Assembly: GCF_000619805.1 (NCBI RefSeq)
Contig: NZ_JHUV01000008.1
Span: 372,001-436,000 of the forward strand
From: Sulfurihydrogenibium subterraneum DSM 15120
GTDB taxonomy: Bacteria; Aquificota; Aquificia; Aquificales; Hydrogenothermaceae
DNA: 64,000 nt
Reading direction: 5' to 3'
The position numbers and the translations under genes are program-made. Numbering within the stretch: position 1 is the first letter of the stretch; every line of letters begins with the position of its first letter. Under the pieces are notes generated by a model that ran no database searches, was not told where the DNA came from, and saw nothing but the letters and a program-made list of their open reading frames with translations. This document shows, piece by piece, positions 1 to 64,000 of the stretch.

Positions 1-1
1 A

Positions 2-280
2 CCACAACCTACAGGAAAAGACAAAACAACCTTTATCTTTTCTGTAAAAAATCAGGTAGGAGCTCTCTACAAGGCATTAGAGCCTTTCTACAAAAATCAG
101 ATAAATATGACAAAAATTGAGTCAAGACCTTCAAAAAAAGAAGCATGGGATTACATATTCTTTACAGATATAGAAGGTCATATTGAAGATGAAAAAGTTT
201 CTAAAACATTACAAGAGCTTAAAAACAATGTTCCATTTTTTAAAGTTTTAGGCTCTTATCCTAAAGCTCAGGATGTTTAG
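2..280 (+). CDS. pheA: Prephenate dehydratase / P-protein, C-terminal ACT domain (5' end outside window)
   Basis: The last 92 codons of a gene entering from the left edge, frame starting at base 2 and ending in TAG. The product has an ACT regulatory domain with the ESRP motif (residues about 40-43 of the visible part), which in the prephenate dehydratase family forms the phenylalanine-binding feedback site. The enzyme makes phenylpyruvate from prephenate in phenylalanine synthesis in the cytoplasm. The catalytic part is not visible, so whether a chorismate mutase domain is fused cannot be seen. Its 3' end overlaps the convergent permease gene by 20 bases. Confidence 0.88.
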   Translation, partial: PQPTGKDKTTFIFSVKNQVGALYKALEPFYKNQINMTKIESRPSKKEAWDYIFFTDIEGHIEDEKVSKTLQELKNNVPFFKVLGSYPKAQDV

Positions 281-1328
281 TTTTAAACATTAAGTAAAAT
301 CCTACTAATAAAAATAAAATATCAAAAGAAAATATAAAGTAGTATGGTATATTCCCAACTGAAGCTATAGCAGATACTATTGATGTTCCGTACCAGTATA
401 GCACTGTAGATAAAAAGCCAGCTAAGACTATAAACTTATTTTTTCTCCATATAAAACCAACTGCAAAAACAGTTAAAACAAAAGGAGATATTACAGTTGC
501 AAGCTTTTGATAAAATTTACTCCAAAAATAAGATGCATCGTATCCATAGTTTTGGGCTATTTTTGCAACTTTATAAAGTTGAGTGATAGATACAGGTTTT
601 TTTTCTTTAATAAGTTTTTTTATCTTATCTGGGTCAATACTTACATATACTCTCTTTTCATCAAAATTATTCACTTTTACATCTTCTATGTACTTTACAA
701 TAATCTCTCTTCCTTTAAAAAGGATTAAGCTATTTGGCTCTACTTTAAAACTTTCAGCTTCCCATCTATTAGTAGGTAAAAAGTTATCATCCATTTTTAT
801 CAGAACTATCTCTTTCCCAACTGTTTTTTCTAAATCAAAAAAATCAAAATATATAAAATTTTTTTCATCTAATTTAAGCCAAAGATTGTAAGCTATAGCC
901 TTTTCATCCTCTAAAGGCTGATTTTTTAGCTTTTGATAAGTTTCTATATAAATTTTGTTTGATTTAGGCATTAAGAGCTCAAGATTTAAAATCTGTAAAA
1001 AAGTTATAAAAATTGAGAAAATTATTATCCTGTTAGATATGTAGTTTATAGGTATACCGTTAAGCAGTATAGGGTAGATTTCCCTTGTTTTCACAATCTC
1101 ATTTACTACAACAAAAGCAGATATTATTAAAGAAATTGGAACTATGTAATAAAAATTCTCCGGGAGTTTTGCCAAAACATAAACTAATATTAAACTAAAA
1201 TCCTGAACTTTTGATTTTCTAAGAATTTCTATAAGTTCAACTAAAGCAGAAACTAAAGAGAAAGCTGGGAATATTATAAAGAAGTATACTGTAAGTTTTT
1301 GATATATATATCTATCTAATATTCTCAT
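261..1328 (-). CDS. LptF/LptG family LPS export permease
   Basis: A 355-residue inner-membrane protein of the YjgP/YjgQ family. In this family LptF and LptG pair with the ATPase LptB to pull lipopolysaccharide out of the inner membrane and push it along the Lpt bridge. The N-terminus contains the ILDRYI signature more typical of LptG, followed by hydrophobic helices, a soluble beta-rich periplasmic section (about 120-250) and C-terminal helices. It starts 9 bases after the MlaE-type gene and is probably cotranscribed with it. Assignment to LptG rather than LptF is inference from the N-terminus only; Aquificota often carry diverged single copies. Confidence 0.85.
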   Translation of the reverse strand: MRILDRYIYQKLTVYFFIIFPAFSLVSALVELIEILRKSKVQDFSLILVYVLAKLPENFYYIVPISLIISAFVVVNEIVKTREIYPILLNGIPINYISNRIIIFSIFITFLQILNLELLMPKSNKIYIETYQKLKNQPLEDEKAIAYNLWLKLDEKNFIYFDFFDLEKTVGKEIVLIKMDDNFLPTNRWEAESFKVEPNSLILFKGREIIVKYIEDVKVNNFDEKRVYVSIDPDKIKKLIKEKKPVSITQLYKVAKIAQNYGYDASYFWSKFYQKLATVISPFVLTVFAVGFIWRKNKFIVLAGFLSTVLYWYGTSIVSAIASVGNIPYYFIFSFDILFLLVGFYLMFKTKHPEL

Positions 1329-1337
1329 TTGTTCTCA

Positions 1338-2081
1338 TTAGTAAATGAGAGCTGTTAAGAAGTAATCAAGTATCAGTATTAAAACAGAAGCAACTACCAC
1401 TGCTGTCGTTGTAGACCTTCCAACTCCTTCTGCTCCTCCCCTTGTGATATATCCAAAATAAGAGGTTATAGTAGTCAGTACAGCTCCAAATACTGCTGCC
1501 TTATAAAGTCCACCAAATATATCCTTTAACTCTGTGAAATCCTTTAATTTTTCCCAATACATATACTCATTTATCCCATATATGTAAACGGAGGTAAAAT
1601 AACCACCTATTACACCACTTACATAAGATAAAACAGTTAACGCAGGAACCATTACTATAGCAGCGATGAGCCTTGGAGAAACAAGATAACTAAATGGATT
1701 TACAGCCATAACTTCAAGGGCATCTATCTGCTCTGTTATTCTCATAGTACCGATATTTGCTGCAATTGCAGAACCAGACCTTGCAGTTACAAGAAGAGCA
1801 ACTAAAACTGGAGAAAGCTCCCTTGCCAAAGAAAGAGAAACGAGAGCACCCATCAAATACTCTGCGTTAAATTTATGAAATGTTGGATAAGTTTCAACAA
1901 CCAAAACACCACCGGTAAAAAAACCTGTTAAAATTATAAGTAAAGCGGCATTAACTCCTATATCTTCCATATATTTTAGTATATGTTTTAATTTTGGAAA
2001 TCTCTTAAAAGTAGCAACTATTGTTTTTATAAAAAATAAAGTTATCTCACCTGTATGTTCAACAAACTTAGTAAAAAACAT
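1338..2081 (-). CDS. mlaE: MlaE-family ABC transporter permease
   Basis: A 247-residue polytopic membrane protein of the MlaE/YrbE family, the permease of phospholipid (Mla) transporters that move lipids between the inner and outer membranes. The central stretch carries the family pattern around SLARELSPVL and TARSGSAIAANIGTMRITEQIDAL (split here by the coupling helix), then four hydrophobic segments. The start codon overlaps the dnaB stop as TAATG, so translation is probably coupled. The partner ATPase (MlaF) and MCE protein (MlaD) are not adjacent. Its position next to an Lpt-type permease makes an envelope-lipid pair at the end of a ribosomal/replication operon. Confidence 0.88.
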   Translation of the reverse strand: MFFTKFVEHTGEITLFFIKTIVATFKRFPKLKHILKYMEDIGVNAALLIILTGFFTGGVLVVETYPTFHKFNAEYLMGALVSLSLARELSPVLVALLVTARSGSAIAANIGTMRITEQIDALEVMAVNPFSYLVSPRLIAAIVMVPALTVLSYVSGVIGGYFTSVYIYGINEYMYWEKLKDFTELKDIFGGLYKAAVFGAVLTTITSYFGYITRGGAEGVGRSTTTAVVVASVLILILDYFLTALIY

Positions 2082-3484
2082 TAGAAGTCTACCCCATCTT
2101 CTTCGTATTGATTTATTTCTTCAAATTCTTCTTCTACTATATTATCACTGGTTTTAGCTAAATTTTCAAATTTTGTTATTTCTTTTACGAAGGCTAAGTT
2201 TATAACTCCTGTAGGACCATTTCTCTGTTTTGCAATTATTATCTCTGCAAGTCCTTCCTCTTGAGGAGACGGATTTTTTTTATAATACTCCGGCCTATGT
2301 ATAAATAAAACAAGGTCTGCATCTTGCTCTATAGAACCGCTTTCCCTAAGGTCTGCAAGTTGTGGTCTTTTATCTGCTCTCATCTCAGCCTGACGAGAAA
2401 GCTGAGCAAGAGCTATAACGGGTATTCCAAGCTCTTTTGCTAAACCTTTTAATCCTCTTGATATTTCCGCTACTTCTTGCTGCCTATTTTCTACTCTTCT
2501 GTGAGACCTTAAAAGCTGAAGGTAGTCTATTACTATTATTTTTATATCTTTTTCTTTTTTCAGTCTCCTTGCTTTTGCCTTTAAATCTAAAATAGATAAA
2601 GATGCTGTATCGTCTATATATAGAGGAGTTTTCATTAATTTGATGGCTGATTTTGTAATACTTTCTATCTCACCATCATTTAAAAACCCAGACCTTATTT
2701 TCTTTAGTGGTATTTTTGTTTCTTCACCTAATAGCCTCATAGCAATCTGTTCTTTAGACATTTCTAATGAGAAAAAAGCAGAAGGAACATTTTCTATGAT
2801 AGAAAGATGGTGAAGTATTGATAATGCAAAACTTGTTTTACCCATACCGGGTCTTGCTGCTATTATTACCAAATCTCCTGGATGAAAGCCAGTTGTGAGT
2901 CTATCTAAATCATAAAATCCTGTCGGGATACCGGTTACTACCGTTTCTTTTTTTGCAAGTTCATTTATTATTCTTAAAGTTTCTTTTAATACTTCCCCAA
3001 TACTGTAATAGTATATATTTTCTTTTGATTCAGTTACCTGAAATATAATACTTTCTGCTTCTTCTAAAAGGGAGTTTATATCTGTACTTGGAGATTTTGC
3101 TTTCGTTATTATTTTTTGGGCAGATTCTATTAAAGCTCTTAAAGTAGCTTTCTCTTTGAGTATATCAATTAGTTGATAAAATATCTCTGGTGGGACAGAT
3201 TCTAAAGCAAGTTCTGTGAGATACTGAAGTCCACCTACTAAGTCTAAACTACCTTTTTTTTCTAAAAATTCTTTTACTAAGATAGGTTCTATAGGTTTAC
3301 TTTCGTTAAATAGATGAATTACAGCGTTAAATATTTCTTTGTGTCTTTGATTAAAAAAATCGTAAGGTTTTAACTTCGTTACAGCTGTATCTACAATCTC
3401 TGGATGTATAAACAAACTACCAAGGACAGCCCTTTCCGTAACCTCATCGTAAGGTAAGATAGGGCTGTCATTATTGGTAGCCAT
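2081..3484 (-). CDS. dnaB: Replicative DNA helicase DnaB
   Basis: A 467-residue hexameric replicative helicase that unwinds the fork ahead of the replisome. The N-terminal helical domain (1-about 150, with the VLGSLF segment) is followed by a RecA-like ATPase: Walker A ARPGMGKTSFAL near residue 210, Walker B IIVIDYLQLL near 320, and the arginine-finger region ESGSIEQDADLVLFIHRPEYY near 385. There is no intein and no truncation; length is normal. It lies 2 bases after rplI, in the well-known S6-SSB-S18-L9-DnaB order seen in many bacteria. Confidence 0.97.
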   Translation of the reverse strand: MATNNDSPILPYDEVTERAVLGSLFIHPEIVDTAVTKLKPYDFFNQRHKEIFNAVIHLFNESKPIEPILVKEFLEKKGSLDLVGGLQYLTELALESVPPEIFYQLIDILKEKATLRALIESAQKIITKAKSPSTDINSLLEEAESIIFQVTESKENIYYYSIGEVLKETLRIINELAKKETVVTGIPTGFYDLDRLTTGFHPGDLVIIAARPGMGKTSFALSILHHLSIIENVPSAFFSLEMSKEQIAMRLLGEETKIPLKKIRSGFLNDGEIESITKSAIKLMKTPLYIDDTASLSILDLKAKARRLKKEKDIKIIVIDYLQLLRSHRRVENRQQEVAEISRGLKGLAKELGIPVIALAQLSRQAEMRADKRPQLADLRESGSIEQDADLVLFIHRPEYYKKNPSPQEEGLAEIIIAKQRNGPTGVINLAFVKEITKFENLAKTSDNIVEEEFEEINQYEEDGVDF

Positions 3485-3486
3485 GA

Positions 3487-3930
3487 TTATTCGGGTTGAA
3501 CGTGAATTCTTATAGTGGCAGAAACTTCTGGATGAAGTTTAATTTGAACGTTGTAACTACCAAGGTTTCTTATAGGACTTCTAAGCATTATCTTTTTCTT
3601 ATCTACTTCTAAGCCTTTTTCTGCTAACTTTTCAGCAATCTCGTTAGTTCCAACCGATCCGTACATTTTTCCAGTAACACCTATTGGTTTTTTTATTTCT
3701 ATCTCTACACCATCTAATTTTTTAGCAAGTTCTAAAGCTTTTTCTTTTTCTCTCTGGAGTTTTCTTGCCTTATGATTTAGTATTTCTTGAACGTGTTTTA
3801 CATACTGGTCATTTGCCGGATAAGCTAATCCTCTTGGTATAAGGTAGTTTCTTGCAAAGCCATCCTTTACTTCTATGATATCACCAAGAGTTCCCCAACC
3901 TTCTACATCTTTAGTTAAGATAACCTTCAT
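3487..3930 (-). CDS. rplI: Ribosomal protein L9
   Basis: A 147-residue large-subunit protein. The N-terminal domain has the signature DGFARNYLIPRGLA (residues about 23-36), followed by a long charged linker helix (about 45-75, rich in K and E) and a C-terminal domain, the classic dumbbell shape of L9. It binds 23S rRNA near the L1 stalk and helps keep the reading frame. It lies between rpsR and dnaB with short spacing and a good ribosome-binding site. Confidence 0.97.
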   Translation of the reverse strand: MKVILTKDVEGWGTLGDIIEVKDGFARNYLIPRGLAYPANDQYVKHVQEILNHKARKLQREKEKALELAKKLDGVEIEIKKPIGVTGKMYGSVGTNEIAEKLAEKGLEVDKKKIMLRSPIRNLGSYNVQIKLHPEVSATIRIHVQPE

Positions 3931-3942
3931 CTTCTAACCTCC

Positions 3943-4182
3943 TTACACTATCACATAAGGTATTAAAGCAAGCTGTCTTGCTTTTTTGATTTCAACAGAT
4001 AACTTTCTTTGATGTTTTGCACAGGTTCCGGATATTCTTCTTGGAACAATTTTACCTCTTTCTGATATAAACTCTTTCAGCATTTCAACATCTTTGTAAT
4101 TTGGTTCTTTCTTTTCTGCACAGAACTTGCAGTACTTTTTTCTTTTTTGGAAAAATGGTTTGTTTTGTTGAACGTTTGCCAT
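3943..4182 (-). CDS. rpsR: Ribosomal protein S18
   Basis: A 79-residue small-subunit protein that pairs with S6 on the platform of the 30S subunit. The core with [24 protein letters not shown] is clear from about residue 53 on. The N-terminus has a YCKFC pair which, with the TCAKH cysteine and histidine, could form a small zinc site; this is the cysteine-containing variant of S18. It lies in the S6-SSB-S18-L9 operon. Confidence 0.96.
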
Positions 4183-4207
4183 ATTTAAATACCTCCTTTT
4201 TCAAAAA

Positions 4208-4624
4208 TTAAAATGGTACGTCTTCATCAGAGTTTAAGTCTGTAGGCTCTACAAACTCATTATCTTCATAAGAAGACTTTTGATTTGAATCGCCTTGAGT
4301 AGGTCTTGAAAGTAAAGATACCTTCTCAGCTACTATCTTAATCTTAGACCTTTTTTCTCCTGCTTGATTTTCCCACTTGTCCTGTCTTAAGGAACCTTCT
4401 AAAAAGATCTGGTTTCCTCTGGATAACTGTTTTCCAAGTCTTTCTGCTAACGATCCAAAAGTTTCGATATCAAAAAAATATGTTTCCTCTTGCCAGTTTC
4501 CACCTTTATCTTTAAATCTTCTATTAACAGCTAAAGAAAAGCTGGTTATTTGCATTCCACTCGGAAGGTACCTTATTTCAGGGTCTCTTGTTAACCTACC
4601 TATTAGCAAAACTTTATTAAGCAT
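4208..4624 (-). CDS. ssb: Single-stranded DNA-binding protein
   Basis: A 138-residue SSB. The OB fold (1-about 105) begins with MLNKVLLIGRLTRDPEIRY and contains the conserved FFDIETFG and LGKQLSRGN segments. A short Ser/Gln/Asn-rich linker follows, then the acidic tip DEDVPF used to recruit replication and repair partners. It coats single-stranded DNA at forks and repair sites. The gene lies between the two ribosomal genes whose products (S6 and S18) form a complex, a widespread arrangement. Confidence 0.96.
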   Translation of the reverse strand: MLNKVLLIGRLTRDPEIRYLPSGMQITSFSLAVNRRFKDKGGNWQEETYFFDIETFGSLAERLGKQLSRGNQIFLEGSLRQDKWENQAGEKRSKIKIVAEKVSLLSRPTQGDSNQKSSYEDNEFVEPTDLNSDEDVPF

Positions 4625-4626
4625 AA

Positions 4627-4941
4627 TTATGCTACCTCTTTTTTATCCTCTTTAACTTGGATTTTCATGTTTAAAAATCTTATGACTTCTTCAGTGATTC
4701 TTAAGTTATACTCAAGGATTCCAGCAAGTTTACTGTTGTCTGTTTTGTAGTTAATCAAGTAATAGTACCCAGAATTAAACTTTTGAATAGGGTAAGCAAG
4801 GTTTCTTCTGCCCCACTTTTCTAAGTTGTAAATCTCTCCCTGATTTTCTTTAATCAGGTTTTGGATTGCTTCTACTCTAGCGTTCAACTCTTCTTCTGAA
4901 AGAGTTGGTTTCAAAACGCACACAAGCTCATAATGTCTCAT
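4627..4941 (-). CDS. rpsF: Ribosomal protein S6
   Basis: A 104-residue S6 protein starting MRHYELVCVLKP, with the family segments WGRRNLAYPI and YYYLINYK. I place the start at the second of two in-frame ATGs. The ribosome-binding site AAGGAGG (4949-4955) is 7 bases from this ATG but only 1 base from the upstream one, whose use would add MC. It is the S18 partner on the 30S platform. Two hairpins lie just upstream in the leader (see the separate entry). Confidence 0.96.
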   Translation of the reverse strand: MRHYELVCVLKPTLSEEELNARVEAIQNLIKENQGEIYNLEKWGRRNLAYPIQKFNSGYYYLINYKTDNSKLAGILEYNLRITEEVIRFLNMKIQVKEDKKEVA

Positions 4942-4960
4942 ACACATACCTCCTTCTGGA

Positions 4961-5005
4961 TGATTTTTATAAAATCAGCCTTCCCGTTTTACGGAAAAGC
5001 AAGGC
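4961..5005 (-). promoter_or_regulatory. Two tandem hairpins in the rpsF leader (candidate S6:S18 autoregulatory element)
   Basis: Read on the minus strand, the pth-rpsF spacer holds a hairpin made of 4999-4991 and 4987-4979 with an AAA loop and a CCGU/ACGG core; an alternative outer pairing GCCUU/AAGGC is possible. It is followed by a 7-bp hairpin TGATTTT/AAAATCA (4961-4977) just before the AAGGAGG site. The S6:S18 complex is known to bind rpsF leaders through a structured motif with a conserved CCG. Identification with that motif is inference: I see the CCG and the position, but have not matched the full consensus. Confidence 0.4.
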
Positions 5006-5575
5006 TTAAATTACGCTCTTATTACAGCTGTTCATAGATTTTTCTATTCCATATTTTAACACATTTAATATACATTCAGTAGCAGCAGTTATAACTTTAT
5101 CTACTATAAACTTTTCTTCTTTTGTAAAAGGGGATAGAACGTAATCAGATACTTCTTCTTTTTTAGCTGGTCTTCCTATTCCTATTCTCAACCTTGGGAA
5201 TTCTTCCGTTTTTATCATACTTATAATAGATTTTAACCCGTTATGCCCGCCGCTTGAACCTTTTGTTCTTACCTTTATAGTACCTAAATTCAAATCAAGG
5301 TCATCGTAAACTACAAGTATTTCATTTGGTTTTAAATTGTAATCCTCTAATATGTTTAAAACAGCATTTCCACTTAAATTCATATACGTTTGAGGCTTTG
5401 CAACTATAACATCATAATCTGGACATTCGTATATGTGAGAAAATGCTTTTTCTTTATATTTGTTATTGCATTTTAAGACTTTTGCCATAGCGTCGGCAAC
5501 CATAAAACCGACGTTATGGCGTGTATCTTTATACTTTTGTCCTGGATTTCCAAGTCCTATAACAGCTTTAATCAA
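5006..5575 (-). CDS. pth: Peptidyl-tRNA hydrolase
   Basis: A 189-residue enzyme that frees tRNAs from dropped-off peptidyl-tRNA. It carries all the family marks: GLGNPGQKYKDTRHNVGFM with the catalytic His near residue 20, PQTYMNLSG, the catalytic Asp in VVYDDLDL, and GSSGGHNGLKSI. It starts directly after the rplY stop (no spacer), so translation is probably coupled; the rplY-pth pair is widespread. Confidence 0.97.
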   Translation of the reverse strand: MIKAVIGLGNPGQKYKDTRHNVGFMVADAMAKVLKCNNKYKEKAFSHIYECPDYDVIVAKPQTYMNLSGNAVLNILEDYNLKPNEILVVYDDLDLNLGTIKVRTKGSSGGHNGLKSIISMIKTEEFPRLRIGIGRPAKKEEVSDYVLSPFTKEEKFIVDKVITAATECILNVLKYGIEKSMNSCNKSVI

Positions 5576-6166
5576 TTAAGCAGATGCCCCTTCTGTAGTT
5601 TCCTCGGCTACTTCTTCTTCAGGCTCAGCCACTACAGCTAAAACTTCTTCTCCATGAGTCATTATTTTAACGCCTTCTGGAGGAGTTATATCTCTAACGT
5701 GTAAAACATTTCCTAAATCAAGGTTTGATACATCTACAACTATTTTTTCTGGAATATTCTTAGGTTCTGTCCTAACAACTATAGAGTGTAGATGAGCTTC
5801 AAATATTCCACCTTTTTCTACACCTTTTGCTTTACCTACAAACTCTACAGGAACTTCTATATCAAACTCAACTCCGGAAGTGACTTCATAAAGGTCAACG
5901 TGAATAGGTTCGTCTCCTAAGTAGTTGTACTGGATATCTTTTAATACACATAATTTTGGTTCTGGGTCTCCTTCTACTAAAAGGTTAATGAGAAAGTTTC
6001 CGTGAGGTCTGCTTAAAAGTGCTTTTTTCTGTATATATACAGACAAGTTAGGGTGCCCTTTTCCGTAAACTTCTGCAGGTATTAACCCTTTCATTCTGTT
6101 TTGTTTAACTTCTGATTTTGTTCCTTTTTTTCTTGGTAATGCCTTCCATTCTATCGTTTGAATCAT
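5576..6166 (-). CDS. rplY: Ribosomal protein L25, long (TL5/CTC) form
   Basis: A 196-residue two-domain L25. The N-terminal 5S rRNA-binding beta barrel (1-about 95) is followed by the C-terminal TL5/CTC domain, ending in an acidic Glu-rich tail (about 180-196). It stabilises 5S rRNA in the central protuberance. It is the first gene of the minus-strand operon driven by the promoter at 6205-6233 and has an AGGAGG site a few bases before the ATG. Confidence 0.95.
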   Translation of the reverse strand: MIQTIEWKALPRKKGTKSEVKQNRMKGLIPAEVYGKGHPNLSVYIQKKALLSRPHGNFLINLLVEGDPEPKLCVLKDIQYNYLGDEPIHVDLYEVTSGVEFDIEVPVEFVGKAKGVEKGGIFEAHLHSIVVRTEPKNIPEKIVVDVSNLDLGNVLHVRDITPPEGVKIMTHGEEVLAVVAEPEEEVAEETTEGASA

Positions 6167-6204
6167 CTAAACATCCTCCTTAAGTTAAATTTAAACGAAA
6201 AAAC

Positions 6205-6233
6205 ATTATAACATATTTTAAATTTTTTTGGAA
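6205..6233 (-). promoter_or_regulatory. Promoter of the rplY-pth-rpsF-ssb-rpsR-rplI-dnaB operon
   Basis: Minus strand: -35 TTCCAA (complement of 6228-6233), 17-base spacer, -10 TATAAT (complement of 6205-6210) preceded by TGT, an extended -10. The -10 region is one arm of an 11-bp perfect inverted repeat (6205-6215 and 6236-6246) whose other arm is the -10 region of the divergent rpmI promoter. Confidence 0.7.
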
Positions 6234-6246
6234 AGTATGTTATAAT
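6218..6246 (+). promoter_or_regulatory. Promoter of the rpmI-rplT-pheS-pheT operon
   Basis: Extended -10 TGT-TATAAT (TATAAT at 6241-6246) with a weak -35 TTAAAT (6218-6223, spacer 17). The start of transcription should fall near 6253, giving a short leader before rpmI at 6279. The -35 elements of this promoter and the minus-strand promoter interdigitate, so the two polymerases probably cannot bind at once. Confidence 0.65.
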
Positions 6247-6278
6247 TATCTCTTACAAATTTTTGAAGGAGGAAATCA

Positions 6279-6482
6279 ATGGCAAAAGTTAAGATGAAAA
6301 CAAATAGAACTGCTGCAAAAAGATTAAAATTTACAGCAAAAGGAAAGATTAAGTACACAAAAGGTGGCGTTTCTCACTATAATACTAAAAAATCATCTAA
6401 AAGAAAAAGACAAGGAAGAAAACCACAATACGCTCCAGAATGTATAGAGCATAAACTTAAAGCACTTTTACCTAATAACTAA
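6279..6482 (+). CDS. rpmI: Ribosomal protein L35
   Basis: A 67-residue, very basic protein. The start [25 protein letters not shown] matches the L35 pattern (K-T-x-x-x-A-A-K-R-F), and a Lys/Arg-rich stretch follows. It sits in the 50S subunit. A GAAGGAGG site lies 7 bases before the ATG. Unlike the usual infC-rpmI-rplT order, no infC precedes it here; the operon starts at this gene. Confidence 0.96.
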
Positions 6483-6499
6483 ACAGGAGGTCATTAAAA

Positions 6500-6853
6500 A
6501 TGAGAGTAAAAGGACCATCTTCAAAGAAACATAAAAAGAAGATCTTAAAGCTGGCTAAAGGCTACTACGGACAAAAACATAGGTCTTACAGAAGAGCCAA
6601 AGAACAAGTAATGCACTCTCTTGCTTACGCTTACAGAGACAGAAGACAGAAGAAAAGACAGTTTAGATCTTTATGGATTACAAGAATAAATGCAGCTGCA
6701 AGATTAAATGGGATCAGCTACAGCCAATTGATTAACGGTCTGAAAAAGGCAGGAATAGAACTTGATAGAAAAATTCTTGCAGACATGGCTGTAAACGATA
6801 TGCCAGCTTTTGCTAAATTAGTAGAAACTGCGAAATCTGCTTTGGCAGCTTAA
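6500..6853 (+). CDS. rplT: Ribosomal protein L20
   Basis: A 117-residue basic 23S rRNA-binding protein needed early in 50S assembly. The signature [22 protein letters not shown] and the segment [17 protein letters not shown] are clear. In other bacteria L20 also represses its own operon by binding the leader. Here the leader before rpmI is only about 25 bases, too short for the known leader structures, so such control is not evident. AGGAGG precedes the start. Confidence 0.97.
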
Positions 6854-6856
6854 TTT

Positions 6857-7891
6857 ATGGATATAAAAGCTCAGCTTCTTAGTCTTAAAGAAGAAGTTTT
6901 AAAAGAGATGGAAGGGGTTAAAGACCCTTCTTCCTTAAATGATATTAGAGTAAAGTACTTAGGTAAAAAAGGAGTAATTACATCTATATTAAAAACCTTA
7001 GGTACTTTACCACCTGAAGAGAGAAAAGAGATAGGACAGCTTGCAAACTCTATAAAAGAGTTTTTAGAAGAAAAAATAAGAGAGTACGAAGAAAGTTTTA
7101 AAAAGAAAGCGTTAGAAGAATCTCTAAAAAAAGAAAAGATAGACGTATCTTTACCACCAAACTGGTTTGAAATTGGAAGTCCTCATCCTGTTTTACAAAC
7201 ACTAAAAGAGATTACAGATATATTTCTGTATATGGGATTTTCTGTTGAATCTGGACCCGAAGTTGAAGATGAAAACTATAACTTTACTATGTTAAACATA
7301 CCAGAAAATCATCCTGCAAGGGATATGCAGGACACTTTTTATTTAAACAACGGTATGATTCTTAGAACTCATACATCTCCCGTTCAGATAAGAACTATGT
7401 TAAAAAAGAAACCACCTATTGCCGTAGTTGCTCCTGGTAGAGTTTACAGAAAGGATTTAGACCCTACCCACTCTCCTATGTTCCACCAGATAGAAGGACT
7501 TGTAGTTGACAAAGATATTACCTTTAGGCAGTTAAAAGGTGTTTTAAAGATATTTTTAGAGTCAGTATTTGGTAAAAACATTCCTATAAGGTTTAGACCA
7601 AGCTACTTTCCATTTACAGAGCCTTCGGCTGAGGTTGACATTGGTTGTACCGTTTGTGGTGGGAAAGGTTGTAAAGTTTGTAAAAATACTGGATGGCTTG
7701 AAATACTTGGCTGTGGTATGGTAGACCCTAACGTATTTACCGCCTGTGGTATAGACCCTAACGTTTATTCAGGTTTTGCGTTTGGACTTGGAATAGAGAG
7801 AATCACTATGCTAAAGTATCAAATAACCGACATCAGACTACTTTTTAACAACGACATGAGGTTTAACTCTCAGTTTAAGGGGATAGGATGA
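6857..7891 (+). CDS. pheS: Phenylalanyl-tRNA synthetase alpha subunit
   Basis: A 344-residue class II catalytic subunit. An N-terminal coiled coil (about 1-90) that contacts tRNA is followed by the catalytic core: motif 2 region GRVYRKDLDPTHSPMFHQIEGL (about 195-216) and motif 3 GFAFGLGIERITML near the end. Four cysteines in CTVCGGKGCKVC form a compact cluster in the catalytic core, as seen in some thermophile PheS proteins. The start is 3 bases after the rplT stop and the end overlaps pheT by 4 bases, so translation is probably coupled. Confidence 0.97.
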   Translation: MDIKAQLLSLKEEVLKEMEGVKDPSSLNDIRVKYLGKKGVITSILKTLGTLPPEERKEIGQLANSIKEFLEEKIREYEESFKKKALEESLKKEKIDVSLPPNWFEIGSPHPVLQTLKEITDIFLYMGFSVESGPEVEDENYNFTMLNIPENHPARDMQDTFYLNNGMILRTHTSPVQIRTMLKKKPPIAVVAPGRVYRKDLDPTHSPMFHQIEGLVVDKDITFRQLKGVLKIFLESVFGKNIPIRFRPSYFPFTEPSAEVDIGCTVCGGKGCKVCKNTGWLEILGCGMVDPNVFTACGIDPNVYSGFAFGLGIERITMLKYQITDIRLLFNNDMRFNSQFKGIG

Positions 7892-10296
7892 AGATTCCTT
7901 ACTCGTGGATTAAAGAGTTTGTTGATATTGATATTCCAGCCGAAGAAGTTGCAGAGAAATTAAATCTTATAGGTATAGAAACAAACGTTTATAAGTTTGG
8001 TAATTACATTCCTAACATAATCACAGTAAAAGTCTTATCAGTAGAAAAACATCCAGAAAAAGACAAACTCTTTGTGTGTAAAGTAAGTAATGGACAAAAA
8101 GAGTATCAGGTTATAACAGGAGCTGACAACGTAAAAGCTGGTAATGTTGCAATTCTTGCAAAGGTAGGGGCTAACATCTTAGGTAAAGAGATAAAGCTTG
8201 TTAACTTTGGTTCTTTCACCTCAGAAGGAATGCTTTTATCCCTTGAAGAACTTGGGTTGGAAGAGAAATCTGACGGTTTATTTTTGTTAGATGAAGATAC
8301 ACCTGTTGGAGTAGATGCAAATGAGATTTTAGACCTTGGCAAAGATGATATTTTTGAAGTAGAAATCACTCCAAACAGAGGAGACGTTTTAAGCGTTAGA
8401 GGTTTAAGCAGGGAAATAGCAGCTGCATTTGGTTTAAAAAGAAAAGATTACTATCCACAACTTTCTACTGTAGGAGATTATGTAAAAATAAACATTCAAA
8501 CGGATAAAGTCTTAAGGTACAAAGCTACTGTTATAAAAGGTATAAAAATAAGACAATCTCCATTATCTATCAGATTAAAACTTATAAAATCTGGAATATC
8601 TGTTATAAACAACATCGTAGACATTACAAACTACATTCTTCTTCAAGAAGGTCAACCTCTCCACGCCTTTGATTTAGACAGAATTGAAGGTAAAATTACA
8701 GTTAGAAATGCTTTTGAAGGAGAAAAGATAATAACCTTAGATGGTCAAGAAAGAGTTTTAACATTTGGGGATATAGTTATAGCTGACGATAAAAAAGCTC
8801 TTGCAATTGCAGGAGTAATAGGTGGAGAAAACAGTAAAATAGATGAAAACACACAAAACATCCTTTTAGAAGCTGCTGTATTTGACCCTATAAGCGTAAG
8901 AAAAACAGCTAAAAGACTCTCTATCCTTACAGACTCTTCCTATAGGTTTGAAAGAGGTGTAGACGTAGAAAACTGCTCTACAGCTTCTGACAAGGCAATT
9001 TCTTTAATCCTTTCTTTATCAGGTGGAGAAGTTAGAGCTGTAAAAGATTTATACCTAAAACCTTATCAGCCTAAAACTATAGTCCTAAGACCATCTTTTA
9101 TAGAAAAAGTGTTAGGTAGCAAAATAGAGTCTGAAACTGTTGAAAAAATACTAACAGGGTTAGAGATACCAGTAGAAAAACATGGAGAAGATTTTAAAGT
9201 TTACATTCCTTCTTTTAGAACTTACGATTTAGAAAGGGAGATAGATTTAGTTGAAGAAGTTGCAAGGATTTACGGATACGATAACTTTAAAGAAGACTAT
9301 CTTAAAATCTTTACTAAAACCTTTAACAGACCTAAAGATTACGAATTTGACACTAAAGTACGCCAGTTTTTCTTAGACAACGGTTTTACAGAAGTTCTTA
9401 ACTACACCTTTACATCTCCAGATTTTTATACCACTTTATCTTTGCCAGTTCCTAAGATACAGATTTTAAACTACATTTTAAAATCTCAAAGTGTAATGAG
9501 AGACACTATTATAGTTAGCCTAATTCAAAACCAGATTGAAAACTTAAGATTTGGTAGAAAAGACCTCTCTATTTTTGAAATATCATCTACATTTTTTGAA
9601 GACCACGAATCAATAAACGTAGCAGGGCTTGTAAGTGGTAAATTGGTAGATGGTTATAACTATACTTCACCTGTAAGAAGCTTCAGGACAGACAGAGATT
9701 GGGATTTCTTATCGTTAAAAGGTGTTGTAAACAATCTTCTAAATTCCCTTGGTTTAGAGTACTCCATTTCAGATGAAAATTTACCTGTATTTTTACATCC
9801 TTACGAATCAGCTAATATAGTCATTAACGGCTTTATAGTTGGTTATGTTGGAAAAATCCATCCTCAAATTGCAGCAGAGTTTGAGATTCCAAAAAACACT
9901 TTTGTTTTTGAGTTAAAACTAAAGTACGTTCCAAGAGAGATTAAAGAAAATCCAGTAAAGGAAGGATACATCTATACCTACTATCTAAATAAAAGACCTG
10001 TTATTTATAAAGAGATTCCGAAACATCCACCTGTTAAAAGAGACCTTGCTTTTGTAGTAGACGTAAATGTAAAAGTTGGAAGTTTAATAGAAGATTTAAA
10101 GAACTCTTCAAATCTTATTAAGAATGTTAAACTTTTTGACGTTTACTTCTTATCTGAATGTCTTAAGAGTGTTGCGGTATCTGTTGAGTTTTTAAATCCT
10201 GATAAAAGCTTATCAGATGAAGAGGTAAATGTAGAAGTTGAAGAAATTTTAAACAAACTTAAATTAATTTATCCTGACATTGAATTAAGGAAGTAG
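7888..10296 (+). CDS. pheT: Phenylalanyl-tRNA synthetase beta subunit
   Basis: An 802-residue beta subunit of the alpha2-beta2 enzyme that charges tRNA-Phe. Domains in order: N-terminal OB-fold tRNA-binding domain (about 40-150), B3/B4 editing domain (about 200-370), B5 domain, a degenerate catalytic-like core and the C-terminal anticodon-binding domain with KHPPVKRDLAFVVD (about 705-720). The length is normal for a bacterial PheT. The ATGA overlap with pheS ties the two subunits together. Confidence 0.97.
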   Translation: MKIPYSWIKEFVDIDIPAEEVAEKLNLIGIETNVYKFGNYIPNIITVKVLSVEKHPEKDKLFVCKVSNGQKEYQVITGADNVKAGNVAILAKVGANILGKEIKLVNFGSFTSEGMLLSLEELGLEEKSDGLFLLDEDTPVGVDANEILDLGKDDIFEVEITPNRGDVLSVRGLSREIAAAFGLKRKDYYPQLSTVGDYVKINIQTDKVLRYKATVIKGIKIRQSPLSIRLKLIKSGISVINNIVDITNYILLQEGQPLHAFDLDRIEGKITVRNAFEGEKIITLDGQERVLTFGDIVIADDKKALAIAGVIGGENSKIDENTQNILLEAAVFDPISVRKTAKRLSILTDSSYRFERGVDVENCSTASDKAISLILSLSGGEVRAVKDLYLKPYQPKTIVLRPSFIEKVLGSKIESETVEKILTGLEIPVEKHGEDFKVYIPSFRTYDLEREIDLVEEVARIYGYDNFKEDYLKIFTKTFNRPKDYEFDTKVRQFFLDNGFTEVLNYTFTSPDFYTTLSLPVPKIQILNYILKSQSVMRDTIIVSLIQNQIENLRFGRKDLSIFEISSTFFEDHESINVAGLVSGKLVDGYNYTSPVRSFRTDRDWDFLSLKGVVNNLLNSLGLEYSISDENLPVFLHPYESANIVINGFIVGYVGKIHPQIAAEFEIPKNTFVFELKLKYVPREIKENPVKEGYIYTYYLNKRPVIYKEIPKHPPVKRDLAFVVDVNVKVGSLIEDLKNSSNLIKNVKLFDVYFLSECLKSVAVSVEFLNPDKSLSDEEVNVEVEEILNKLKLIYPDIELRK

Positions 10297-10348
10297 TCAG
10301 GAGCTGAAAAAGTGATAAAAGATTTTTATATAGATTTAGAAATAATTA

Positions 10349-10517
10349 AGGCTTTCCTGCGGGGTACGACTGGGATGGTTTAAAAATTTTCTGGGCTATA
10401 TACATCAGAAAGGGAGCTCGATATTCTGTAGATCCCTTGGGACTACAGTGGGAGCACCCACCTATTGGGGAAGTGCCCAAGAACAGAAGAACCATCCCAA
10501 CGGCTCTGTGGGAGCCT
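10349..10517 (+). ncRNA. ssrS: Structured RNA upstream of 5-formyl-THF cyclo-ligase, candidate 6S RNA
   Basis: The pheT-fau spacer is clearly richer in G+C than its surroundings and folds well by eye. An outer stem pairs AGGCU (10349-10353) with AGCCU (10513-10517). A perfect 10-bp stem pairs 10371-10380 with 10490-10499. Inside are a hairpin CTGTAG/CTACAG enclosing CCC/GGG (10425-10447), a hairpin on GGGAGCAC...GUGCCC (10450-10478) and a weaker TTTTCTG/CAGAAA hairpin. A T6 run (10525-10530) follows. The ssrS gene is known to precede the ygfA/fau gene in many bacteria, and the ~170-base length fits 6S. The branched interior is less typical of 6S; a cis-regulatory leader of fau is the main alternative. 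Confidence 0.6.
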
Positions 10518-10535
10518 AAAACACTTTTTTAGCCC

Positions 10536-10563
10536 TGACCTTCCAAGTTAGTTTGGGAGGTCA
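10536..10563 (+). promoter_or_regulatory. Hairpin hiding the ribosome-binding site of the 5-formyl-THF cyclo-ligase gene
   Basis: Bases 10536-10544 pair with 10555-10563 over 9 continuous positions (one G-U) around a 10-base loop. The 3' arm contains the whole GGGAGG ribosome-binding site, and the TTG start is 3 bases further on. As drawn, translation needs this stem opened, for example by heat, by an upstream ribosome or by alternative pairing with the preceding structured RNA. The pairing is seen in the sequence; a regulatory role is inference. Confidence 0.55.
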
Positions 10564-10565
10564 TA

Positions 10566-11126
10566 TTGAAAGTAGAACTTAGAAAGAAGCTTTTAGCAAA
10601 AAGGGAGATTTATCCTAACTGGCAAGAAGACTCTAACAAAATCGTCAACAATTTTCTGCAAAACTCCGACTTCTTAAATTTTAAAACATTCATGCTTTAT
10701 TATCCACACAGAAAAGAAGTAGATTCCGTACCTTTGATAAGAAAACTATTACAAGAGAAAAAAACCGTAGTTCTGCCAAAAGTATCAGGACAAGATATTA
10801 AACCAATTATTATCAAAGATTTAGACAATCTAATCGTAGGGTATGCTGGCATCAAAGAGCCTGTAGGTATCCAGATAGACACTCAAGATATAGACATAAT
10901 AGTTGTTCCTGCAGTTGCCTACGATAAAGAAGGATACAGAATTGGTTATGGAAAAGGCTATTACGACAGATTTTTACCAAAACTAAGAAAAGATACAGTA
11001 AAAGTAGGTTTTTGTTATGATTTTCAACTTTTAGAAAAACTGCCCCATGACTTGCACGATATACAAGTTGATTTAATTATCACACCAACACAAATTTTAA
11101 AAACAAAGAAGGAGGAAGTAAAATGA
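10566..11126 (+). CDS. fau: 5-formyltetrahydrofolate cyclo-ligase
   Basis: A 186-residue enzyme of the YgfA/FAU family that converts 5-formyl-THF to 5,10-methenyl-THF using ATP, returning a storage folate to the one-carbon pool. The family signature GYGKGYYDRFL lies at about residues 128-138, and the basic N-terminus K-x-x-L-R-K-K-L is present. It starts with TTG behind a GGGAGG site that is enclosed in a hairpin. The stop overlaps the start of RNase Y. FolD and PurH, which use the same cofactors, are encoded at about 50-52 kb. Confidence 0.92.
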   Translation: MKVELRKKLLAKREIYPNWQEDSNKIVNNFLQNSDFLNFKTFMLYYPHRKEVDSVPLIRKLLQEKKTVVLPKVSGQDIKPIIIKDLDNLIVGYAGIKEPVGIQIDTQDIDIIVVPAVAYDKEGYRIGYGKGYYDRFLPKLRKDTVKVGFCYDFQLLEKLPHDLHDIQVDLIITPTQILKTKKEEVK

Positions 11127-12817
11127 ATGAAGTGATAGTAGGATTATTATCTGCAGTTTTTGCTGGTGGAGCTGGATTTACTGCTTGTAAAGTAATGGTA
11201 GAAAAAAAGTTAAAAGAAAAAGAGCAAGAGTATAGCAAAGTATTAAGCAGAAAAGAAGAGTTAGAAAAGCTTGCAAAAGAGGAAGCTGAAAGGATAAAAA
11301 AGGAAGCTGAAAAAGAAGCTGAAAGGGTCATAAAAGAAGCAGAAAAAGAGGCAAAGATAAGAGCGTCAGAAATAGAGAGAGAAGCATTAAAACTAAAAGA
11401 ACAACAAGAGTTTATTATTGAAAAAGAGCTGTTAAAAAGAAAGCAGGAACTTGAAAACGAGCTTAGACAAAAAAGAGAGGAACTTCAAAACTTAGAAAAA
11501 CAACTTTTAATGAAAGAATCTCAGTTAGAGAAAAGACTTGCAAGATTAGAACATAGAGAAGAAGAAATAGAAAAAAGAGCTACAGAAATTGCTAAATTAG
11601 AAACAGAGATAAAGGCTTTAGAGAAACAGTTAAAAGAAAAAGAAGAAAAAGTCAAATCTGCTGAAGAACAGTACATCTTAGAGCTTCAAAGAATTGCAAG
11701 CATGACAAAAGAAGAAGCAAAAACAGAACTTATGAGAAAAGTAGAAGAAGAAGCAAAGTTAGAAGCTGCTAAACTTATGAGAGAAATAGAAGAAGAGGCA
11801 AGGAAAAATGCAGAAAAAGAAGCAAAATGGAATCTTGTTACTGCAATTCAAAGACTTGCTCCAGAAGCAACTACTACGTATACAGTTTCAGTTGTTGACC
11901 TTCCAAGCAATGACATCAAAGGTAGAATAATAGGAAGGGAAGGTAGAAACATAAGAGCTTTTGAAATGGCAACAGGTGTAGATTTAATAATAGATGATAC
12001 ACCAGACATAGTTACAATATCTTCCTTTGACCCGTTAAGAAGAGAGATTGCAAAAACAGCTTTAGAGAGACTTATAGCTGATGGTAGAATACATCCTGGA
12101 AGGATAGAAGAGGTTGTTGAAAAAGTAAAAGAAGAAATGGATCAGCATATTAGAAAGTTAGGAGAAGAAACATGTCTTGAACTTGGTTTTACCGATGTAC
12201 ATCCTGAGCTTTACTACTACATTGGAAAGTTAAACTACAGAACATCTTATACCCAAAATGTTTTATTACACACTAAAGAAGTTGCACACCTTGCAGGAAT
12301 GATGGCAGCAATGCTTGGTTTAGATGAAAAGATGGCAAGAAGAGGAGGGCTTATGCACGATATAGGTAAAGCTATATCCCACGAAGTAGGAGGAGCTCAC
12401 TCTAAGGTCGGAGCTGAAATAGCAAGAAGATACGGAGAGCCAGACTACGTTATAAATGCAATTCTTTACCACCACGGAGATGAACCTGCAAGGTATCCTG
12501 AAGCTGTTTTAGTAGCAGCTGCAGACGCACTTTCAGCAGCAAGACCAGGAGCAAGAAGAGAGGTTCTACAATCTTACATAAACAGACTTGAAAAAATAGA
12601 AGCTATTGTTAACTCTTTTGAAAATGTAGAAAAGTCTTTTGCAATACAGGCAGGTAGGGAAGTAAGGGTCATAGTTAACGCAGAAAAACTCTCAGACGAG
12701 GAAGCTTACCTTTTAACAAAAGAAATAGCAAAAAGAATAGAAAAAGAAGTAGAATTCCCTGGACAGATAAAAGTTGTCACAATAAGAGAATCAAGGTTTG
12801 TAGAATTAGCAAAGTAG
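11123..12817 (+). CDS. rny: Ribonuclease Y
   Basis: A 564-residue membrane-anchored endoribonuclease that starts bulk mRNA decay. Order: one N-terminal membrane segment (about 4-25, with Gly/Ala-rich stretch), a long Glu/Lys-rich coiled coil (about 30-240), a KH domain around GRIIGREGRNIRAFE (about 265-280) and an HD domain with the metal-binding HDIGKA (about 412-417). The length is slightly above the 520 typical of Bacillus, owing to the coiled coil. AGGAGG lies before the ATG, which overlaps the fau stop as ATGA. Confidence 0.96.
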   Translation: MNEVIVGLLSAVFAGGAGFTACKVMVEKKLKEKEQEYSKVLSRKEELEKLAKEEAERIKKEAEKEAERVIKEAEKEAKIRASEIEREALKLKEQQEFIIEKELLKRKQELENELRQKREELQNLEKQLLMKESQLEKRLARLEHREEEIEKRATEIAKLETEIKALEKQLKEKEEKVKSAEEQYILELQRIASMTKEEAKTELMRKVEEEAKLEAAKLMREIEEEARKNAEKEAKWNLVTAIQRLAPEATTTYTVSVVDLPSNDIKGRIIGREGRNIRAFEMATGVDLIIDDTPDIVTISSFDPLRREIAKTALERLIADGRIHPGRIEEVVEKVKEEMDQHIRKLGEETCLELGFTDVHPELYYYIGKLNYRTSYTQNVLLHTKEVAHLAGMMAAMLGLDEKMARRGGLMHDIGKAISHEVGGAHSKVGAEIARRYGEPDYVINAILYHHGDEPARYPEAVLVAAADALSAARPGARREVLQSYINRLEKIEAIVNSFENVEKSFAIQAGREVRVIVNAEKLSDEEAYLLTKEIAKRIEKEVEFPGQIKVVTIRESRFVELAK

Positions 12818-12824
12818 GTTAAGT

Positions 12825-13604
12825 ATGAGATTTTTAGTAATAGGTGATGTAATAGGAAGAACAGGAAGGAGAGCCGTTAAAGAGGTTCTTCCTTTCCTTA
12901 AAGAAAAGCTAAAGATAGACTTTGTAGTTTTAAACGGAGAAAATTTAGCCCACGGAAACGGTATTACAAAACCTACATTTGACGAAATCCTAACGGCAGG
13001 AGTAGACGTCATAACATCTGGAAATCATACATTTGATAAAAAAGAAGTGTATGCAATCATAGATGATGAAAGATTACTTAGACCTGCAAACCTTCCACCC
13101 CTTGCAAAAGGAAAAGGTTTTAACACCTACGAAAAAAACGGTAAAAAAATAACAGTTATAAACCTTATGGGAAGAGTTTTTATGGGAATTCCTTTAGATT
13201 GTCCTTTTAGAGCCTTTGATGAAATCTACAACGAAGTAAAAGATACATCAAACTACATAATAGTGGATTTTCACGGAGAAGCAACTTCAGAAAAACAAGC
13301 TTTTGGTTATTACGTAGATTCACGGGCAACTTTAGTCTTTGGAACTCACACCCACGTACAAACTTCGGATGAAAGATTTCTACCAAAAGGCACAGCTTAT
13401 ATATCAGATGTAGGCTTAACAGGAGCTTACAACTCTGTAATAGGAGTTAAAAGCCATCAAATCATAGAGAAATTTATAACAGGAATGCCTGTAAAGTATG
13501 AACCAGAAGAAGGGAATTATATATTCCAAGCTTTATTTTTAGATACAGAAGAAAAGCAGTTAAAAAGAATACAGATAAAAGAAGGTGAAAATTATGAACT
13601 ATAA
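12825..13604 (+). CDS. YmdB-type metallophosphoesterase (TIGR00282 family)
   Basis: A 259-residue dimetal phosphoesterase. Motifs: GDVIGRTGR at the N-terminus, NGENLAHGNG, SGNHTFDKKE and FGTHTHVQT, which supply the Asp, Asn and His metal ligands. Family members such as Bacillus YmdB hydrolyse 2',3'-cyclic nucleotides or cyclic-di-nucleotide-type substrates and influence RNA levels. It lies 7 bases after rny; the rny-ymdB neighbourhood is conserved across distant bacteria and supports a role in RNA turnover. The exact substrate cannot be told from sequence. Confidence 0.88.
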   Translation: MRFLVIGDVIGRTGRRAVKEVLPFLKEKLKIDFVVLNGENLAHGNGITKPTFDEILTAGVDVITSGNHTFDKKEVYAIIDDERLLRPANLPPLAKGKGFNTYEKNGKKITVINLMGRVFMGIPLDCPFRAFDEIYNEVKDTSNYIIVDFHGEATSEKQAFGYYVDSRATLVFGTHTHVQTSDERFLPKGTAYISDVGLTGAYNSVIGVKSHQIIEKFITGMPVKYEPEEGNYIFQALFLDTEEKQLKRIQIKEGENYEL

Positions 13605-14616
13605 AAACTTTTTAGATTTAAAGCTATCTGAAATAGGAGTTGGAACTTACTTAGGCAGTCCAGATGAAAATACAAACAAAAACTATGAAGAGACCATAAA
13701 AAAAGCAGTAAAACTGGGCATCAACGTAATAGATACAGCTATAAATTACAGAGATATGGAAAGTGAAAGGGTTATAGGTAGAGTTTTACAACAGATAGAT
13801 AGAAAAAATTTAATTATCTCTACGAAAGGCGGATACTTTCCAAAGGATAATAGACTTAAAGTAGAAAACATCACACAGTATTTGAAGGAAAATTTAATAG
13901 ATAAAGGCATTGTAAACAAAGAGGACATCACACCTTACGGAAATATACTAACGCCAAAATTCATAGACTGGTCTCTTGAAAAAAGTTTAGAAAACTTAAA
14001 CACAGACTACATTGACATATACTTTTTACATAATCCAGAAGACCAGCTTCAGATAGTAGATAAACAAACGTTTTACAAAAAACTCTGGACGGTTTTCAGA
14101 CTCTTAGAAGGAAAAGTAAATCAAGGAAAGCTAAGATATTATGGACTTGCAACGTGGAACGGTTTTAGAGTTAATCCTGACCATATCCAACATCTAAATC
14201 TGTTTGAAATTTTTGATATTGCCAAAGAAGTAGGCGGAGAAAACCATCACTTTAGATTTATTCAGCTACCTTATAACTTAGCAATGACTGAAAGCTACAC
14301 ACTAAAAAATCAATATTATAATGGTAAGCTCTACTCCACTTTAGAAGCAACTCAAATTCTTGGTATATATACATACATAAGCGCACCATTATTCCAAGGA
14401 AGAATAGTTAGAAGATTTGATGAAAATGCTAAAAAATTATTCAAAGTAGAAAAAGATGTCCATATCCCTATACAGTTTGTAAGAAGTACTCCGGGAGTAG
14501 GAACAGTGCTTATAGGTATGAGTAAAGTAAACCATCTTTTAGAAAACATAGAGATAGAAAAGTATCCTAAACTTGAAAAAGAAGAAATTGATTTTATATT
14601 TTCAAGCAGTAGATAA
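13594..14616 (+). CDS. Aldo/keto reductase family protein
   Basis: A 340-residue (alpha/beta)8 NADPH-dependent oxidoreductase. The family tetrad is visible: Asp and Tyr in DTAINYRDMESERVIG, Lys in ISTKGGYF and His in IYFLHNPED. A C-terminal segment with STPGVGTVLIGMSKVNHLLEN binds the cofactor phosphate. I choose ATG 13594 because GAAGG is 8 bases upstream; an in-frame GTG three codons earlier overlaps that site. It overlaps the phosphoesterase gene by 11 bases. The substrate is unknown. Confidence 0.87.
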   Translation: MNYKNFLDLKLSEIGVGTYLGSPDENTNKNYEETIKKAVKLGINVIDTAINYRDMESERVIGRVLQQIDRKNLIISTKGGYFPKDNRLKVENITQYLKENLIDKGIVNKEDITPYGNILTPKFIDWSLEKSLENLNTDYIDIYFLHNPEDQLQIVDKQTFYKKLWTVFRLLEGKVNQGKLRYYGLATWNGFRVNPDHIQHLNLFEIFDIAKEVGGENHHFRFIQLPYNLAMTESYTLKNQYYNGKLYSTLEATQILGIYTYISAPLFQGRIVRRFDENAKKLFKVEKDVHIPIQFVRSTPGVGTVLIGMSKVNHLLENIEIEKYPKLEKEEIDFIFSSSR

Positions 14617-14670
14617 AAAATAAGTTTATGATATACTAAATTTTAGATAAAATTATTTAAAGGAGATAAG

Positions 14671-15897
14671 ATGAAAAGCAGAATCTCAATGGTTGTAGGT
14701 GTGATTTTAATATTTGTTGCCGGAATGAGTTTTGGACTTAACGCAAAAACACCAAAAACAGATTACAGCGAAGATATTCAAATAATAAGAACTTATACAG
14801 ACGTTTTAAAATTAGTAGAAGATAACTACGTTGAACCAACGGAATCTAAGAAATTACTTTATGGCTCACTAAGAGGTTTACTATCTTCACTTGACCCTTA
14901 CTCAACCTTCTTTACACCAGAGGAGTTTAAAGAGTTTACTTCAGAAACACAGGGAGAGTTTGGTGGACTTGGAATGGAAGTAACAATGGAAAACAATAAA
15001 CTTTTAGTTGTATCGCCGATAGAAGACACTCCTGCATTTAAAGCAGGAATAAAACCTGGAGACTGGATAATAGAAATAGATGGAGAACCAACAGATAAGA
15101 TGACTCTCTTTCAAGCAGTTAAAAAAATGAGAGGAAAGCCGGGAACAAAAGTTACCTTAACTATATTTAGAAAAGGTGTAGAAAAGCCATTTAAAGTAGA
15201 GTTAGTAAGAGACATAATAAAAGTAAAAAGTGTTAAAACAAAAGAATTAGAAAACGGGAAAATAGGATACATAAGATTAACCCAGTTTCAAGAAAATTCA
15301 GCTGAAGAATTTGAAAAAGCTTTAAAATCTTTTAAAAATAAAGAAGGTATTATAATAGACCTTAGAAACAACCCCGGTGGATTACTCACTTCTGCAGTTT
15401 CTATTGCTGATATGCTACTACCTAAAGGTAAATTGATCGTTTACACACAAGGTAGAGACCCTAAGAACAGAGAGGAGTTCTACTCCCAATCAGAACCAGT
15501 AGTGGATAAAAAAATTCCAATAGCGGTTATCGTTAATAAAGGCTCTGCATCTGCATCAGAAATTTTAACCGGAGCTTTAAAAGATAATAACAGAGCGATT
15601 ATAGTCGGTGATACAACTTTCGGTAAAGCGTCTGTACAAACACTTATACCTTTACCTGATGGTGCTGGTGTTAAATTAACTGTAGCCCACTACTACACTC
15701 CAAATGGAAATCTTATAATGAATAAAGGTATAACTCCCGATATAATAGTAAAAGTAAGTGAAGAAGAAGAAGCTGAGAGAGCAAAAGCAGAAAGAGAAGC
15801 TAAAATGAACGGAAAAGAAGCCGAAATAAAAGACCCTCAACTTGAAGCTGCCATAAATGCTGTAAAAATTTTAAACTTTGCCAAAAAATTAAATTAA
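14671..15897 (+). CDS. ctpA: Carboxyl-terminal processing protease (S41)
   Basis: A 408-residue periplasmic serine protease with an N-terminal signal/anchor (about 1-24), a PDZ domain (about 95-175, with GGLGMEV and GDWIIEIDG) and the S41 catalytic domain. The nucleophile is in NKGSASASEIL (about 290-300) and the Lys general base in FGKASVQT about 25 residues later. CtpA enzymes trim C-termini of exported proteins and take part in envelope maintenance. The tail (about 365-408) is charged. AAGGAG precedes the ATG; it appears to start a new transcription unit with tsaD. Confidence 0.94.
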   Translation: MKSRISMVVGVILIFVAGMSFGLNAKTPKTDYSEDIQIIRTYTDVLKLVEDNYVEPTESKKLLYGSLRGLLSSLDPYSTFFTPEEFKEFTSETQGEFGGLGMEVTMENNKLLVVSPIEDTPAFKAGIKPGDWIIEIDGEPTDKMTLFQAVKKMRGKPGTKVTLTIFRKGVEKPFKVELVRDIIKVKSVKTKELENGKIGYIRLTQFQENSAEEFEKALKSFKNKEGIIIDLRNNPGGLLTSAVSIADMLLPKGKLIVYTQGRDPKNREEFYSQSEPVVDKKIPIAVIVNKGSASASEILTGALKDNNRAIIVGDTTFGKASVQTLIPLPDGAGVKLTVAHYYTPNGNLIMNKGITPDIIVKVSEEEEAERAKAEREAKMNGKEAEIKDPQLEAAINAVKILNFAKKLN

Positions 15898-15898
15898 G

Positions 15899-16915
15899 AT
15901 GATAATTTTAGGAATAGAAAGCTCCTGTGATGATACCTCTGTAGCTGTTTATGACAGTGAAAGAGGTATCCTTTCAAATGTAGTATCATCTCAATTTATT
16001 CACTTAGAGTTTGGAGGAGTTTATCCAGAACTTGCTGCAAGGGAACACACAAAAAACTTTTTACCTGTTTTAGATAAAGCATTAAAAGATGCAAAGATTT
16101 CCCTTAAAGATATTGATGCAGTAGCAGCAACGTTTATGCCGGGACTTATTGTATCATTGGTAATTGGTGTTGCAGCTGCAAAATCTCTAACTTTTATTTT
16201 AAAGAAACCAATTATACCTGTACATCATATAGAAGCACACATATTTGCAAACTTTTTGATAAAAGAGATTAAATATCCTTTTATAGCTCTTGTAGTATCA
16301 GGAGGACATACAGAGTTAGTTTTAGTCAAAGATTTTGAGGATTATGTTTATATAGGTGGGACTTTAGATGACGCAGTTGGAGAAGTTTTTGATAAAGTGG
16401 CAAGAGCTATGGATTTAGGTTTTCCCGGAGGTCCTGTAATAGACAGATTAACACAAAACGGAAAAGAAATAATAAAATTTCCAAGACCTCTCATAAACGA
16501 AAAAGGGGAAAACAGATTTAACTTCTCTTTCAGTGGCTTAAAAACAGCAGTAATAAAAGAAATAAGAAAAGGTTTATATAAAAAGGAAGACATTGCAGCT
16601 TCTTTTCAGGCTGCTGTTATAGAGACCCTTTTAAAAAAGACTTTAGACGCTTGCAATGAGTTTGGCGTAAAAAGAGTTGTAATAGCCGGAGGAGTATCCG
16701 CCAACTCAAAACTTAGAGAAGAAGTTTCAAAAATTGAAGATATTGAATTCTATTATCCTCCTCTTAATCTTTGCACAGACAACGGTGCTATGGTTGCTTT
16801 TACAGGCTTTAAAAGATTTTCAAAATACAAAAAAGGATTTAGATTAGACTTTGAAGCAAAGGCTAAATGTAGAATAGATAAGTTTCCTCAACTACTTAGA
16901 GATTTTCATACCTAA
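15899..16915 (+). CDS. tsaD: tRNA N6-adenosine threonylcarbamoyltransferase TsaD
   Basis: A 338-residue Kae1/TsaD/YgjD ATPase-fold protein that transfers threonylcarbamoyl to A37 of ANN-decoding tRNAs, with TsaB, TsaC and TsaE. Marks: GIESSCDDTSVAVYD at the start, the metal-binding HHIEAHIFAN (about 109-118), SGGHTELV, NFSFSGLKTAV and CTDNGAMVA. The length is normal. The ATG is one base after the ctpA stop. Its 3' end overlaps a small minus-strand ORF by 24 bases. Confidence 0.97.
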   Translation: MIILGIESSCDDTSVAVYDSERGILSNVVSSQFIHLEFGGVYPELAAREHTKNFLPVLDKALKDAKISLKDIDAVAATFMPGLIVSLVIGVAAAKSLTFILKKPIIPVHHIEAHIFANFLIKEIKYPFIALVVSGGHTELVLVKDFEDYVYIGGTLDDAVGEVFDKVARAMDLGFPGGPVIDRLTQNGKEIIKFPRPLINEKGENRFNFSFSGLKTAVIKEIRKGLYKKEDIAASFQAAVIETLLKKTLDACNEFGVKRVVIAGGVSANSKLREEVSKIEDIEFYYPPLNLCTDNGAMVAFTGFKRFSKYKKGFRLDFEAKAKCRIDKFPQLLRDFHT

Positions 16916-16975
16916 TATTCCAGCAAATAAAACAACTAAGAAAAATAAGCCCATAACAATGAGCACAAGTTCCAT
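16892..16975 (-). CDS. Possible 27-residue single-helix membrane peptide
   Basis: A minus-strand ORF of 27 codons, MELVLIVMGLFFLVVLF followed by AGILGMKISK. Nearly the whole peptide is one hydrophobic helix with a basic C-terminal end. An AGAGG ribosome-binding site sits 8 bases before the ATG. It follows the ATP synthase terminator on the same strand and overlaps the end of tsaD. The composition and spacing look like a genuine small membrane protein, such as accessory peptides of respiratory or ATPase complexes, but the ORF is short enough to be chance. I do not recognise a family. Confidence 0.4.
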   Translation of the reverse strand: MELVLIVMGLFFLVVLFAGILGMKISK

Positions 16976-16996
16976 ATTCAAAACCTCTTAAATGTA

Positions 16997-17017
16997 AAGG
17001 GAGGATTAACCTCCCTT
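16997..17017 (-). terminator. Terminator after atpD
   Basis: A perfect 8-bp stem AAGGGAGG/CCTCCCTT with a 5-base loop, followed on the minus strand by TTTACATTT. It lies 8 bases after the atpD stop and fits an intrinsic terminator for the ATP synthase operon. Confidence 0.7.
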
Positions 17018-17024
17018 AAATCTA

Positions 17025-18449
<1,425 letters not shown>

Positions 18450-18469
18450 TTATATATCCTCCTTAATTT

Positions 18470-19348
18470 TTACTTTATTGCTTCAGCAGCGTTAATAATA
18501 TCTATAAGCTCTGTTGTAATAGCTTCTTGTCTTGCCTTATTAAATATGATAGTCCACTTTCTAATAGCTTCTCCAGCATTTTTAGTAGCATTATCCATTG
18601 CTATCATCCTTGCAGAATGTTCTGCAGTAGAAGATTCAACTAATGCTCTGTAAAGCTGAAAGTTAATGTACCTTTGGAGTAAGGAGCTTAAAACCTCTTC
18701 CTTAGAAGGCTCAATATTGTATATACTCATTTCATCATACTTTTTGCTGGAAGTTTCCTTAGGCTCTAATGGCAGAAGTCCTCTTATTTTTGTTTCATAA
18801 GTAGAAGATGTTATAAGCTCGTTGTTAATCAAATGAACTGCATCTGTCTTTTCTTCTATAAATCTAGAAGAGATAATTCCTCCCAGTAATGAGGTAAACG
18901 ACAGATTCATCTGATTTCTATAGACGTCTTCATAAGATGCAACAACATTTAAACCTTTATTTTTGAAAAAGTTAACCGCTTTTCTTCCGATTAAAATTAA
19001 ATTTACAGTTTTTCCCTCTGATTGAAAGTTCTGTATCTCTCTCCAAGTTGTTTTTAAAACGTTTGCGTTAAATGCCCCTGCAAGTCCTCTATCAGCTGTT
19101 ATAACGATAAGGTCTACATTTTTAACTTCTCTTTTTGCTAAAAGTGGATGAGCCTCTCTATCTATATATATAGAAAGGTCGGAAATAAGCTCATACAGCT
19201 TTTCAGAGTAAGGTCTTGTAGCATAAAGAAGGTTCTGGGCTTTCCTCAATTTAGCCGCAGAAACCATCTTCATTGCTGAAGTTATTCTTCTTGTATTTTT
19301 TATACCATTTATCTTTCTTTTAATATCCCTTGGCGATAACTTAGCCAT
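18470..19348 (-). CDS. atpG: ATP synthase F1 gamma subunit
   Basis: A 292-residue central-stalk subunit. N-terminal helix with SPRDIKRKINGIKNTRRITSA-type sequence and MVSAAKLRKAQ, a Rossmann-like middle (VITADRGLAGAFNANVL) and the long C-terminal helix with ARMIAMDNATKNA. It turns inside the alpha3-beta3 ring, linking proton flow to catalysis. The order alpha-gamma-beta is the standard one. Confidence 0.97.
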   Translation of the reverse strand: MAKLSPRDIKRKINGIKNTRRITSAMKMVSAAKLRKAQNLLYATRPYSEKLYELISDLSIYIDREAHPLLAKREVKNVDLIVITADRGLAGAFNANVLKTTWREIQNFQSEGKTVNLILIGRKAVNFFKNKGLNVVASYEDVYRNQMNLSFTSLLGGIISSRFIEEKTDAVHLINNELITSSTYETKIRGLLPLEPKETSSKKYDEMSIYNIEPSKEEVLSSLLQRYINFQLYRALVESSTAEHSARMIAMDNATKNAGEAIRKWTIIFNKARQEAITTELIDIINAAEAIK

Positions 19349-19359
19349 TTTTCATCTCC

Positions 19360-20874
19360 CTAAAATGCGACTTTTTGCTTAAATTCTTTAACAGCCGCAT
19401 CAAGTTTTGCTTTTATATCGTCTGACAATGCTTTTTCTCTTCTTATGGCTTCAAGGATGTCTGGCTTTTCTGTATCTAAGAAGGTGTAAAACTCTTTCTC
19501 AAACTTTTGAATCGCGTTTACAGGTACATCGTCTAGGTATCCCTGTCCTGCTATGTATATGATTGCTACTTGCTTTTCTACTGGAACAGGTTGGTTAGGA
19601 GGTTGTTTTAGGAGCTCAACCATTCTTTGACCTCTCGCAATTTGAGCTTGAGTTGCTTTATCAAGGTCTGATGCAAATTGAACGAATGCTTCAAGCTCTC
19701 TAAACTGAGCAAGGTCGAGTCTTAAAGTACCTGCCACCTGTTTCATAGCTTTTATTTGAGCAGCTCCACCAACCCTTGAAACAGAGATACCTACGTTAAT
19801 AGCAGGTCTTATACCTTTATAGAATAAATCTGCTTCAAGGAATATCTGACCATCAGTAATAGATATAACGTTTGTTGGTATGTATGCAGCAACGTCACCT
19901 GCTTGTGTCTCTATTATAGGTAAAGCAGTTAAAGAACCTGCTCCAAGTTCATCGTTTAGTTTAGCAGCTCTCTCTAATAATCTTGAGTGTAGGTAGAAAA
20001 CGTCTCCCGGATACGCTTCCCTTCCTGGGGGTCTTCTTAAGAGGAGTGATAACTGTCTGTAAGCGTAAGCGTGTTTTGTAAGGTCATCGTATATAACTAA
20101 AGCGTGCATTCCGTTGTCTCTGAAGTACTCACCTATTGTACATCCAACAAATGGAGCTATGTACTGCATTGTTGCAGGATCTGATGCTGTAGCAGCAACT
20201 ACTGTTGTATACTCCATTGCACCGTGTTTTTGTAATGTTTCAACTATATGGACAACGTTTGCTCTCTTTTGACCTATTGCTACATAAATACAGTAAACAC
20301 CCTGACCTTTTTGATTTAGTATAGTATCTATAGCAACAGTCGTTTTACCAGTTGCTCTATCTCCAATTATTAACTCCCTTTGTCCTCTACCTATTGGTAT
20401 CATTGCGTCAATTGCTTTGATACCTGTTTGAAGAGGTTCGTGAACTGATTTTCTTTTTACTACCCCTGGAGCAATCTTTTCAACAGGAGAGTAATATGCT
20501 ATATCAGTTAAAGGACCTTTTCCATCTATTGGGTTTCCAAGACCATCAACTACTCTTCCAAGAAGTCCTTTTCCTACTGGTATAGATAAAATTCTTCCTG
20601 TTCTTTTAACAACGCTACCTTCTCTTACGTTTACATCAGAACCAAGTAAAACCGCACCAACGTTATCTTCTTCAAGGTTGAATACAACACCAACACCACC
20701 GTTTTCGAACTCAAGCATCTCTCCCATCATAGCCTTTTCAAGACCGTAAATACGGGCAACACCGTCTCCCACCTGAATAACTGTTCCAATTTCTTCAAGT
20801 TTTGCAGAAACTTCAAACTCTTGAAGTTGCTTGTTTAATTGTTCTAAAACTTCATCAGCTCTTATCACAGACAT
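19360..20874 (-). CDS. atpA: ATP synthase F1 alpha subunit
   Basis: A 504-residue regulatory/structural F1 subunit. Walker [19 protein letters not shown] (about 170-187), [17 protein letters not shown] (Walker B), the arginine-finger segment [10 protein letters not shown] and the N-terminal delta-binding region are all intact. It binds nucleotide at the non-catalytic sites and forms the hexamer with beta. AGGAGG precedes the start. Confidence 0.98.
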
Positions 20875-20893
20875 CTATAAACCTCCTGTTATA

Positions 20894-21442
20894 TTAAAAT
20901 CTGGTTAATGTTCTTTCAAGTTGCTTTAAGTAATTTCTTACAGAAGTATCAAGTATATAACTTCCAGCTTTTATAACCGCACCACCAATTAAACTTTTAT
21001 CTTCTTTCACTGTAAACTCAATCTTTTTACCAATTTTAGACTCTAAAGAAGCTTTTATTCCATTTAGTAAGGATTCATCAATTGGATGAGCTGTAATAAC
21101 TTCCCCTTGAACTGTTGCAAAAAACTTTTCTACTTCAAATTTAAAAGCTTTGTTTAACTCTTTAATGATGTTTCCTTTATTTTCTCTTATAGATAGAAGA
21201 ATTAAAGATTTTACTTCTTCAGGTAAATTTAATGTAGTTAAAACTTTCAAGATAGCCTTTTCTTTCTCTTCTAAAGATACTGTCGGGCTTAAGACTAAGT
21301 TTCTAAAGTTTGAATTTGATTTGTAAAATAAAGAAAGAACATCTAAAGCCTTTGATGTGTTAGAAAGCTTCTCTTCATCATTTCCTAAAACTTTTATTAT
21401 CTTTTTAACAATGTTCTTTAAAAATTTTTTATCTACTTTCAA
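20894..21442 (-). CDS. atpH: ATP synthase delta subunit
   Basis: A 182-residue OSCP/delta protein that joins the peripheral stalk to the top of F1. The N-terminal six-helix bundle is followed by the C-terminal domain with the conserved pattern around KIEFTVKEDKSLIGGAVIKAG (position about 140-160, quoted in part) and ILDTSVRNYLKQL. Sequence is diverged, as usual for delta, but position between b and alpha and the C-terminal motif make the call secure. Confidence 0.93.
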   Translation of the reverse strand: MKVDKKFLKNIVKKIIKVLGNDEEKLSNTSKALDVLSLFYKSNSNFRNLVLSPTVSLEEKEKAILKVLTTLNLPEEVKSLILLSIRENKGNIIKELNKAFKFEVEKFFATVQGEVITAHPIDESLLNGIKASLESKIGKKIEFTVKEDKSLIGGAVIKAGSYILDTSVRNYLKQLERTLTRF

Positions 21443-21443
21443 C

Positions 21444-21980
21444 TTAAGCCTCCAACTCTTTTATTGTTTTGTTTATTATAGACTTAGTTGTTTCTGGGTC
21501 TACTTTTTGATTTAGTAAGTTTTGAGCCAACTCTAAAGCTTTTGAAGTTGCATACTTTTTAATCTTTAATTCTGCTCTTTTAATTTCTATATTTATAGTT
21601 TCTTTTGCCTGTGATTTTATTCTTTCTGCTATTTCATTTGCTTGAGCAATAGCGTGTTTTCTTTCATTTTCAGCTGTTTCTTTTGCAAGTCTTATCCCTT
21701 CTTCCAACTTATAGTTTGCTTCTTCTAATTTCCTTTTAGCTTCTTCTAAAGCTTTAATGCTATCTTCCTTAGCTTTTTGTGCTTCTAAAACCATATTGGA
21801 AACTGACTGTCTTCTGCTTTCTAGGAAATTTTTAATATGTTTTCCACCAAAGTAAGCAATCACACCTAAAAGAATTATAGTGTTAACTGCCTTCCAAAGT
21901 AAAACACCTGACTCTTCAGACCCTTCAGACGCAAAAGAAATTCCTACTATAAACAAACCCATTAAAAAAACTTTTTTCAT
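21444..21980 (-). CDS. atpF: ATP synthase F0 b subunit
   Basis: A 178-residue peripheral-stalk subunit. It begins with a signal-peptide-like segment (1-about 17, ending FASE), then a membrane helix (about 25-45) and a long charged helix rich in K, E and A that dimerises with b'. A cleavable-looking leader before the membrane helix is known in some b subunits. It overlaps the b' gene by 4 bases, which couples translation of the two stalk halves. Confidence 0.92.
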   Translation of the reverse strand: MKKVFLMGLFIVGISFASEGSEESGVLLWKAVNTIILLGVIAYFGGKHIKNFLESRRQSVSNMVLEAQKAKEDSIKALEEAKRKLEEANYKLEEGIRLAKETAENERKHAIAQANEIAERIKSQAKETINIEIKRAELKIKKYATSKALELAQNLLNQKVDPETTKSIINKTIKELEA

Positions 21981-22417
21981 GCTGCCTTCTCCTTGAGAGT
22001 TAGTTTATCAACTATTTTTTCAGCTATTTTTTCTATTGTTGTATCTAAAGCTTTTATTTCTATCTCAACTACTCTATCTATGTCTTTCTTAGCTTCTTCT
22101 ATCTCTTTCTCAGCTTCTTCTTGAGCTTTTCTTATAATATCAGCAACTATCTGATTTGTTTCTCTTGAAGACTCTTCTAATATCTTTTTACTCTCTTCTT
22201 TTACTTTTGACAAAATTGTATCAACTTCTTTTAGTATATCTTGAGCTTGTTTGTTATTGGCCTCAGCTTCTTCTAACAGCTTTTTAACTGCTGATTCTCT
22301 TTCTTCAAATGCTTGTAAATAAGGGTCAAAGTAGATTTTTTTCATTACGAACATAAATACTAAAAACAGTCCAAGTTGAATAAATAAGGTTTGGTCAAGA
22401 TTTATCCCTACGTGCAT
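21977..22417 (-). CDS. ATP synthase F0 b' subunit
   Basis: A 146-residue second b-type stalk protein: N-terminal membrane helix (about 5-25), FDPYLQAFEERE and then a coiled coil. I place the start at the ATG preceded by AAGGAGGAG with a 3-6 base gap (position 22417); an upstream in-frame ATG would add 9 residues and has no site. Paired unequal b and b' genes are typical of cyanobacteria, chloroplasts and Aquificota. This is the first gene of the operon; F0 a and c are not encoded here. Confidence 0.92.
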   Translation of the reverse strand: MHVGINLDQTLFIQLGLFLVFMFVMKKIYFDPYLQAFEERESAVKKLLEEAEANNKQAQDILKEVDTILSKVKEESKKILEESSRETNQIVADIIRKAQEEAEKEIEEAKKDIDRVVEIEIKALDTTIEKIAEKIVDKLTLKEKAA

Positions 22418-22446
22418 AAACTCCTCCTTCTTTGTAAATATCACAT

Positions 22447-22452
22447 ATTATA
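22447..22452 (-). promoter_or_regulatory. -10 element of the ATP synthase operon promoter
   Basis: A perfect TATAAT on the minus strand 30 bases before the b' start. I see no good -35 at the proper spacing. It faces away from the nuoG promoter in the same 108-base divergent spacer. Confidence 0.45.
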
Positions 22453-22463
22453 ATATCAGAAAA

Positions 22464-22493
22464 TTAGAATAAATTCAAAATTTTTGTTATAAT
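22464..22493 (+). promoter_or_regulatory. nuoG promoter
   Basis: TATAAT (22488-22493) preceded by TGT, an extended -10, with a weak TTAGAA (22464-22469, spacer 18) as -35. The predicted transcript start near 22500 leaves a very short leader before nuoG. Confidence 0.6.
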
Positions 22494-22525
22494 GCTTTAA
22501 AGTTCAAGCTATGGGGTTAAAACCT

Positions 22526-24406
22526 ATGGAAAAAGTAAACGTAAAGATAGATGGTATTGAGATACAAGTTAACAAAGGCACAACAGTTTTAGAAGCTGCA
22601 AAAAAAATCAACAAACTAATACCTACATTCTGCTACCACGAAAAACTGCCTATCTTTGGTGGTTGTAGAATGTGCCTTGTTTACGACGTAAAAGCTAAAA
22701 GAAGCATAATTGCCTGTGGTAGTTATGTATACGAAGGAATGGAGATAGAAACAGAAAATGATAAAGTAAAAGAAGATAGAAAGTTTATTTTAGAGATGCT
22801 TTTTACAAGACATCCTCTTGACTGTCCTATATGTGATAAAGCTGGAGAATGTGACCTTCAAAACTGGGGAACTTACTGGGGTCCTCAAAATACAGTTTTA
22901 CCTATAACCCCTTATGAAAAGATAAGAGAAGAAGTTGACTGGGAAAGTGATTATCTTGAATATATATCTAACAGATGTGTTTTATGTATGAAATGTGTTA
23001 GTGTTTGCGATAATATAAACCAGTCTCATTCTATTTATCCACTTGAAAGGGCTTTTGAAACTTTAATAGCGCCTGTTAATAAACCTATGGATACCACCAG
23101 CTGTGAGATGTGTGGTTTGTGTGTTGATATATGTCCTGTTGGTGCAATAATATTTAGACCTTTTAAGTTTAATGCTCGTCCCTGGCTTTTAAATGAAACA
23201 TTTACCCATTGTAGCTTATGTAGTTTAGGCTGTTCAGTTGTAATAGACCACGACGGTAAAAAAGTTTTTAGAATAAGAAGTACAGCTGAGCTGGAAGTAT
23301 GCGCAAAACCCTACTTAGGTTATGATGCTTTTAACACAAACAGATTAAAAAGTCCAAAGATTAACGGAGAAAACACATCTTTAGACAACGCTTTAAAGTA
23401 CGTTGCAGAAACAGTAAACAAAAATCCTTCAAAAACAGCTGTTATTGTATCTCCTTACCTTTCAAACGAAGTATTAGAAAGTATAAACAGCCTTGGATTA
23501 ATTACAACCTCTATTATCACTTTAGATATTGTTCCACTTCTTGAAGGTTTTGGAGATTACAAACCTCCTACTGAAGAAGAGATAAAAAATGCAAACCACT
23601 ACATAGTTATAGGAGATGATATAACCCTGACCAATCCTGTTTTAACTTACTACATGAAGAAAAAAGTTGTGTACATAGGAGAAAATTTAGGAAGAATAAA
23701 GAAGCTGTATCCTCACTTTATACAGGCTAAAGGTAGAGATATTATAGAAAAAATAAAAGAAGTAGCACAAGAAGGTAGCGTAATAGTTTACTCATCTTAC
23801 TTTTATGGAGAAGATGCAAAGTATTTAGGAGAAGTCCTTAAAAATCTTGAAGTTGAAAAAGGCTGTAAAATTGTAATATCTCCACCATACTCAAACGCTT
23901 TTGGAGTTATAAACAACATTAAAAACATTTACCCCATAACTAAAATCTTTGAAAAAGTTTTATCGGGTGAGATAGAAAACTTAATAATCTTTGGAGAAGA
24001 AATCTCTCTAATAGTAGAAGAAGAAAAGCTTAAAGAGATATTAGGTAAATTAAAATTAAAAGCTATATTTACACCTTTTGAAGATGGACTGGCTTTAACA
24101 AGTGATGTAGTAATATCATTAAATACTTGGATAGAGGAAGATGGACACTACGACTTTATAACAGGTCAAAGAAAATCAAAAACTTCTATAAAATCCCCAT
24201 ATAAAAACACAGATATTATAAACAGATTAAAAGGAATGTTGAAGGTAGATAAAGTTAATATAGAATCAAAACCTTACGATGACTCAATTCCAGATTGGAT
24301 AGTAAGGTATCAACCAGATATATGGGACTGCTCTTACTTTTCTTTAAGGTCAGAAAATCTTACAAACTGGAAATTAAAAAATATTGGGGTGTTAGATGAA
24401 TATTAA
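22526..24406 (+). CDS. nuoG: NADH-quinone oxidoreductase subunit G
   Basis: A 626-residue iron-sulfur subunit of complex I. Order: plant-type 2Fe-2S domain (CYHEKLPIFGGCRMC), His-Cys cluster domain (HPLDCPICDKAGECDLQ), two 4Fe-4S motifs (CVLCMKCVSVC and CEMCGLCVDICPVG), the CSLCSLGC..VC set for an N7-type cluster and a molybdopterin-fold domain without obvious cofactor site. Start at 22526 because MEKVNVKIDG matches the family N-terminus; an in-frame ATG at 22511 would add five residues. Other nuo genes are not adjacent, so this subunit is encoded away from the main cluster; a related NAD-dependent hydrogenase or formate dehydrogenase subunit is the alternative. Confidence 0.85.
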   Translation: MEKVNVKIDGIEIQVNKGTTVLEAAKKINKLIPTFCYHEKLPIFGGCRMCLVYDVKAKRSIIACGSYVYEGMEIETENDKVKEDRKFILEMLFTRHPLDCPICDKAGECDLQNWGTYWGPQNTVLPITPYEKIREEVDWESDYLEYISNRCVLCMKCVSVCDNINQSHSIYPLERAFETLIAPVNKPMDTTSCEMCGLCVDICPVGAIIFRPFKFNARPWLLNETFTHCSLCSLGCSVVIDHDGKKVFRIRSTAELEVCAKPYLGYDAFNTNRLKSPKINGENTSLDNALKYVAETVNKNPSKTAVIVSPYLSNEVLESINSLGLITTSIITLDIVPLLEGFGDYKPPTEEEIKNANHYIVIGDDITLTNPVLTYYMKKKVVYIGENLGRIKKLYPHFIQAKGRDIIEKIKEVAQEGSVIVYSSYFYGEDAKYLGEVLKNLEVEKGCKIVISPPYSNAFGVINNIKNIYPITKIFEKVLSGEIENLIIFGEEISLIVEEEKLKEILGKLKLKAIFTPFEDGLALTSDVVISLNTWIEEDGHYDFITGQRKSKTSIKSPYKNTDIINRLKGMLKVDKVNIESKPYDDSIPDWIVRYQPDIWDCSYFSLRSENLTNWKLKNIGVLDEY

Positions 24407-25556
24407 AATAGGTGTTGCAAAGGCTGGGATAAAACCATCAGGAGATTACGATATACTTGTTGTTAAATTTCCTCCTTCTGTTTACAGTGGAATGTTTACT
24501 CAAAACTCTTTGGCTGCAGCTCCAGTTTTGTACGATAGGTTAGTTTGCGAGATACAGGATAAAATATCAGCTTTGGTTATAAACAGTGGAAATGCAAACG
24601 CAGCAACAGGTCAAAAAGGTTTTGAAAATGCTGAAAAAATGGCAATAATTACCGCAGAGTGTTTAGGTTTAGATAAATCAGAAGTTATGGTGTTTTCAAC
24701 AGGTGTGATAGGCGTTCAGCTTCCTATGGATAAAGTGGAAAATGGCATAAAACAAGCCTGCCAAAACCTTCAAGATTTAGATTTAGAATTGGCAGCAAGA
24801 GCTATATCTACAACAGATGCTTTTTATAAGTACTATGAGACAACTGGAATGATAGATGGAGAAGTCTTTACCGTAAAAGGTATAGCAAAAGGTGCAGGAA
24901 TGATACATCCTAATATGGCAACTATGCTTGCTTACATATTTACAGATGTTAAAATAGATAAAAACCTTTTAGACAAAGCTACAAAACTTGTTGTAGATAG
25001 GACTTTTAACTCAATATCAGTAGATGGATGTGAGAGTACAAACGACAGTTTTGTAGTAGTTGCAACAGGAGAGTCAAACGTTGAGATAAATGATTCAAAC
25101 AGAGTTTACTTTGCAAAAAAGCTATATGAAGTGGCTTTAGAACTTGCAAAAATGATCGTTAAAGATGGAGAAGGTGCTACAAAACTTATAGAGATAAACG
25201 TATTCCAAGCATCTTCAAAAGAAGAAGCTAAAAAAGTCGCAGAAGCTATAGCGACATCAAACCTTTTTAAAACTGCAATGTTTGGAAACGACCCAAACTG
25301 GGGAAGAATACTTTCAGCTGTAGGACAGCTCCACTTAGATATAGATTTTTCAAAAGTCAAACTTTATCTGGGAGATTTTTTACTTTACAATGGAGAGCCG
25401 ATGGAATTTGATAGACCATCAGCTATTGATTACTTAAAAAATAATAAAGAGATTGTTATAAACCTCTACCTTGGTAGAGGCGAAGAAGAATGGACTTTCT
25501 ACACCTGTGATTTAGGCTACAAGTATGTAGAGATAAACGCAGAATATACTACCTAA
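24396..25556 (+). CDS. argJ: Glutamate N-acetyltransferase / amino-acid acetyltransferase ArgJ
   Basis: A 386-residue ornithine acetyltransferase of arginine synthesis that recycles acetyl groups from N-acetylornithine to glutamate. The proenzyme cuts itself at the Ala-Thr bond in [10 protein letters not shown] (near residue 180), making alpha and beta chains; this site and [10 protein letters not shown] are intact. [10 protein letters not shown] (about 64-73) is also present. It overlaps nuoG by 11 bases. ArgC, another step of the pathway, is encoded at about 39 kb. Confidence 0.96.
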
Positions 25557-25738
25557 ACCTTCCTAAACTCTTTCTTTGAGTAGTTACAAACAGGACATCT
25601 CCATTTATCCGGAAGGTCTATAAACTCTATCCCCGGAGAGATAAGATTTATCTCATCTCCTTTCTCCGGGTCATACACGTATCCACAAACTCTACATCTA
25701 TACTTTACATTACTTTCTTTCTTCAGCAGCACCTTCAT
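25553..25738 (-). CDS. Rubredoxin
   Basis: A 61-residue one-iron electron carrier. Two CxxC pairs, [16 protein letters not shown] and [13 protein letters not shown], bind the iron. The N-terminal 10 residues are longer than usual because the apparent ATG lies inside the end of the upstream Fe-S gene (29-base overlap); a shorter product is possible. Coupling with that gene suggests the two work in the same electron chain. In related microaerophiles rubredoxins also feed oxygen-detoxifying enzymes. Confidence 0.92.
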
Positions 25739-26966
25739 CTTCTAATCTCTCCGCTAAATATTCAGCTAAATGCATTACTTTAACATTTTTATAATCACCA
25801 TGCTTATACATTCCATCAGCAAGATTTAAAACACATCCCGGACAGTCGCTTAAAACATAAGTTGCCTGAGTTTTTTTCAAGTCTTCTATCTTTCTTTTTT
25901 GGAGTTCAGATGCTACTTCGTAGTTTGCAACAGAGAAGTATCCCGCAAACCCGCAACACATCATTGCCTCTTCCCCTTCTACATAATTTGCATCTTTAAC
26001 ATTCTTTAAAACATTTCTATAAACGTTAGGGTCTGTTTTCATCGCTGTGTAAGAATGGCACGGAAAGTGGAACGTTACTTTTTCTCCTTTACCTCTAAAC
26101 GTAAAAAATCCTTCCTCTTCTAATATTTCCGCAAAGTCTTTAACAGGGTACTTATACTCTTCTTTTAGAGCTCCACCACATGTTGGACACGCAACCACTA
26201 TGTAATCAAATTGGTATTTATCTATCTCTTGTTTATTATGCTTCATAAGTTTATTAAAAGAATCTATCTCGCCACTGTAAAGGTGAGGAGCTCCACAACA
26301 TCTTATATCCTTTGGAACAACTACATCGTATCCAGCCTTTTCCATAAGCTTTAAAACACTTTCTCCAACTTTTCCTTGAAATGCATCTATCATACATCCA
26401 GTAAAAAATAAAAGTTTACCTTTTGATTTTTCTGATTTTACCTCTTTACCTCTCAGACCAAAAGGTTTTGCAGAAGGCTTTGGCATAAGTTTAGCGTACT
26501 TAGGAATACCTACATCTATATAAACTGCGTTATACTCGGGCACTTCTTTGCCAAGCATTTTTCCGTAAGCTTCCATTAGAGCAGGAGCAAATTTCATTCC
26601 TATTTTTGTAAGAGGATTACCCATCATTGCAAGACCTTTAAAAACAACATTTTTAAAGTAATCCTTTTTACTTTTTTCTTTTGCCATATTTCTGGCTCTA
26701 AACATTATCTCTTTATACTCTACTTCATTAGGGCATATCCATTCACATCTTCTACACATAGCACATTGGTTCCACTGAGCTGCTATCTCTTCCGTTAAAG
26801 GAAGTACTCCGTCAACTACAGCCTCAGCCAGAGCTAACCTTCCCCTTGGAGAAGACCTTTCCTCTTTAACAACAGAGTAAGTTGGGCAAACTTGACGGCA
26901 AGCTGAACATTTGACACACTGATGGGCAAGCTCTATACTAAGTTTAGGCTCTATGTAATGGCTCAT
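25710..26966 (-). CDS. Fe-S oxidoreductase with two CCG domains (GlpC/HdrB/GlcF-like)
   Basis: A 418-residue protein. Two ferredoxin-type 4Fe-4S motifs, [12 protein letters not shown] (near residue 17) and [12 protein letters not shown] (near 66), are followed by two cysteine-rich CCG domains with CCGAPH (about 230) and CCGFAG plus CPGC (about 355-395). This layout is shared by GlpC, GlcF, LldE and HdrD-type subunits that pass electrons from a dehydrogenase to quinone or disulfide. No flavin dehydrogenase partner is adjacent; only rubredoxin follows. Start at 26966 chosen for the AGGAGAG site 6 bases upstream. Substrate unknown. Confidence 0.82.
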
Positions 26967-26995
26967 TAAACTCTCTCCTAAAATCAAGTTGTCTT

Positions 26996-27049
26996 AAAAA
27001 TCTATATTAGTTAGCAATTATTTACAATAACTAATATCATAAGATTTTT
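26996..27049 (-). terminator. Long inverted repeat at the 3' border of the restriction-modification locus
   Basis: A 10-bp perfect inner stem (27004-27013 with 27028-27037) is extended by an 8-bp outer stem AAAAATCT/AGATTTTT (26996-27003 with 27042-27049) separated by a 4-base bulge. It lies between the stop of the restriction gene and the start of the Fe-S gene, both on the minus strand. It probably ends the restriction transcript; the stem is all A/T apart from a few positions, so a protein-binding or border role is also possible. Confidence 0.5.
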
Positions 27050-27074
27050 ATTATTTACTTGAATTTAAAGTTAT

Positions 27075-30000
27075 CTAAGGAATATTATATCCTTTTCTTT
27101 TTAGAAATTCTTTTGTTGCTTTATAAATCTTTCCTGCCAAAGGAACTCCATTAAGAATTTCGGAGAATAAGTTATCAAAAAACTTTTCTATTAAAATTTC
27201 CATTCCTTGTTCTTTTAATTCATCTTTTAATTCTTTAAAGTTAATTGAAAATTCACCTAATTTTTTACAGTATTCTTCGTAATCTTTATCACTTATTAAA
27301 ATCTTTAATAAGAAAGCAATTAATGCTTCTTCTTTCTTAATTACTTGAGTGCATAATCCGTATTTTTCTTTAATGTTTTTTAAATTTTTTTCAGTTTTTA
27401 TTTCTTGCCATTCTGTAAAAAATTGTTTTAATTTTTCATCTTTTTTGTATTTTTCAATAAAAATTTTTTTGATGTTTTCGTATTCATCTATAAGGTTAGT
27501 ACTTAATTTATTCAAAATACCATTAATTACATTTTCTTCTTCTAAATAAAAAATATTATATAATCTCATTAAATCTTTTAACTCTTCTATATTTATCTTT
27601 CTAGTATCTCCAATAATTTCTTCTGTAAAAAAATTATTTATACTATCTTTCATTTCTTCAATTTTCAAATATTCCTCTAAAGGTTGATTTAAAAGAATAA
27701 ATGAATGTAATCGTACATTTTTAAATTCATCTTTTTCTCTTAATTTTAATTCTAATTCTTTTAATCTTAAAGATAATTTAGATTTTTCTAAAACTTCTCT
27801 TACATTATGAGCCGTCATTCCTTTAGGGTCAATAAAAATTATATGTTCAATAGTCTCATTTTCTTTTTCTTCTAAATACCATAAGATAAAATCAGGATAA
27901 AAACCTGAAAATCCAACACCTGATTTAAGATTTCTTAGTAGTGTAAGATTTTCTTTTAAACTATTTTCTTTTTTTATAAAAGAGCAAAACTTATCGACAA
28001 ATTTTATTTCGCTTTCTTCCAATCTATCTGGAGATATTAAAATATTGTCATCATTGATTTTACATAAAAGAGGATAGTATATATGTCTATCTACTTTTAT
28101 GGCAAAGAGTTCTTTTTTATTTAAATCTTTATTTTCTAAATACATTGTTTCAAAACAATAATTGTCAAATGTAGATTGATTTAGGGATAGATTTATTTCT
28201 CCATTCTTGCTAATATTTTTCAAGACCTTGTTAATTTCTGAATTTTCTGGGACTCTTATTTTGTAAGAAAAGTTTAAGTTTTTGTGTGTCTCATCTAAGG
28301 ATTTTAAAGTAATATGCTCAGTTTCATATTCTTTTCTTTTTTGATTATAGAGCAAATAAATATAATTTTTTAACATTAAAATAATAAACTCATTAAGAGC
28401 ATCTAAATTTTTAAAGTATGCTTTAAATTTATATTTCTTATCAAAAAGAAAGTTAAAGATATCTTCTAAATCTTTATAAGTTATTAATACATGGCTGTAT
28501 TTAACTTCTTCTAAAACTCTGTTGAATATATACTTAAACTGGATAAGTTTTTGCAACTCTAAACCATCTTCATACTCTTCTAAATAATTTGAAATTTTCT
28601 TCTTTATTTTACTTTTTATTTTCTCATCTTTATATAGTAAGAAATACTCATCACTTTCTTCAAAAGATTTTTCTATATGGGGTATTTTTTTATCCTTGTA
28701 TAAAGGATTTCCATTACTATCATCTTCAAAGTTAATTTTTACTACATATTCAACTTCATTTATTACATCATACAGTTCTACATTTTCTATAAAGTCTCTC
28801 AAATATTCTGCGTTATATCCAAATATGTTTAATTTTTCCATAACAGGATGTTTATTTTCCCTTTTTAAAGGATCTTCTTTACTACCTTTTAGTCTTACAC
28901 CTCTCCCAAATAACTGAACTACTAAACTACCTTCACTTTTTCCAATTTCAAATAAAGATAAAGTATTAATTCTTATAGTATCAAAGCCTTCTAATAATTT
29001 TCTTCCTACAATTAAGAACTGAATATTGCTGTTATCTGGGTCTGATAAGAAATTATCTATGATAGAATTATAAAGATGTGATTTCACTTTTATTTTTTCA
29101 AACTCAGATATAGATGCAACATTTCCTACATATACAACCGCAAATGATTTATCAGGTTCTCCTAAGGAAAATGATAATTCATTATTGCTAAATTCCCATA
29201 CTCTAATACTTTGATTATCGTCATTTTTATCTCCATAAAGGCAATAAGTAATTATTTCATCAAATATATCTCTTTCAGGAAGGTCTAAGTTAAAATCTTC
29301 TCTATATTTTAAAATTAAATTCAAAGTTTCATTATTTTCATTTTTTAAAAATCTTTGAAATAATTTGTATAACTCGTATATATGAGATGAAACATCTTCA
29401 TTTTTGTTAGAACCAACTCTATAAACAACAAACATATTTAATGGTAATTTAAACTTTTCAGAGAATTCTTTATCGTCTTTATTTTTTAGATAATACTTTA
29501 CTTGATTATAATGGGATAACAAGTTTTGAACAAAAAGCTTAAATTTATCAACTGTAATTTCTTTAATTTTTGTTTTACTTTTGTTTTCTGTCATAATTGA
29601 TAAAACTTTTGAGGTTTCTTCTTTAGGATAAAACTCTGGTGTTTTTCCATATCCATCATCGTGAAATTTATGATAAGGATAAAAGTATATAATTGATTTT
29701 GAGTATTCTCTTAAAAGTTTTTCATTTGATTTAATAGCTTGAGCAAAAGTAGCAGAATACTCAAATACAAATCCATTGTTTCCTGCGAGTTTATTTCTAT
29801 CTTCTCTCCACCCTGATTCTCCTCCTTTATGACCCTCATCAACAAATAAAATATTATCCCCAAAGTCTCCAATATCTTTATCTTTATATCTACTCATAAA
29901 AGATCTTAATTGGTGAACCGTTAAAATTACTAAATCATAATTATTACTTTCATACTCTAATATAAGTTTTTCAACTTCTTTAAAAAGTTTAGTATCTCTG

Positions 30001-30806
30001 TTGTCTTCTATATATCCAATGTTATTAATTCCAAACTTTTCTAAATTTTTCTTATGTTGCAGTGCAAGTTCGTTATTAGGGACAATTAGAAAATATTTTT
30101 TTTCAGTTCTTAAATATTTTTTTGTTTGAAGGATGTTTATGTGAAGTATGTGAGTTTTTCCACTTCCAGTAGCCATATAATAAGCAAGTTTGTTTAAAGG
30201 CTGATTAACATAATTTTCAAAATATTCTACGCTTTTTTCTAATTTAGTTTTATCTTTTTTAGTATTTTTAATAAGTTCTAATTCATCTCTTTTTATTGCT
30301 AAAATTTCCTTTGCTTTAGAGTAATTTTTTTCTATATACTTTTTAAGCTCACTTTCTATATTTTCTCTAAATAAAAAGAAAAGTTCTGTAAAAAGGACTG
30401 TAAAAAATTGATAATAAGTAAATATAAATCCATCAATATTTTTTCTTATTTCTTTTTCATAATTTAAAGTATTGCTAATAGCTTCTTCTATTTTATCTTT
30501 TTTCCTTTCAAATATAGGTTTTTGAGTTAAATACATTTTTATATCTTCTTGTGTTAATAAATCATATTTATCACTTCTTTTATAAAGTTCTTTTTGTTTG
30601 AATCCAATTATTTCTTCAAAAAGAAAGTATAAAAATGTATATTTATGTAATGGTGAAATTTTATTAATTTCTTCTGGTTTCTTGGCACATATATCTTTGC
30701 CTTTTAGCAAAGCGTCTAATATCTGCTGATTAGAAAATAACTTCTCTAATATTTCTTTTATTTCATATTTAGACATGTAAGATGGAAGATAGGTTTCTAT
30801 ACTCAT
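27075..30806 (-). CDS. Type III-like restriction endonuclease, Res (helicase-nuclease) subunit
   Basis: A 1243-residue SF2 helicase with C-terminal nuclease. Walker A ATGSGKTHIL near residue 212, DEGH box in FVDEGHKGG near 322, SAT motif in EYSATFAQ near 350 and motif VI QLFGRGVRLKG near 630. A PD-(D/E)xK site is suggested by YPDFILWY (about 970) and FIDPKGM (about 994). About 240 further residues follow. In type III systems Res and Mod form one complex that translocates on ATP and cuts unmodified DNA. It follows mod by 10 bases. Its base composition is richer in A/T than nearby genes, suggesting acquisition. All motifs are intact. Confidence 0.88.
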   Translation of the reverse strand: MSIETYLPSYMSKYEIKEILEKLFSNQQILDALLKGKDICAKKPEEINKISPLHKYTFLYFLFEEIIGFKQKELYKRSDKYDLLTQEDIKMYLTQKPIFERKKDKIEEAISNTLNYEKEIRKNIDGFIFTYYQFFTVLFTELFFLFRENIESELKKYIEKNYSKAKEILAIKRDELELIKNTKKDKTKLEKSVEYFENYVNQPLNKLAYYMATGSGKTHILHINILQTKKYLRTEKKYFLIVPNNELALQHKKNLEKFGINNIGYIEDNRDTKLFKEVEKLILEYESNNYDLVILTVHQLRSFMSRYKDKDIGDFGDNILFVDEGHKGGESGWREDRNKLAGNNGFVFEYSATFAQAIKSNEKLLREYSKSIIYFYPYHKFHDDGYGKTPEFYPKEETSKVLSIMTENKSKTKIKEITVDKFKLFVQNLLSHYNQVKYYLKNKDDKEFSEKFKLPLNMFVVYRVGSNKNEDVSSHIYELYKLFQRFLKNENNETLNLILKYREDFNLDLPERDIFDEIITYCLYGDKNDDNQSIRVWEFSNNELSFSLGEPDKSFAVVYVGNVASISEFEKIKVKSHLYNSIIDNFLSDPDNSNIQFLIVGRKLLEGFDTIRINTLSLFEIGKSEGSLVVQLFGRGVRLKGSKEDPLKRENKHPVMEKLNIFGYNAEYLRDFIENVELYDVINEVEYVVKINFEDDSNGNPLYKDKKIPHIEKSFEESDEYFLLYKDEKIKSKIKKKISNYLEEYEDGLELQKLIQFKYIFNRVLEEVKYSHVLITYKDLEDIFNFLFDKKYKFKAYFKNLDALNEFIILMLKNYIYLLYNQKRKEYETEHITLKSLDETHKNLNFSYKIRVPENSEINKVLKNISKNGEINLSLNQSTFDNYCFETMYLENKDLNKKELFAIKVDRHIYYPLLCKINDDNILISPDRLEESEIKFVDKFCSFIKKENSLKENLTLLRNLKSGVGFSGFYPDFILWYLEEKENETIEHIIFIDPKGMTAHNVREVLEKSKLSLRLKELELKLREKDEFKNVRLHSFILLNQPLEEYLKIEEMKDSINNFFTEEIIGDTRKINIEELKDLMRLYNIFYLEEENVINGILNKLSTNLIDEYENIKKIFIEKYKKDEKLKQFFTEWQEIKTEKNLKNIKEKYGLCTQVIKKEEALIAFLLKILISDKDYEEYCKKLGEFSINFKELKDELKEQGMEILIEKFFDNLFSEILNGVPLAGKIYKATKEFLKRKGYNIP

Positions 30807-30816
30807 TTTGTCCTCT

Positions 30817-33768
30817 CTAATTGTTGATACTTAAATTTTTACCAGAAAAATCTTTAATTAATAAAGTCCTAAGGTCTGTTAATAGTTCTTTTGCTTTTCC
30901 ATCTAAAAAGTTCTTTGGATAATACTGATTAATTGCATTTGTATAAATGTTTTTAAATTTATCAATGTTTTGTAATACATCTCTTATAAATTTTTCTTCT
31001 TTTTGTATGTTTTCTTTTAACTGGTTAATATCTTTTGATAACTCTTTAATTTCTCTCCATATTACTGCTTCTTTATCAGAAATAACAAATACATATTTTC
31101 TATTTTCGAACTCTTTTTCAAAAATTTTTCTTACATTTAAAGGTTTTATTAAGTTATAAGTTTCTATCAGGTCTATTACTTTCTCTTCTCCGTCTATGTT
31201 TAATTTAAACTCAAATGGATTAGTTAAAAGTTCATCTTCAACTGTCATAAGTAGTGATTTTGAGTTATTTATCGCTACATCAGAAAGTAGATTTAATAAT
31301 TCCTGCTCTGCTAACTCTGGAAATAATTCTTGTAATTTTTTTAATTCTTCGGTTTTTTCTTTTATAGGATTGTTGTTAAATTCTACATTTTCAAGGGTAT
31401 CTTCATACTGCTCTAAATACAAGTATTTAAAAAATCCTCCACCTTGCCAGTTGACTTCTTTTGAAATTCCTACATTATCACCATATAAAACTTTTTTCAT
31501 TCTTAGAAGTATTATGGTTTCAAAATGGTCATCAAGCTCAACTCCTATCCATTTTCTTTTAAGTTTATGGGCTACTGATATCGTAGTTCCACTTCCTAAG
31601 AAGAAATCAAGGATATAATCTTTTTCATCAGATGTTGAGTTTATAATTCTATAAAGAAGTTCTTCGGGTTTCTGAGTTTGAAAATTTGTTCTTTCCTTTG
31701 ACATCGGATTTATAAATTGAATACTCCATACATCATTCGCATATTTTTCTTGCTTAGTCGCATCTATTATTTTGTCATACTTTGATTTATCTATTTTACC
31801 TTCTGTTATAGCTTTATTCACCAAATCCCAGTCATATACAAGTAATTGTCTTAACTTTTTATCCCCTTGTTTTATAGTGTTTGTATTCCAACCTTTTCTT
31901 TTTCTTTCTAATAATTCTTCATTTAATTGTTCTGTAATTTCAAAAAATTTTAACTTTGAATAATTTTTTGCAAACCATTGAATGTAATCATGCATATTTT
32001 GTAGTTTTTTAGTTCGTGTGGTCCATCTTTCATATACCCAAATTATCTCATTTAAATAATTTTCTTCTCCAAAAATTTCATTTAGCAAAAACCTTCCATA
32101 ATGGTCTGCATTTTCATCCAAATGCAAAAACAAACTTCCACTTGTATTTAATAATTCTTTTGCAATTTTCAATCTATCTTGCATCAATGTTAACCAAGTA
32201 GCATCTTGATAATTATCTTTATATAAAAAGTCTTTACCTGTATTGAATGGTGGGTCTATGTAAATCGTCTGCACCTTTTCTTTATATTTAGGCAATATAG
32301 TATTTAATGCCTGATAGTTGTCAGATTTTATTAAAATGCCATCTAATTCTTCTTCTAAATTATCAAACTGCTCTAATATCCTATACTTTAGATGAGGAAA
32401 ATATTTTGTATCTATTGGTAATGTTTTATATTTTTTATAATTTTCTAAAATTTTAGGCAGTTCATCAATATTTTCTTTTAATTTTTCATCATTCTTCTCA
32501 AATAAATCACTTTGTTTTGAGTTTAATACAGTTGCCACTCTTTTAAGAATTTGATTAAGAAAACTGTAATCTTTATAGAAAATGTTTTCTAAAGTTTCCC
32601 TATCACTTTCAAATAAACTTTCCCAAGTTTCTTTCTGTTTATCTGTAAGCCATTCCTTTTTTATTTCTAAGTTCTTAATTTCATTCCACTTAATAAATAA
32701 TTCATAAAGACTTATATTTGAATCATTTATAAACCCAAGTTCTTTCCATTCCTCTTTTTGCCTTTCAAATCCTTCAAATCTCTCAATATCTTTTAATATT
32801 TCTATGTTTTTTAACCTATCTAATGTAATAACATAATTAACATCATAAGCAAACTTTTTCTTTTCCCATAAAAGTAGTTGTAAATCTTCCATCTTTGATA
32901 AAAATTCTATTATCTTTATACCTATTTCCTTTGTTAAAACTGCCTCTTTAAGAGTTTGTGGATTATCAAACTTAATTACTTCATTTTTTAGAAAATATTC
33001 CAATTCCTTTGTTAAAAAGTTCTTTAAATTTTTATGTATAAAGAAATCAGAGTTCCTAAGATTTTTGAATTTATCTATATGAAATTGTAAATCTTCCTTA
33101 ATACTCTCAGGCAAACTTAACTTATCTTTTAAAAGCTCAAATAAATTTTCTACATTAAATTCAACCTCGTCATCTTGTGAATTATTATTTTTCCTAAATG
33201 CAAGTTTAACTATAATTTGATTGCTTTCTTTTAATTCTTCTGGAGTTTTTACTAAAAATATATTTCTCGTTTCTTTCTGATTTCCTTTAATTTCATCTAC
33301 TCTATTTTTATCTATTTGAAAAACTATTTCTCTGCCGTCTAATTCAAATTTATAATTGTTATAATAGTTAATACTTTTTATATAATGCTGATTTTTTGTA
33401 ATCCAGTAAAATAATACTTCTTCACCATTGTAATCTAAGTGATACACCCCTTTTTGATTTCTATTTTGTTTAAAATTAGGAACAGGATAAAAGTCTCCAT
33501 CCTCATAAAATCTTTCAAAAAATGAAAGTATATGCTCAAAAACTATATTTCTGATTTCATTTATCTTTTCTTTACTTTCTTCTGTTAAATGCTTTTTAAT
33601 TGAGTTATCTATTATATTTTTAAGTTCATTGTCTATAAAATCTTGAATTTCTTCTTGCTTTCTTTTAAAAACTCTATAAACCCCAAAATCAAGGTCTATT
33701 TTATCTTTATTAAATTGAAATATTTTTTTAAGAAATTCTTTAAATTTATCTTCTTTATTAACTTGCAT
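30817..33768 (-). CDS. Type III-like DNA adenine methyltransferase, Mod subunit (large form)
   Basis: A 983-residue beta-class N6-adenine methyltransferase. Motif IV DPPFNTG (near residue 505) precedes the S-adenosylmethionine motif FFLGSGTT (near 723). The segment between them (about 180 residues) should hold target recognition. About 480 N-terminal residues, beginning with a stretch around LDFGVYRVFKRKQEEI, and about 200 C-terminal residues have no recognisable catalytic motif. Common type III Mod proteins are about 600-650 residues, so this is a large variant. The ATG at 33768 sits 5 bases after GAGGTGG; a GTG three codons upstream overlaps that site. Target sequence unknown. Confidence 0.87.
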   Translation of the reverse strand: MQVNKEDKFKEFLKKIFQFNKDKIDLDFGVYRVFKRKQEEIQDFIDNELKNIIDNSIKKHLTEESKEKINEIRNIVFEHILSFFERFYEDGDFYPVPNFKQNRNQKGVYHLDYNGEEVLFYWITKNQHYIKSINYYNNYKFELDGREIVFQIDKNRVDEIKGNQKETRNIFLVKTPEELKESNQIIVKLAFRKNNNSQDDEVEFNVENLFELLKDKLSLPESIKEDLQFHIDKFKNLRNSDFFIHKNLKNFLTKELEYFLKNEVIKFDNPQTLKEAVLTKEIGIKIIEFLSKMEDLQLLLWEKKKFAYDVNYVITLDRLKNIEILKDIERFEGFERQKEEWKELGFINDSNISLYELFIKWNEIKNLEIKKEWLTDKQKETWESLFESDRETLENIFYKDYSFLNQILKRVATVLNSKQSDLFEKNDEKLKENIDELPKILENYKKYKTLPIDTKYFPHLKYRILEQFDNLEEELDGILIKSDNYQALNTILPKYKEKVQTIYIDPPFNTGKDFLYKDNYQDATWLTLMQDRLKIAKELLNTSGSLFLHLDENADHYGRFLLNEIFGEENYLNEIIWVYERWTTRTKKLQNMHDYIQWFAKNYSKLKFFEITEQLNEELLERKRKGWNTNTIKQGDKKLRQLLVYDWDLVNKAITEGKIDKSKYDKIIDATKQEKYANDVWSIQFINPMSKERTNFQTQKPEELLYRIINSTSDEKDYILDFFLGSGTTISVAHKLKRKWIGVELDDHFETIILLRMKKVLYGDNVGISKEVNWQGGGFFKYLYLEQYEDTLENVEFNNNPIKEKTEELKKLQELFPELAEQELLNLLSDVAINNSKSLLMTVEDELLTNPFEFKLNIDGEEKVIDLIETYNLIKPLNVRKIFEKEFENRKYVFVISDKEAVIWREIKELSKDINQLKENIQKEEKFIRDVLQNIDKFKNIYTNAINQYYPKNFLDGKAKELLTDLRTLLIKDFSGKNLSINN

Positions 33769-33809
33769 AAATACCACCTCATTTATTTACATTCTTTTAC
33801 ATACTGATA

Positions 33810-33839
33810 ATTATAAACAGGTGTGATTAAAAAAATCAA
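33810..33839 (-). promoter_or_regulatory. Promoter of the mod-res operon
   Basis: Minus strand: -10 TATAAT (complement of 33810-33815) and -35 TTGATT (complement of 33834-33839) with an 18-base spacer. The transcript would start about 35 bases before mod. The locus therefore has its own promoter, independent of neighbours. Confidence 0.6.
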
Positions 33840-33979
33840 GCTACTGTATTTATCCACTTGGAAAATCCAAGGTAAAAATTTTATTTCGCACAAAAAATGT
33901 GCAAAAGTATATTTACTTTTAAAAATTTTTAATATATCTTTTATACCACAATTTTATTTAGAAAGGAGGAAAACCAGAG

Positions 33980-34405
33980 TTGATAGGATTTGGACCCCAT
34001 TTAATGGTTGATGGTTATGAAGGGTCGTTTGAGGCATTAGCAAGTGTGGAAGCTGTGACAAACTTCCTAGACACACTTCCAGCAGAGATAGGAATGACAA
34101 AGATAATGCCACCTTATGTATTTAAATACGATGGTGGAGAAAAGCCTGAAGATTGGGGAGTATCTGGGTTTGTTATCATAGCTGAGAGCCATATAAGTAT
34201 TCACACTTTTCCGGAGAAAGGATACTTTTCAATAGATATATTCTCATGTAAAGACTTTAATATTCCAGCTGCATTGGAAATCATTAAGTCTTTCTTCGGA
34301 ACAGATAAACTTGAAATTCAAACAACTTCAAGAGGAACAGAGTTTCCAAGAGATATATCTTTAGCAACAACAATAACTTCTTCACAAAGAAATAGATTAA
34401 TATAA
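33980..34405 (+). CDS. speD: S-adenosylmethionine decarboxylase proenzyme
   Basis: A 141-residue class 1B enzyme that makes decarboxylated AdoMet, the aminopropyl donor for spermidine. The proenzyme cleaves itself at the Glu-Ser bond in [12 protein letters not shown] (about 69-80) to form the pyruvoyl group; His and Cys (IDIFSC) are in place. TTG start at 33980 with AAAGGAGGA 9 bases upstream. Agmatine deiminase at the right end of the window supplies the putrescine branch of the same pathway. Thermophiles use polyamines heavily. Confidence 0.95.
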
Positions 34406-34410
34406 TTAAC

Positions 34411-34431
34411 AAGCCGGCTTTCAGCCGGCTT
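34411..34431. terminator. GC-rich hairpin between convergent speD and diguanylate cyclase genes
   Basis: A perfect 9-bp stem AAGCCGGCT/AGCCGGCTT with a 3-base loop, the most GC-rich short stem in this area. It sits between the two convergent stops and probably ends transcription from both sides; the T tails are weak on each strand. Confidence 0.65.
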
Positions 34432-34437
34432 CGTATC

Positions 34438-35472
34438 TTAAAAAAAGGCTACTTTATTTTTCCCGCTTCTTTTAGCAATATAAAGCGCTTCATCTGCTCT
34501 TTTATATATGGACTCTTTCGTATCTTCTTTTTTGCTTTCTGTTACACCAAAACTTGCAGTAAATTTTATTATTCTATCTTCAAACCTTACCTCTCTATTT
34601 TCAATTATATTTCTTATCCTCTCAGCCACCTTTATTCCGTTTTCTAAAGGCACTCCAGGCAAGATTATTCCAAACTCTTCCCCCCCTATCCTTCCGATTA
34701 TTGTATTAGCTCTTAAAAAGATTCTTAAAACATTAGAAATCTCTTTCAAAACTAAATCACCAGCCAAATGTCCATAAGTATCATTAATTGCTTTAAAGTT
34801 ATCAATATCTAATAAGATTAATGTGAAAATATAATCCTTATCTCTCACTTCTTTTAATAAATCTTCCAGTGTTCTATCGAAGCTTCTACGGTTTACAACA
34901 CCTGTTAAGAAATCAATAGTCGCATCTTGTTTTGCAATTTTGAGTTCTATGTTTAGTTTTTGAATTTCTTTATGGTAATTTTCTAACTTTTCTGTTAGAT
35001 TTTCATTCTGATGTTTTATAAATTCAAGTTCTTGTAAAATTTTAGAAAATTTCTCATCATCTGATCTTTTTGTAATTTCCTCATGTTTTATTATGTTTTC
35101 TCTATGCAAGTAAGCAACGTTTAATATATCAAAAAGTTTTTCTTCTATGTTGTCTGCTATTTTTTCCAATTTTTCTGATGTTTGTCTTATATCTTTCTCA
35201 AAAAAATTTTCATCTTTGCCTATATTAAAATTTTTTTCATACAATCGCCCATAGAGATTAAATATTTCTTTATCCGTTAAGGACTCTTTACTTTCTACTA
35301 AATGACAAAAAACTAAAAACCATCTTTCATAATTCTTTGGAGTCATTAAGATGTTATACTTAAGCATAAACTTTACTTGACGACGAATTATTTCAAGAAG
35401 TGTTTCTAATTCCTCCTCTTTTAAACGATCTCCAAAAGATTCTATTTTATCTAAAATTTTACATCCATTCAT
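34438..35472 (-). CDS. Diguanylate cyclase (GGDEF domain)
   Basis: A 344-residue soluble protein. The N-terminal ~170 residues are helical, with a coiled coil just before the catalytic part and no recognised sensor fold. The GGDEF domain (about 175-344) has the active-site loop RIGGEEF, a catalytically permitted form, and the helix LTGVVNRRSFD. The inhibitory I-site RxxD five residues upstream is replaced by RANT, so product feedback is probably lost. It makes c-di-GMP. It is followed upstream by the ferredoxin:thioredoxin reductase gene, 24 bases away on the same strand. Confidence 0.9.
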   Translation of the reverse strand: MNGCKILDKIESFGDRLKEEELETLLEIIRRQVKFMLKYNILMTPKNYERWFLVFCHLVESKESLTDKEIFNLYGRLYEKNFNIGKDENFFEKDIRQTSEKLEKIADNIEEKLFDILNVAYLHRENIIKHEEITKRSDDEKFSKILQELEFIKHQNENLTEKLENYHKEIQKLNIELKIAKQDATIDFLTGVVNRRSFDRTLEDLLKEVRDKDYIFTLILLDIDNFKAINDTYGHLAGDLVLKEISNVLRIFLRANTIIGRIGGEEFGIILPGVPLENGIKVAERIRNIIENREVRFEDRIIKFTASFGVTESKKEDTKESIYKRADEALYIAKRSGKNKVAFF

Positions 35473-35496
35473 AATATAAAACCCGATTCTTTATTC

Positions 35497-35982
35497 TTAT
35501 TTCTTTTTCGCAGTTTCTTGAGCAAACTTTAATATGTCTTCTTCCGAAATATCAATACCGTGTTCTTTTACAAACTCTTTGAGATTTTCTACTATATTTT
35601 CTACTTTAGAGAGAGACCTTCCTTTGTCTGGAGTTGGGTCTTTAACTAAGCCGTATATCTGTCTTCCTTCATGCCACTCTGGTAAGTATTCAGTTATAGG
35701 TAAACCTTCTGGTGTTGTAAACAATAAACAATGACAGTATTTAAATATCTGCATCTCATCACAGGCACATATCCATCTTCTCTTTTGAACTTCTTCCTTT
35801 TTATCTGGATAGAAATTACAAGGACATAAAGGTTTTCCTAACTCTTGAACGTGAGCTGCAAGTCCTTGTATAACAGCCATTCTCACTTCTTCATTAGGAT
35901 TTGGTACTGTTCCTGACCTTTCTGCAAAGGTATTTGCAAAGTTTTTCATCTTTTCTAATATTTCTGGTTTAATGTTTTCCAT
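35497..35982 (-). CDS. Ferredoxin:thioredoxin reductase, catalytic (beta) subunit
   Basis: A 161-residue FTR catalytic chain. The set CPCNFYP, CAC and CHCLLFTTPEG supplies the cysteines for the 4Fe-4S cluster and the redox-active disulfide. FTR reduces thioredoxin with ferredoxin electrons. Outside phototrophs it occurs in Aquificota, methanogens and some clostridia. About 50 N-terminal residues precede the CPC motif and 40 follow the CHC motif, longer than chloroplast FTR-beta. No variable (alpha) subunit is adjacent, as usual in non-phototrophs. Confidence 0.88.
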   Translation of the reverse strand: MENIKPEILEKMKNFANTFAERSGTVPNPNEEVRMAVIQGLAAHVQELGKPLCPCNFYPDKKEEVQKRRWICACDEMQIFKYCHCLLFTTPEGLPITEYLPEWHEGRQIYGLVKDPTPDKGRSLSKVENIVENLKEFVKEHGIDISEEDILKFAQETAKKK

Positions 35983-36057
35983 ATAAATCCTCCAAATTTA
36001 ATGTTAAAAAATTGTCCATTCTTACTTAAAAAATATATATGACAAATCTCATTGGTT

Positions 36058-36086
36058 TTGCAAAATCTCAAAAATACGATTATTAT
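36058..36086 (+). promoter_or_regulatory. Promoter of the cytochrome c gene
   Basis: TTGCAA (36058-36063), 17 bases, TATTAT (36081-36086), with TATAAC three bases further as an alternative -10. A GGGAGG site then precedes the ATG at 36117. Confidence 0.5.
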
Positions 36087-36116
36087 TATAACAAATCATA
36101 GATAGGGAGGCTTACT

Positions 36117-36935
36117 ATGAAAAAGTATCTAACAACTTTAGCTTTAGGTGTATATATTTCTTACGCTGGAGATTTAACATTAAAAGAGCCACCAAAGACT
36201 CTCTCAAAGTATTATCCTCCAAACTCAAACAAAATGGAGTTTTTAAATAGTATGTATGCAATGTCAACAGCTTTCACTGGAATGTTTACAAATATACAGG
36301 AAAACGATTGGAAAAATGCAGAGAAATGGGCTAATATTTTAAGGGAAAACTACTTAAACATAGGTAAGATGGTTCCAGAGTTTGATAAAGGATTAAAGAA
36401 AAATGAAGTAAATGCATTAGTTGAAGCTGTAAAATCAAAAGATATAGAAAAAGCAAAATTTAATGCAGATGCTGTAGGTAAGTCTTGTATGCAGTGCCAT
36501 CAAAACTACAAAGTATCAATAAAAATTCTTTACCATTACCCATCTTTTGAAGTAATAAACATAGAAGACCCTGTAAGTAGGTCTAATGTAGAATTTCATG
36601 AATACATGAAAAAAGTTTCAGATTCTATGAAAAAAATGAGAGTTTACTTAGAAGATGGCAAGTTTGATAAAGCAGTAGCAGAAGGAAACAACTTCATAAA
36701 AAGAGTAAAAGGCATATCTCAAAGTTGTAATGAATGCCACAACAATAAACTATCTATTGAAATATATCAAGGTAAAGAGTTGGAAGATAAGTTAAATCTT
36801 TTATCAAAGGCTTTACAATCTAAAAATAAGGAAGAAGTTTACAAAATGGTAGGATGGGTTTCTATGAATAACTGTTCAAAATGCCACAATACTCACCAAA
36901 CTATAGCTGAGATAAAAGAAAAGTTTAATAGGTAA
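36117..36935 (+). CDS. Exported cytochrome c with three haem-binding motifs
   Basis: A 272-residue protein with a signal peptide (1-about 18, ending SYA). Three CxxCH motifs are visible: CMQCH (about 123), CNECH (about 205) and CSKCH (about 260). The parts between are helical and charged, and the two halves look alike, each with a long helical stretch before its haem motif, reminiscent of cytochrome c'-like four-helix bundles. It is periplasmic and probably carries electrons; partners are not evident. The GGDEF-EAL gene follows on the same strand but seems to have its own promoter. Confidence 0.85.
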   Translation: MKKYLTTLALGVYISYAGDLTLKEPPKTLSKYYPPNSNKMEFLNSMYAMSTAFTGMFTNIQENDWKNAEKWANILRENYLNIGKMVPEFDKGLKKNEVNALVEAVKSKDIEKAKFNADAVGKSCMQCHQNYKVSIKILYHYPSFEVINIEDPVSRSNVEFHEYMKKVSDSMKKMRVYLEDGKFDKAVAEGNNFIKRVKGISQSCNECHNNKLSIEIYQGKELEDKLNLLSKALQSKNKEEVYKMVGWVSMNNCSKCHNTHQTIAEIKEKFNR

Positions 36936-36945
36936 AGATTTATGA

Positions 36946-36951
36946 TATAAT
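36946..36951 (+). promoter_or_regulatory. -10 element placing the transcript start on the ATG of the GGDEF-EAL gene
   Basis: A perfect TATAAT ends 6 bases before the A of the ATG at 36958, so the usual spacing puts +1 on that A. No ribosome-binding site exists upstream of this ATG. This is the arrangement expected for a leaderless mRNA. The -35 is poor (TTTAAT at 36924, spacer 16). Confidence 0.5.
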
Positions 36952-36957
36952 TGGTTT

Positions 36958-38217
36958 ATGAGTATATTAGATATATTTAAAAAGAAAAAAGATGAAATAG
37001 ACGAAAAGTATTTTGATAAAATCATAGGCGTTTACAATAGAGATTACATCTCGGTCTTAGAGAAAGATTTTTTAAAGAAAAATTACGCTTTTTTATTAAT
37101 AGATTTAGATAATTTTTCTAAAATATTAGAATTATATGGAAAGGAATTTGGAGATCTTATATTACGAGACCTAGTACATCTTATAAAAAAAAATATTAGA
37201 GAAAACGACAAAATTATCAGAATCGGCTATGATGAATTCTTAATACTTTTAGGAAAAGATGGAAATGATTCTAACTATATAGGAATAGCTGAAAGGATAG
37301 TAGATAAAATTGCTATCAATCCATTTTTCATAATAAAAGATAAAGTTAAAATAACCGTTTCTGCAGGATTATATATAAATGCCGATAAAGAAAAAAGTTT
37401 TGAAGATGCATTTAAAAAAGTAGACAAAGCTTTAATGTTAGCAAAAGAAAAGGGTAAAAACAGAGTTGAGTTATACAGTGAGAAAAGTATCAACCATATT
37501 GATAGAAGACTTTCCGATATAAAAGACGCCATAGCAGAGAACAGAGTAATATGCTTTTACCAACCTATATTTAACGTGCAAACGTTTAAAACATTTAAAT
37601 TTGAAAGTTTAGTAAGAATAATAACTAAAGAAAGAAAAATTATTTTACCGGGAATGTTTCTAAATGCTATTAAAGGGAGCCACGTTTATAAAGAATTAAC
37701 AAGAAAAACGATAGAATTTAATTTTTTAGTTCTAAATAAAAAAAATATAGATATAAGCATAAATTTACTGCCTTCAGATATCTTAGATGAAGATATATCA
37801 AAGCTCCTACTATCAATAGGAAAAAACTTTAGAGAAAAAGTTACTATTGAGCTTTTAGAATCAGAAGGTATTGATGAGTATTCAAAATTAAGAGATAAGA
37901 TAAATACACTGAAAGATGCTGGATACAAAATTGCTTTAGACGATTTTGGTAGTGGTTTTTCTAATATTTTGCACATAGTAGAGATTAGTTTTGACTACAT
38001 TAAAATAGATGGACAGATAATTAGAAAGTTAGATAAAGACCCCATTTCTTATATCGCAGTAAAAGCTATTAAAGGATTTACAAAGGAGCTTAATATACCT
38101 ACTGTTGCAGAATTTATATCTTCACAAGAAATATTTAATAAAGTAAAAGAGTTAGGCATAGACTATGGTCAAGGTTACTTCTTTAAAGAGCCTATACATC
38201 CTTCTGAGATTCGATGA
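36958..38217 (+). CDS. GGDEF-EAL protein, degenerate cyclase with probable c-di-GMP phosphodiesterase
   Basis: A 419-residue soluble protein. The GGDEF domain (about 15-175) has GYDEF in place of GGDEF, so cyclase activity is doubtful, yet it keeps an RxxD I-site (REND). The EAL domain (about 180-419) has ESL for EAL, the Asn in SINLLPSD, Glu in IELLES, the DDFGSG pair, IKIDG, VAEF and the Gln of YGQGYFF, so most metal and catalytic residues are kept and hydrolysis of c-di-GMP is likely. No membrane segment. Its 3' end overlaps the heptose kinase gene by 26 bases on the opposite strand. Confidence 0.88.
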   Translation: MSILDIFKKKKDEIDEKYFDKIIGVYNRDYISVLEKDFLKKNYAFLLIDLDNFSKILELYGKEFGDLILRDLVHLIKKNIRENDKIIRIGYDEFLILLGKDGNDSNYIGIAERIVDKIAINPFFIIKDKVKITVSAGLYINADKEKSFEDAFKKVDKALMLAKEKGKNRVELYSEKSINHIDRRLSDIKDAIAENRVICFYQPIFNVQTFKTFKFESLVRIITKERKIILPGMFLNAIKGSHVYKELTRKTIEFNFLVLNKKNIDISINLLPSDILDEDISKLLLSIGKNFREKVTIELLESEGIDEYSKLRDKINTLKDAGYKIALDDFGSGFSNILHIVEISFDYIKIDGQIIRKLDKDPISYIAVKAIKGFTKELNIPTVAEFISSQEIFNKVKELGIDYGQGYFFKEPIHPSEIR

Positions 38218-39160
38218 TTTCTAACAGTGTTGTTCTGTTTATGGTAGCAGTTCCAATCTCCCCTACTACATAACCTGCTGCATAGTTAGAAATTGTAGCA
38301 CTCTCTTCCCAAGTCCCACCTGCTAACCTTGATAAAGCTAAAACTGAAATTACTGTATCTCCAGCTCCAGTAACATCAAAAACTTTCCTTGCTCTAGCCG
38401 GAATTCTTAAAACTTTATCTTTATCAAAGAGAGCCATACCTTCACTACCAAGGGTGATAAGGAGTTGCTGGATATTTAAGCTTTCCATTATTTTTCTTCC
38501 CACTTTTTCTAAACTTTCTGACCTTTCTGCTTTTACACCTTCATAGGCTTCCTTTTTATTTGGAGTCATTATTGTAATTCCTTTATAAAGATGGAAGTTA
38601 GAAGGTTTTGGGTCTACAAAAACAGGTTTGTTAATAGATTTTATATAATCCATAATTTTTTCAGTAATAACTCCTTTACCATAGTCAGATACGATAAAGC
38701 CATCTACTTGATTTTCAATTTCTCTCAAGGCTTGTAATAATTTTTCTTCGATTTCTTTATCTATTGGCTTTCTTTCTTCTCTATCTATCCTTAAAAGTTG
38801 CTGACTAACTGCTATTACTCTTGTTTTTTCTATTGTAGGTCTTGTATTGTCTTTGATTAAAACAGGAGTTATTCCTTTTTCTTTAATTAGATTTTCTATC
38901 AGCCTACCATTTTCATCGTTTCCTATAATTCCAATCATATATACTGTTGAATCTAAAGATACTATGTTGTTAGCTACGTTTGAGGCTCCACCTAAAGATA
39001 AAGTTTCTTTTTTTACGTCAACTATCGGGACAGGAGCTTCAGGAGATATTCTCTCTACTTCTCCCCATAGATACTTATCAAGTATAACATCACCTACAAC
39101 AGCTATCTTTATACTACTAAACTTTGAGATAAGCTCTCTTGCTCGTTGTATATTTATCAT
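38192..39160 (-). CDS. rfaE1: D-glycero-beta-D-manno-heptose 7-phosphate kinase
   Basis: A 322-residue PfkB/ribokinase-family enzyme. VVGDVILDKYLWGEVERISPEAPVPI (split at the start) and GGASNVANNI are the RfaE1 N-terminal marks; the catalytic GAGDTVIS is near residue 265. It phosphorylates heptose-7-phosphate at C1 on the way to ADP-heptose for the LPS core. Only the kinase half of E. coli HldE is present; the adenylyltransferase half must be separate. HldD at 54 kb is the last step of this route. It overlaps argC by 4 bases. Confidence 0.92.
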   Translation of the reverse strand: MINIQRARELISKFSSIKIAVVGDVILDKYLWGEVERISPEAPVPIVDVKKETLSLGGASNVANNIVSLDSTVYMIGIIGNDENGRLIENLIKEKGITPVLIKDNTRPTIEKTRVIAVSQQLLRIDREERKPIDKEIEEKLLQALREIENQVDGFIVSDYGKGVITEKIMDYIKSINKPVFVDPKPSNFHLYKGITIMTPNKKEAYEGVKAERSESLEKVGRKIMESLNIQQLLITLGSEGMALFDKDKVLRIPARARKVFDVTGAGDTVISVLALSRLAGGTWEESATISNYAAGYVVGEIGTATINRTTLLEIIESQKDV

Positions 39161-40182
39161 GGGAATAAAGGTAAATCCTCTAAACAGTAGTTTTCTGGTT
39201 TATTCAGCACTAAATTTAAATTTTGAACTGCCTGAGAAGAAGCTCCTTTTGACAGATTGTCAATGGCAGAAGTAATGACTGCAATATTATTTTTTTCATC
39301 GTAATCTACGTATATGTCGCAGAAGTTTGTACCGATTACTTCTTTTATTCTTGAAGGTCTTTCTTGAAGTCTTATAAAACGCTCATTTTTATAAGTTTCA
39401 TAGTAAAGATCTTTTAAATCCTTTTTAGATATTTTTAAAAAAACATTTATAGTAGATAGCATTCCTCTTGATACTGGAATAATGTGGGGAGTAAATCTTA
39501 TTGATATCTTTTTTCCAGATATATTTTCTATAACATCTTCCATTTCTGGAGTGTGTCTGTGTTTTGTAATATTATAGGCGTAAACATTTGAATAACTTTC
39601 TGGGTACATAAAGTCTTCTTTTAGATGTCTTCCAGCTCCTGAAATTCCTGATAATGCATTTACGATAATAGGGTTGTCTTGATTTAGTAATTTATTTCTT
39701 ATAAGTGGATACAGACCAAGTAAAACAGATGTAGGATAACACCCCGGATTTGCTACAATTTTTGCAGTTTTTATTTTATCTCTATAAATCTCTGGAAGTC
39801 CATAAACAGCTCTTTCTAACAAATCAGGATAGTTATGGTCAAATCCATAATAATCCTTGTAAACTTCAGCTTTCTTTATCCTGTAAGCAGCTGATAAGTC
39901 TATTACAGTTTTTCCATTATTGTAAAGCTGTTTTGCCAGCTCTAAAGAAGCTTCGTGTGGTAAACAAAGAAAGTAAATATCTGATAAGCTAAAATCTAAA
40001 TCTTCTCTGAATATAAGGTTTTCATACTTTGATTTTGTAAAAACAGGGAAAACATCTTTCAACGTTCTCCCTGCATACTGTCTTGAAGTTATCTGATTTA
40101 TTTCTACATCTTTGTATCTTGATAGTATTCTTAAAAGCTCAGCACCAGTGTATCCTGATGCTCCTGCTATAGCAACATACAT
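39157..40182 (-). CDS. argC: N-acetyl-gamma-glutamyl-phosphate reductase
   Basis: A 341-residue NADPH enzyme for the third step of arginine synthesis. GASGYTGAELLRIL at the N-terminus binds the cofactor and the catalytic cysteine lies in VANPGCYPTSVLLGL (near residue 145); the His in FTPHIIPVSRGM is present. It lies 5 bases after rpsI without an obvious ribosome-binding site, so translation may depend on the upstream gene. Confidence 0.96.
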   Translation of the reverse strand: MYVAIAGASGYTGAELLRILSRYKDVEINQITSRQYAGRTLKDVFPVFTKSKYENLIFREDLDFSLSDIYFLCLPHEASLELAKQLYNNGKTVIDLSAAYRIKKAEVYKDYYGFDHNYPDLLERAVYGLPEIYRDKIKTAKIVANPGCYPTSVLLGLYPLIRNKLLNQDNPIIVNALSGISGAGRHLKEDFMYPESYSNVYAYNITKHRHTPEMEDVIENISGKKISIRFTPHIIPVSRGMLSTINVFLKISKKDLKDLYYETYKNERFIRLQERPSRIKEVIGTNFCDIYVDYDEKNNIAVITSAIDNLSKGASSQAVQNLNLVLNKPENYCLEDLPLFP

Positions 40183-40187
40183 ATATA

Positions 40188-40616
40188 TTAACGTTTAGAC
40201 CATCTGTATTTCGCTCTTGCACCCATTTGGTTGTATTTCTTACGCTCTTTAACTCTAGCATCTCTGGTCATTAATCCTGCAGCCTTTAAAGCAGGTCTTA
40301 AAGATGGATTGTAAGCTTCTAAAGCCTTTGCTATTCCGTACATCACAGCTTCAGCTTGAGCTGGCTTTCCACTTCCTTTTACAGTTGCATATACATCAAA
40401 TTTACCAAGTGTTTCTGTAACTACAAACGGATGGTTGATTTTAGCCATTAGAATATCTCTTTCAAAGTAATCTCTTGCGTCCCACTCTTTTCCAGAAGTG
40501 CTTCTTACTTTTACTTTACCTTCACCTGGGAATATCCAAACTCTTGCAATTGATTCTTTTCTTCTTCCTGTTCCATAAAATGAATTTTTTGGGTCTATTT
40601 TTACTGTCTTTTCCAT
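40188..40616 (-). CDS. rpsI: Ribosomal protein S9
   Basis: A 142-residue S9 with FYGTGRRKESIARVWI near the N-terminus, the GSGKPAQAEAVMYGIAKAL segment and the C-terminal tail YNQMGARAKYRWSKR whose last Arg contacts P-site tRNA. It follows rplM by 9 bases, the universal L13-S9 pair. Confidence 0.97.
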   Translation of the reverse strand: MEKTVKIDPKNSFYGTGRRKESIARVWIFPGEGKVKVRSTSGKEWDARDYFERDILMAKINHPFVVTETLGKFDVYATVKGSGKPAQAEAVMYGIAKALEAYNPSLRPALKAAGLMTRDARVKERKKYNQMGARAKYRWSKR

Positions 40617-40625
40617 AATTCCTCC

Positions 40626-41078
40626 TTATAATACCTTCCAGAGTTTTGCTAACTCTTCTAAAGATTTTGGATTTTGAGCTGTATGGTTATGATCTTCACC
40701 TGTATAGAGCTTTAATCTTTTCATATATCTTTTTTGGAGTTTATTTTTAGGAAGCATTCTTTCTACAGCCAGTTCTAAAGCTCTTGTAGGTCTATTTTCT
40801 ATCATCCACTGCAGATTTCTAACCTTCAATCCACCAGGAGTGTTTGTATGAAACTTGTACTCTTTGTCTGTTAGCTTTTTACCAGTTACGGTAAACTTGT
40901 CTGCGTTTAATACAATAACGTAGTCTCCACAATCTACGTCTGGTTGGAAGTAAGGCTTATGTTTTCCTCTTAAAACATTTGCTATTAAAGAAGCAAGTCT
41001 TCCTAAGTTTTTTCCTTTTGCGTCTATTACATACCAGTCTCTTTTAACATCTTCTTTACGAAGATAGAATGTTTTCAT
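40626..41078 (-). CDS. rplM: Ribosomal protein L13
   Basis: A 150-residue early-assembly protein of the 50S subunit. WYVIDAKGKNLGRLASLIANVLRGKHK near the N-terminus (shown in part) and RMLPKNKLQKRYMKRLKLY are diagnostic. It is the first gene of rplM-rpsI-argC-rfaE1, driven by the strong promoter just upstream. In E. coli L13 represses its own operon; the 25-base leader here leaves little room for that. Confidence 0.97.
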   Translation of the reverse strand: MKTFYLRKEDVKRDWYVIDAKGKNLGRLASLIANVLRGKHKPYFQPDVDCGDYVIVLNADKFTVTGKKLTDKEYKFHTNTPGGLKVRNLQWMIENRPTRALELAVERMLPKNKLQKRYMKRLKLYTGEDHNHTAQNPKSLEELAKLWKVL

Positions 41079-41113
41079 TCTTCCACTCCTCTCTTTAAAA
41101 AATTCAAAATAGT

Positions 41114-41142
41114 ATTATATCAAAAATTTATACTTATGTAAA
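41114..41142 (-). promoter_or_regulatory. Promoter of the rplM-rpsI-argC-rfaE1 operon
   Basis: Minus strand: -35 TTTACA (complement of 41137-41142), 17-base spacer, -10 TATAAT (complement of 41114-41119). The -35 lies directly after the hpf stop codon. The best-formed sigma-70 type promoter in the window with the cold-shock one. Confidence 0.78.
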
Positions 41143-41143
41143 G

Positions 41144-41707
41144 TTAAACATTAGGAGCAATTAAACCGTAGTTCCCTGCCTTTTTTCTGTATATAACGTT
41201 TATTTGTCCTGTTTCTGAGTTTATAAACGGCATAAAAAATGCTCCAGTTTCTTCCAACAATAACCTTGCATCCTCTACAGTCATGGGTTTTTCAGACGGT
41301 AGAGGCTCGAGTGTTATTAAAGGTCTTTCTATTGAAGGAGTTACAGGCGTATGTTCTTTTAATGATTCTAACTTTGCCTGTCTTCTTTTTTCTTCTATTC
41401 TTCTACTTTTTAATCTAATAAGCTGTCTTTCAACTTCATCTATAACAAAGTCAATAGCAGAATAAAGGTCGTTACTTTCTTCCCAAGCATGTATCACACC
41501 ACCACCTGGAGTGTTAAAGTAAACGTCAATATCTACTCTGTTTCTGTGTCTGTGCTTTTCAAAATCGTAAACAACCCTAACTCTAACAGAGTCTTCAGAA
41601 GTGTCTAAATCTTTCAGGTAGTTTTTTAATCTTTCAAGCTTATGTTCTGTATAAGCTTTAATAAAATCTGTTAACTCAATGTTTTTTCCGACATGTTCTA
41701 CTTGCAT
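41144..41707 (-). CDS. hpf: Ribosome hibernation promoting factor, long form
   Basis: A 187-residue long HPF. The N-terminal ribosome-binding domain (1-about 105, starting MQVEHVGKNIELTDFIKAYTEHK in part) is followed by a linker and the C-terminal dimerisation domain (about 125-187, PLITLEPLPSEKPMTVEDA region) that joins two 70S ribosomes into 100S dimers in resting cells. It follows rpoN by 10 bases; rpoN-hpf adjacency is common. Confidence 0.94.
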   Translation of the reverse strand: MQVEHVGKNIELTDFIKAYTEHKLERLKNYLKDLDTSEDSVRVRVVYDFEKHRHRNRVDIDVYFNTPGGGVIHAWEESNDLYSAIDFVIDEVERQLIRLKSRRIEEKRRQAKLESLKEHTPVTPSIERPLITLEPLPSEKPMTVEDARLLLEETGAFFMPFINSETGQINVIYRKKAGNYGLIAPNV

Positions 41708-41717
41708 CGTAGCCTCC

Positions 41718-43031
41718 TTAAATTTTTTTTCTTTTTCTTGAATCTGGAATATTCATTTCTTCTCTATACTTTGTTACAGTTCTTCTTGCAACTTTAATAC
41801 CCTGTTTTTTTAGCAGTTCTACAATCTCGTTATCGCTGTAAGGTTTTTTGGAGTCTTCTTTTGCTATTAAATCTTTGATTAAATATTTTACACGATCTGA
41901 AGAAATATTCCCACTTTCTTTACTTGCTTTGTTTGAGAAAAATAGTTTTAAAGGTATAACTCCGAAAGGAGTTTGAATATACTTGCTGTTTACAAGCCTG
42001 CTGATAGTCGATTCGTGAAGCCCAACTTGTTTTGAAACGTCTTTCAGGGTTAAAGGCTTAAGATACTCTTTTCCATTTAGTATAAAGTCTTTTTGGTAAT
42101 CTACAAGAAATTGTGCTAACTTTTGAAGGTTTTCTCTTCTTTGCTGAATACCGTTTATCAAACCTACTGCCTTTTGTAGTTTCTCATACAAAAACTTTTT
42201 TGCATCTTCTGATAGATTTTTTTGATTTAACAGTTTTTTATATTGAGAAACAAGGTTTATATTTGGTATTCCTTCGTCGTTAATCTCTATTTTAAAAGGT
42301 TTTTCTGGGTCGTCTGTAAAATGTAAAAATATATCAGGTTCTATGTAAGTTATTTCAAAGTCTTCATAACCGTAAAGTGGATAAGGTCTTAAAGATTTTA
42401 TGTTTTCTACAATTTCTTCAATTTCTGAATCTGTCAACTCATATTTTTGTTTTAAATACTCTTTGTCGTTTATTTTATCCAAATTGTTTTCTATCATTTC
42501 TTGAACTGTCTTGTCTTTTCCGTATCTGTCTTTATACTCTTGATATAAAAACTCTTTAAAGTTTAAAGATCCAATACCAGTTGGCTCTAAGCTCATTACT
42601 TTTTTTCTTACTTTTTCTACAGTGTCTAAATCTACTAATAATTTTTGTTCTATCTCTTTAAGTGTGTCTTGGGATATGTATCCTTTTTCATCTACATTTT
42701 CTACTATTTGAGTTGCTATCTCTTTTTCTAATCCGTCAAACTCTATATCTATCTGGGTTTGTAAGAAATCGTATAAAGAAGGCTTATAGGTTAGTTTATA
42801 AAAAGGGTCTTTTTCTTCGTCATCTTCATAGTAGGAGCTGAATTCTTTACTTTCTAAATTTAAATCAGGTTGAATGTAGGATACTTCTTCTAAAAATGGA
42901 TTTTCTTCTAACTCTTTGTTTATTTCTTGAATTAACTCTGTTTTTGGTAGGGTTATAATATTTAGCTGTTGTTTTAAAGCTAATGTTAGCTTTAGCTTAT
43001 TTTGAAGCTTTAGACTAAGTCCTTGCTTCAT
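41718..43031 (-). CDS. rpoN: RNA polymerase sigma-54 factor
   Basis: A 437-residue sigma-54. N-terminal Gln/Leu-rich activator region ([17 protein letters not shown]), acidic region, core-binding part, helix-turn-helix ([22 protein letters not shown]) and the RpoN box [11 protein letters not shown] near the C-terminus. It directs activator-dependent transcription from -24/-12 promoters. It overlaps pyrF by 17 bases. I saw no convincing -24/-12 site in the window. Confidence 0.97.
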
Positions 43032-43701
43032 CTATCATTTCCTTGATTTTCTTTATTGTTTGATTTTTGTCTTGAGATTGTAAAATAGGTCTGCCTATTA
43101 CTAAGATATCAGCTCCATTTATAACTGCTTGTTTTGGAGTTGCTATTCTTGTTTGGTCATCTGTTTTTTCTGCCACAAGTCTTATCCCTGGGACTACTGC
43201 TAAAAATGGCTTATCTATGTTTGATTTTAAATACTTTACTTCGTGGGAAGAGCAGACTATACCATCTAAACCGTTTAAAATCCCTTCTCTTGCAAGGTTT
43301 AAAGCCAAATCTTCCAATGAATACTGGCTTTTTACGTAATTTACATACTCTTGAGAGTGGCTTGTTAATATAGTAACACCTAAAAGTTTTAGATTTGAGT
43401 TTCCTTTTGCCTCTACTGCTTTTTTAATCATTTCTCTGCCACCTAAAGTATGGATAGTAAGGTAATCAGCTCCTATTTCTATTGATGCTTTTACGCCGTT
43501 GTAAACTGTGTTTGGTATGTCGTGAAGTTTTAAGTCTAAAAAAAGCTCAAACCCTCTGTCTTTAATACTTTTAACCAACTCTTTTCCATACTTTATAAAA
43601 AGCAGGTAGCCTACTTTTACTATTACTTTTTCTTCAATTTCATCAAGTATTTTGTAGGCTTCTTTATCGTTTTCTACGTCTAAGGCTAAGGCTATCTTCA
43701 C
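43015..43701 (-). CDS. pyrF: Orotidine 5'-phosphate decarboxylase
   Basis: A 228-residue TIM-barrel enzyme for the last step of UMP synthesis. ALDVEND at the start, the catalytic Asp-Lys set [13 protein letters not shown] (about 55-67) and VVPGIRL near 168 are intact. It overlaps both neighbours (4 bases with mutL, 17 with rpoN), a tightly packed operon. Confidence 0.96.
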
Positions 43702-45251
43702 TTTCTACCTACCGCTCTTTTTATTTCATCAATAGATATTTTATAATAAATCGGTCTTCCGTGGGGGCAAACGTTTGGATTTTCTGTCTTTATCCAGTTC
43801 TTTATAAGCTCTTGGGCTTTTTCTAAAGTAAGTCTGTCTCCAGCTGTAATAGACATTCTACAGGATAGTGAAGATGCAACTTTTTCATGGGTAATGTCAG
43901 GATAGCTTTCTATTATTTCATACAGCGTTTCTACTGCTTTTGGAATTTGCATATTATAAGGTATTGATATTAGACTGTTATTTTCCACTTTAAAACCTAA
44001 CGTTTCTAAAGTACCATTAATCTCTTTTAATACAAACTCCTGTTTTGGAGATAAATCTAATCTAAAAGGAGATAGTAATCTCTGAGATGGAATTTTTTTA
44101 TTTTCTCTCAGCTGTGATAGTATAATCTCATACATTACTCTTTCGTTTGCTACGTGCTGGTCTATAAAGTAAACGAAAGAATCACCGTAAACTACTATAA
44201 AAGTATCTTCAATCTGTCCAATTATTTCAAACTTTCCTTCTTTTGTAGGATATACTGATTTTGGTTGTCTTAACTCTTGGTATGAAACAGTAAAAGTTTT
44301 AAACTCGTTTAAGTTATCTTTTAACAAAGACTCAATCATATCAGCTATAACTTTTTCTTTTTGAAACTTAACTTCTATCTTTGCAGGATGGACGTTTACA
44401 TCTATAAAGTAAGGTGGAAGTTCAAAAAACAAAATAAAGAAATTATCTCCTATTTTCTTTTTCATTATAGAGCTGATAAAAGGGCTTTTTACAGGTCTTT
44501 TATTTACAAATATATGGCTTTTTTTTGTTTTAACAGAGTCTAAACTAATAAATCCGTAAACTTTTCCTAAATAGTTTTCATACTCTACGTACTTTAAATT
44601 TTCAACAAAACTTTTACCGTAAATAAGAGTTATTCTCTCTTTTAAAGAAGATGGATAAAGGTTGTAAATCTCTTTCGAATCTATAGAGAGTTTAAAGTGT
44701 TTATCTGGATTGGCAATAGCGTAATTCACAAAAACAGAAACGTTATGTATATTTTCTGTGTTTTCTGACTTTAAAAACTTTTCTCTTGCAGGGACGTTGA
44801 AGAAAAGGTCTTTAACCTCTACTTTTGTTCCTACAGGACAGCCAACCTCTGAAAAAGACAGTATTCTACCTCCTTCTACAGACAGCTGACTACCGTGTAA
44901 GTTGTTTTTTGTCCTCGAAGTTATTGTAAGTCTACTTACTGAGGATACACTTGATAAAGCTTCACCTCTAAAACCGTAGGTGATTATACTGTATAAGTCT
45001 TCTGCGGCTGTTATTTTACTTGTGTAATGTCTTTTTACTGCATTAATAATGTCTTGTTTTTCAATACCTTCTCCGTTGTCAAAAACTGATATAAGTCTTT
45101 TACCAGCTTTTTCTATATAAACGTCTATCAAAGATGCAGATGCATCAAGGGAGTTTTCTATAAGCTCTTTTAGTACTGAAGCAGGTCTTTCTACTACCTC
45201 TCCAGCTGCTATTTTATTTACCACCTCATCTGGTAATGGTTTTATCTTCAT
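43698..45251 (-). CDS. mutL: DNA mismatch repair protein MutL
   Basis: A 517-residue GHKL ATPase. N-terminal motifs [30 protein letters not shown] and [13 protein letters not shown] are intact. The C-terminal nicking-endonuclease set is present: [12 protein letters not shown] (canonical DQHAxxERxxxE with Ala changed to Val), [10 protein letters not shown] and CPHGRPIYY. It is therefore likely an endonuclease-type MutL that makes strand nicks with MutS, as in bacteria without MutH. It overlaps the NfeD and pyrF genes by 4 bases each. Confidence 0.95.
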
Positions 45252-46513
45252 TCTTTCTTTTCCTCTACTTTTAATTTTAATCCGTTGACTTCAACTATTT
45301 TTACAGCTGCGCCTGCTGGTATGTATTTATCTGAATAGGCATTCCATAACTCTCCGTGATACATCACTTTACCATACTTTTTATTAATATCGCTTACAGC
45401 TTCTGCGGTGTCTCCTATCATTGCCTCTAAACCTGTTTTAGGTTTTTCTCTTTGAATTTTTAAAGATAGATAACTTACAACAAAGAAAAATACAGCACTA
45501 AATAAAACAACAGGTATTATAACAGTTAAAGATAAATCTCCGTAAGGTGAGTCAGAAGGAAGTAAAATTATAGACCCAAGTAATATAGAAATAGTTCCAG
45601 CTAAAGCCAATCCACCAAATAGTGGCGTTATAGCTTCTAATATAAGAAATAAAACACCTAAACCTATAAGTATCACTCCCAACCAGTTTGCAGATAAAAT
45701 GTTTAGAGAGTACAAAGCCAAAGCCAAAGATATTAAACCAACCGTTCCTGGAATTATACTTCCCGGATTGTAAAGCTCAAAAAATATTCCATAAAAGCCT
45801 ACCATTAAAAGTAAATACGCAACCGTAGGGTTAGAAAGTAAGGATAAAAGTTCTTCTTTAAAACCTTTCTCTACAAATACAATCTTCTCACCTTTAAGAT
45901 TTAAAGTTATCTCTTTAGAATTTTTAACAATCTTTTTACTATCTAACTTGTTTATTAAATCATTTAAATCATTTGCGATTAAATCAACAACCTTTTTATT
46001 AACAGCTTCGTCTGCAGGAAGGTTTACACTTTCTGTTATCATCTTTTGAATGATTTCTGCGTTTCTACCTTTTTCTTTTGCAATTGCACTTACAAATGCA
46101 ACCATATCGTTTACTACTTTTTTCTTCATCGTCTCTTCTATATCTTTGCCTTCCATAGAAACAGGAGAAGCAGAGCCGATATTGGTAGAAGGTGCCATAG
46201 CTGCAATATCAGCTGATACAGTAATTATAGCACCTGCAGAAGCAGCCCTTGAACCGGGTGGATATACAAAAACAATAAAAGGAAGTGAAGTATTTTGAAT
46301 TATCTTTATTATCTCCCTCATTGAAGTATCTAAACCCCCAGGGGTATCAAGCTCAAGTATTACTGCCTTTGCTTTTTCTTTTTCTGCTTTTTCTACCAGT
46401 CTTTCTACATAATCAACGGTAGTAGGAGTTATAGCATCGTTCCATTTACCAACAAAAATATCAGCAAATGAGAAATTAAAAATAAATAAAATGAAAAATA
46501 ATACTTTTTTCAT
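45248..46513 (-). CDS. NfeD-family membrane serine protease (ClpP-class)
   Basis: A 421-residue protein with a signal peptide (1-17), an SppA/ClpP-fold protease domain (about 18-215; nucleophile Ser in SRAASAGAIIT, Lys about 40 residues on), four or five membrane helices (about 225-350) and a C-terminal OB-fold NfeD domain (about 360-421). Archaeal relatives (PH1510 type) cut membrane proteins and are paired with a stomatin. No stomatin gene is adjacent. It heads the NfeD-mutL-pyrF-rpoN-hpf operon. Confidence 0.9.
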   Translation of the reverse strand: MKKVLFFILFIFNFSFADIFVGKWNDAITPTTVDYVERLVEKAEKEKAKAVILELDTPGGLDTSMREIIKIIQNTSLPFIVFVYPPGSRAASAGAIITVSADIAAMAPSTNIGSASPVSMEGKDIEETMKKKVVNDMVAFVSAIAKEKGRNAEIIQKMITESVNLPADEAVNKKVVDLIANDLNDLINKLDSKKIVKNSKEITLNLKGEKIVFVEKGFKEELLSLLSNPTVAYLLLMVGFYGIFFELYNPGSIIPGTVGLISLALALYSLNILSANWLGVILIGLGVLFLILEAITPLFGGLALAGTISILLGSIILLPSDSPYGDLSLTVIIPVVLFSAVFFFVVSYLSLKIQREKPKTGLEAMIGDTAEAVSDINKKYGKVMYHGELWNAYSDKYIPAGAAVKIVEVNGLKLKVEEKKE

Positions 46514-46557
46514 TTGTAAATACCCGCAAGTATTATTATTATGAGTTATTATAGCCT

Positions 46558-46721
46558 GAAATTGATTTTTTGAAAGATTTTAATAAAACACGTATTGGAA
46601 CTATTTTGAGCTTTGGGACTACCTTGAAAAACTACTTGGTTGTGAAGTTGACCTTGTAAGATCAAAACTTCTAAGAAATGAGATAAAAGATGAAATTTTA
46701 AAAGATGTGGTTAATGTATGA
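46558..46721 (+). pseudogene. Remnant of an MNT-type nucleotidyltransferase (HEPN/MNT toxin-antitoxin)
   Basis: Codons from 46558 read EIDFLKDFNKT; then, one frame over from 46593, YWNYFELWDYLEKLLGCEVD and on to a TGA at 46721. Joined, they match the C-terminal two thirds of a minimal nucleotidyltransferase: the SDIDFLV core strand, the ExLE helix and the VDLV strand. The start with the GSxARG motif is missing and a frameshift near 46590 breaks the rest. Such proteins are antitoxin partners of HEPN toxins. No HEPN gene remains nearby. Family call is from pattern recognition. Confidence 0.6.
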
Positions 46722-46724
46722 AAT

Positions 46725-46749
46725 TAAGGGAGCCTCGGAAGCTCCCTTA
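46725..46749 (-). terminator. Terminator after the cold-shock gene pair
   Basis: A perfect 9-bp stem TAAGGGAGC/GCTCCCTTA with a 7-base loop, 8 bases after the stop of the second cold-shock gene on the minus strand. The T tail is weak. It also closes off the nucleotidyltransferase remnant on the plus strand. Confidence 0.65.
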
Positions 46750-46757
46750 TATATTGT

Positions 46758-46964
46758 TTATAACTTAACTACGTTAGCAGCTCTTGGACCTTTTTCTTCT
46801 TGAACTATTTCAAACTCTACCTTCTCTCCTTCTTCAAGGTTTTTAAATCCTTTTCCTTGAATAGCTGAGAAGTGAACGAATATATCCTGTCCGTTATCAT
46901 CTCTTGTGATGAAACCAAATCCTTTTTTAGAATCAAACCATTTCACTGTTCCTGTAACTTTCAT
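46758..46964 (-). CDS. Cold-shock domain protein (second of tandem pair)
   Basis: A 68-residue CSD protein: [19 protein letters not shown] (RNP1 KGFGFI) and [10 protein letters not shown] (RNP2 VHF) are intact. It binds single-stranded RNA/DNA and acts as an RNA chaperone. It is nearly identical in layout to the gene 12 bases upstream, differing mainly in the middle and last third, so the two arose by tandem duplication. AGGAGGAAG precedes its ATG. Confidence 0.95.
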
Positions 46965-46976
46965 ACCTTCTTCCTC

Positions 46977-47183
46977 CTAAACTCTAACTACGTTTGCTGC
47001 CTTAGGACCTTTCTCGTCCTGAGCGATTTCAAACTCTACCTTCTGACCTTCTTCAAGAGTTTTAAAACCTCTTGATTGAATTGCTGAAAAATGGACAAAA
47101 ACGTCACCTTGGCCATCATCTCTTGTGATGAATCCAAATCCTTTCTTTGAGTTAAACCACTTAACTGTACCTGTGATACGCAC
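46977..47183 (-). CDS. Cold-shock domain protein (first of tandem pair)
   Basis: A 68-residue CSD protein with [10 protein letters not shown] and [10 protein letters not shown]. The start is GTG at 47181-47183, 9 bases after GGAGG. A leader of about 145 bases separates it from the promoter at 47336-47364; long leaders that fold with temperature are known for csp genes. In a thermophile these proteins probably serve general RNA chaperoning or response to cooling below the growth optimum. Confidence 0.95.
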
Positions 47184-47335
47184 GACAAAAAACCTCCAAA
47201 AATTAATTAAAATTACCTCTAACAGAAGAGGTTTAAAGAAATACTTTTTGATTGTGGGACTTACGAAGACTTTTTGATTTGTGTCTTACTCCCCTTGGTA
47301 CTTCTTTAAACATCTTCTATTATTTATGTATACAT

Positions 47336-47364
47336 ATTATGGGATAGGTGCAATAAAAAGTCAA
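47336..47364 (-). promoter_or_regulatory. Promoter of the cold-shock gene pair
   Basis: Minus strand: -35 TTGACT (complement of 47359-47364), 17-base spacer, -10 CATAAT (complement of 47336-47341). The predicted start near 47329 gives a leader of about 145 bases, with no ORF in it. Confidence 0.75.
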
Positions 47365-47368
47365 CTAT

Positions 47369-47393
47369 ATACTGCACTTTTTTTATGCAGTAT
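47369..47393. repeat. 8-bp inverted repeat between the csp and moaA promoters
   Basis: ATACTGCA (47369-47376), 9-base spacer, TGCAGTAT (47386-47393). It lies just upstream of the csp -35 and ahead of the moaA promoter, in the middle of the divergent spacer. It could be an operator, or on the plus strand a terminator-like hairpin followed by TTTTTC. Confidence 0.5.
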
Positions 47394-47410
47394 TTTTCGT
47401 TATTCCATAC

Positions 47411-47446
47411 TTGTCAAATCGACAAAAAAGATATATCCTTATATCT
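47411..47446 (+). promoter_or_regulatory. moaA promoter region with two small palindromes
   Basis: A candidate -35 TTGTCA (47411-47416), 17 bases, TATCCT (47434-47439). The -35 is one arm of TTGTC-5-GACAA (47411-47425) and the -10 is enclosed in AGATATA-4-TATATCT (47429-47446). Symmetry exactly on both promoter elements suggests control by a dimeric regulator; this is inference. Confidence 0.4.
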
Positions 47447-47471
47447 GTAAATTATCGCTGAGGTGTATAAG

Positions 47472-48437
47472 ATGGAAATATCATATTTAAGAATATCTGT
47501 AACAGATAAATGTAATTTAAAATGTTTTTACTGCAGACCAGACAATATGGAGTTTATTCCTCACGATGAGATTTTAAGATATGAAGAAATCGCAAAATTA
47601 GTCAAAGCAATGACAAAATATGGACTAAAAAAAGTCAGAATAACAGGCGGAGAACCATTAGTCAGACCACAAATAGAAAATTTAGTATCACTGCTTAAAA
47701 GCATTCCTCAGATAGAAGATATAGGAATGACAACAAATGGAATAACACTATCTCATCATGCGGAAAAATTAAGAAAAGCTGGGTTAAATAGATTAAACAT
47801 AAGTATAGATAGCCTAAAACCAGATTTATTCTATCAGATAACAAAAGGAAGATTAGAAGATGTTTTAGAAGGTATAAGAGTAAGCAAAAAGTTAGGATTT
47901 GACCCTATAAAGATAAATGCGGTGGTAATAAAAGGTTTAAATGAAGATGAAGCTCTTGATTTTGTAGAGTTTGCCATAGATTACGGCGTAGAAGTTAGAT
48001 TTATAGAGATGATGCCCCTTGGACAAGGGTCTATAAAATGGGAAAAAGATATGGTCCAGCCTCTTGAAGATATAAAAAGAAAAATAGAGGAAAAGTACGG
48101 AACACTAATTCCATCGTTTTCAATTGGTAGTGGAGCTGCCAGAGTCTATGAGATACCAAAGTATAAGGCAAAAATTGGATTTATAACCCCTATATCAAAT
48201 CCATTCTGCGATGGCTGCTCTAAATTAAGACTCACTGCTGAAGGTAGTATCAAATTATGTCTTAGAACAGATGAAGAGATTCCTGTAAAAGAAGTTTTGA
48301 GATACGGAAGTGAGGAAGACTTAGACAGATTTTTACAAAAAGTATTAGTAGCAAAAGAAATATCAAATCTAAAGATTAAAAATAGTAGCTATGCTTTTTC
48401 AGACTGCGTCAGGGTAATGACAAGTATAGGTGGGTAA
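47472..48437 (+). CDS. moaA: GTP 3',8-cyclase MoaA
   Basis: A 321-residue radical-SAM enzyme for the first step of molybdenum cofactor synthesis. N-terminal cluster CNLKCFYC (about 15-22), GGEPLVRP, the C-terminal cluster set CDGCSKLRLTAEGSIKLC and the essential C-terminal Gly-Gly are all present. Start at ATG 47472, 8 bases after GAGG; a GTG three codons earlier overlaps that site. MogA is encoded one gene downstream. Confidence 0.96.
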   Translation: MEISYLRISVTDKCNLKCFYCRPDNMEFIPHDEILRYEEIAKLVKAMTKYGLKKVRITGGEPLVRPQIENLVSLLKSIPQIEDIGMTTNGITLSHHAEKLRKAGLNRLNISIDSLKPDLFYQITKGRLEDVLEGIRVSKKLGFDPIKINAVVIKGLNEDEALDFVEFAIDYGVEVRFIEMMPLGQGSIKWEKDMVQPLEDIKRKIEEKYGTLIPSFSIGSGAARVYEIPKYKAKIGFITPISNPFCDGCSKLRLTAEGSIKLCLRTDEEIPVKEVLRYGSEEDLDRFLQKVLVAKEISNLKIKNSSYAFSDCVRVMTSIGG

Positions 48438-48463
48438 ATTAATTTAATTTGAATTTTTTAGTG

Positions 48464-48469
48464 TATAAT
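48464..48469 (+). promoter_or_regulatory. -10 element upstream of the gene at 48499
   Basis: A perfect TATAAT 30 bases before the ATG, followed by a T-run. No convincing -35. It suggests a promoter between moaA and the next two genes. Confidence 0.35.
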
Positions 48470-48498
48470 CTTTTTTAAAAAATTTTAGGTGATTTGCC

Positions 48499-49047
48499 AT
48501 GGCAGAGATTAAAGGTCAAATTGACAAGGAGGTTATTGATACTCTTGTATCTTTAACAAGGAATATCTTGGGGGATAAAGCGGTTGACCAAATACTAAGA
48601 GTTTTACCTGAAAAACTTGAAGGAGTGCCCACGGGAAGAGATATAGTTTTTGCATTCGCTGATGAAGTACAAAATATGTATGGTCAAAAAGGTGGTTATG
48701 CTATTGTAAGACAGCTTGGTAGAGAAGTTGCAAAAGTTTTGATGGAAAATCATCCAAAAGAAGAATGGGAAGAATTACTTGAAAAAAGTTTGAACACTTT
48801 TGGTTTTGCATACAAAATAGAAAGAAATAAAAATGAAGCTTATATATGCAACTGTGTATTTTACGAAGGTGCTTTAAAGCCAAGAAACTTAGCACCTATT
48901 GAACACTGCGTTTGCTGGTGTGGATGGGGGTTTATAGAAGGTTTTGTAAGGAAGTTAGAAGAAGGTGTAAAGGGCATTCAATGGGTTGAAAGGGATTATG
49001 AAAATCAAAAATGTAAGTTTATATTTTTGAGGGAAGAAGATGGATAA
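48499..49047 (+). CDS. Unknown cysteine-containing protein between moaA and mogA
   Basis: A 182-residue soluble protein that I do not recognise with certainty. The N-terminal half is helical (LTRNILGDKAVDQILRVLPE). The C-terminal half has CNCVFYEG (about 115) and HCVCWCGWGFIEGFV (about 138-152), so five clustered cysteines and a histidine could bind a metal or a cluster. The layout recalls V4R/bacteriochlorophyll-reductase-type small-molecule or metal sensor domains, but that is a weak guess. It overlaps mogA by 8 bases, which suggests a link with molybdenum cofactor use. Confidence 0.75.
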   Translation: MAEIKGQIDKEVIDTLVSLTRNILGDKAVDQILRVLPEKLEGVPTGRDIVFAFADEVQNMYGQKGGYAIVRQLGREVAKVLMENHPKEEWEELLEKSLNTFGFAYKIERNKNEAYICNCVFYEGALKPRNLAPIEHCVCWCGWGFIEGFVRKLEEGVKGIQWVERDYENQKCKFIFLREEDG

Positions 49048-49570
49048 AGCTTTAATAGGAGTACTAACTATATCAGACAGAGCAAGTAAAGGTATTTATG
49101 AAGACATAAGTGGAAAGGCGATTATAGATTACTTAAACGACGTTTTAATAACACCTTTTGACGTAGATTATAGAGTTATACCAGATGAGCTTGAACTTAT
49201 TAAAGAAACCATGATAGATATGGTAGATAATAAAGGCTGTTGTCTTATACTTACTACTGGTGGAACAGGACCAGCAAAAAGAGACGTCACTCCTGAGGCA
49301 ACGGAAGCTGTCTGTGAAAAGATGATGCCAGGATTTGGAGAACTGATGAGACAAGTTTCTCTGCAACAAGTACCTACTGCTATTTTATCAAGGCAAACAG
49401 CTGGAATAAGAGGGAGCTGTCTGATAGTAAACCTTCCTGGTAAGCCTCAGTCTATAAAGCTGTGCCTTGATGCAGTTTTTCCAGCCATACCTTACTGTAT
49501 TGAGCTTATAGAGGGTCCGTTTATTGACACAGACCCATCTAAAGTGAAAGCTTTTCGCCCTAAAAAATAA
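49040..49570 (+). CDS. mogA: Molybdopterin adenylyltransferase MogA
   Basis: A 176-residue MogA/MoaB-fold protein that adenylates molybdopterin before metal insertion. [22 protein letters not shown] near the start (in part), [18 protein letters not shown] and the acidic E-L-x-R-Q-V-S segment [11 protein letters not shown] identify it; LPGKPQSI closes the site. A MoaB assignment is the alternative. Its end overlaps folD by 11 bases tail to tail. Confidence 0.92.
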
Positions 49571-50414
49571 CGTTATTTTTATAAGCCTGAAAAGTGTTAT
49601 AAAGTAGCATAGCAACAGTCATAGGACCAACGCCACCTGGAACAGGTGTTATGGCAGATACTTTTTTACTTACATTTTCAAAGTCTACATCTCCAACTAT
49701 TTTACCATCAACCCTGTTTATACCTACATCTATGACAACAGCTCCTTCTTTAACCATATCTGCAGTTATAAGTTTAGGCTTACCTACTGCAACCACAAGA
49801 ATATCAGCTTTTAACGTGTGGGACTTTAAATCTTTTGTGTTTTTATGACAAATAGTAACTGTAGATTTTTCATCTTTTAAAAACAGCAAGGACATAGGCT
49901 TTCCTACTATATTACTTGCCCCTACTACTACAACATCCTTTCCAAAAGTGTCTATATTGTAGTACTCAAGGAGCTTCATTATACCGTAAGGAGTACAAGG
50001 AACTATACCATCATTTCTTCCAGTTGCAAGTTTTCCTACGTTAAGAGGGTGAAATCCATCAACGTCTTTCTTTGGATTTATAGCTTCTATTATTTCAAGG
50101 GTGTTTATGTGAGAAGGAAGAGGGAGCTGAACTAAAATTCCGTCAACTTCCTCATCTCCGTTAAGCTGTCCTATAAGGTCTAAAAGCTCTATCTGGGTTA
50201 TGTTTTCAGGTAGGAAAAAAGGTTTAGAGTTAATCCCTACAGATTGACAGTCTTTAATCTTTTTATTAACGTATATCTGACTTGCAGGATTATTTCCTAC
50301 TAAAATAACAGCTAAAGAAGGTCTTCTATAACCTTTATTTAAAAACTCTTGAAGTTCTTCTTTTATCTGGCTTTTAATCTTTTCAGCTAACTCTTTTCCA
50401 CTTAAAAGAATCAT
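49560..50414 (-). CDS. folD: Methylenetetrahydrofolate dehydrogenase / cyclohydrolase
   Basis: A 284-residue bifunctional enzyme interconverting 5,10-methylene-THF and 10-formyl-THF. The catalytic Lys is in [14 protein letters not shown] (about 50-63); [24 protein letters not shown] and [10 protein letters not shown] are present. I choose ATG 50414, 5 bases after AAGGAG; a TTG one codon earlier is too close to that site. It follows purH, whose product uses 10-formyl-THF, in the same operon. Confidence 0.96.
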
Positions 50415-50423
50415 CAAAACTCC

Positions 50424-51962
50424 TTAGTGTTTAAAGTGTCTCATTTTTGTAAAAATCATAGCAATTGAGTGTTCGTTGCAAGCCTGAATAACTTCGCTGT
50501 CTCTTATAGAACCACCAGGCTGAATAACAGCTTTTATTCCGTATTTAGCAGCAAAATCTATACTGTCTCTAAATGGGAAGAATGCTTCAGATGCAAGGAC
50601 ACTTCCTTCTAACTCAAGTCCAAACTCTTGAGCTTTTTTAACAGCAGTTTCTAAACTGTCAACCCTTGAAGTTTGACCAACTCCTATACCTACTGACCGT
50701 CTGTCTTTAGCTATCACAACTGCGTTTGACTTAACGTGTTTCACTACTTTTAAAGCAAATATTAAGTCTTCTAACTCTTTTTCTGTTGGTTTTCTTTCTG
50801 TTACCACTTCTAAAGTTTCATAAAGTCCTTTGTCTCTATCTTGAACTAAGAATCCACCTGATATTCTCTTTACGTCCTTTCCTATTAAGTCTTTTTCAAA
50901 GTCTGTAATTTCAACTACTCTTAAGTTTTTCTTTGAACTAAATACTTCCAGAGCTTCCTTTGAAAAAGATGGGGCTACCACTACTTCTAAAAATAACTCC
51001 GTTAAAACTTTCGCAGTCTGTCCGTCAACCTCTCTATTAAACGCTACTATTCCTCCAAAAGCTGACCTTGGGTCTGTCTGTAATGCTAACCTGTAGGCGT
51101 CTGTAATGTTATCACTTTCTGCAACACCACAGGGATTGTTATGTTTTACTATAACACAGGCTGGATTTTCAAACTCTTTCACAAGGAGTAAAGATGCCTC
51201 TACGTCAAGGTAGTTGTTATAAGACATCTCTTTTCCTTGGATTATTTTAGCGTTTGCGACAGACAGTCCATCTTCTATAGGGTTTATGTATAAAGATGCT
51301 TTTTGGTGAGGGTTTTCTCCATAGCGTAAAGGAGATTTTTTTCTCATAGGAATTGTAAGCTCGTTAGGAAAGTCTTCGTTTATGCCAAATTTTTCATTTA
51401 AAACGTTTGATATTATACTGTCGTAAAGAGCTGTATGCCTAAATGCTTTTAAAGATAGTAGTTGTCTTGTTTTTAAGGATACTTCGCCAATTGTTTTTAA
51501 CTCATTTATAACCAAATCGTAGTCAGAAGGGTCTGTTATTATTGCTACATATTTGTAGTTTTTAGCAGATGCACGAACCATAGCAGGTCCGCCAATGTCT
51601 ATATTTTCAATTATCTCTTCTAAATCAGCCCCTTTCTTTACAGTTTCTTCAAAAGGATAAAGGTTAATTGCTACTATGTCTATTGGAGTTATACCATTTT
51701 CTTCAAGTTGCTTTAAATGGTTAGGGTTGTCTCTTACTGCAAGTATTCCGCCGTGAATCTTTGGGTGAAGAGTTTTAACTCTTCCGTCTAAAATCTCTGG
51801 AAATCCTGTGATTTGTGATACTTCTATTACATCTACACCATTTTCTTTTAGATACTTAGCAGTTCCTGAAGAAGATACTATCTGGTATCCTAAATTTACC
51901 AGCTCCCTTGCAAAATCTAAAACACCTGTTTTATTTGAGACAGATATTAAAGCTCTCTTCAA
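50424..51962 (-). CDS. purH: AICAR transformylase / IMP cyclohydrolase
   Basis: A 512-residue bifunctional enzyme for the last two steps of IMP synthesis. The N-terminal IMP cyclohydrolase domain (SVSNKTGVLDFARELV, VKTLHPKIHGGIL) covers about 1-190; the transformylase domain carries the catalytic Lys-His in VKHNNPCG (about 255-262) and AFGGIVAFN. It starts right after the stop of the CgeB-like gene. PurA at 60 kb continues toward AMP. Confidence 0.97.
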   Translation of the reverse strand: MKRALISVSNKTGVLDFARELVNLGYQIVSSSGTAKYLKENGVDVIEVSQITGFPEILDGRVKTLHPKIHGGILAVRDNPNHLKQLEENGITPIDIVAINLYPFEETVKKGADLEEIIENIDIGGPAMVRASAKNYKYVAIITDPSDYDLVINELKTIGEVSLKTRQLLSLKAFRHTALYDSIISNVLNEKFGINEDFPNELTIPMRKKSPLRYGENPHQKASLYINPIEDGLSVANAKIIQGKEMSYNNYLDVEASLLLVKEFENPACVIVKHNNPCGVAESDNITDAYRLALQTDPRSAFGGIVAFNREVDGQTAKVLTELFLEVVVAPSFSKEALEVFSSKKNLRVVEITDFEKDLIGKDVKRISGGFLVQDRDKGLYETLEVVTERKPTEKELEDLIFALKVVKHVKSNAVVIAKDRRSVGIGVGQTSRVDSLETAVKKAQEFGLELEGSVLASEAFFPFRDSIDFAAKYGIKAVIQPGGSIRDSEVIQACNEHSIAMIFTKMRHFKH

Positions 51963-53207
51963 TTACTCCTCCTTATTTTCACTTTTTTGTTCTTCTTGAA
52001 GGGATTGTTTTATTATGTCTTCCATTATGTTGGCGAGCATTTCTCCTCTTTGGTATATGGTATGATCTTTTAACGCCTTTTCTCTTCCTGCTTTTGATAT
52101 TTCTGCCATCTCATCAGGAGCTTCCTCAAGGTAGTAAGCGACTTTTCCTTCTATCTCTATAAAGTCTATAGGATGGTAGGTTATTATCTCTTTTTCAGGC
52201 ACAAAGAATGATTTTGACGACAGTCTTTCCTCTACAAAGGTTAAAGTTCCACTTGCTACACTGTCAAAAACTGTAAATCCAAGTCCTGTAGGTATAAAAG
52301 GTGGTTGACTTAAAAGTGATATCTTTGTTTTTGATAAAAACTCAATAACATCTTTCTGACTAACAATATCCTCATGAACTACAACGTTTTCTTTTGGCTC
52401 TCCTATTACAGGTCCTAAAACGTTTACTTCATAATTTTCTATAGAATCTAATATTGACCATCTTCTTAAATACATTGCATAAAGCCCTATCTCTGTTAAA
52501 AGTGCCATAAAATCAGCTTCGTTTTCTTGCTGGAATTGGTATAAAGCTGCCTGAAAATCAGGATTTAGTTGCGATATTAAGTAGCCTGATGCAAATCTGA
52601 TAGGCATATCAGGATTTCTGTATATTAGTCTTCCAAGTTCTACTGAAAATCCAAACAGGTTAGGGTCAAACCTTTCCTGCCACTGACTTTCTATTATGCT
52701 TGGGTCTGTAATTGGTCCTACAAATGCAACTTCAAACTCTTTTTCTTTCATAGGTGGTATTTTTGAAGGGTTTACACCAGGTGGAATAAATGCAACGTTT
52801 TTACCAGCAGACCTTAACCACTGGGCATGTTCTATATCTATAGTTGCGTAAAGTATCTGGTTTGATTGTAAAACAGGCTTTAGCTTTGTAAAATGTATCA
52901 TAGGGTCATCTATAAACCACGTTATGTGAATGTTCCCAAGTAAATCACAGAAAGGCTGTTGCTGACCTTCTCTTTCAGCGTATATCATTCCGTCAAGGTT
53001 TAAATCAACAGTAAAAAGTGGTTTATACTCTATTATTTGATTTATAACATCTTGAACGTTTTCAGCTGTTAAGTCTATTATCTTAACTTCAAAGTTTCTT
53101 GCAGAAACTGATTTAGCTAATCCATCTATTATAGATTCTGACATCTGTCTTGGGTCAGGTGTTTTTAAAAAAACAACCCTTGGTTTCAAAACTTTATTTT
53201 CTTCCAT
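51963..53207 (-). CDS. CgeB-like / DUF3880-type glycosyltransferase-fold protein
   Basis: A 414-residue soluble protein. The N-terminal half contains VDLNLDG and ITWFIDDPM, a pattern seen in DUF3880/CgeB-like proteins, and then IDIEHAQWLRSAG with FIPPGVNP. The C-terminal half looks like a GT-B glycosyltransferase domain (VAFVGPI; GLGFTVFDSVASGTLTF; AGREKALKDHTIYQRGEML). Such proteins often modify flagellin or surface polysaccharides. The gene sits between thrB and purH with tight spacing, a setting that does not tell its acceptor. The length and C-terminal Gln/Glu-rich tail are unremarkable. Confidence 0.7.
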   Translation of the reverse strand: MEENKVLKPRVVFLKTPDPRQMSESIIDGLAKSVSARNFEVKIIDLTAENVQDVINQIIEYKPLFTVDLNLDGMIYAEREGQQQPFCDLLGNIHITWFIDDPMIHFTKLKPVLQSNQILYATIDIEHAQWLRSAGKNVAFIPPGVNPSKIPPMKEKEFEVAFVGPITDPSIIESQWQERFDPNLFGFSVELGRLIYRNPDMPIRFASGYLISQLNPDFQAALYQFQQENEADFMALLTEIGLYAMYLRRWSILDSIENYEVNVLGPVIGEPKENVVVHEDIVSQKDVIEFLSKTKISLLSQPPFIPTGLGFTVFDSVASGTLTFVEERLSSKSFFVPEKEIITYHPIDFIEIEGKVAYYLEEAPDEMAEISKAGREKALKDHTIYQRGEMLANIMEDIIKQSLQEEQKSENKEE

Positions 53208-53227
53208 TGGAAGACTCCTTTTAAATG

Positions 53228-54142
53228 TTATTCTTTTTCAAAAATCTCTACTTTTGCACCTTGAGTATCCACTTCTAACACTTTATACTGGGCGTTTATT
53301 GATACTTCTTTGAAAGCTTCTACCATAGAAAGTCCTATTTTATCAAAGTTTTCTGTTGCTAAAGCCAATATGGTACTTCCAGCTCCACTTAAACACGCAC
53401 CTAAAGCTCCATTTTCATATGCATTATTTATAACTTTATCAAAGTTTGGAATAAGATTTTTCCTGTAAGGCTGATGTAATCTGTCTTCCATAGCCGTTTT
53501 AAGAAGGTCATACCTTTTTTCTTGTAGAGCTCTTATAAACAAAGCAGACCTTTGAAGGTTAAAAACAGCATCTTTTAAAGGAACTTGAGCTGGTAAAACG
53601 GACCTTGCTTTTTCTGTGGAAAGCTCGAAATCTGGGATAACCACAACCGCTTTTATTTCTTCTGGAAAGTCCATTTTACTGTAGTATGTTTTATTTTCTG
53701 TTTTTAATGCTGTTATAAAACCACCTTTCAACGCTGGGAGGAGGTTATCAGGATGAGGTTCAAACAAGTATGCCACTTTAAAAAACTCTTCATCTGTTAA
53801 AGGTTTTTTATGAACTGCAAAACCCGTAAGTATTCCTGCTACTATCGCAGTAGCACTACTTCCAAGACCTCTTGCAACAGGTATGTTTACAGTCTGTTTC
53901 AACCTCGCACCGTGAAAAGTCCTTCCTTCAGCTTCACAAAGATATTTAACAACTTTTATAAAAAGATTATTTTCAGGATTTTCTATAAACTCGTTTTTTG
54001 GATAAGACTCTATGTAAACGCCGTCAGCTTCCTCTACTTCAAACTCGTTGTATAAAGTCAAAGCAAGTCCAAATGTATCAAAACCAGCACCTAAGTTGGC
54101 AGTGGTTGCAGGAACTTTTACTCTAACAACCTTTTTACTCAT
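53228..54142 (-). CDS. thrB: Homoserine kinase
   Basis: A 304-residue GHMP kinase for threonine synthesis. The N-terminal VKVPATTANLGAGFDTFGLAL, the phosphate-binding VARGLGSSATAIVAG (about 88-102) and the C-terminal GACLSGAGSTILALA identify it. It overlaps the epimerase gene by 8 bases. Confidence 0.95.
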   Translation of the reverse strand: MSKKVVRVKVPATTANLGAGFDTFGLALTLYNEFEVEEADGVYIESYPKNEFIENPENNLFIKVVKYLCEAEGRTFHGARLKQTVNIPVARGLGSSATAIVAGILTGFAVHKKPLTDEEFFKVAYLFEPHPDNLLPALKGGFITALKTENKTYYSKMDFPEEIKAVVVIPDFELSTEKARSVLPAQVPLKDAVFNLQRSALFIRALQEKRYDLLKTAMEDRLHQPYRKNLIPNFDKVINNAYENGALGACLSGAGSTILALATENFDKIGLSMVEAFKEVSINAQYKVLEVDTQGAKVEIFEKE

Positions 54143-55073
54143 TTATTCTACCTTCTAATATATCAACGTACTCTTTAATACCTCTCTGAATTGAGTACCT
54201 TGGAACAAATCCCAGCTCTTCTTTTATCTTTGTCATATCTGCCTGAGTGTACTCTTGATAAAAGTCGTAAGGACAGTCAAAGTACTCAGGTTCAAGGTTT
54301 GTCCCGAGAGCTTGATTTAGGTATTTAATAACGTCGTTAAAAGAAGTAGCCTCTCCACTACCTACGTTGTAAACAGTTGACCTTGGAGCTTTTGATGCAA
54401 GTATAGTAGCATCTACTGCATCTTTTACGTAAACAAAGTCTCTTTTTTGATCTCCCCATTTAAATATTCTTGGTCTTTGTCCTGATTTCATCTGTAAGTA
54501 AAGCTGATAAATCATACTTGCGAACTTCCCTTTATGTGCCTCTCTTGGTCCATAAACGTTAAAGTACCTAACTCCAACTATCTTAAGGCTTGTCTTTTCT
54601 GCAAACTCTTGAGCAAGGTTATCCATTATATACTTAGAAAAAGCGTAAACATTTTCAGGAGATTTTTCTCTATCTTCTTTTAAAGGGACTTTTTCTTTAA
54701 CATTACCGTAAACAGAAGCTGAAGAAGCATACACTACTATACTTTCATTATCGTAAGCAAGCTCAAGTATGTTTTTAAATCCATCTACGTTTCTTCTCAT
54801 CATATACTCTTGGTCGGTTACTGTTGTATCAGTAATTGAAGCAAGGTGGAATATAACGTCAGGTTTAAAATCCTCTATCTTAAAAAAAACTTCATCAGTT
54901 GAAACATCGCAGGAAAAAACTATACCTTTAAAACCTTTTAAGTTTTTAAAGTTTGCACTTGAAAAGTCATCTAATACAAGTATTTTACTATCTGGATACT
55001 CTTTTTGAAGTTTTAACGCAAGGTTAGAGCCTATAAATCCAGCTCCACCAGTAATCAGTATGTTATGAAACAT
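54135..55073 (-). CDS. hldD: ADP-L-glycero-D-manno-heptose 6-epimerase (HldD-like)
   Basis: A 312-residue short-chain dehydrogenase/reductase epimerase. NAD-binding ITGGAGFIGSNLA, the catalytic SSASVYG and YAFSKY, and the HldD-type segments RYFNVYGPREAHKGKFASM, KRDFVYVKDAVDA and YTQADMT support HldD over UDP-glucose 4-epimerase. It converts the D-D to the L-D heptose for the LPS core, completing the route started by the kinase at 38 kb. AccB lies 3 bases upstream. Confidence 0.82.
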   Translation of the reverse strand: MFHNILITGGAGFIGSNLALKLQKEYPDSKILVLDDFSSANFKNLKGFKGIVFSCDVSTDEVFFKIEDFKPDVIFHLASITDTTVTDQEYMMRRNVDGFKNILELAYDNESIVVYASSASVYGNVKEKVPLKEDREKSPENVYAFSKYIMDNLAQEFAEKTSLKIVGVRYFNVYGPREAHKGKFASMIYQLYLQMKSGQRPRIFKWGDQKRDFVYVKDAVDATILASKAPRSTVYNVGSGEATSFNDVIKYLNQALGTNLEPEYFDCPYDFYQEYTQADMTKIKEELGFVPRYSIQRGIKEYVDILEGRINE

Positions 55074-55076
55074 CTA

Positions 55077-55550
55077 TTACACCTCGATGTAAAATAGTTC
55101 TTGACCGTACTCTACAGGTTGTCCGTTTTCTACTAAGATTTTAGCAACTCTTCCGTCAACGTCAGACTCTATCTCATTCATAACTTTTAGAGCTTCTATA
55201 ATACACAACACTTGCCCTTTAGAAACCATATCTCCCTCTTCTACAAAAGGTGGAGCTCCTGGAGATGGAGACCTGTAAAACGTTCCTACCAATGGAGATT
55301 TTATAACGTGATACTTCTTTTGAGATTGTTCCTTTACTTGAGTTTCAGAAGCAGTTTTTATCTCTTCTTTAATCTCTACAACAGGTTGAGGAATATACTG
55401 AACTTGTGGGATAGATTGAGATACAGCTACTTCCTTTGGTCCTAAATACTGTTTTATAAGTATTTTTCCTTCTGCTGTCAAAATCTCTAACTCTTCTATT
55501 TTCGAGTCTTTAATTCTCTCAATAAGCTCAAACACAAAATCTTTATCCAT
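55077..55550 (-). CDS. accB: Acetyl-CoA carboxylase biotin carboxyl carrier protein
   Basis: A 157-residue BCCP: a short N-terminal helix, a Pro/Gln/Glu linker (about 38-78) and the biotinyl domain with [22 protein letters not shown]. The biotin-accepting Lys is in [10 protein letters not shown]; the usual AMKM is changed to ALKV, a conservative variant. It carries carboxybiotin for the first step of fatty acid synthesis. It lies with efp upstream, the efp-accB order common in bacteria; accC is not adjacent. Confidence 0.95.
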
Positions 55551-55583
55551 AACTCCTCCAACTTTCCTTTAAACAGGAAAGAT

Positions 55584-56156
55584 TTATTTGTTAACTCTTT
55601 CTATGTAAGTTCCTTTTTCTGTATCTACTTTTATTTTATCTCCCACGTTAATAAAAAGAGGCACTTGTATTGTAGCTCCTGTTTCTATTTTTGCTGGTTT
55701 AGTAGTTCCTGTCGCTGTATCTCCTTTAAATCCAGGTTCTGTTTCGATAACCTCGTAAACTTCATGTTTTGGAAGCTCGATACCAATTGGATTTCCTCTG
55801 TCTAAGAAAACAACAACCTGCATACCTTCCTTTAAAAACTTGGCTTCGTACTCCATATTTTCAGCAGGAACGGCAAAGGTTTCGTAAGTATTAGTATCTA
55901 AAAAGTAATAGTAAGAACCATCAGTATAAGAGTAGTTCATAAATCTTTGTTCAAAGTCTGCAAGTTCAATAGAGTCAGATGATTTAAAGGTAAATTCTGT
56001 TACGTTTCCCGTTCTCATATTTTTAGCTCTAACTCTAACAAACGCCTGTCCTTTTCCAGGTTTTACGTGTTCATAGCTTACAACTTTATAAGGCTGATTG
56101 TCAACAAGAATAAACTGGTCTCTTGCTATTCTGTTAATATCGATTTTAACGCCCAT
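55584..56156 (-). CDS. efp: Elongation factor P
   Basis: A 190-residue three-domain EF-P that relieves ribosome stalling at polyproline. The tip of domain I, KPGKGQAFVRV, carries the Lys (about 34) that is modified in many species. Start at ATG 56156, 5 bases after GGAGG; four upstream codons in frame overlap that site. It is the first gene of the efp-accB-hldD-thrB-CgeB-like-purH-folD operon; a minus-strand TATAAT lies just upstream. Confidence 0.96.
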   Translation of the reverse strand: MGVKIDINRIARDQFILVDNQPYKVVSYEHVKPGKGQAFVRVRAKNMRTGNVTEFTFKSSDSIELADFEQRFMNYSYTDGSYYYFLDTNTYETFAVPAENMEYEAKFLKEGMQVVVFLDRGNPIGIELPKHEVYEVIETEPGFKGDTATGTTKPAKIETGATIQVPLFINVGDKIKVDTEKGTYIERVNK

Positions 56157-56258
56157 AAATTCCTCCAAGATTTTTTTAAAGTAAAATTATACCAAAAATT
56201 TAAGCATTATTTATGTTAAAATTTTAATACATTCTTAACAATTCAAAGAGGTGGAACT

Positions 56259-56507
56259 ATGAAAAAGCTAATTGCTATTGTTTTAATATCTTTCTCAACC
56301 TCTTTTGCTACAGAGTGCCAACCTAAAATATCCATATCTGACGTTGAAAGAACCGCATCTTCTTATGTAGGAAACATAACATCTGTAAAACTTTCAAAAA
56401 ACAAGTCTGGTGAGTGCTATTACAAAGTTTACGGTGAAAAAGGTTACGTAACGATAGATGCATCTAACGGTGAACTTTTAAAATTTACAAAAAAGAGGGA
56501 AAAATAA
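56259..56507 (+). CDS. Small exported PepSY-like protein
   Basis: An 82-residue protein with a signal peptide (1-17, cleavage after SFA). The mature part has the PepSY-like pattern of a helix (ISDVERTASSYVG), then two strands ending YVTIDASNGELL. Two cysteines (about 20 and 51) could form a disulfide in the periplasm. PepSY domains often occur as small periplasmic inhibitors or sensors. The gene is directly followed by recJ, whose TTG start abuts its stop. Confidence 0.72.
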   Translation: MKKLIAIVLISFSTSFATECQPKISISDVERTASSYVGNITSVKLSKNKSGECYYKVYGEKGYVTIDASNGELLKFTKKREK

Positions 56508-58235
56508 TTGGATATAGGATTAAGTGGATATCAGTGGGTTTTATTATCACAGACGAATCCAGCTCCAGAAGAGTTAAAAGACAGGTTTGGAGAAGTTTTT
56601 GCGCAAGTTCTTTACAATAGAAAAGACTTATTTGATAAAGATTTTTCTGAAGATTACATAGTCCCTCAACTTAAAAATCTGATAAATCCGTCTTATTTCT
56701 ACTCGTTAGAAGAAGTGGCGATAAAATTAGTAGATTCTATAAAAAAGCAAAAAAGAATAGTTATATACGGAGACTACGATGCAGATGGTATAACAAGTAC
56801 CGCATTACTTGTAAACTTTTTCCGAGACATTAAAGTACCTGTAAAATATTACATACCAAGCAGGTTTACAGAAGGCTACGGTTTAAACAAAGAAGCAATA
56901 AAAAGTATATCTGATACGGCAGATGTTTTAATAGTGGTTGATAGTGGAACAAACGCTATTGAGGAGCTCCTTTACGCGAAAAGTTTAGGATTAGAAGTTT
57001 TTGTTTTAGACCATCATGAGCCATCAGATTTTTGGATTGATAAAAATCCATTGACTTTCGATTCAAGTATACACATAATAAATCCTAAATTTTACGACGA
57101 TGAAAAAATCAACCTTATGTTTAAACACTTAGCAACAGTAGGTATTGCTTTTTATCTTATCTCTTTAATTAGAAGATTTTTAAATATAGAAGACATAAAA
57201 CTAAGAAATTATTTAGATATAGTGGCTATAGGGACTATAGCTGACATAGTACCTATGTCTTTTATAAATAGAGTTATGGTTAAAACTGGATTAGAAGAGA
57301 TAAACAAAAAAAATAGAATAGGCATCACAAAACTAAGAGAAGTCGCATCAATTCAAAGAGATGTAAATACTCAAGACATAGCATTTATGATAGCTCCAAG
57401 GATAAATGCAGCTGGAAGATTAGCAGATGCAAGAAAATCTGTAAAACTTTTGACTACAAAAGATGAAATATCTGCAACCTTTTTAGCAAATGAACTTGAA
57501 AATCTAAACAAGAAAAGACAAAAGATAACAGATAACGTATTAAAAGAAGCTGAATTAGAAATCAGTAAATATCCTTTAGAAAGCGCAATTGTACTTGGAA
57601 GAGAAAATTGGCATAGTGGAGTGGTAGGAATAGTAGCAGGAAAGTTGGTAGAAAAATACAAGATACCTACTGTTATCCTTTCCATAGAAAACGGTAAAGC
57701 CGTTGGTTCTGCAAGAAGTGTATCAAAAGTAAATATATATAAAGCTTTAGACAAGTGTAAACATTTATTTGAAAAATTTGGGGGACATTCTGCAGCAGCA
57801 GGATTAACAATAAATTCTGATAAAATACAGGAATTTAGATATGCCCTTAACCAAACTGTTAAAGAAGTTGCTGAAGAAAAGCCTTGGGCTGTAAAAGAGA
57901 TTGATATGGAAGTTCCACTATCATACTGGGACAAAGGAAAGGTATTACAACTCTATCAGCTTGCACCTTTTGGAGAGAAAAATCCTTATCCAAAGTTTAT
58001 AGATAGAAACCTAAGAGTAGACTTTTTTTCTGTTTATGGAAAAAATTTAGTAATTTTAGATTTAAGAGATAAAAATAAAAAAGTCTTTACAGTTAAGTGT
58101 TGGAAAGGTCAAGATATTGTAAATCAAATATATGTAGGTTCTATAATTGACATAGTATACACTCCAGAAATAAGCAACTATAAAGGTATTGAAAGTATAG
58201 AGTTCACAATAGACGATATAAAGATTGTTAAGTAA
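56508..58235 (+). CDS. recJ: Single-stranded-DNA-specific exonuclease RecJ
   Basis: A 575-residue DHH/DHHA1 5'-3' exonuclease. Metal-binding motifs: DYDADGITSTAL, DSGTNA, DHHEPS and GTIADIVPM; DHHA1 motif FGGHSAAAGLTI (about 425-436); and a C-terminal OB fold. It acts in recombination and mismatch repair, alongside MutL encoded at 44 kb. The start is TTG, immediately after the stop of the PepSY-like gene, with AGAGGG about 8 bases upstream. Confidence 0.95.
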   Translation: MDIGLSGYQWVLLSQTNPAPEELKDRFGEVFAQVLYNRKDLFDKDFSEDYIVPQLKNLINPSYFYSLEEVAIKLVDSIKKQKRIVIYGDYDADGITSTALLVNFFRDIKVPVKYYIPSRFTEGYGLNKEAIKSISDTADVLIVVDSGTNAIEELLYAKSLGLEVFVLDHHEPSDFWIDKNPLTFDSSIHIINPKFYDDEKINLMFKHLATVGIAFYLISLIRRFLNIEDIKLRNYLDIVAIGTIADIVPMSFINRVMVKTGLEEINKKNRIGITKLREVASIQRDVNTQDIAFMIAPRINAAGRLADARKSVKLLTTKDEISATFLANELENLNKKRQKITDNVLKEAELEISKYPLESAIVLGRENWHSGVVGIVAGKLVEKYKIPTVILSIENGKAVGSARSVSKVNIYKALDKCKHLFEKFGGHSAAAGLTINSDKIQEFRYALNQTVKEVAEEKPWAVKEIDMEVPLSYWDKGKVLQLYQLAPFGEKNPYPKFIDRNLRVDFFSVYGKNLVILDLRDKNKKVFTVKCWKGQDIVNQIYVGSIIDIVYTPEISNYKGIESIEFTIDDIKIVK

Positions 58236-58236
58236 A

Positions 58237-58323
58237 TGGTGGGAAAGGAGGGAATCGAACCCTCACGGCCTTTCGGCCAAGGGATTTTAAGTCCCTCGCG
58301 TCTGCCAGTTCCGCCACTTTCCC
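58237..58323 (-). tRNA. tRNA-Leu (anticodon UAA)
   Basis: An 87-base tRNA with a 7-bp acceptor GGGAAAG/CTTTCCC, discriminator A and encoded CCA. The anticodon arm GGGACTTAAAATCCC gives TAA. A long variable arm GGCC-GAAA-GGCC and a TTCGATT T-loop fit a class II leucine tRNA. Its CCA end lies one base from the recJ stop on the other strand. Confidence 0.97.
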
Positions 58324-58372
58324 TTTAGATGATTAATATTATATTACAAAACACAAATATATGCAAGAGCTT

Positions 58373-59542
58373 TTAATCTCTACCAAAGATGTCTCTTGTA
58401 TATACTTTCTCTTTTACATCTTCAAGTTCTCCACTGTATCTATTTGCTAAAATAATGTCTGAGTCTTTTTTTAAAGTATCTAAATCTACTATCTTGAAAT
58501 CCATAAATTCACTATCTTTTATCAACGGCTCATATATAATCACTTCAAAATCTTTAGCTTTTAAATACTCAATAATATCAATAATTGCAGCTTCTCTAAA
58601 GTTATCTGATTCAGATTTCATTGTAAGCCTATATACTCCAACTACTTTCGGATTCTTTTTTATAATTTGTTCTGCTATATAATACTTTCTTGCTATATTT
58701 GACTCTATAGTACCTTTTATAAGATAGTGAGGAATATTTTTTTCCATATAGTTTGCAAGGAGCTGTTTTGTATCCTTAGGCAGACAATAACCACCGTATC
58801 CAAAAGATGGGTTGTTGTAATGCATTCCTATTCTTGGGTCTAAACAAACACCTTCTATTATTTCCCTTGAGTTTAACCCATGACTTTCTGCAAATGTATC
58901 AAGTTCGTTAAAAAATGCCACTCTCATAGCAAGGTAAGTATTAGCAAAAAGCTTTATACTTTCTGCTTCAGTTGAGCCTGTAAAAAGAACTGGAACATCT
59001 TTTTTTATAGCTCCTTCTAAAAGTAAATTTGCAAACTCTCTTGCTCTCTCACTTTTCTCTCCTACCACTATTCTTGAAGGATAAAGGTTATCAAATAAAG
59101 CTTTTCCTTCTCTTAAAAACTCTGGAGAGAAAATTATATTTTCAGTTTTAAACTGCTTTTTTACCTTTTCTGTATAGCCAACAGGGATAGTAGATTTTAT
59201 TACCATAACAGCTTCTGAATTTACTTCTAAAACTTCTTTTATTACAGACTCTACAGATTTTGTATTAAAGTAGTTTGTTATAGGGTCGTAATCTGTAGGT
59301 GTTGCTATTATCACGTACTTAGCGTTCTTATATGCCTCATTTTTATCTAAAGTAGCTCTTAGATTTAAAGGTTTTGACTTTAAGTAATACTCAACGTCTT
59401 TATCTATAATTGGAGATATTTTGTTATTTATAAGTTTTACTTTTGTTGGGTCTATCTCTTTTATAACTACTTCGTGATTCTGCGCCAGAAGTATTGCATT
59501 TGATAATCCGACGTATCCTGCTCCAGCTACAGCTATTTTCAT
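58373..59542 (-). CDS. ugd: UDP-glucose 6-dehydrogenase
   Basis: A 389-residue NAD-dependent enzyme making UDP-glucuronate for surface polysaccharide. [19 protein letters not shown] binds [13 protein letters not shown] and the catalytic Cys in [11 protein letters not shown] (about 250-260) are intact. The short UGDH form (about 390 residues) is normal in bacteria. It stands alone between tRNA-Leu and the divergent rph gene. Confidence 0.93.
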
Positions 59543-59603
59543 AAAATTCCTCTTTTTTAAATTGTGCTAAAATATATTCTATCACACACTTAAGGAGGAT
59601 TTT

Positions 59604-61681
<2,078 letters not shown>

Positions 61682-61692
61682 GGAGTGGTATT

Positions 61693-61962
61693 ATGTACGA
61701 TGTAATGAAACAGGCAGAAGAAAAGTTAGTTCAGGTCGGAACAGACTTAACTATATCGGTTATATTTTTTGTAATCTCAATTATTATTCTAACGATTATA
61801 ACTTTTATAATTCTTACGATTAAAAACAATAAAAAACCAGCTGAGGAAAGAAAATCTCAGCTGGCTATCTTTTTAATTTCTGTTTTTACTGGATGGGCTA
61901 TTACGACTCTTATTTTTGTTTACAGAATGGTAATGATAGGAATTAGCCACTTAAAACAGTAA
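61693..61962 (+). CDS. Small two-helix membrane protein, superinfection-immunity-like
   Basis: An 89-residue protein with a short polar N-terminus, a membrane helix (about 20-43), a basic loop (KNNKKPAEERK) and a second helix (about 55-80). The second helix AIFLISVFTGWAITTLIF resembles the core of the Imm_superinfect family (AIF-x-x-N-x-x-x-GW), but the usual Asn is Ser here. Family members are best known from phage T4 Imm yet are common in bacterial chromosomes without phage context, as here after purA. Identity is tentative. Confidence 0.65.
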   Translation: MYDVMKQAEEKLVQVGTDLTISVIFFVISIIILTIITFIILTIKNNKKPAEERKSQLAIFLISVFTGWAITTLIFVYRMVMIGISHLKQ

Positions 61963-62445
61963 TTATCTACCATAAATTCCTACAAGTTGACCGGATTTTA
62001 TTACATGGTTTTTCATTTTCAATTCAATTTCTTTTCTTGTAGCACCGTGAGGAAGCCCAAGAGTTTCTATATCTAATGCGAAAACTTTAAAAAAGTATCT
62101 GTGAGGTTTACCTCTAGGAGGACAAGGACCTCCATAACCTACAAAACCAAAATCATTTACACCTTGTTTTATTAATCCAACTTGTTTTTTCTTTGGAAAG
62201 TTCTCAGGTAGAGATATTGTATCTTTAGGAATATCATATACAATCCAATGAGTAAAAAGTCCAATAGGGGCATCTGGATCATCCATTATAATAACATAGC
62301 TTTTTACTTCTTTAACATTTTCCCAAGATATATGGGGAGAGATATCATCCCCATCACATGTAAACTCTACCGGAATAGGTTCCATACTTCCAAATGAATT
62401 TGATTTTACAATCATTTTCTCTTCTCCTAAAGCTGTTAAAAACAT
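61963..62445 (-). CDS. YbhB/YbcL-type PEBP (Raf kinase inhibitor-like) protein, probable frameshift near the 5' end
   Basis: A 160-residue phosphatidylethanolamine-binding-protein fold: DDISPHISW, IIMDDPDAP, HWIVYDIP and the Gly-rich GYGGPCPPRGKPHRYFFKV are classic YbhB/YbcL marks. Function of bacterial members is unknown. The annotated start MFLTALGEE has no ribosome-binding site. An ATG at 62476 in another frame overlaps the CBS gene stop as ATGA; reading from it gives MNKLILFIFF and, after removal of one T from a T9 run (62446-62454), joins MFLTALG in frame to make a signal peptide. The true gene is probably 61963-62476. Confidence 0.85.
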   Translation of the reverse strand: MFLTALGEEKMIVKSNSFGSMEPIPVEFTCDGDDISPHISWENVKEVKSYVIIMDDPDAPIGLFTHWIVYDIPKDTISLPENFPKKKQVGLIKQGVNDFGFVGYGGPCPPRGKPHRYFFKVFALDIETLGLPHGATRKEIELKMKNHVIKSGQLVGIYGR

Positions 62446-62472
62446 AAAAAAAAATAAATAAAATTAGTTTAT

Positions 62473-62895
62473 TCATAAGTTTGGAACTGATTTTAGAAGT
62501 ATTTGTGTTACATCACACATCTCTTTTCCTATAAGATAAACAATATCATCTAAACTCACAATTCCGACAACCTTTCCTTCTCTATTGATTACAGGATATC
62601 TTCTAACTCCTTTTTCCTTTACAATTTCAAGAGCTTCAAATATACCCAAATCTTCATTTAAACAAATTGGGTCTATAGTCATCACATCTTGAACTCTAAT
62701 TGTTGATGGATCAAGTCCTTTATTTACCACCCTGACAACAATATCTCTATCTGTTATAATACCAGCTGGACTTCCATCTTTAACAACTATTAAACTTCCT
62801 ACATTTTTTGATGCCATAACACCAGCAACTTCTTTTATAGTTGCTTCAGGAGATATAGAAACAAACTCTTTCCTTGAAATACTTTTAATAGACAT
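62473..62895 (-). CDS. CBS-domain-pair protein
   Basis: A 140-residue stand-alone Bateman module: two CBS repeats, the first with IKEVAGVMASKNVGSLIVV and GIITDRDIVVRV, the second with GVRRYPVINREGKVVGIVSLDDI. Such proteins bind adenosine nucleotides or AdoMet and regulate partners. Start at 62895, preceded by AAGGAGG; an upstream in-frame ATG would add 21 residues before that site. It heads a two-gene operon with the PEBP gene. Confidence 0.88.
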   Translation of the reverse strand: MSIKSISRKEFVSISPEATIKEVAGVMASKNVGSLIVVKDGSPAGIITDRDIVVRVVNKGLDPSTIRVQDVMTIDPICLNEDLGIFEALEIVKEKGVRRYPVINREGKVVGIVSLDDIVYLIGKEMCDVTQILLKSVPNL

Positions 62896-62929
62896 TTTAC
62901 TTCCTCCTTCGATTTTGCTCTTAATCTTA

Positions 62930-62958
62930 AATATACGTACTAAGTATATAAAAAGCAA
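62930..62958 (-). promoter_or_regulatory. Promoter of the CBS-PEBP operon
   Basis: Minus strand: -35 TTGCTT (complement of 62953-62958), 17-base spacer, -10 TATATT (complement of 62930-62935). An inverted repeat ATATAC-7-GTATAT lies over the spacer and -10. Confidence 0.6.
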
Positions 62959-62998
62959 GAAGTTATTTTTTTGATTAAGTAATTTTTATAGATAATTT

Positions 62999-64000
62999 TT
63001 ATAGAGGAATCTGTTGAGTTAAACAGTGAAATGTCCCAAGTCCAACTACAATATCAGTAGCATCTATTCCTATCACCTTTCTATCTTTAAAAACTGATTG
63101 TAAAATCTCTAATGCTATCTTATCTTTATCACATCTAAAGGTTGGAGCGATAACTGTGTAGTTTGATATGTAAAAGTTTGCATAACTTGCAGGTAATCTA
63201 TCTCCTTTATAGTAAACTGGGTCAGGCATAGGAAGAGTTATTATATTTAAAGGTCTTCCATTTAAATCAGTAAAGGTTTTAAGTAGCCCATAATTTTCTT
63301 GTAGTATATCGTAATTTTCATCGTTTTTATTATCTTCAATAACAGTTATAACCGTATCTTTATCAACAAATCTCGTAATATCGTCTATGTGTCCGTCTGT
63401 ATCGTCTCCTACGATACCTTCTTTAAGCCAGAGTATCTTAATTACGCCAAAGTATTTTTTCAGATTTTCTTCTATCTCTTGTTTAGACATGTTCGGATTT
63501 CTGTTTGGATTTAGCAAGCAGGACTCGGTAGTCAGTAGTAGACCTTCACCGTTTACATCTATTGACCCACCTTCTAAAACCATATCTACATCTATTTTTT
63601 CTACTTCTAAATACTCAGCCATTTTAGTTGGAATCTGGTCATCTAAATCGTGGGGATACTTTCCACCCCAAGCATTAAACTTAAAGTTTAAAGCTACTAA
63701 AGTATTTTTATCTAAATCTTTTACAAATATAGCTCCGTGGTCTCTACACCAAGCATCATTTGTAGGAAATCTGTGAATTATAATCTTTTTAGGGTCAACG
63801 TCTTTTTCTTTTAATCTTCTTTTTAAATCTTCTTCCATCTCTTCATCGTTAACGTTAATATGAACCATCTCTCCCATAGATATCCATTTAATCATCTCAA
63901 CATACTTATCTCTAACGTCATCTATCTTTTCAAAAAACGTGTCAGGGTTGTGAGGATAAGAAAGCCAAGTTCCGTAATGTTTTTCCCACTCTGCAGGCAT
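62999..64000 (-). CDS. aguA: Agmatine deiminase (start may lie beyond the window)
   Basis: At least 333 residues of a peptidyl-arginine-deiminase-type enzyme that converts agmatine to N-carbamoylputrescine. MPAEWEKHYGTWLSYP, VLEGGSIDVNGEG, the His in DDTDGHIDDITRF and the catalytic Cys in GLGTFHCLTQQ at the end are present. The visible Met is the last base triplet of the window; family members often have several residues before MPAEWE, so the true start may be outside. With SpeD at 34 kb it points to a putrescine-spermidine route from arginine. Confidence 0.92.
   Translation of the reverse strand: MPAEWEKHYGTWLSYPHNPDTFFEKIDDVRDKYVEMIKWISMGEMVHINVNDEEMEEDLKRRLKEKDVDPKKIIIHRFPTNDAWCRDHGAIFVKDLDKNTLVALNFKFNAWGGKYPHDLDDQIPTKMAEYLEVEKIDVDMVLEGGSIDVNGEGLLLTTESCLLNPNRNPNMSKQEIEENLKKYFGVIKILWLKEGIVGDDTDGHIDDITRFVDKDTVITVIEDNKNDENYDILQENYGLLKTFTDLNGRPLNIITLPMPDPVYYKGDRLPASYANFYISNYTVIAPTFRCDKDKIALEILQSVFKDRKVIGIDATDIVVGLGTFHCLTQQIPL

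Follow-up and report, generated by a model that had tools for sequence, protein, structure and literature searches.

Two competing, conserved RNA helices flank the 6S RNA gene of Sulfurihydrogenibium subterraneum and may control translation of fau and rny

The window analyzed here is a stretch of 64,000 nucleotides from the genome of Sulfurihydrogenibium subterraneum DSM 15120. It contains a 6S RNA gene whose neighbors, as assigned through NCBIfam equivalogs, are pheS, pheT, fau and rny. The features needed to describe this part of the locus are the following:

7888–10296, forward strand: pheT (TIGR00472, 751.4 bits); its 3′ end contains the first bases of an element termed box A below
10351–10518, forward strand: the 6S RNA gene (ssrS)
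10387–10400, forward strand: 5′ strand of the central bubble of the 6S RNA, TTTTCTGGGCTATA, the likely template for product RNA (pRNA)
10566–11126, forward strand: fau, encoding 5-formyltetrahydrofolate cyclo-ligase, with a TTG start (TIGR02727, 169.8 bits against a cut-off of 84.9)
11123–12817, forward strand: rny, encoding RNase Y (TIGR03319, 628.7 bits); its start overlaps the fau stop by 4 bases

The nearest named relative was Sulfurihydrogenibium sp. ARK-13, whose Fau protein shows 72% identity.

A first-pass annotation of the DNA had pointed to a strongly structured RNA at 10349–10517, for which it offered either a diverged 6S RNA or an unrecognized leader of the folate gene, and had suggested comparing it with the Rfam 6S families. 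This comparison, run with lax filters, returned RF00013 at 49.5 bits (E = 5.3e-9, model positions 1–187 of 187), above the gathering score of 46.4 bits. The default fast filters and a whole-genome search missed the locus, which is an effect of the filters and not a sign of absence. Together with the conserved synteny and the covariation among 31 sequences described below, the match means that the 6S reading was correct: the structured RNA is almost certainly 6S RNA, the known regulator of RNA polymerase, and its identity is settled as far as a sequence allows, as an RNA of known kind. The qualifier "diverged" did not hold up, at least not in any strong sense, because the match is full-length and exceeds the gathering score. 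No credible match to any Rfam family other than 6S was found up to E = 10, and the same search returned no riboswitch family.

RF00013 matches were obtained in 32 of 61 relatives and in 66 of the 136 genomes of a phylum sample. At every locus examined (30/30) the 6S gene was located between pheT and fau, with rny nearly always next, and this pheT–6S–fau–rny order is kept in both Hydrogenothermaceae and Aquificaceae. At the Aquifex aeolicus 6S locus (our G065, presumably strain VF5), the RF00013 match spans 1219725–1219886 and occupies the same position relative to pheT and fau as in the window. The A. aeolicus 6S RNA is tabulated at 1219679–1219903 and presented as experimentally verified in PMC4227106, so that the shared pheT/fau position makes the gene in the window an ortholog of an experimentally proven 6S RNA. 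A 6S RNA in Sulfurihydrogenibium was predicted already by Lechner et al. in 2014 (PMC4227106); this part of the finding is therefore ordinary.

The fold of the RNA was also consistent with this assignment. Its predicted energy was −72.6 kcal/mol, as compared to −50.9 ± 4.2 kcal/mol for 200 dinucleotide shuffles (z = −5.16), none of which was as stable, and this bore out the strong structure noticed at first; the contrast in G+C content between the RNA and its flanks was real, too. Both stems that had been described are present in the sequence, namely, a perfect 10-bp stem (TGGGATGGTT at 10371–10380 with AACCATCCCA at 10490–10499) and an outer closing stem (CCTGCGGGG.. / ..GTGGGAG). Folding the single sequence to minimum energy also gives the two or three internal hairpins, but the one on the 3′ side was lost in the consensus of 31 aligned sequences, which is the usual 6S rod with closing stem, central bubble and terminal arm. 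Alignment of the spacer from relatives, likewise proposed at the outset, showed compensatory changes altering both sides in 21 of the 31 consensus pairs.

A hairpin in the 5′ strand, around TTCTGGGCTATA, showed modest to weak coevolution (p = 0.007), and the pairing of the rod scored better (p = 0.0007); a branched junction was thus rejected as the conserved fold. The conserved fold being the 6S rod, the riboswitch-type junction once suspected here is unsupported, and a riboswitch, whether a leader for folate, tetrahydrofolate or some other ligand, was discarded along with it.

In the central bubble, TTCTGGGCTAT is invariant in all 35 Hydrogenothermaceae loci and presumably serves as the pRNA template; the pRNAs of this family have been proposed to start with A (PMC4227106). 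In one genus (g9; loci L014, 1501–1671, and L029, 1501–1684, both on the reverse strand), the 5′ strand of the bubble forms a perfect hairpin of at least 8 bp around this putative template (GTTAGC..GCTAAC), and the spacer upstream of the 6S gene is almost twice as long.

Ending the structured region at 10517 leaves out conserved structured elements that flank the 6S gene on both sides. These elements, and two further candidates between pheT and the 6S RNA, are the following:

10289–10314, forward strand: box A, GGAAG-TAG-TCAGGAGCTGAAAAAGTG (as RNA, GGAAG-UAG-UCAGGAGCUGAAAAAGUG), the 5′ strand of a long-range helix termed P0; it overlaps the pheT stop codon (10294–10296) and is complementary to box B
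10312–10383, forward strand: putative short open frame of 23 codons that starts with GTG where box A ends and stops within the 6S RNA
10329–10335, forward strand: TATAGAT, which may be the −10 element of a promoter for 6S RNA; it lies downstream of box A and upstream of the 6S gene
10522–10544, forward strand: box B, CACTTTTTTAGCCCTGA-C-CTTCC (as RNA, CACUUUUUUAGCCCUGA-C-CUUCC), the 3′ strand of P0; its end is the 5′ arm of the hairpin that follows
10536–10563, forward strand: perfect hairpin TGACCTTCC(AA)..GGGAGGTCA sequestering the fau Shine-Dalgarno (SD) sequence (−15.8 kcal/mol at 37 °C, −7.9 kcal/mol at 65 °C)
10555–10561, forward strand: the fau SD sequence, GGGAGGT, 4–5 nt upstream of the TTG start

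Box A and box B lie on opposite sides of the 6S gene, box A being about 230 nt upstream, and the helix they form directly extends the 6S closing stem. Each of the 35 Hydrogenothermaceae loci tested, which represent nine genera, has P0, with 15–25 base pairs. Cognate pairs of box A and box B averaged −29.1 kcal/mol, versus −19.8 kcal/mol for cross-genus pairs; the genus permutation gave p = 5e-5, the floor of the test (at most 1 in 20,000 permutations), a value that overstates independence because the genera are related and perhaps three to five helix types are truly independent. The signal persisted when the shared CCTTCC core was left out (−15.2 vs −10.6 kcal/mol, p = 5e-5), and control segments nearby were negative or marginal (p = 0.93 and 0.72, and 0.05 for box A against the fau coding start). 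The pair after GGAAGG is U-A in 9 cases, C-G in 14 and U-G in 2, and the outer (second) half of the helix is swapped wholesale between genera, as CGCGG/CCGCG, CAGG.GCUGA/UCAGC.CCUG or GCACUGA/UCAGUGC, each version matched by its partner.

In Aquificaceae, the 60 nt upstream show some complementarity and no clear box A; since this complementarity is irregular, we do not claim an equivalent there. In Sulfurihydrogenibium, the TCAGG of box A can also pair with a CCTGA inside the end of pheT (10274–10301), possibly forming a third competing hairpin.

Downstream of the 6S gene, the fau SD is the 3′ arm of the perfect stem at 10536–10563. Among the 49 genes of the window with an assignable SD, it was the least accessible, with values of 0.0004 at 37 °C (median 0.47) and 0.004 at 65 °C (median 0.71). 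The hairpin, CCUUCC..GGGAGG, is present in 35/35 Hydrogenothermaceae loci (arm swap test, p = 0.003), and one with other sequence, CUUCCCCUCCU..AGGAGGCGGAAG, occurs in most Aquificaceae, including A. aeolicus. In A. aeolicus (L064) and other Aquificaceae, this differing SD hairpin just upstream of fau, CCTTCCCCTCCT..AGGAGGCGGAAG, is very stable and has no recognizable upstream partner. Given the lack of a clear box A in that family, the SD hairpin must serve some use even without a switch.

In the model, the fau SD hairpin was still folded at 65–70 °C, which speaks against simple melting. A role as intrinsic terminator was rejected: no U-run follows the hairpin and a terminator scan found none on the forward strand.

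The CUUCC at the end of box B is part of both P0 and the SD hairpin, so that the two helices exclude each other. The SD thus lies in a stable conserved hairpin, and a conserved antisequester helix competes with that hairpin for the same bases, which is the arrangement of a two-state SD-sequestering switch. The idea of a folate-gene leader, as put forward in the first-pass annotation, was in this respect partly apt: it suits the SD hairpin and its competing helix, outside 10349–10517, and not the RNA inside those coordinates.

When each transcript was folded, the mean SD accessibility with box A present was 0.33 at 37 °C and 0.45 at 65 °C; it fell to 0.00 and 0.01 without box A, and to 0.00 and 0.02 with box A scrambled. 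For the window RNA, P0 was predicted to form first (probability 0.95–0.99), before transcription reaches the SD, and the final states differed by 1.0 kcal/mol at 65 °C and by 0.5 kcal/mol at 70 °C. For Sulfurihydrogenibium the predicted equilibrium favors the closed hairpin, in the window somewhat (SD accessibility 0.01 at 37 °C and 0.12 at 65 °C).

The competing pair of stems probably decides whether fau is translated. The explanation we favor, by a modest measure, is a two-state element built around a 6S gene that is transcribed as part of, or within, a pheT–6S–fau–rny unit: transcripts carrying box A would be open and transcripts lacking it closed. In the open state, on a transcript reading through from pheT, box A would pair with box B once the 6S RNA has been passed; P0 would then prolong the 6S closing stem and remove the 5′ arm of the SD hairpin, leaving the fau ribosome-binding site usable. 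In the closed state, on transcripts that either start from a promoter immediately upstream of the 6S gene or are cleaved at that point, CCUUCC in box B would fold back on the SD, and fau and the overlapping rny would stay untranslated. The ribosome-binding site of fau would, in effect, sense whether the end of pheT is present on the transcript. Control of fau probably extends to RNase Y, because the start of rny overlaps the fau stop by 4 bases (ATGA, 11123–11126) and the two genes are probably translationally coupled.

The closed state calls for RNAs beginning between box A and the 6S gene. TATA[ATG]AT occurs upstream of the 6S gene in 22 of 35 genomes, against 6.0 expected, for a motif chosen post hoc in AT-rich sequence, and it suggests a candidate 6S promoter in this interval; a consensus scan for sigma-70 promoters between box A and the 6S gene returned none. 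With such a promoter, 6S RNA could be made in bulk without Fau and RNase Y being made from the read-through RNA.

A more far-reaching and, to us, more tentative formulation is that the 6S gene forms the loop of a conserved origin-sensing switch, in which fau and rny would be translated from transcripts that include the pheT end and silenced on those that start at 6S. If this were true, synthesis of 6S RNA and expression of the folate enzyme and RNase Y would be mutually exclusive.

The main rival is that P0 is chiefly a processing stalk, closing a 6S precursor within the pheT–fau transcript, from which a double-strand nuclease of the RNase III type would excise the 6S RNA as happens in pre-rRNA; the SD hairpin would then be what remains folded at the 5′ end of the fau mRNA once this has been released. 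That P0 continues the 6S closing stem by 15–25 pairs, and that its sequence changes freely as long as pairing is kept, is what a stalk would show. A stalk, on the other hand, could do without a strand that also serves the SD hairpin. Almost every locus nonetheless retains CCUUCC, whereas the remainder of P0 is replaced, and the sharing with the invariant SD accounts for this. We therefore consider this explanation rather unlikely as the main one. It is nonetheless compatible with the switch. Cutting would also leave fau closed, and control of fau would follow in either case.

We regard as improbable a form of translation attenuation, in which ribosomes finishing pheT, or translating a short frame, would occlude box A and thereby prevent P0, with closure of the fau SD as the result. 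Box A does overlap or directly follow the pheT stop, and a short frame beginning just after box A and running into the 6S RNA was found in 28 of 35 genomes, as compared to 4.4 expected from shuffles; the short frame hints that ribosomes may take part. However, a conserved leader peptide had to be rejected, as the frame stays open but its residues are not conserved, and its phase relative to the 6S RNA changes. Besides, in most genera GGAAGG and the start codon are some 14 nt apart, too far for a good SD, and in only one (L026) of the seven genomes that failed the short-frame test does an open frame start further downstream.

Least probable of all is an ordinary 6S RNA next to a weakly translated fau, with the SD hairpin acting as a thermosensor or simply marking a ribosome-binding site of low expression, and the box A complementarity functionless: the Aquificaceae keep the hairpin without box A, and single-sequence energy models are uncertain for thermophiles, but box A and box B coevolve across nine genera with negative controls, and the modeled hairpin stays folded at 65–70 °C.

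In terms of known systems, the 6S RNA of the window resembles the A. aeolicus 6S RNA and the Hydrogenothermaceae candidates of PMC4227106 in length, in its rod with a central bubble and in its pheT–fau location, and it shares with them the conserved GGGAGC / GCACCCACCU and CTGGGC motifs. The 6S section and related passages of the main text of that paper make no mention of the flanking helix P0 or of the fau SD hairpin. We found neither described in the literature searched; as important Aquifex 6S papers fell outside this search, the two elements are likely, though not proven, to be new.

The window also resembles the ssrS–ygfA operon of Escherichia coli and other proteobacteria, where 6S RNA is co-transcribed with the gene for 5-formyltetrahydrofolate cyclo-ligase (PMC2848244), but it differs in that pheT precedes and rny follows, and in that box A and box B border the 6S gene. 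The 6S gene adjoins the cyclo-ligase gene in many bacterial phyla, for a functional reason stated to be unknown (PMC2848244; the synteny is also reported in PMC9130861). The two-state element may help explain why 6S and fau are so often adjacent. If it operates as proposed, it would supply a concrete and testable reason in one deep-branching lineage, namely, that Fau and RNase Y are not made in excess when 6S RNA is transcribed in bulk. In addition, a regulatory RNA switch would here clearly enclose the gene of a noncoding RNA.

As in riboswitches and RNA thermometers with SD-sequestering hairpins, an alternative helix competes here with the SD hairpin; unlike in those systems, no ligand-binding domain was found, and about 230 nt, including the 6S RNA, separate the hairpin from the competing strand upstream. 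A closer parallel in one respect is the lysozyme gene e of phage T4, where the start point of the transcript determines whether one and the same ribosome-binding site is accessible. In T4 the long transcript is the closed one, whereas in the window it is the one predicted to open, with an entire noncoding RNA separating the two strands of the helix.
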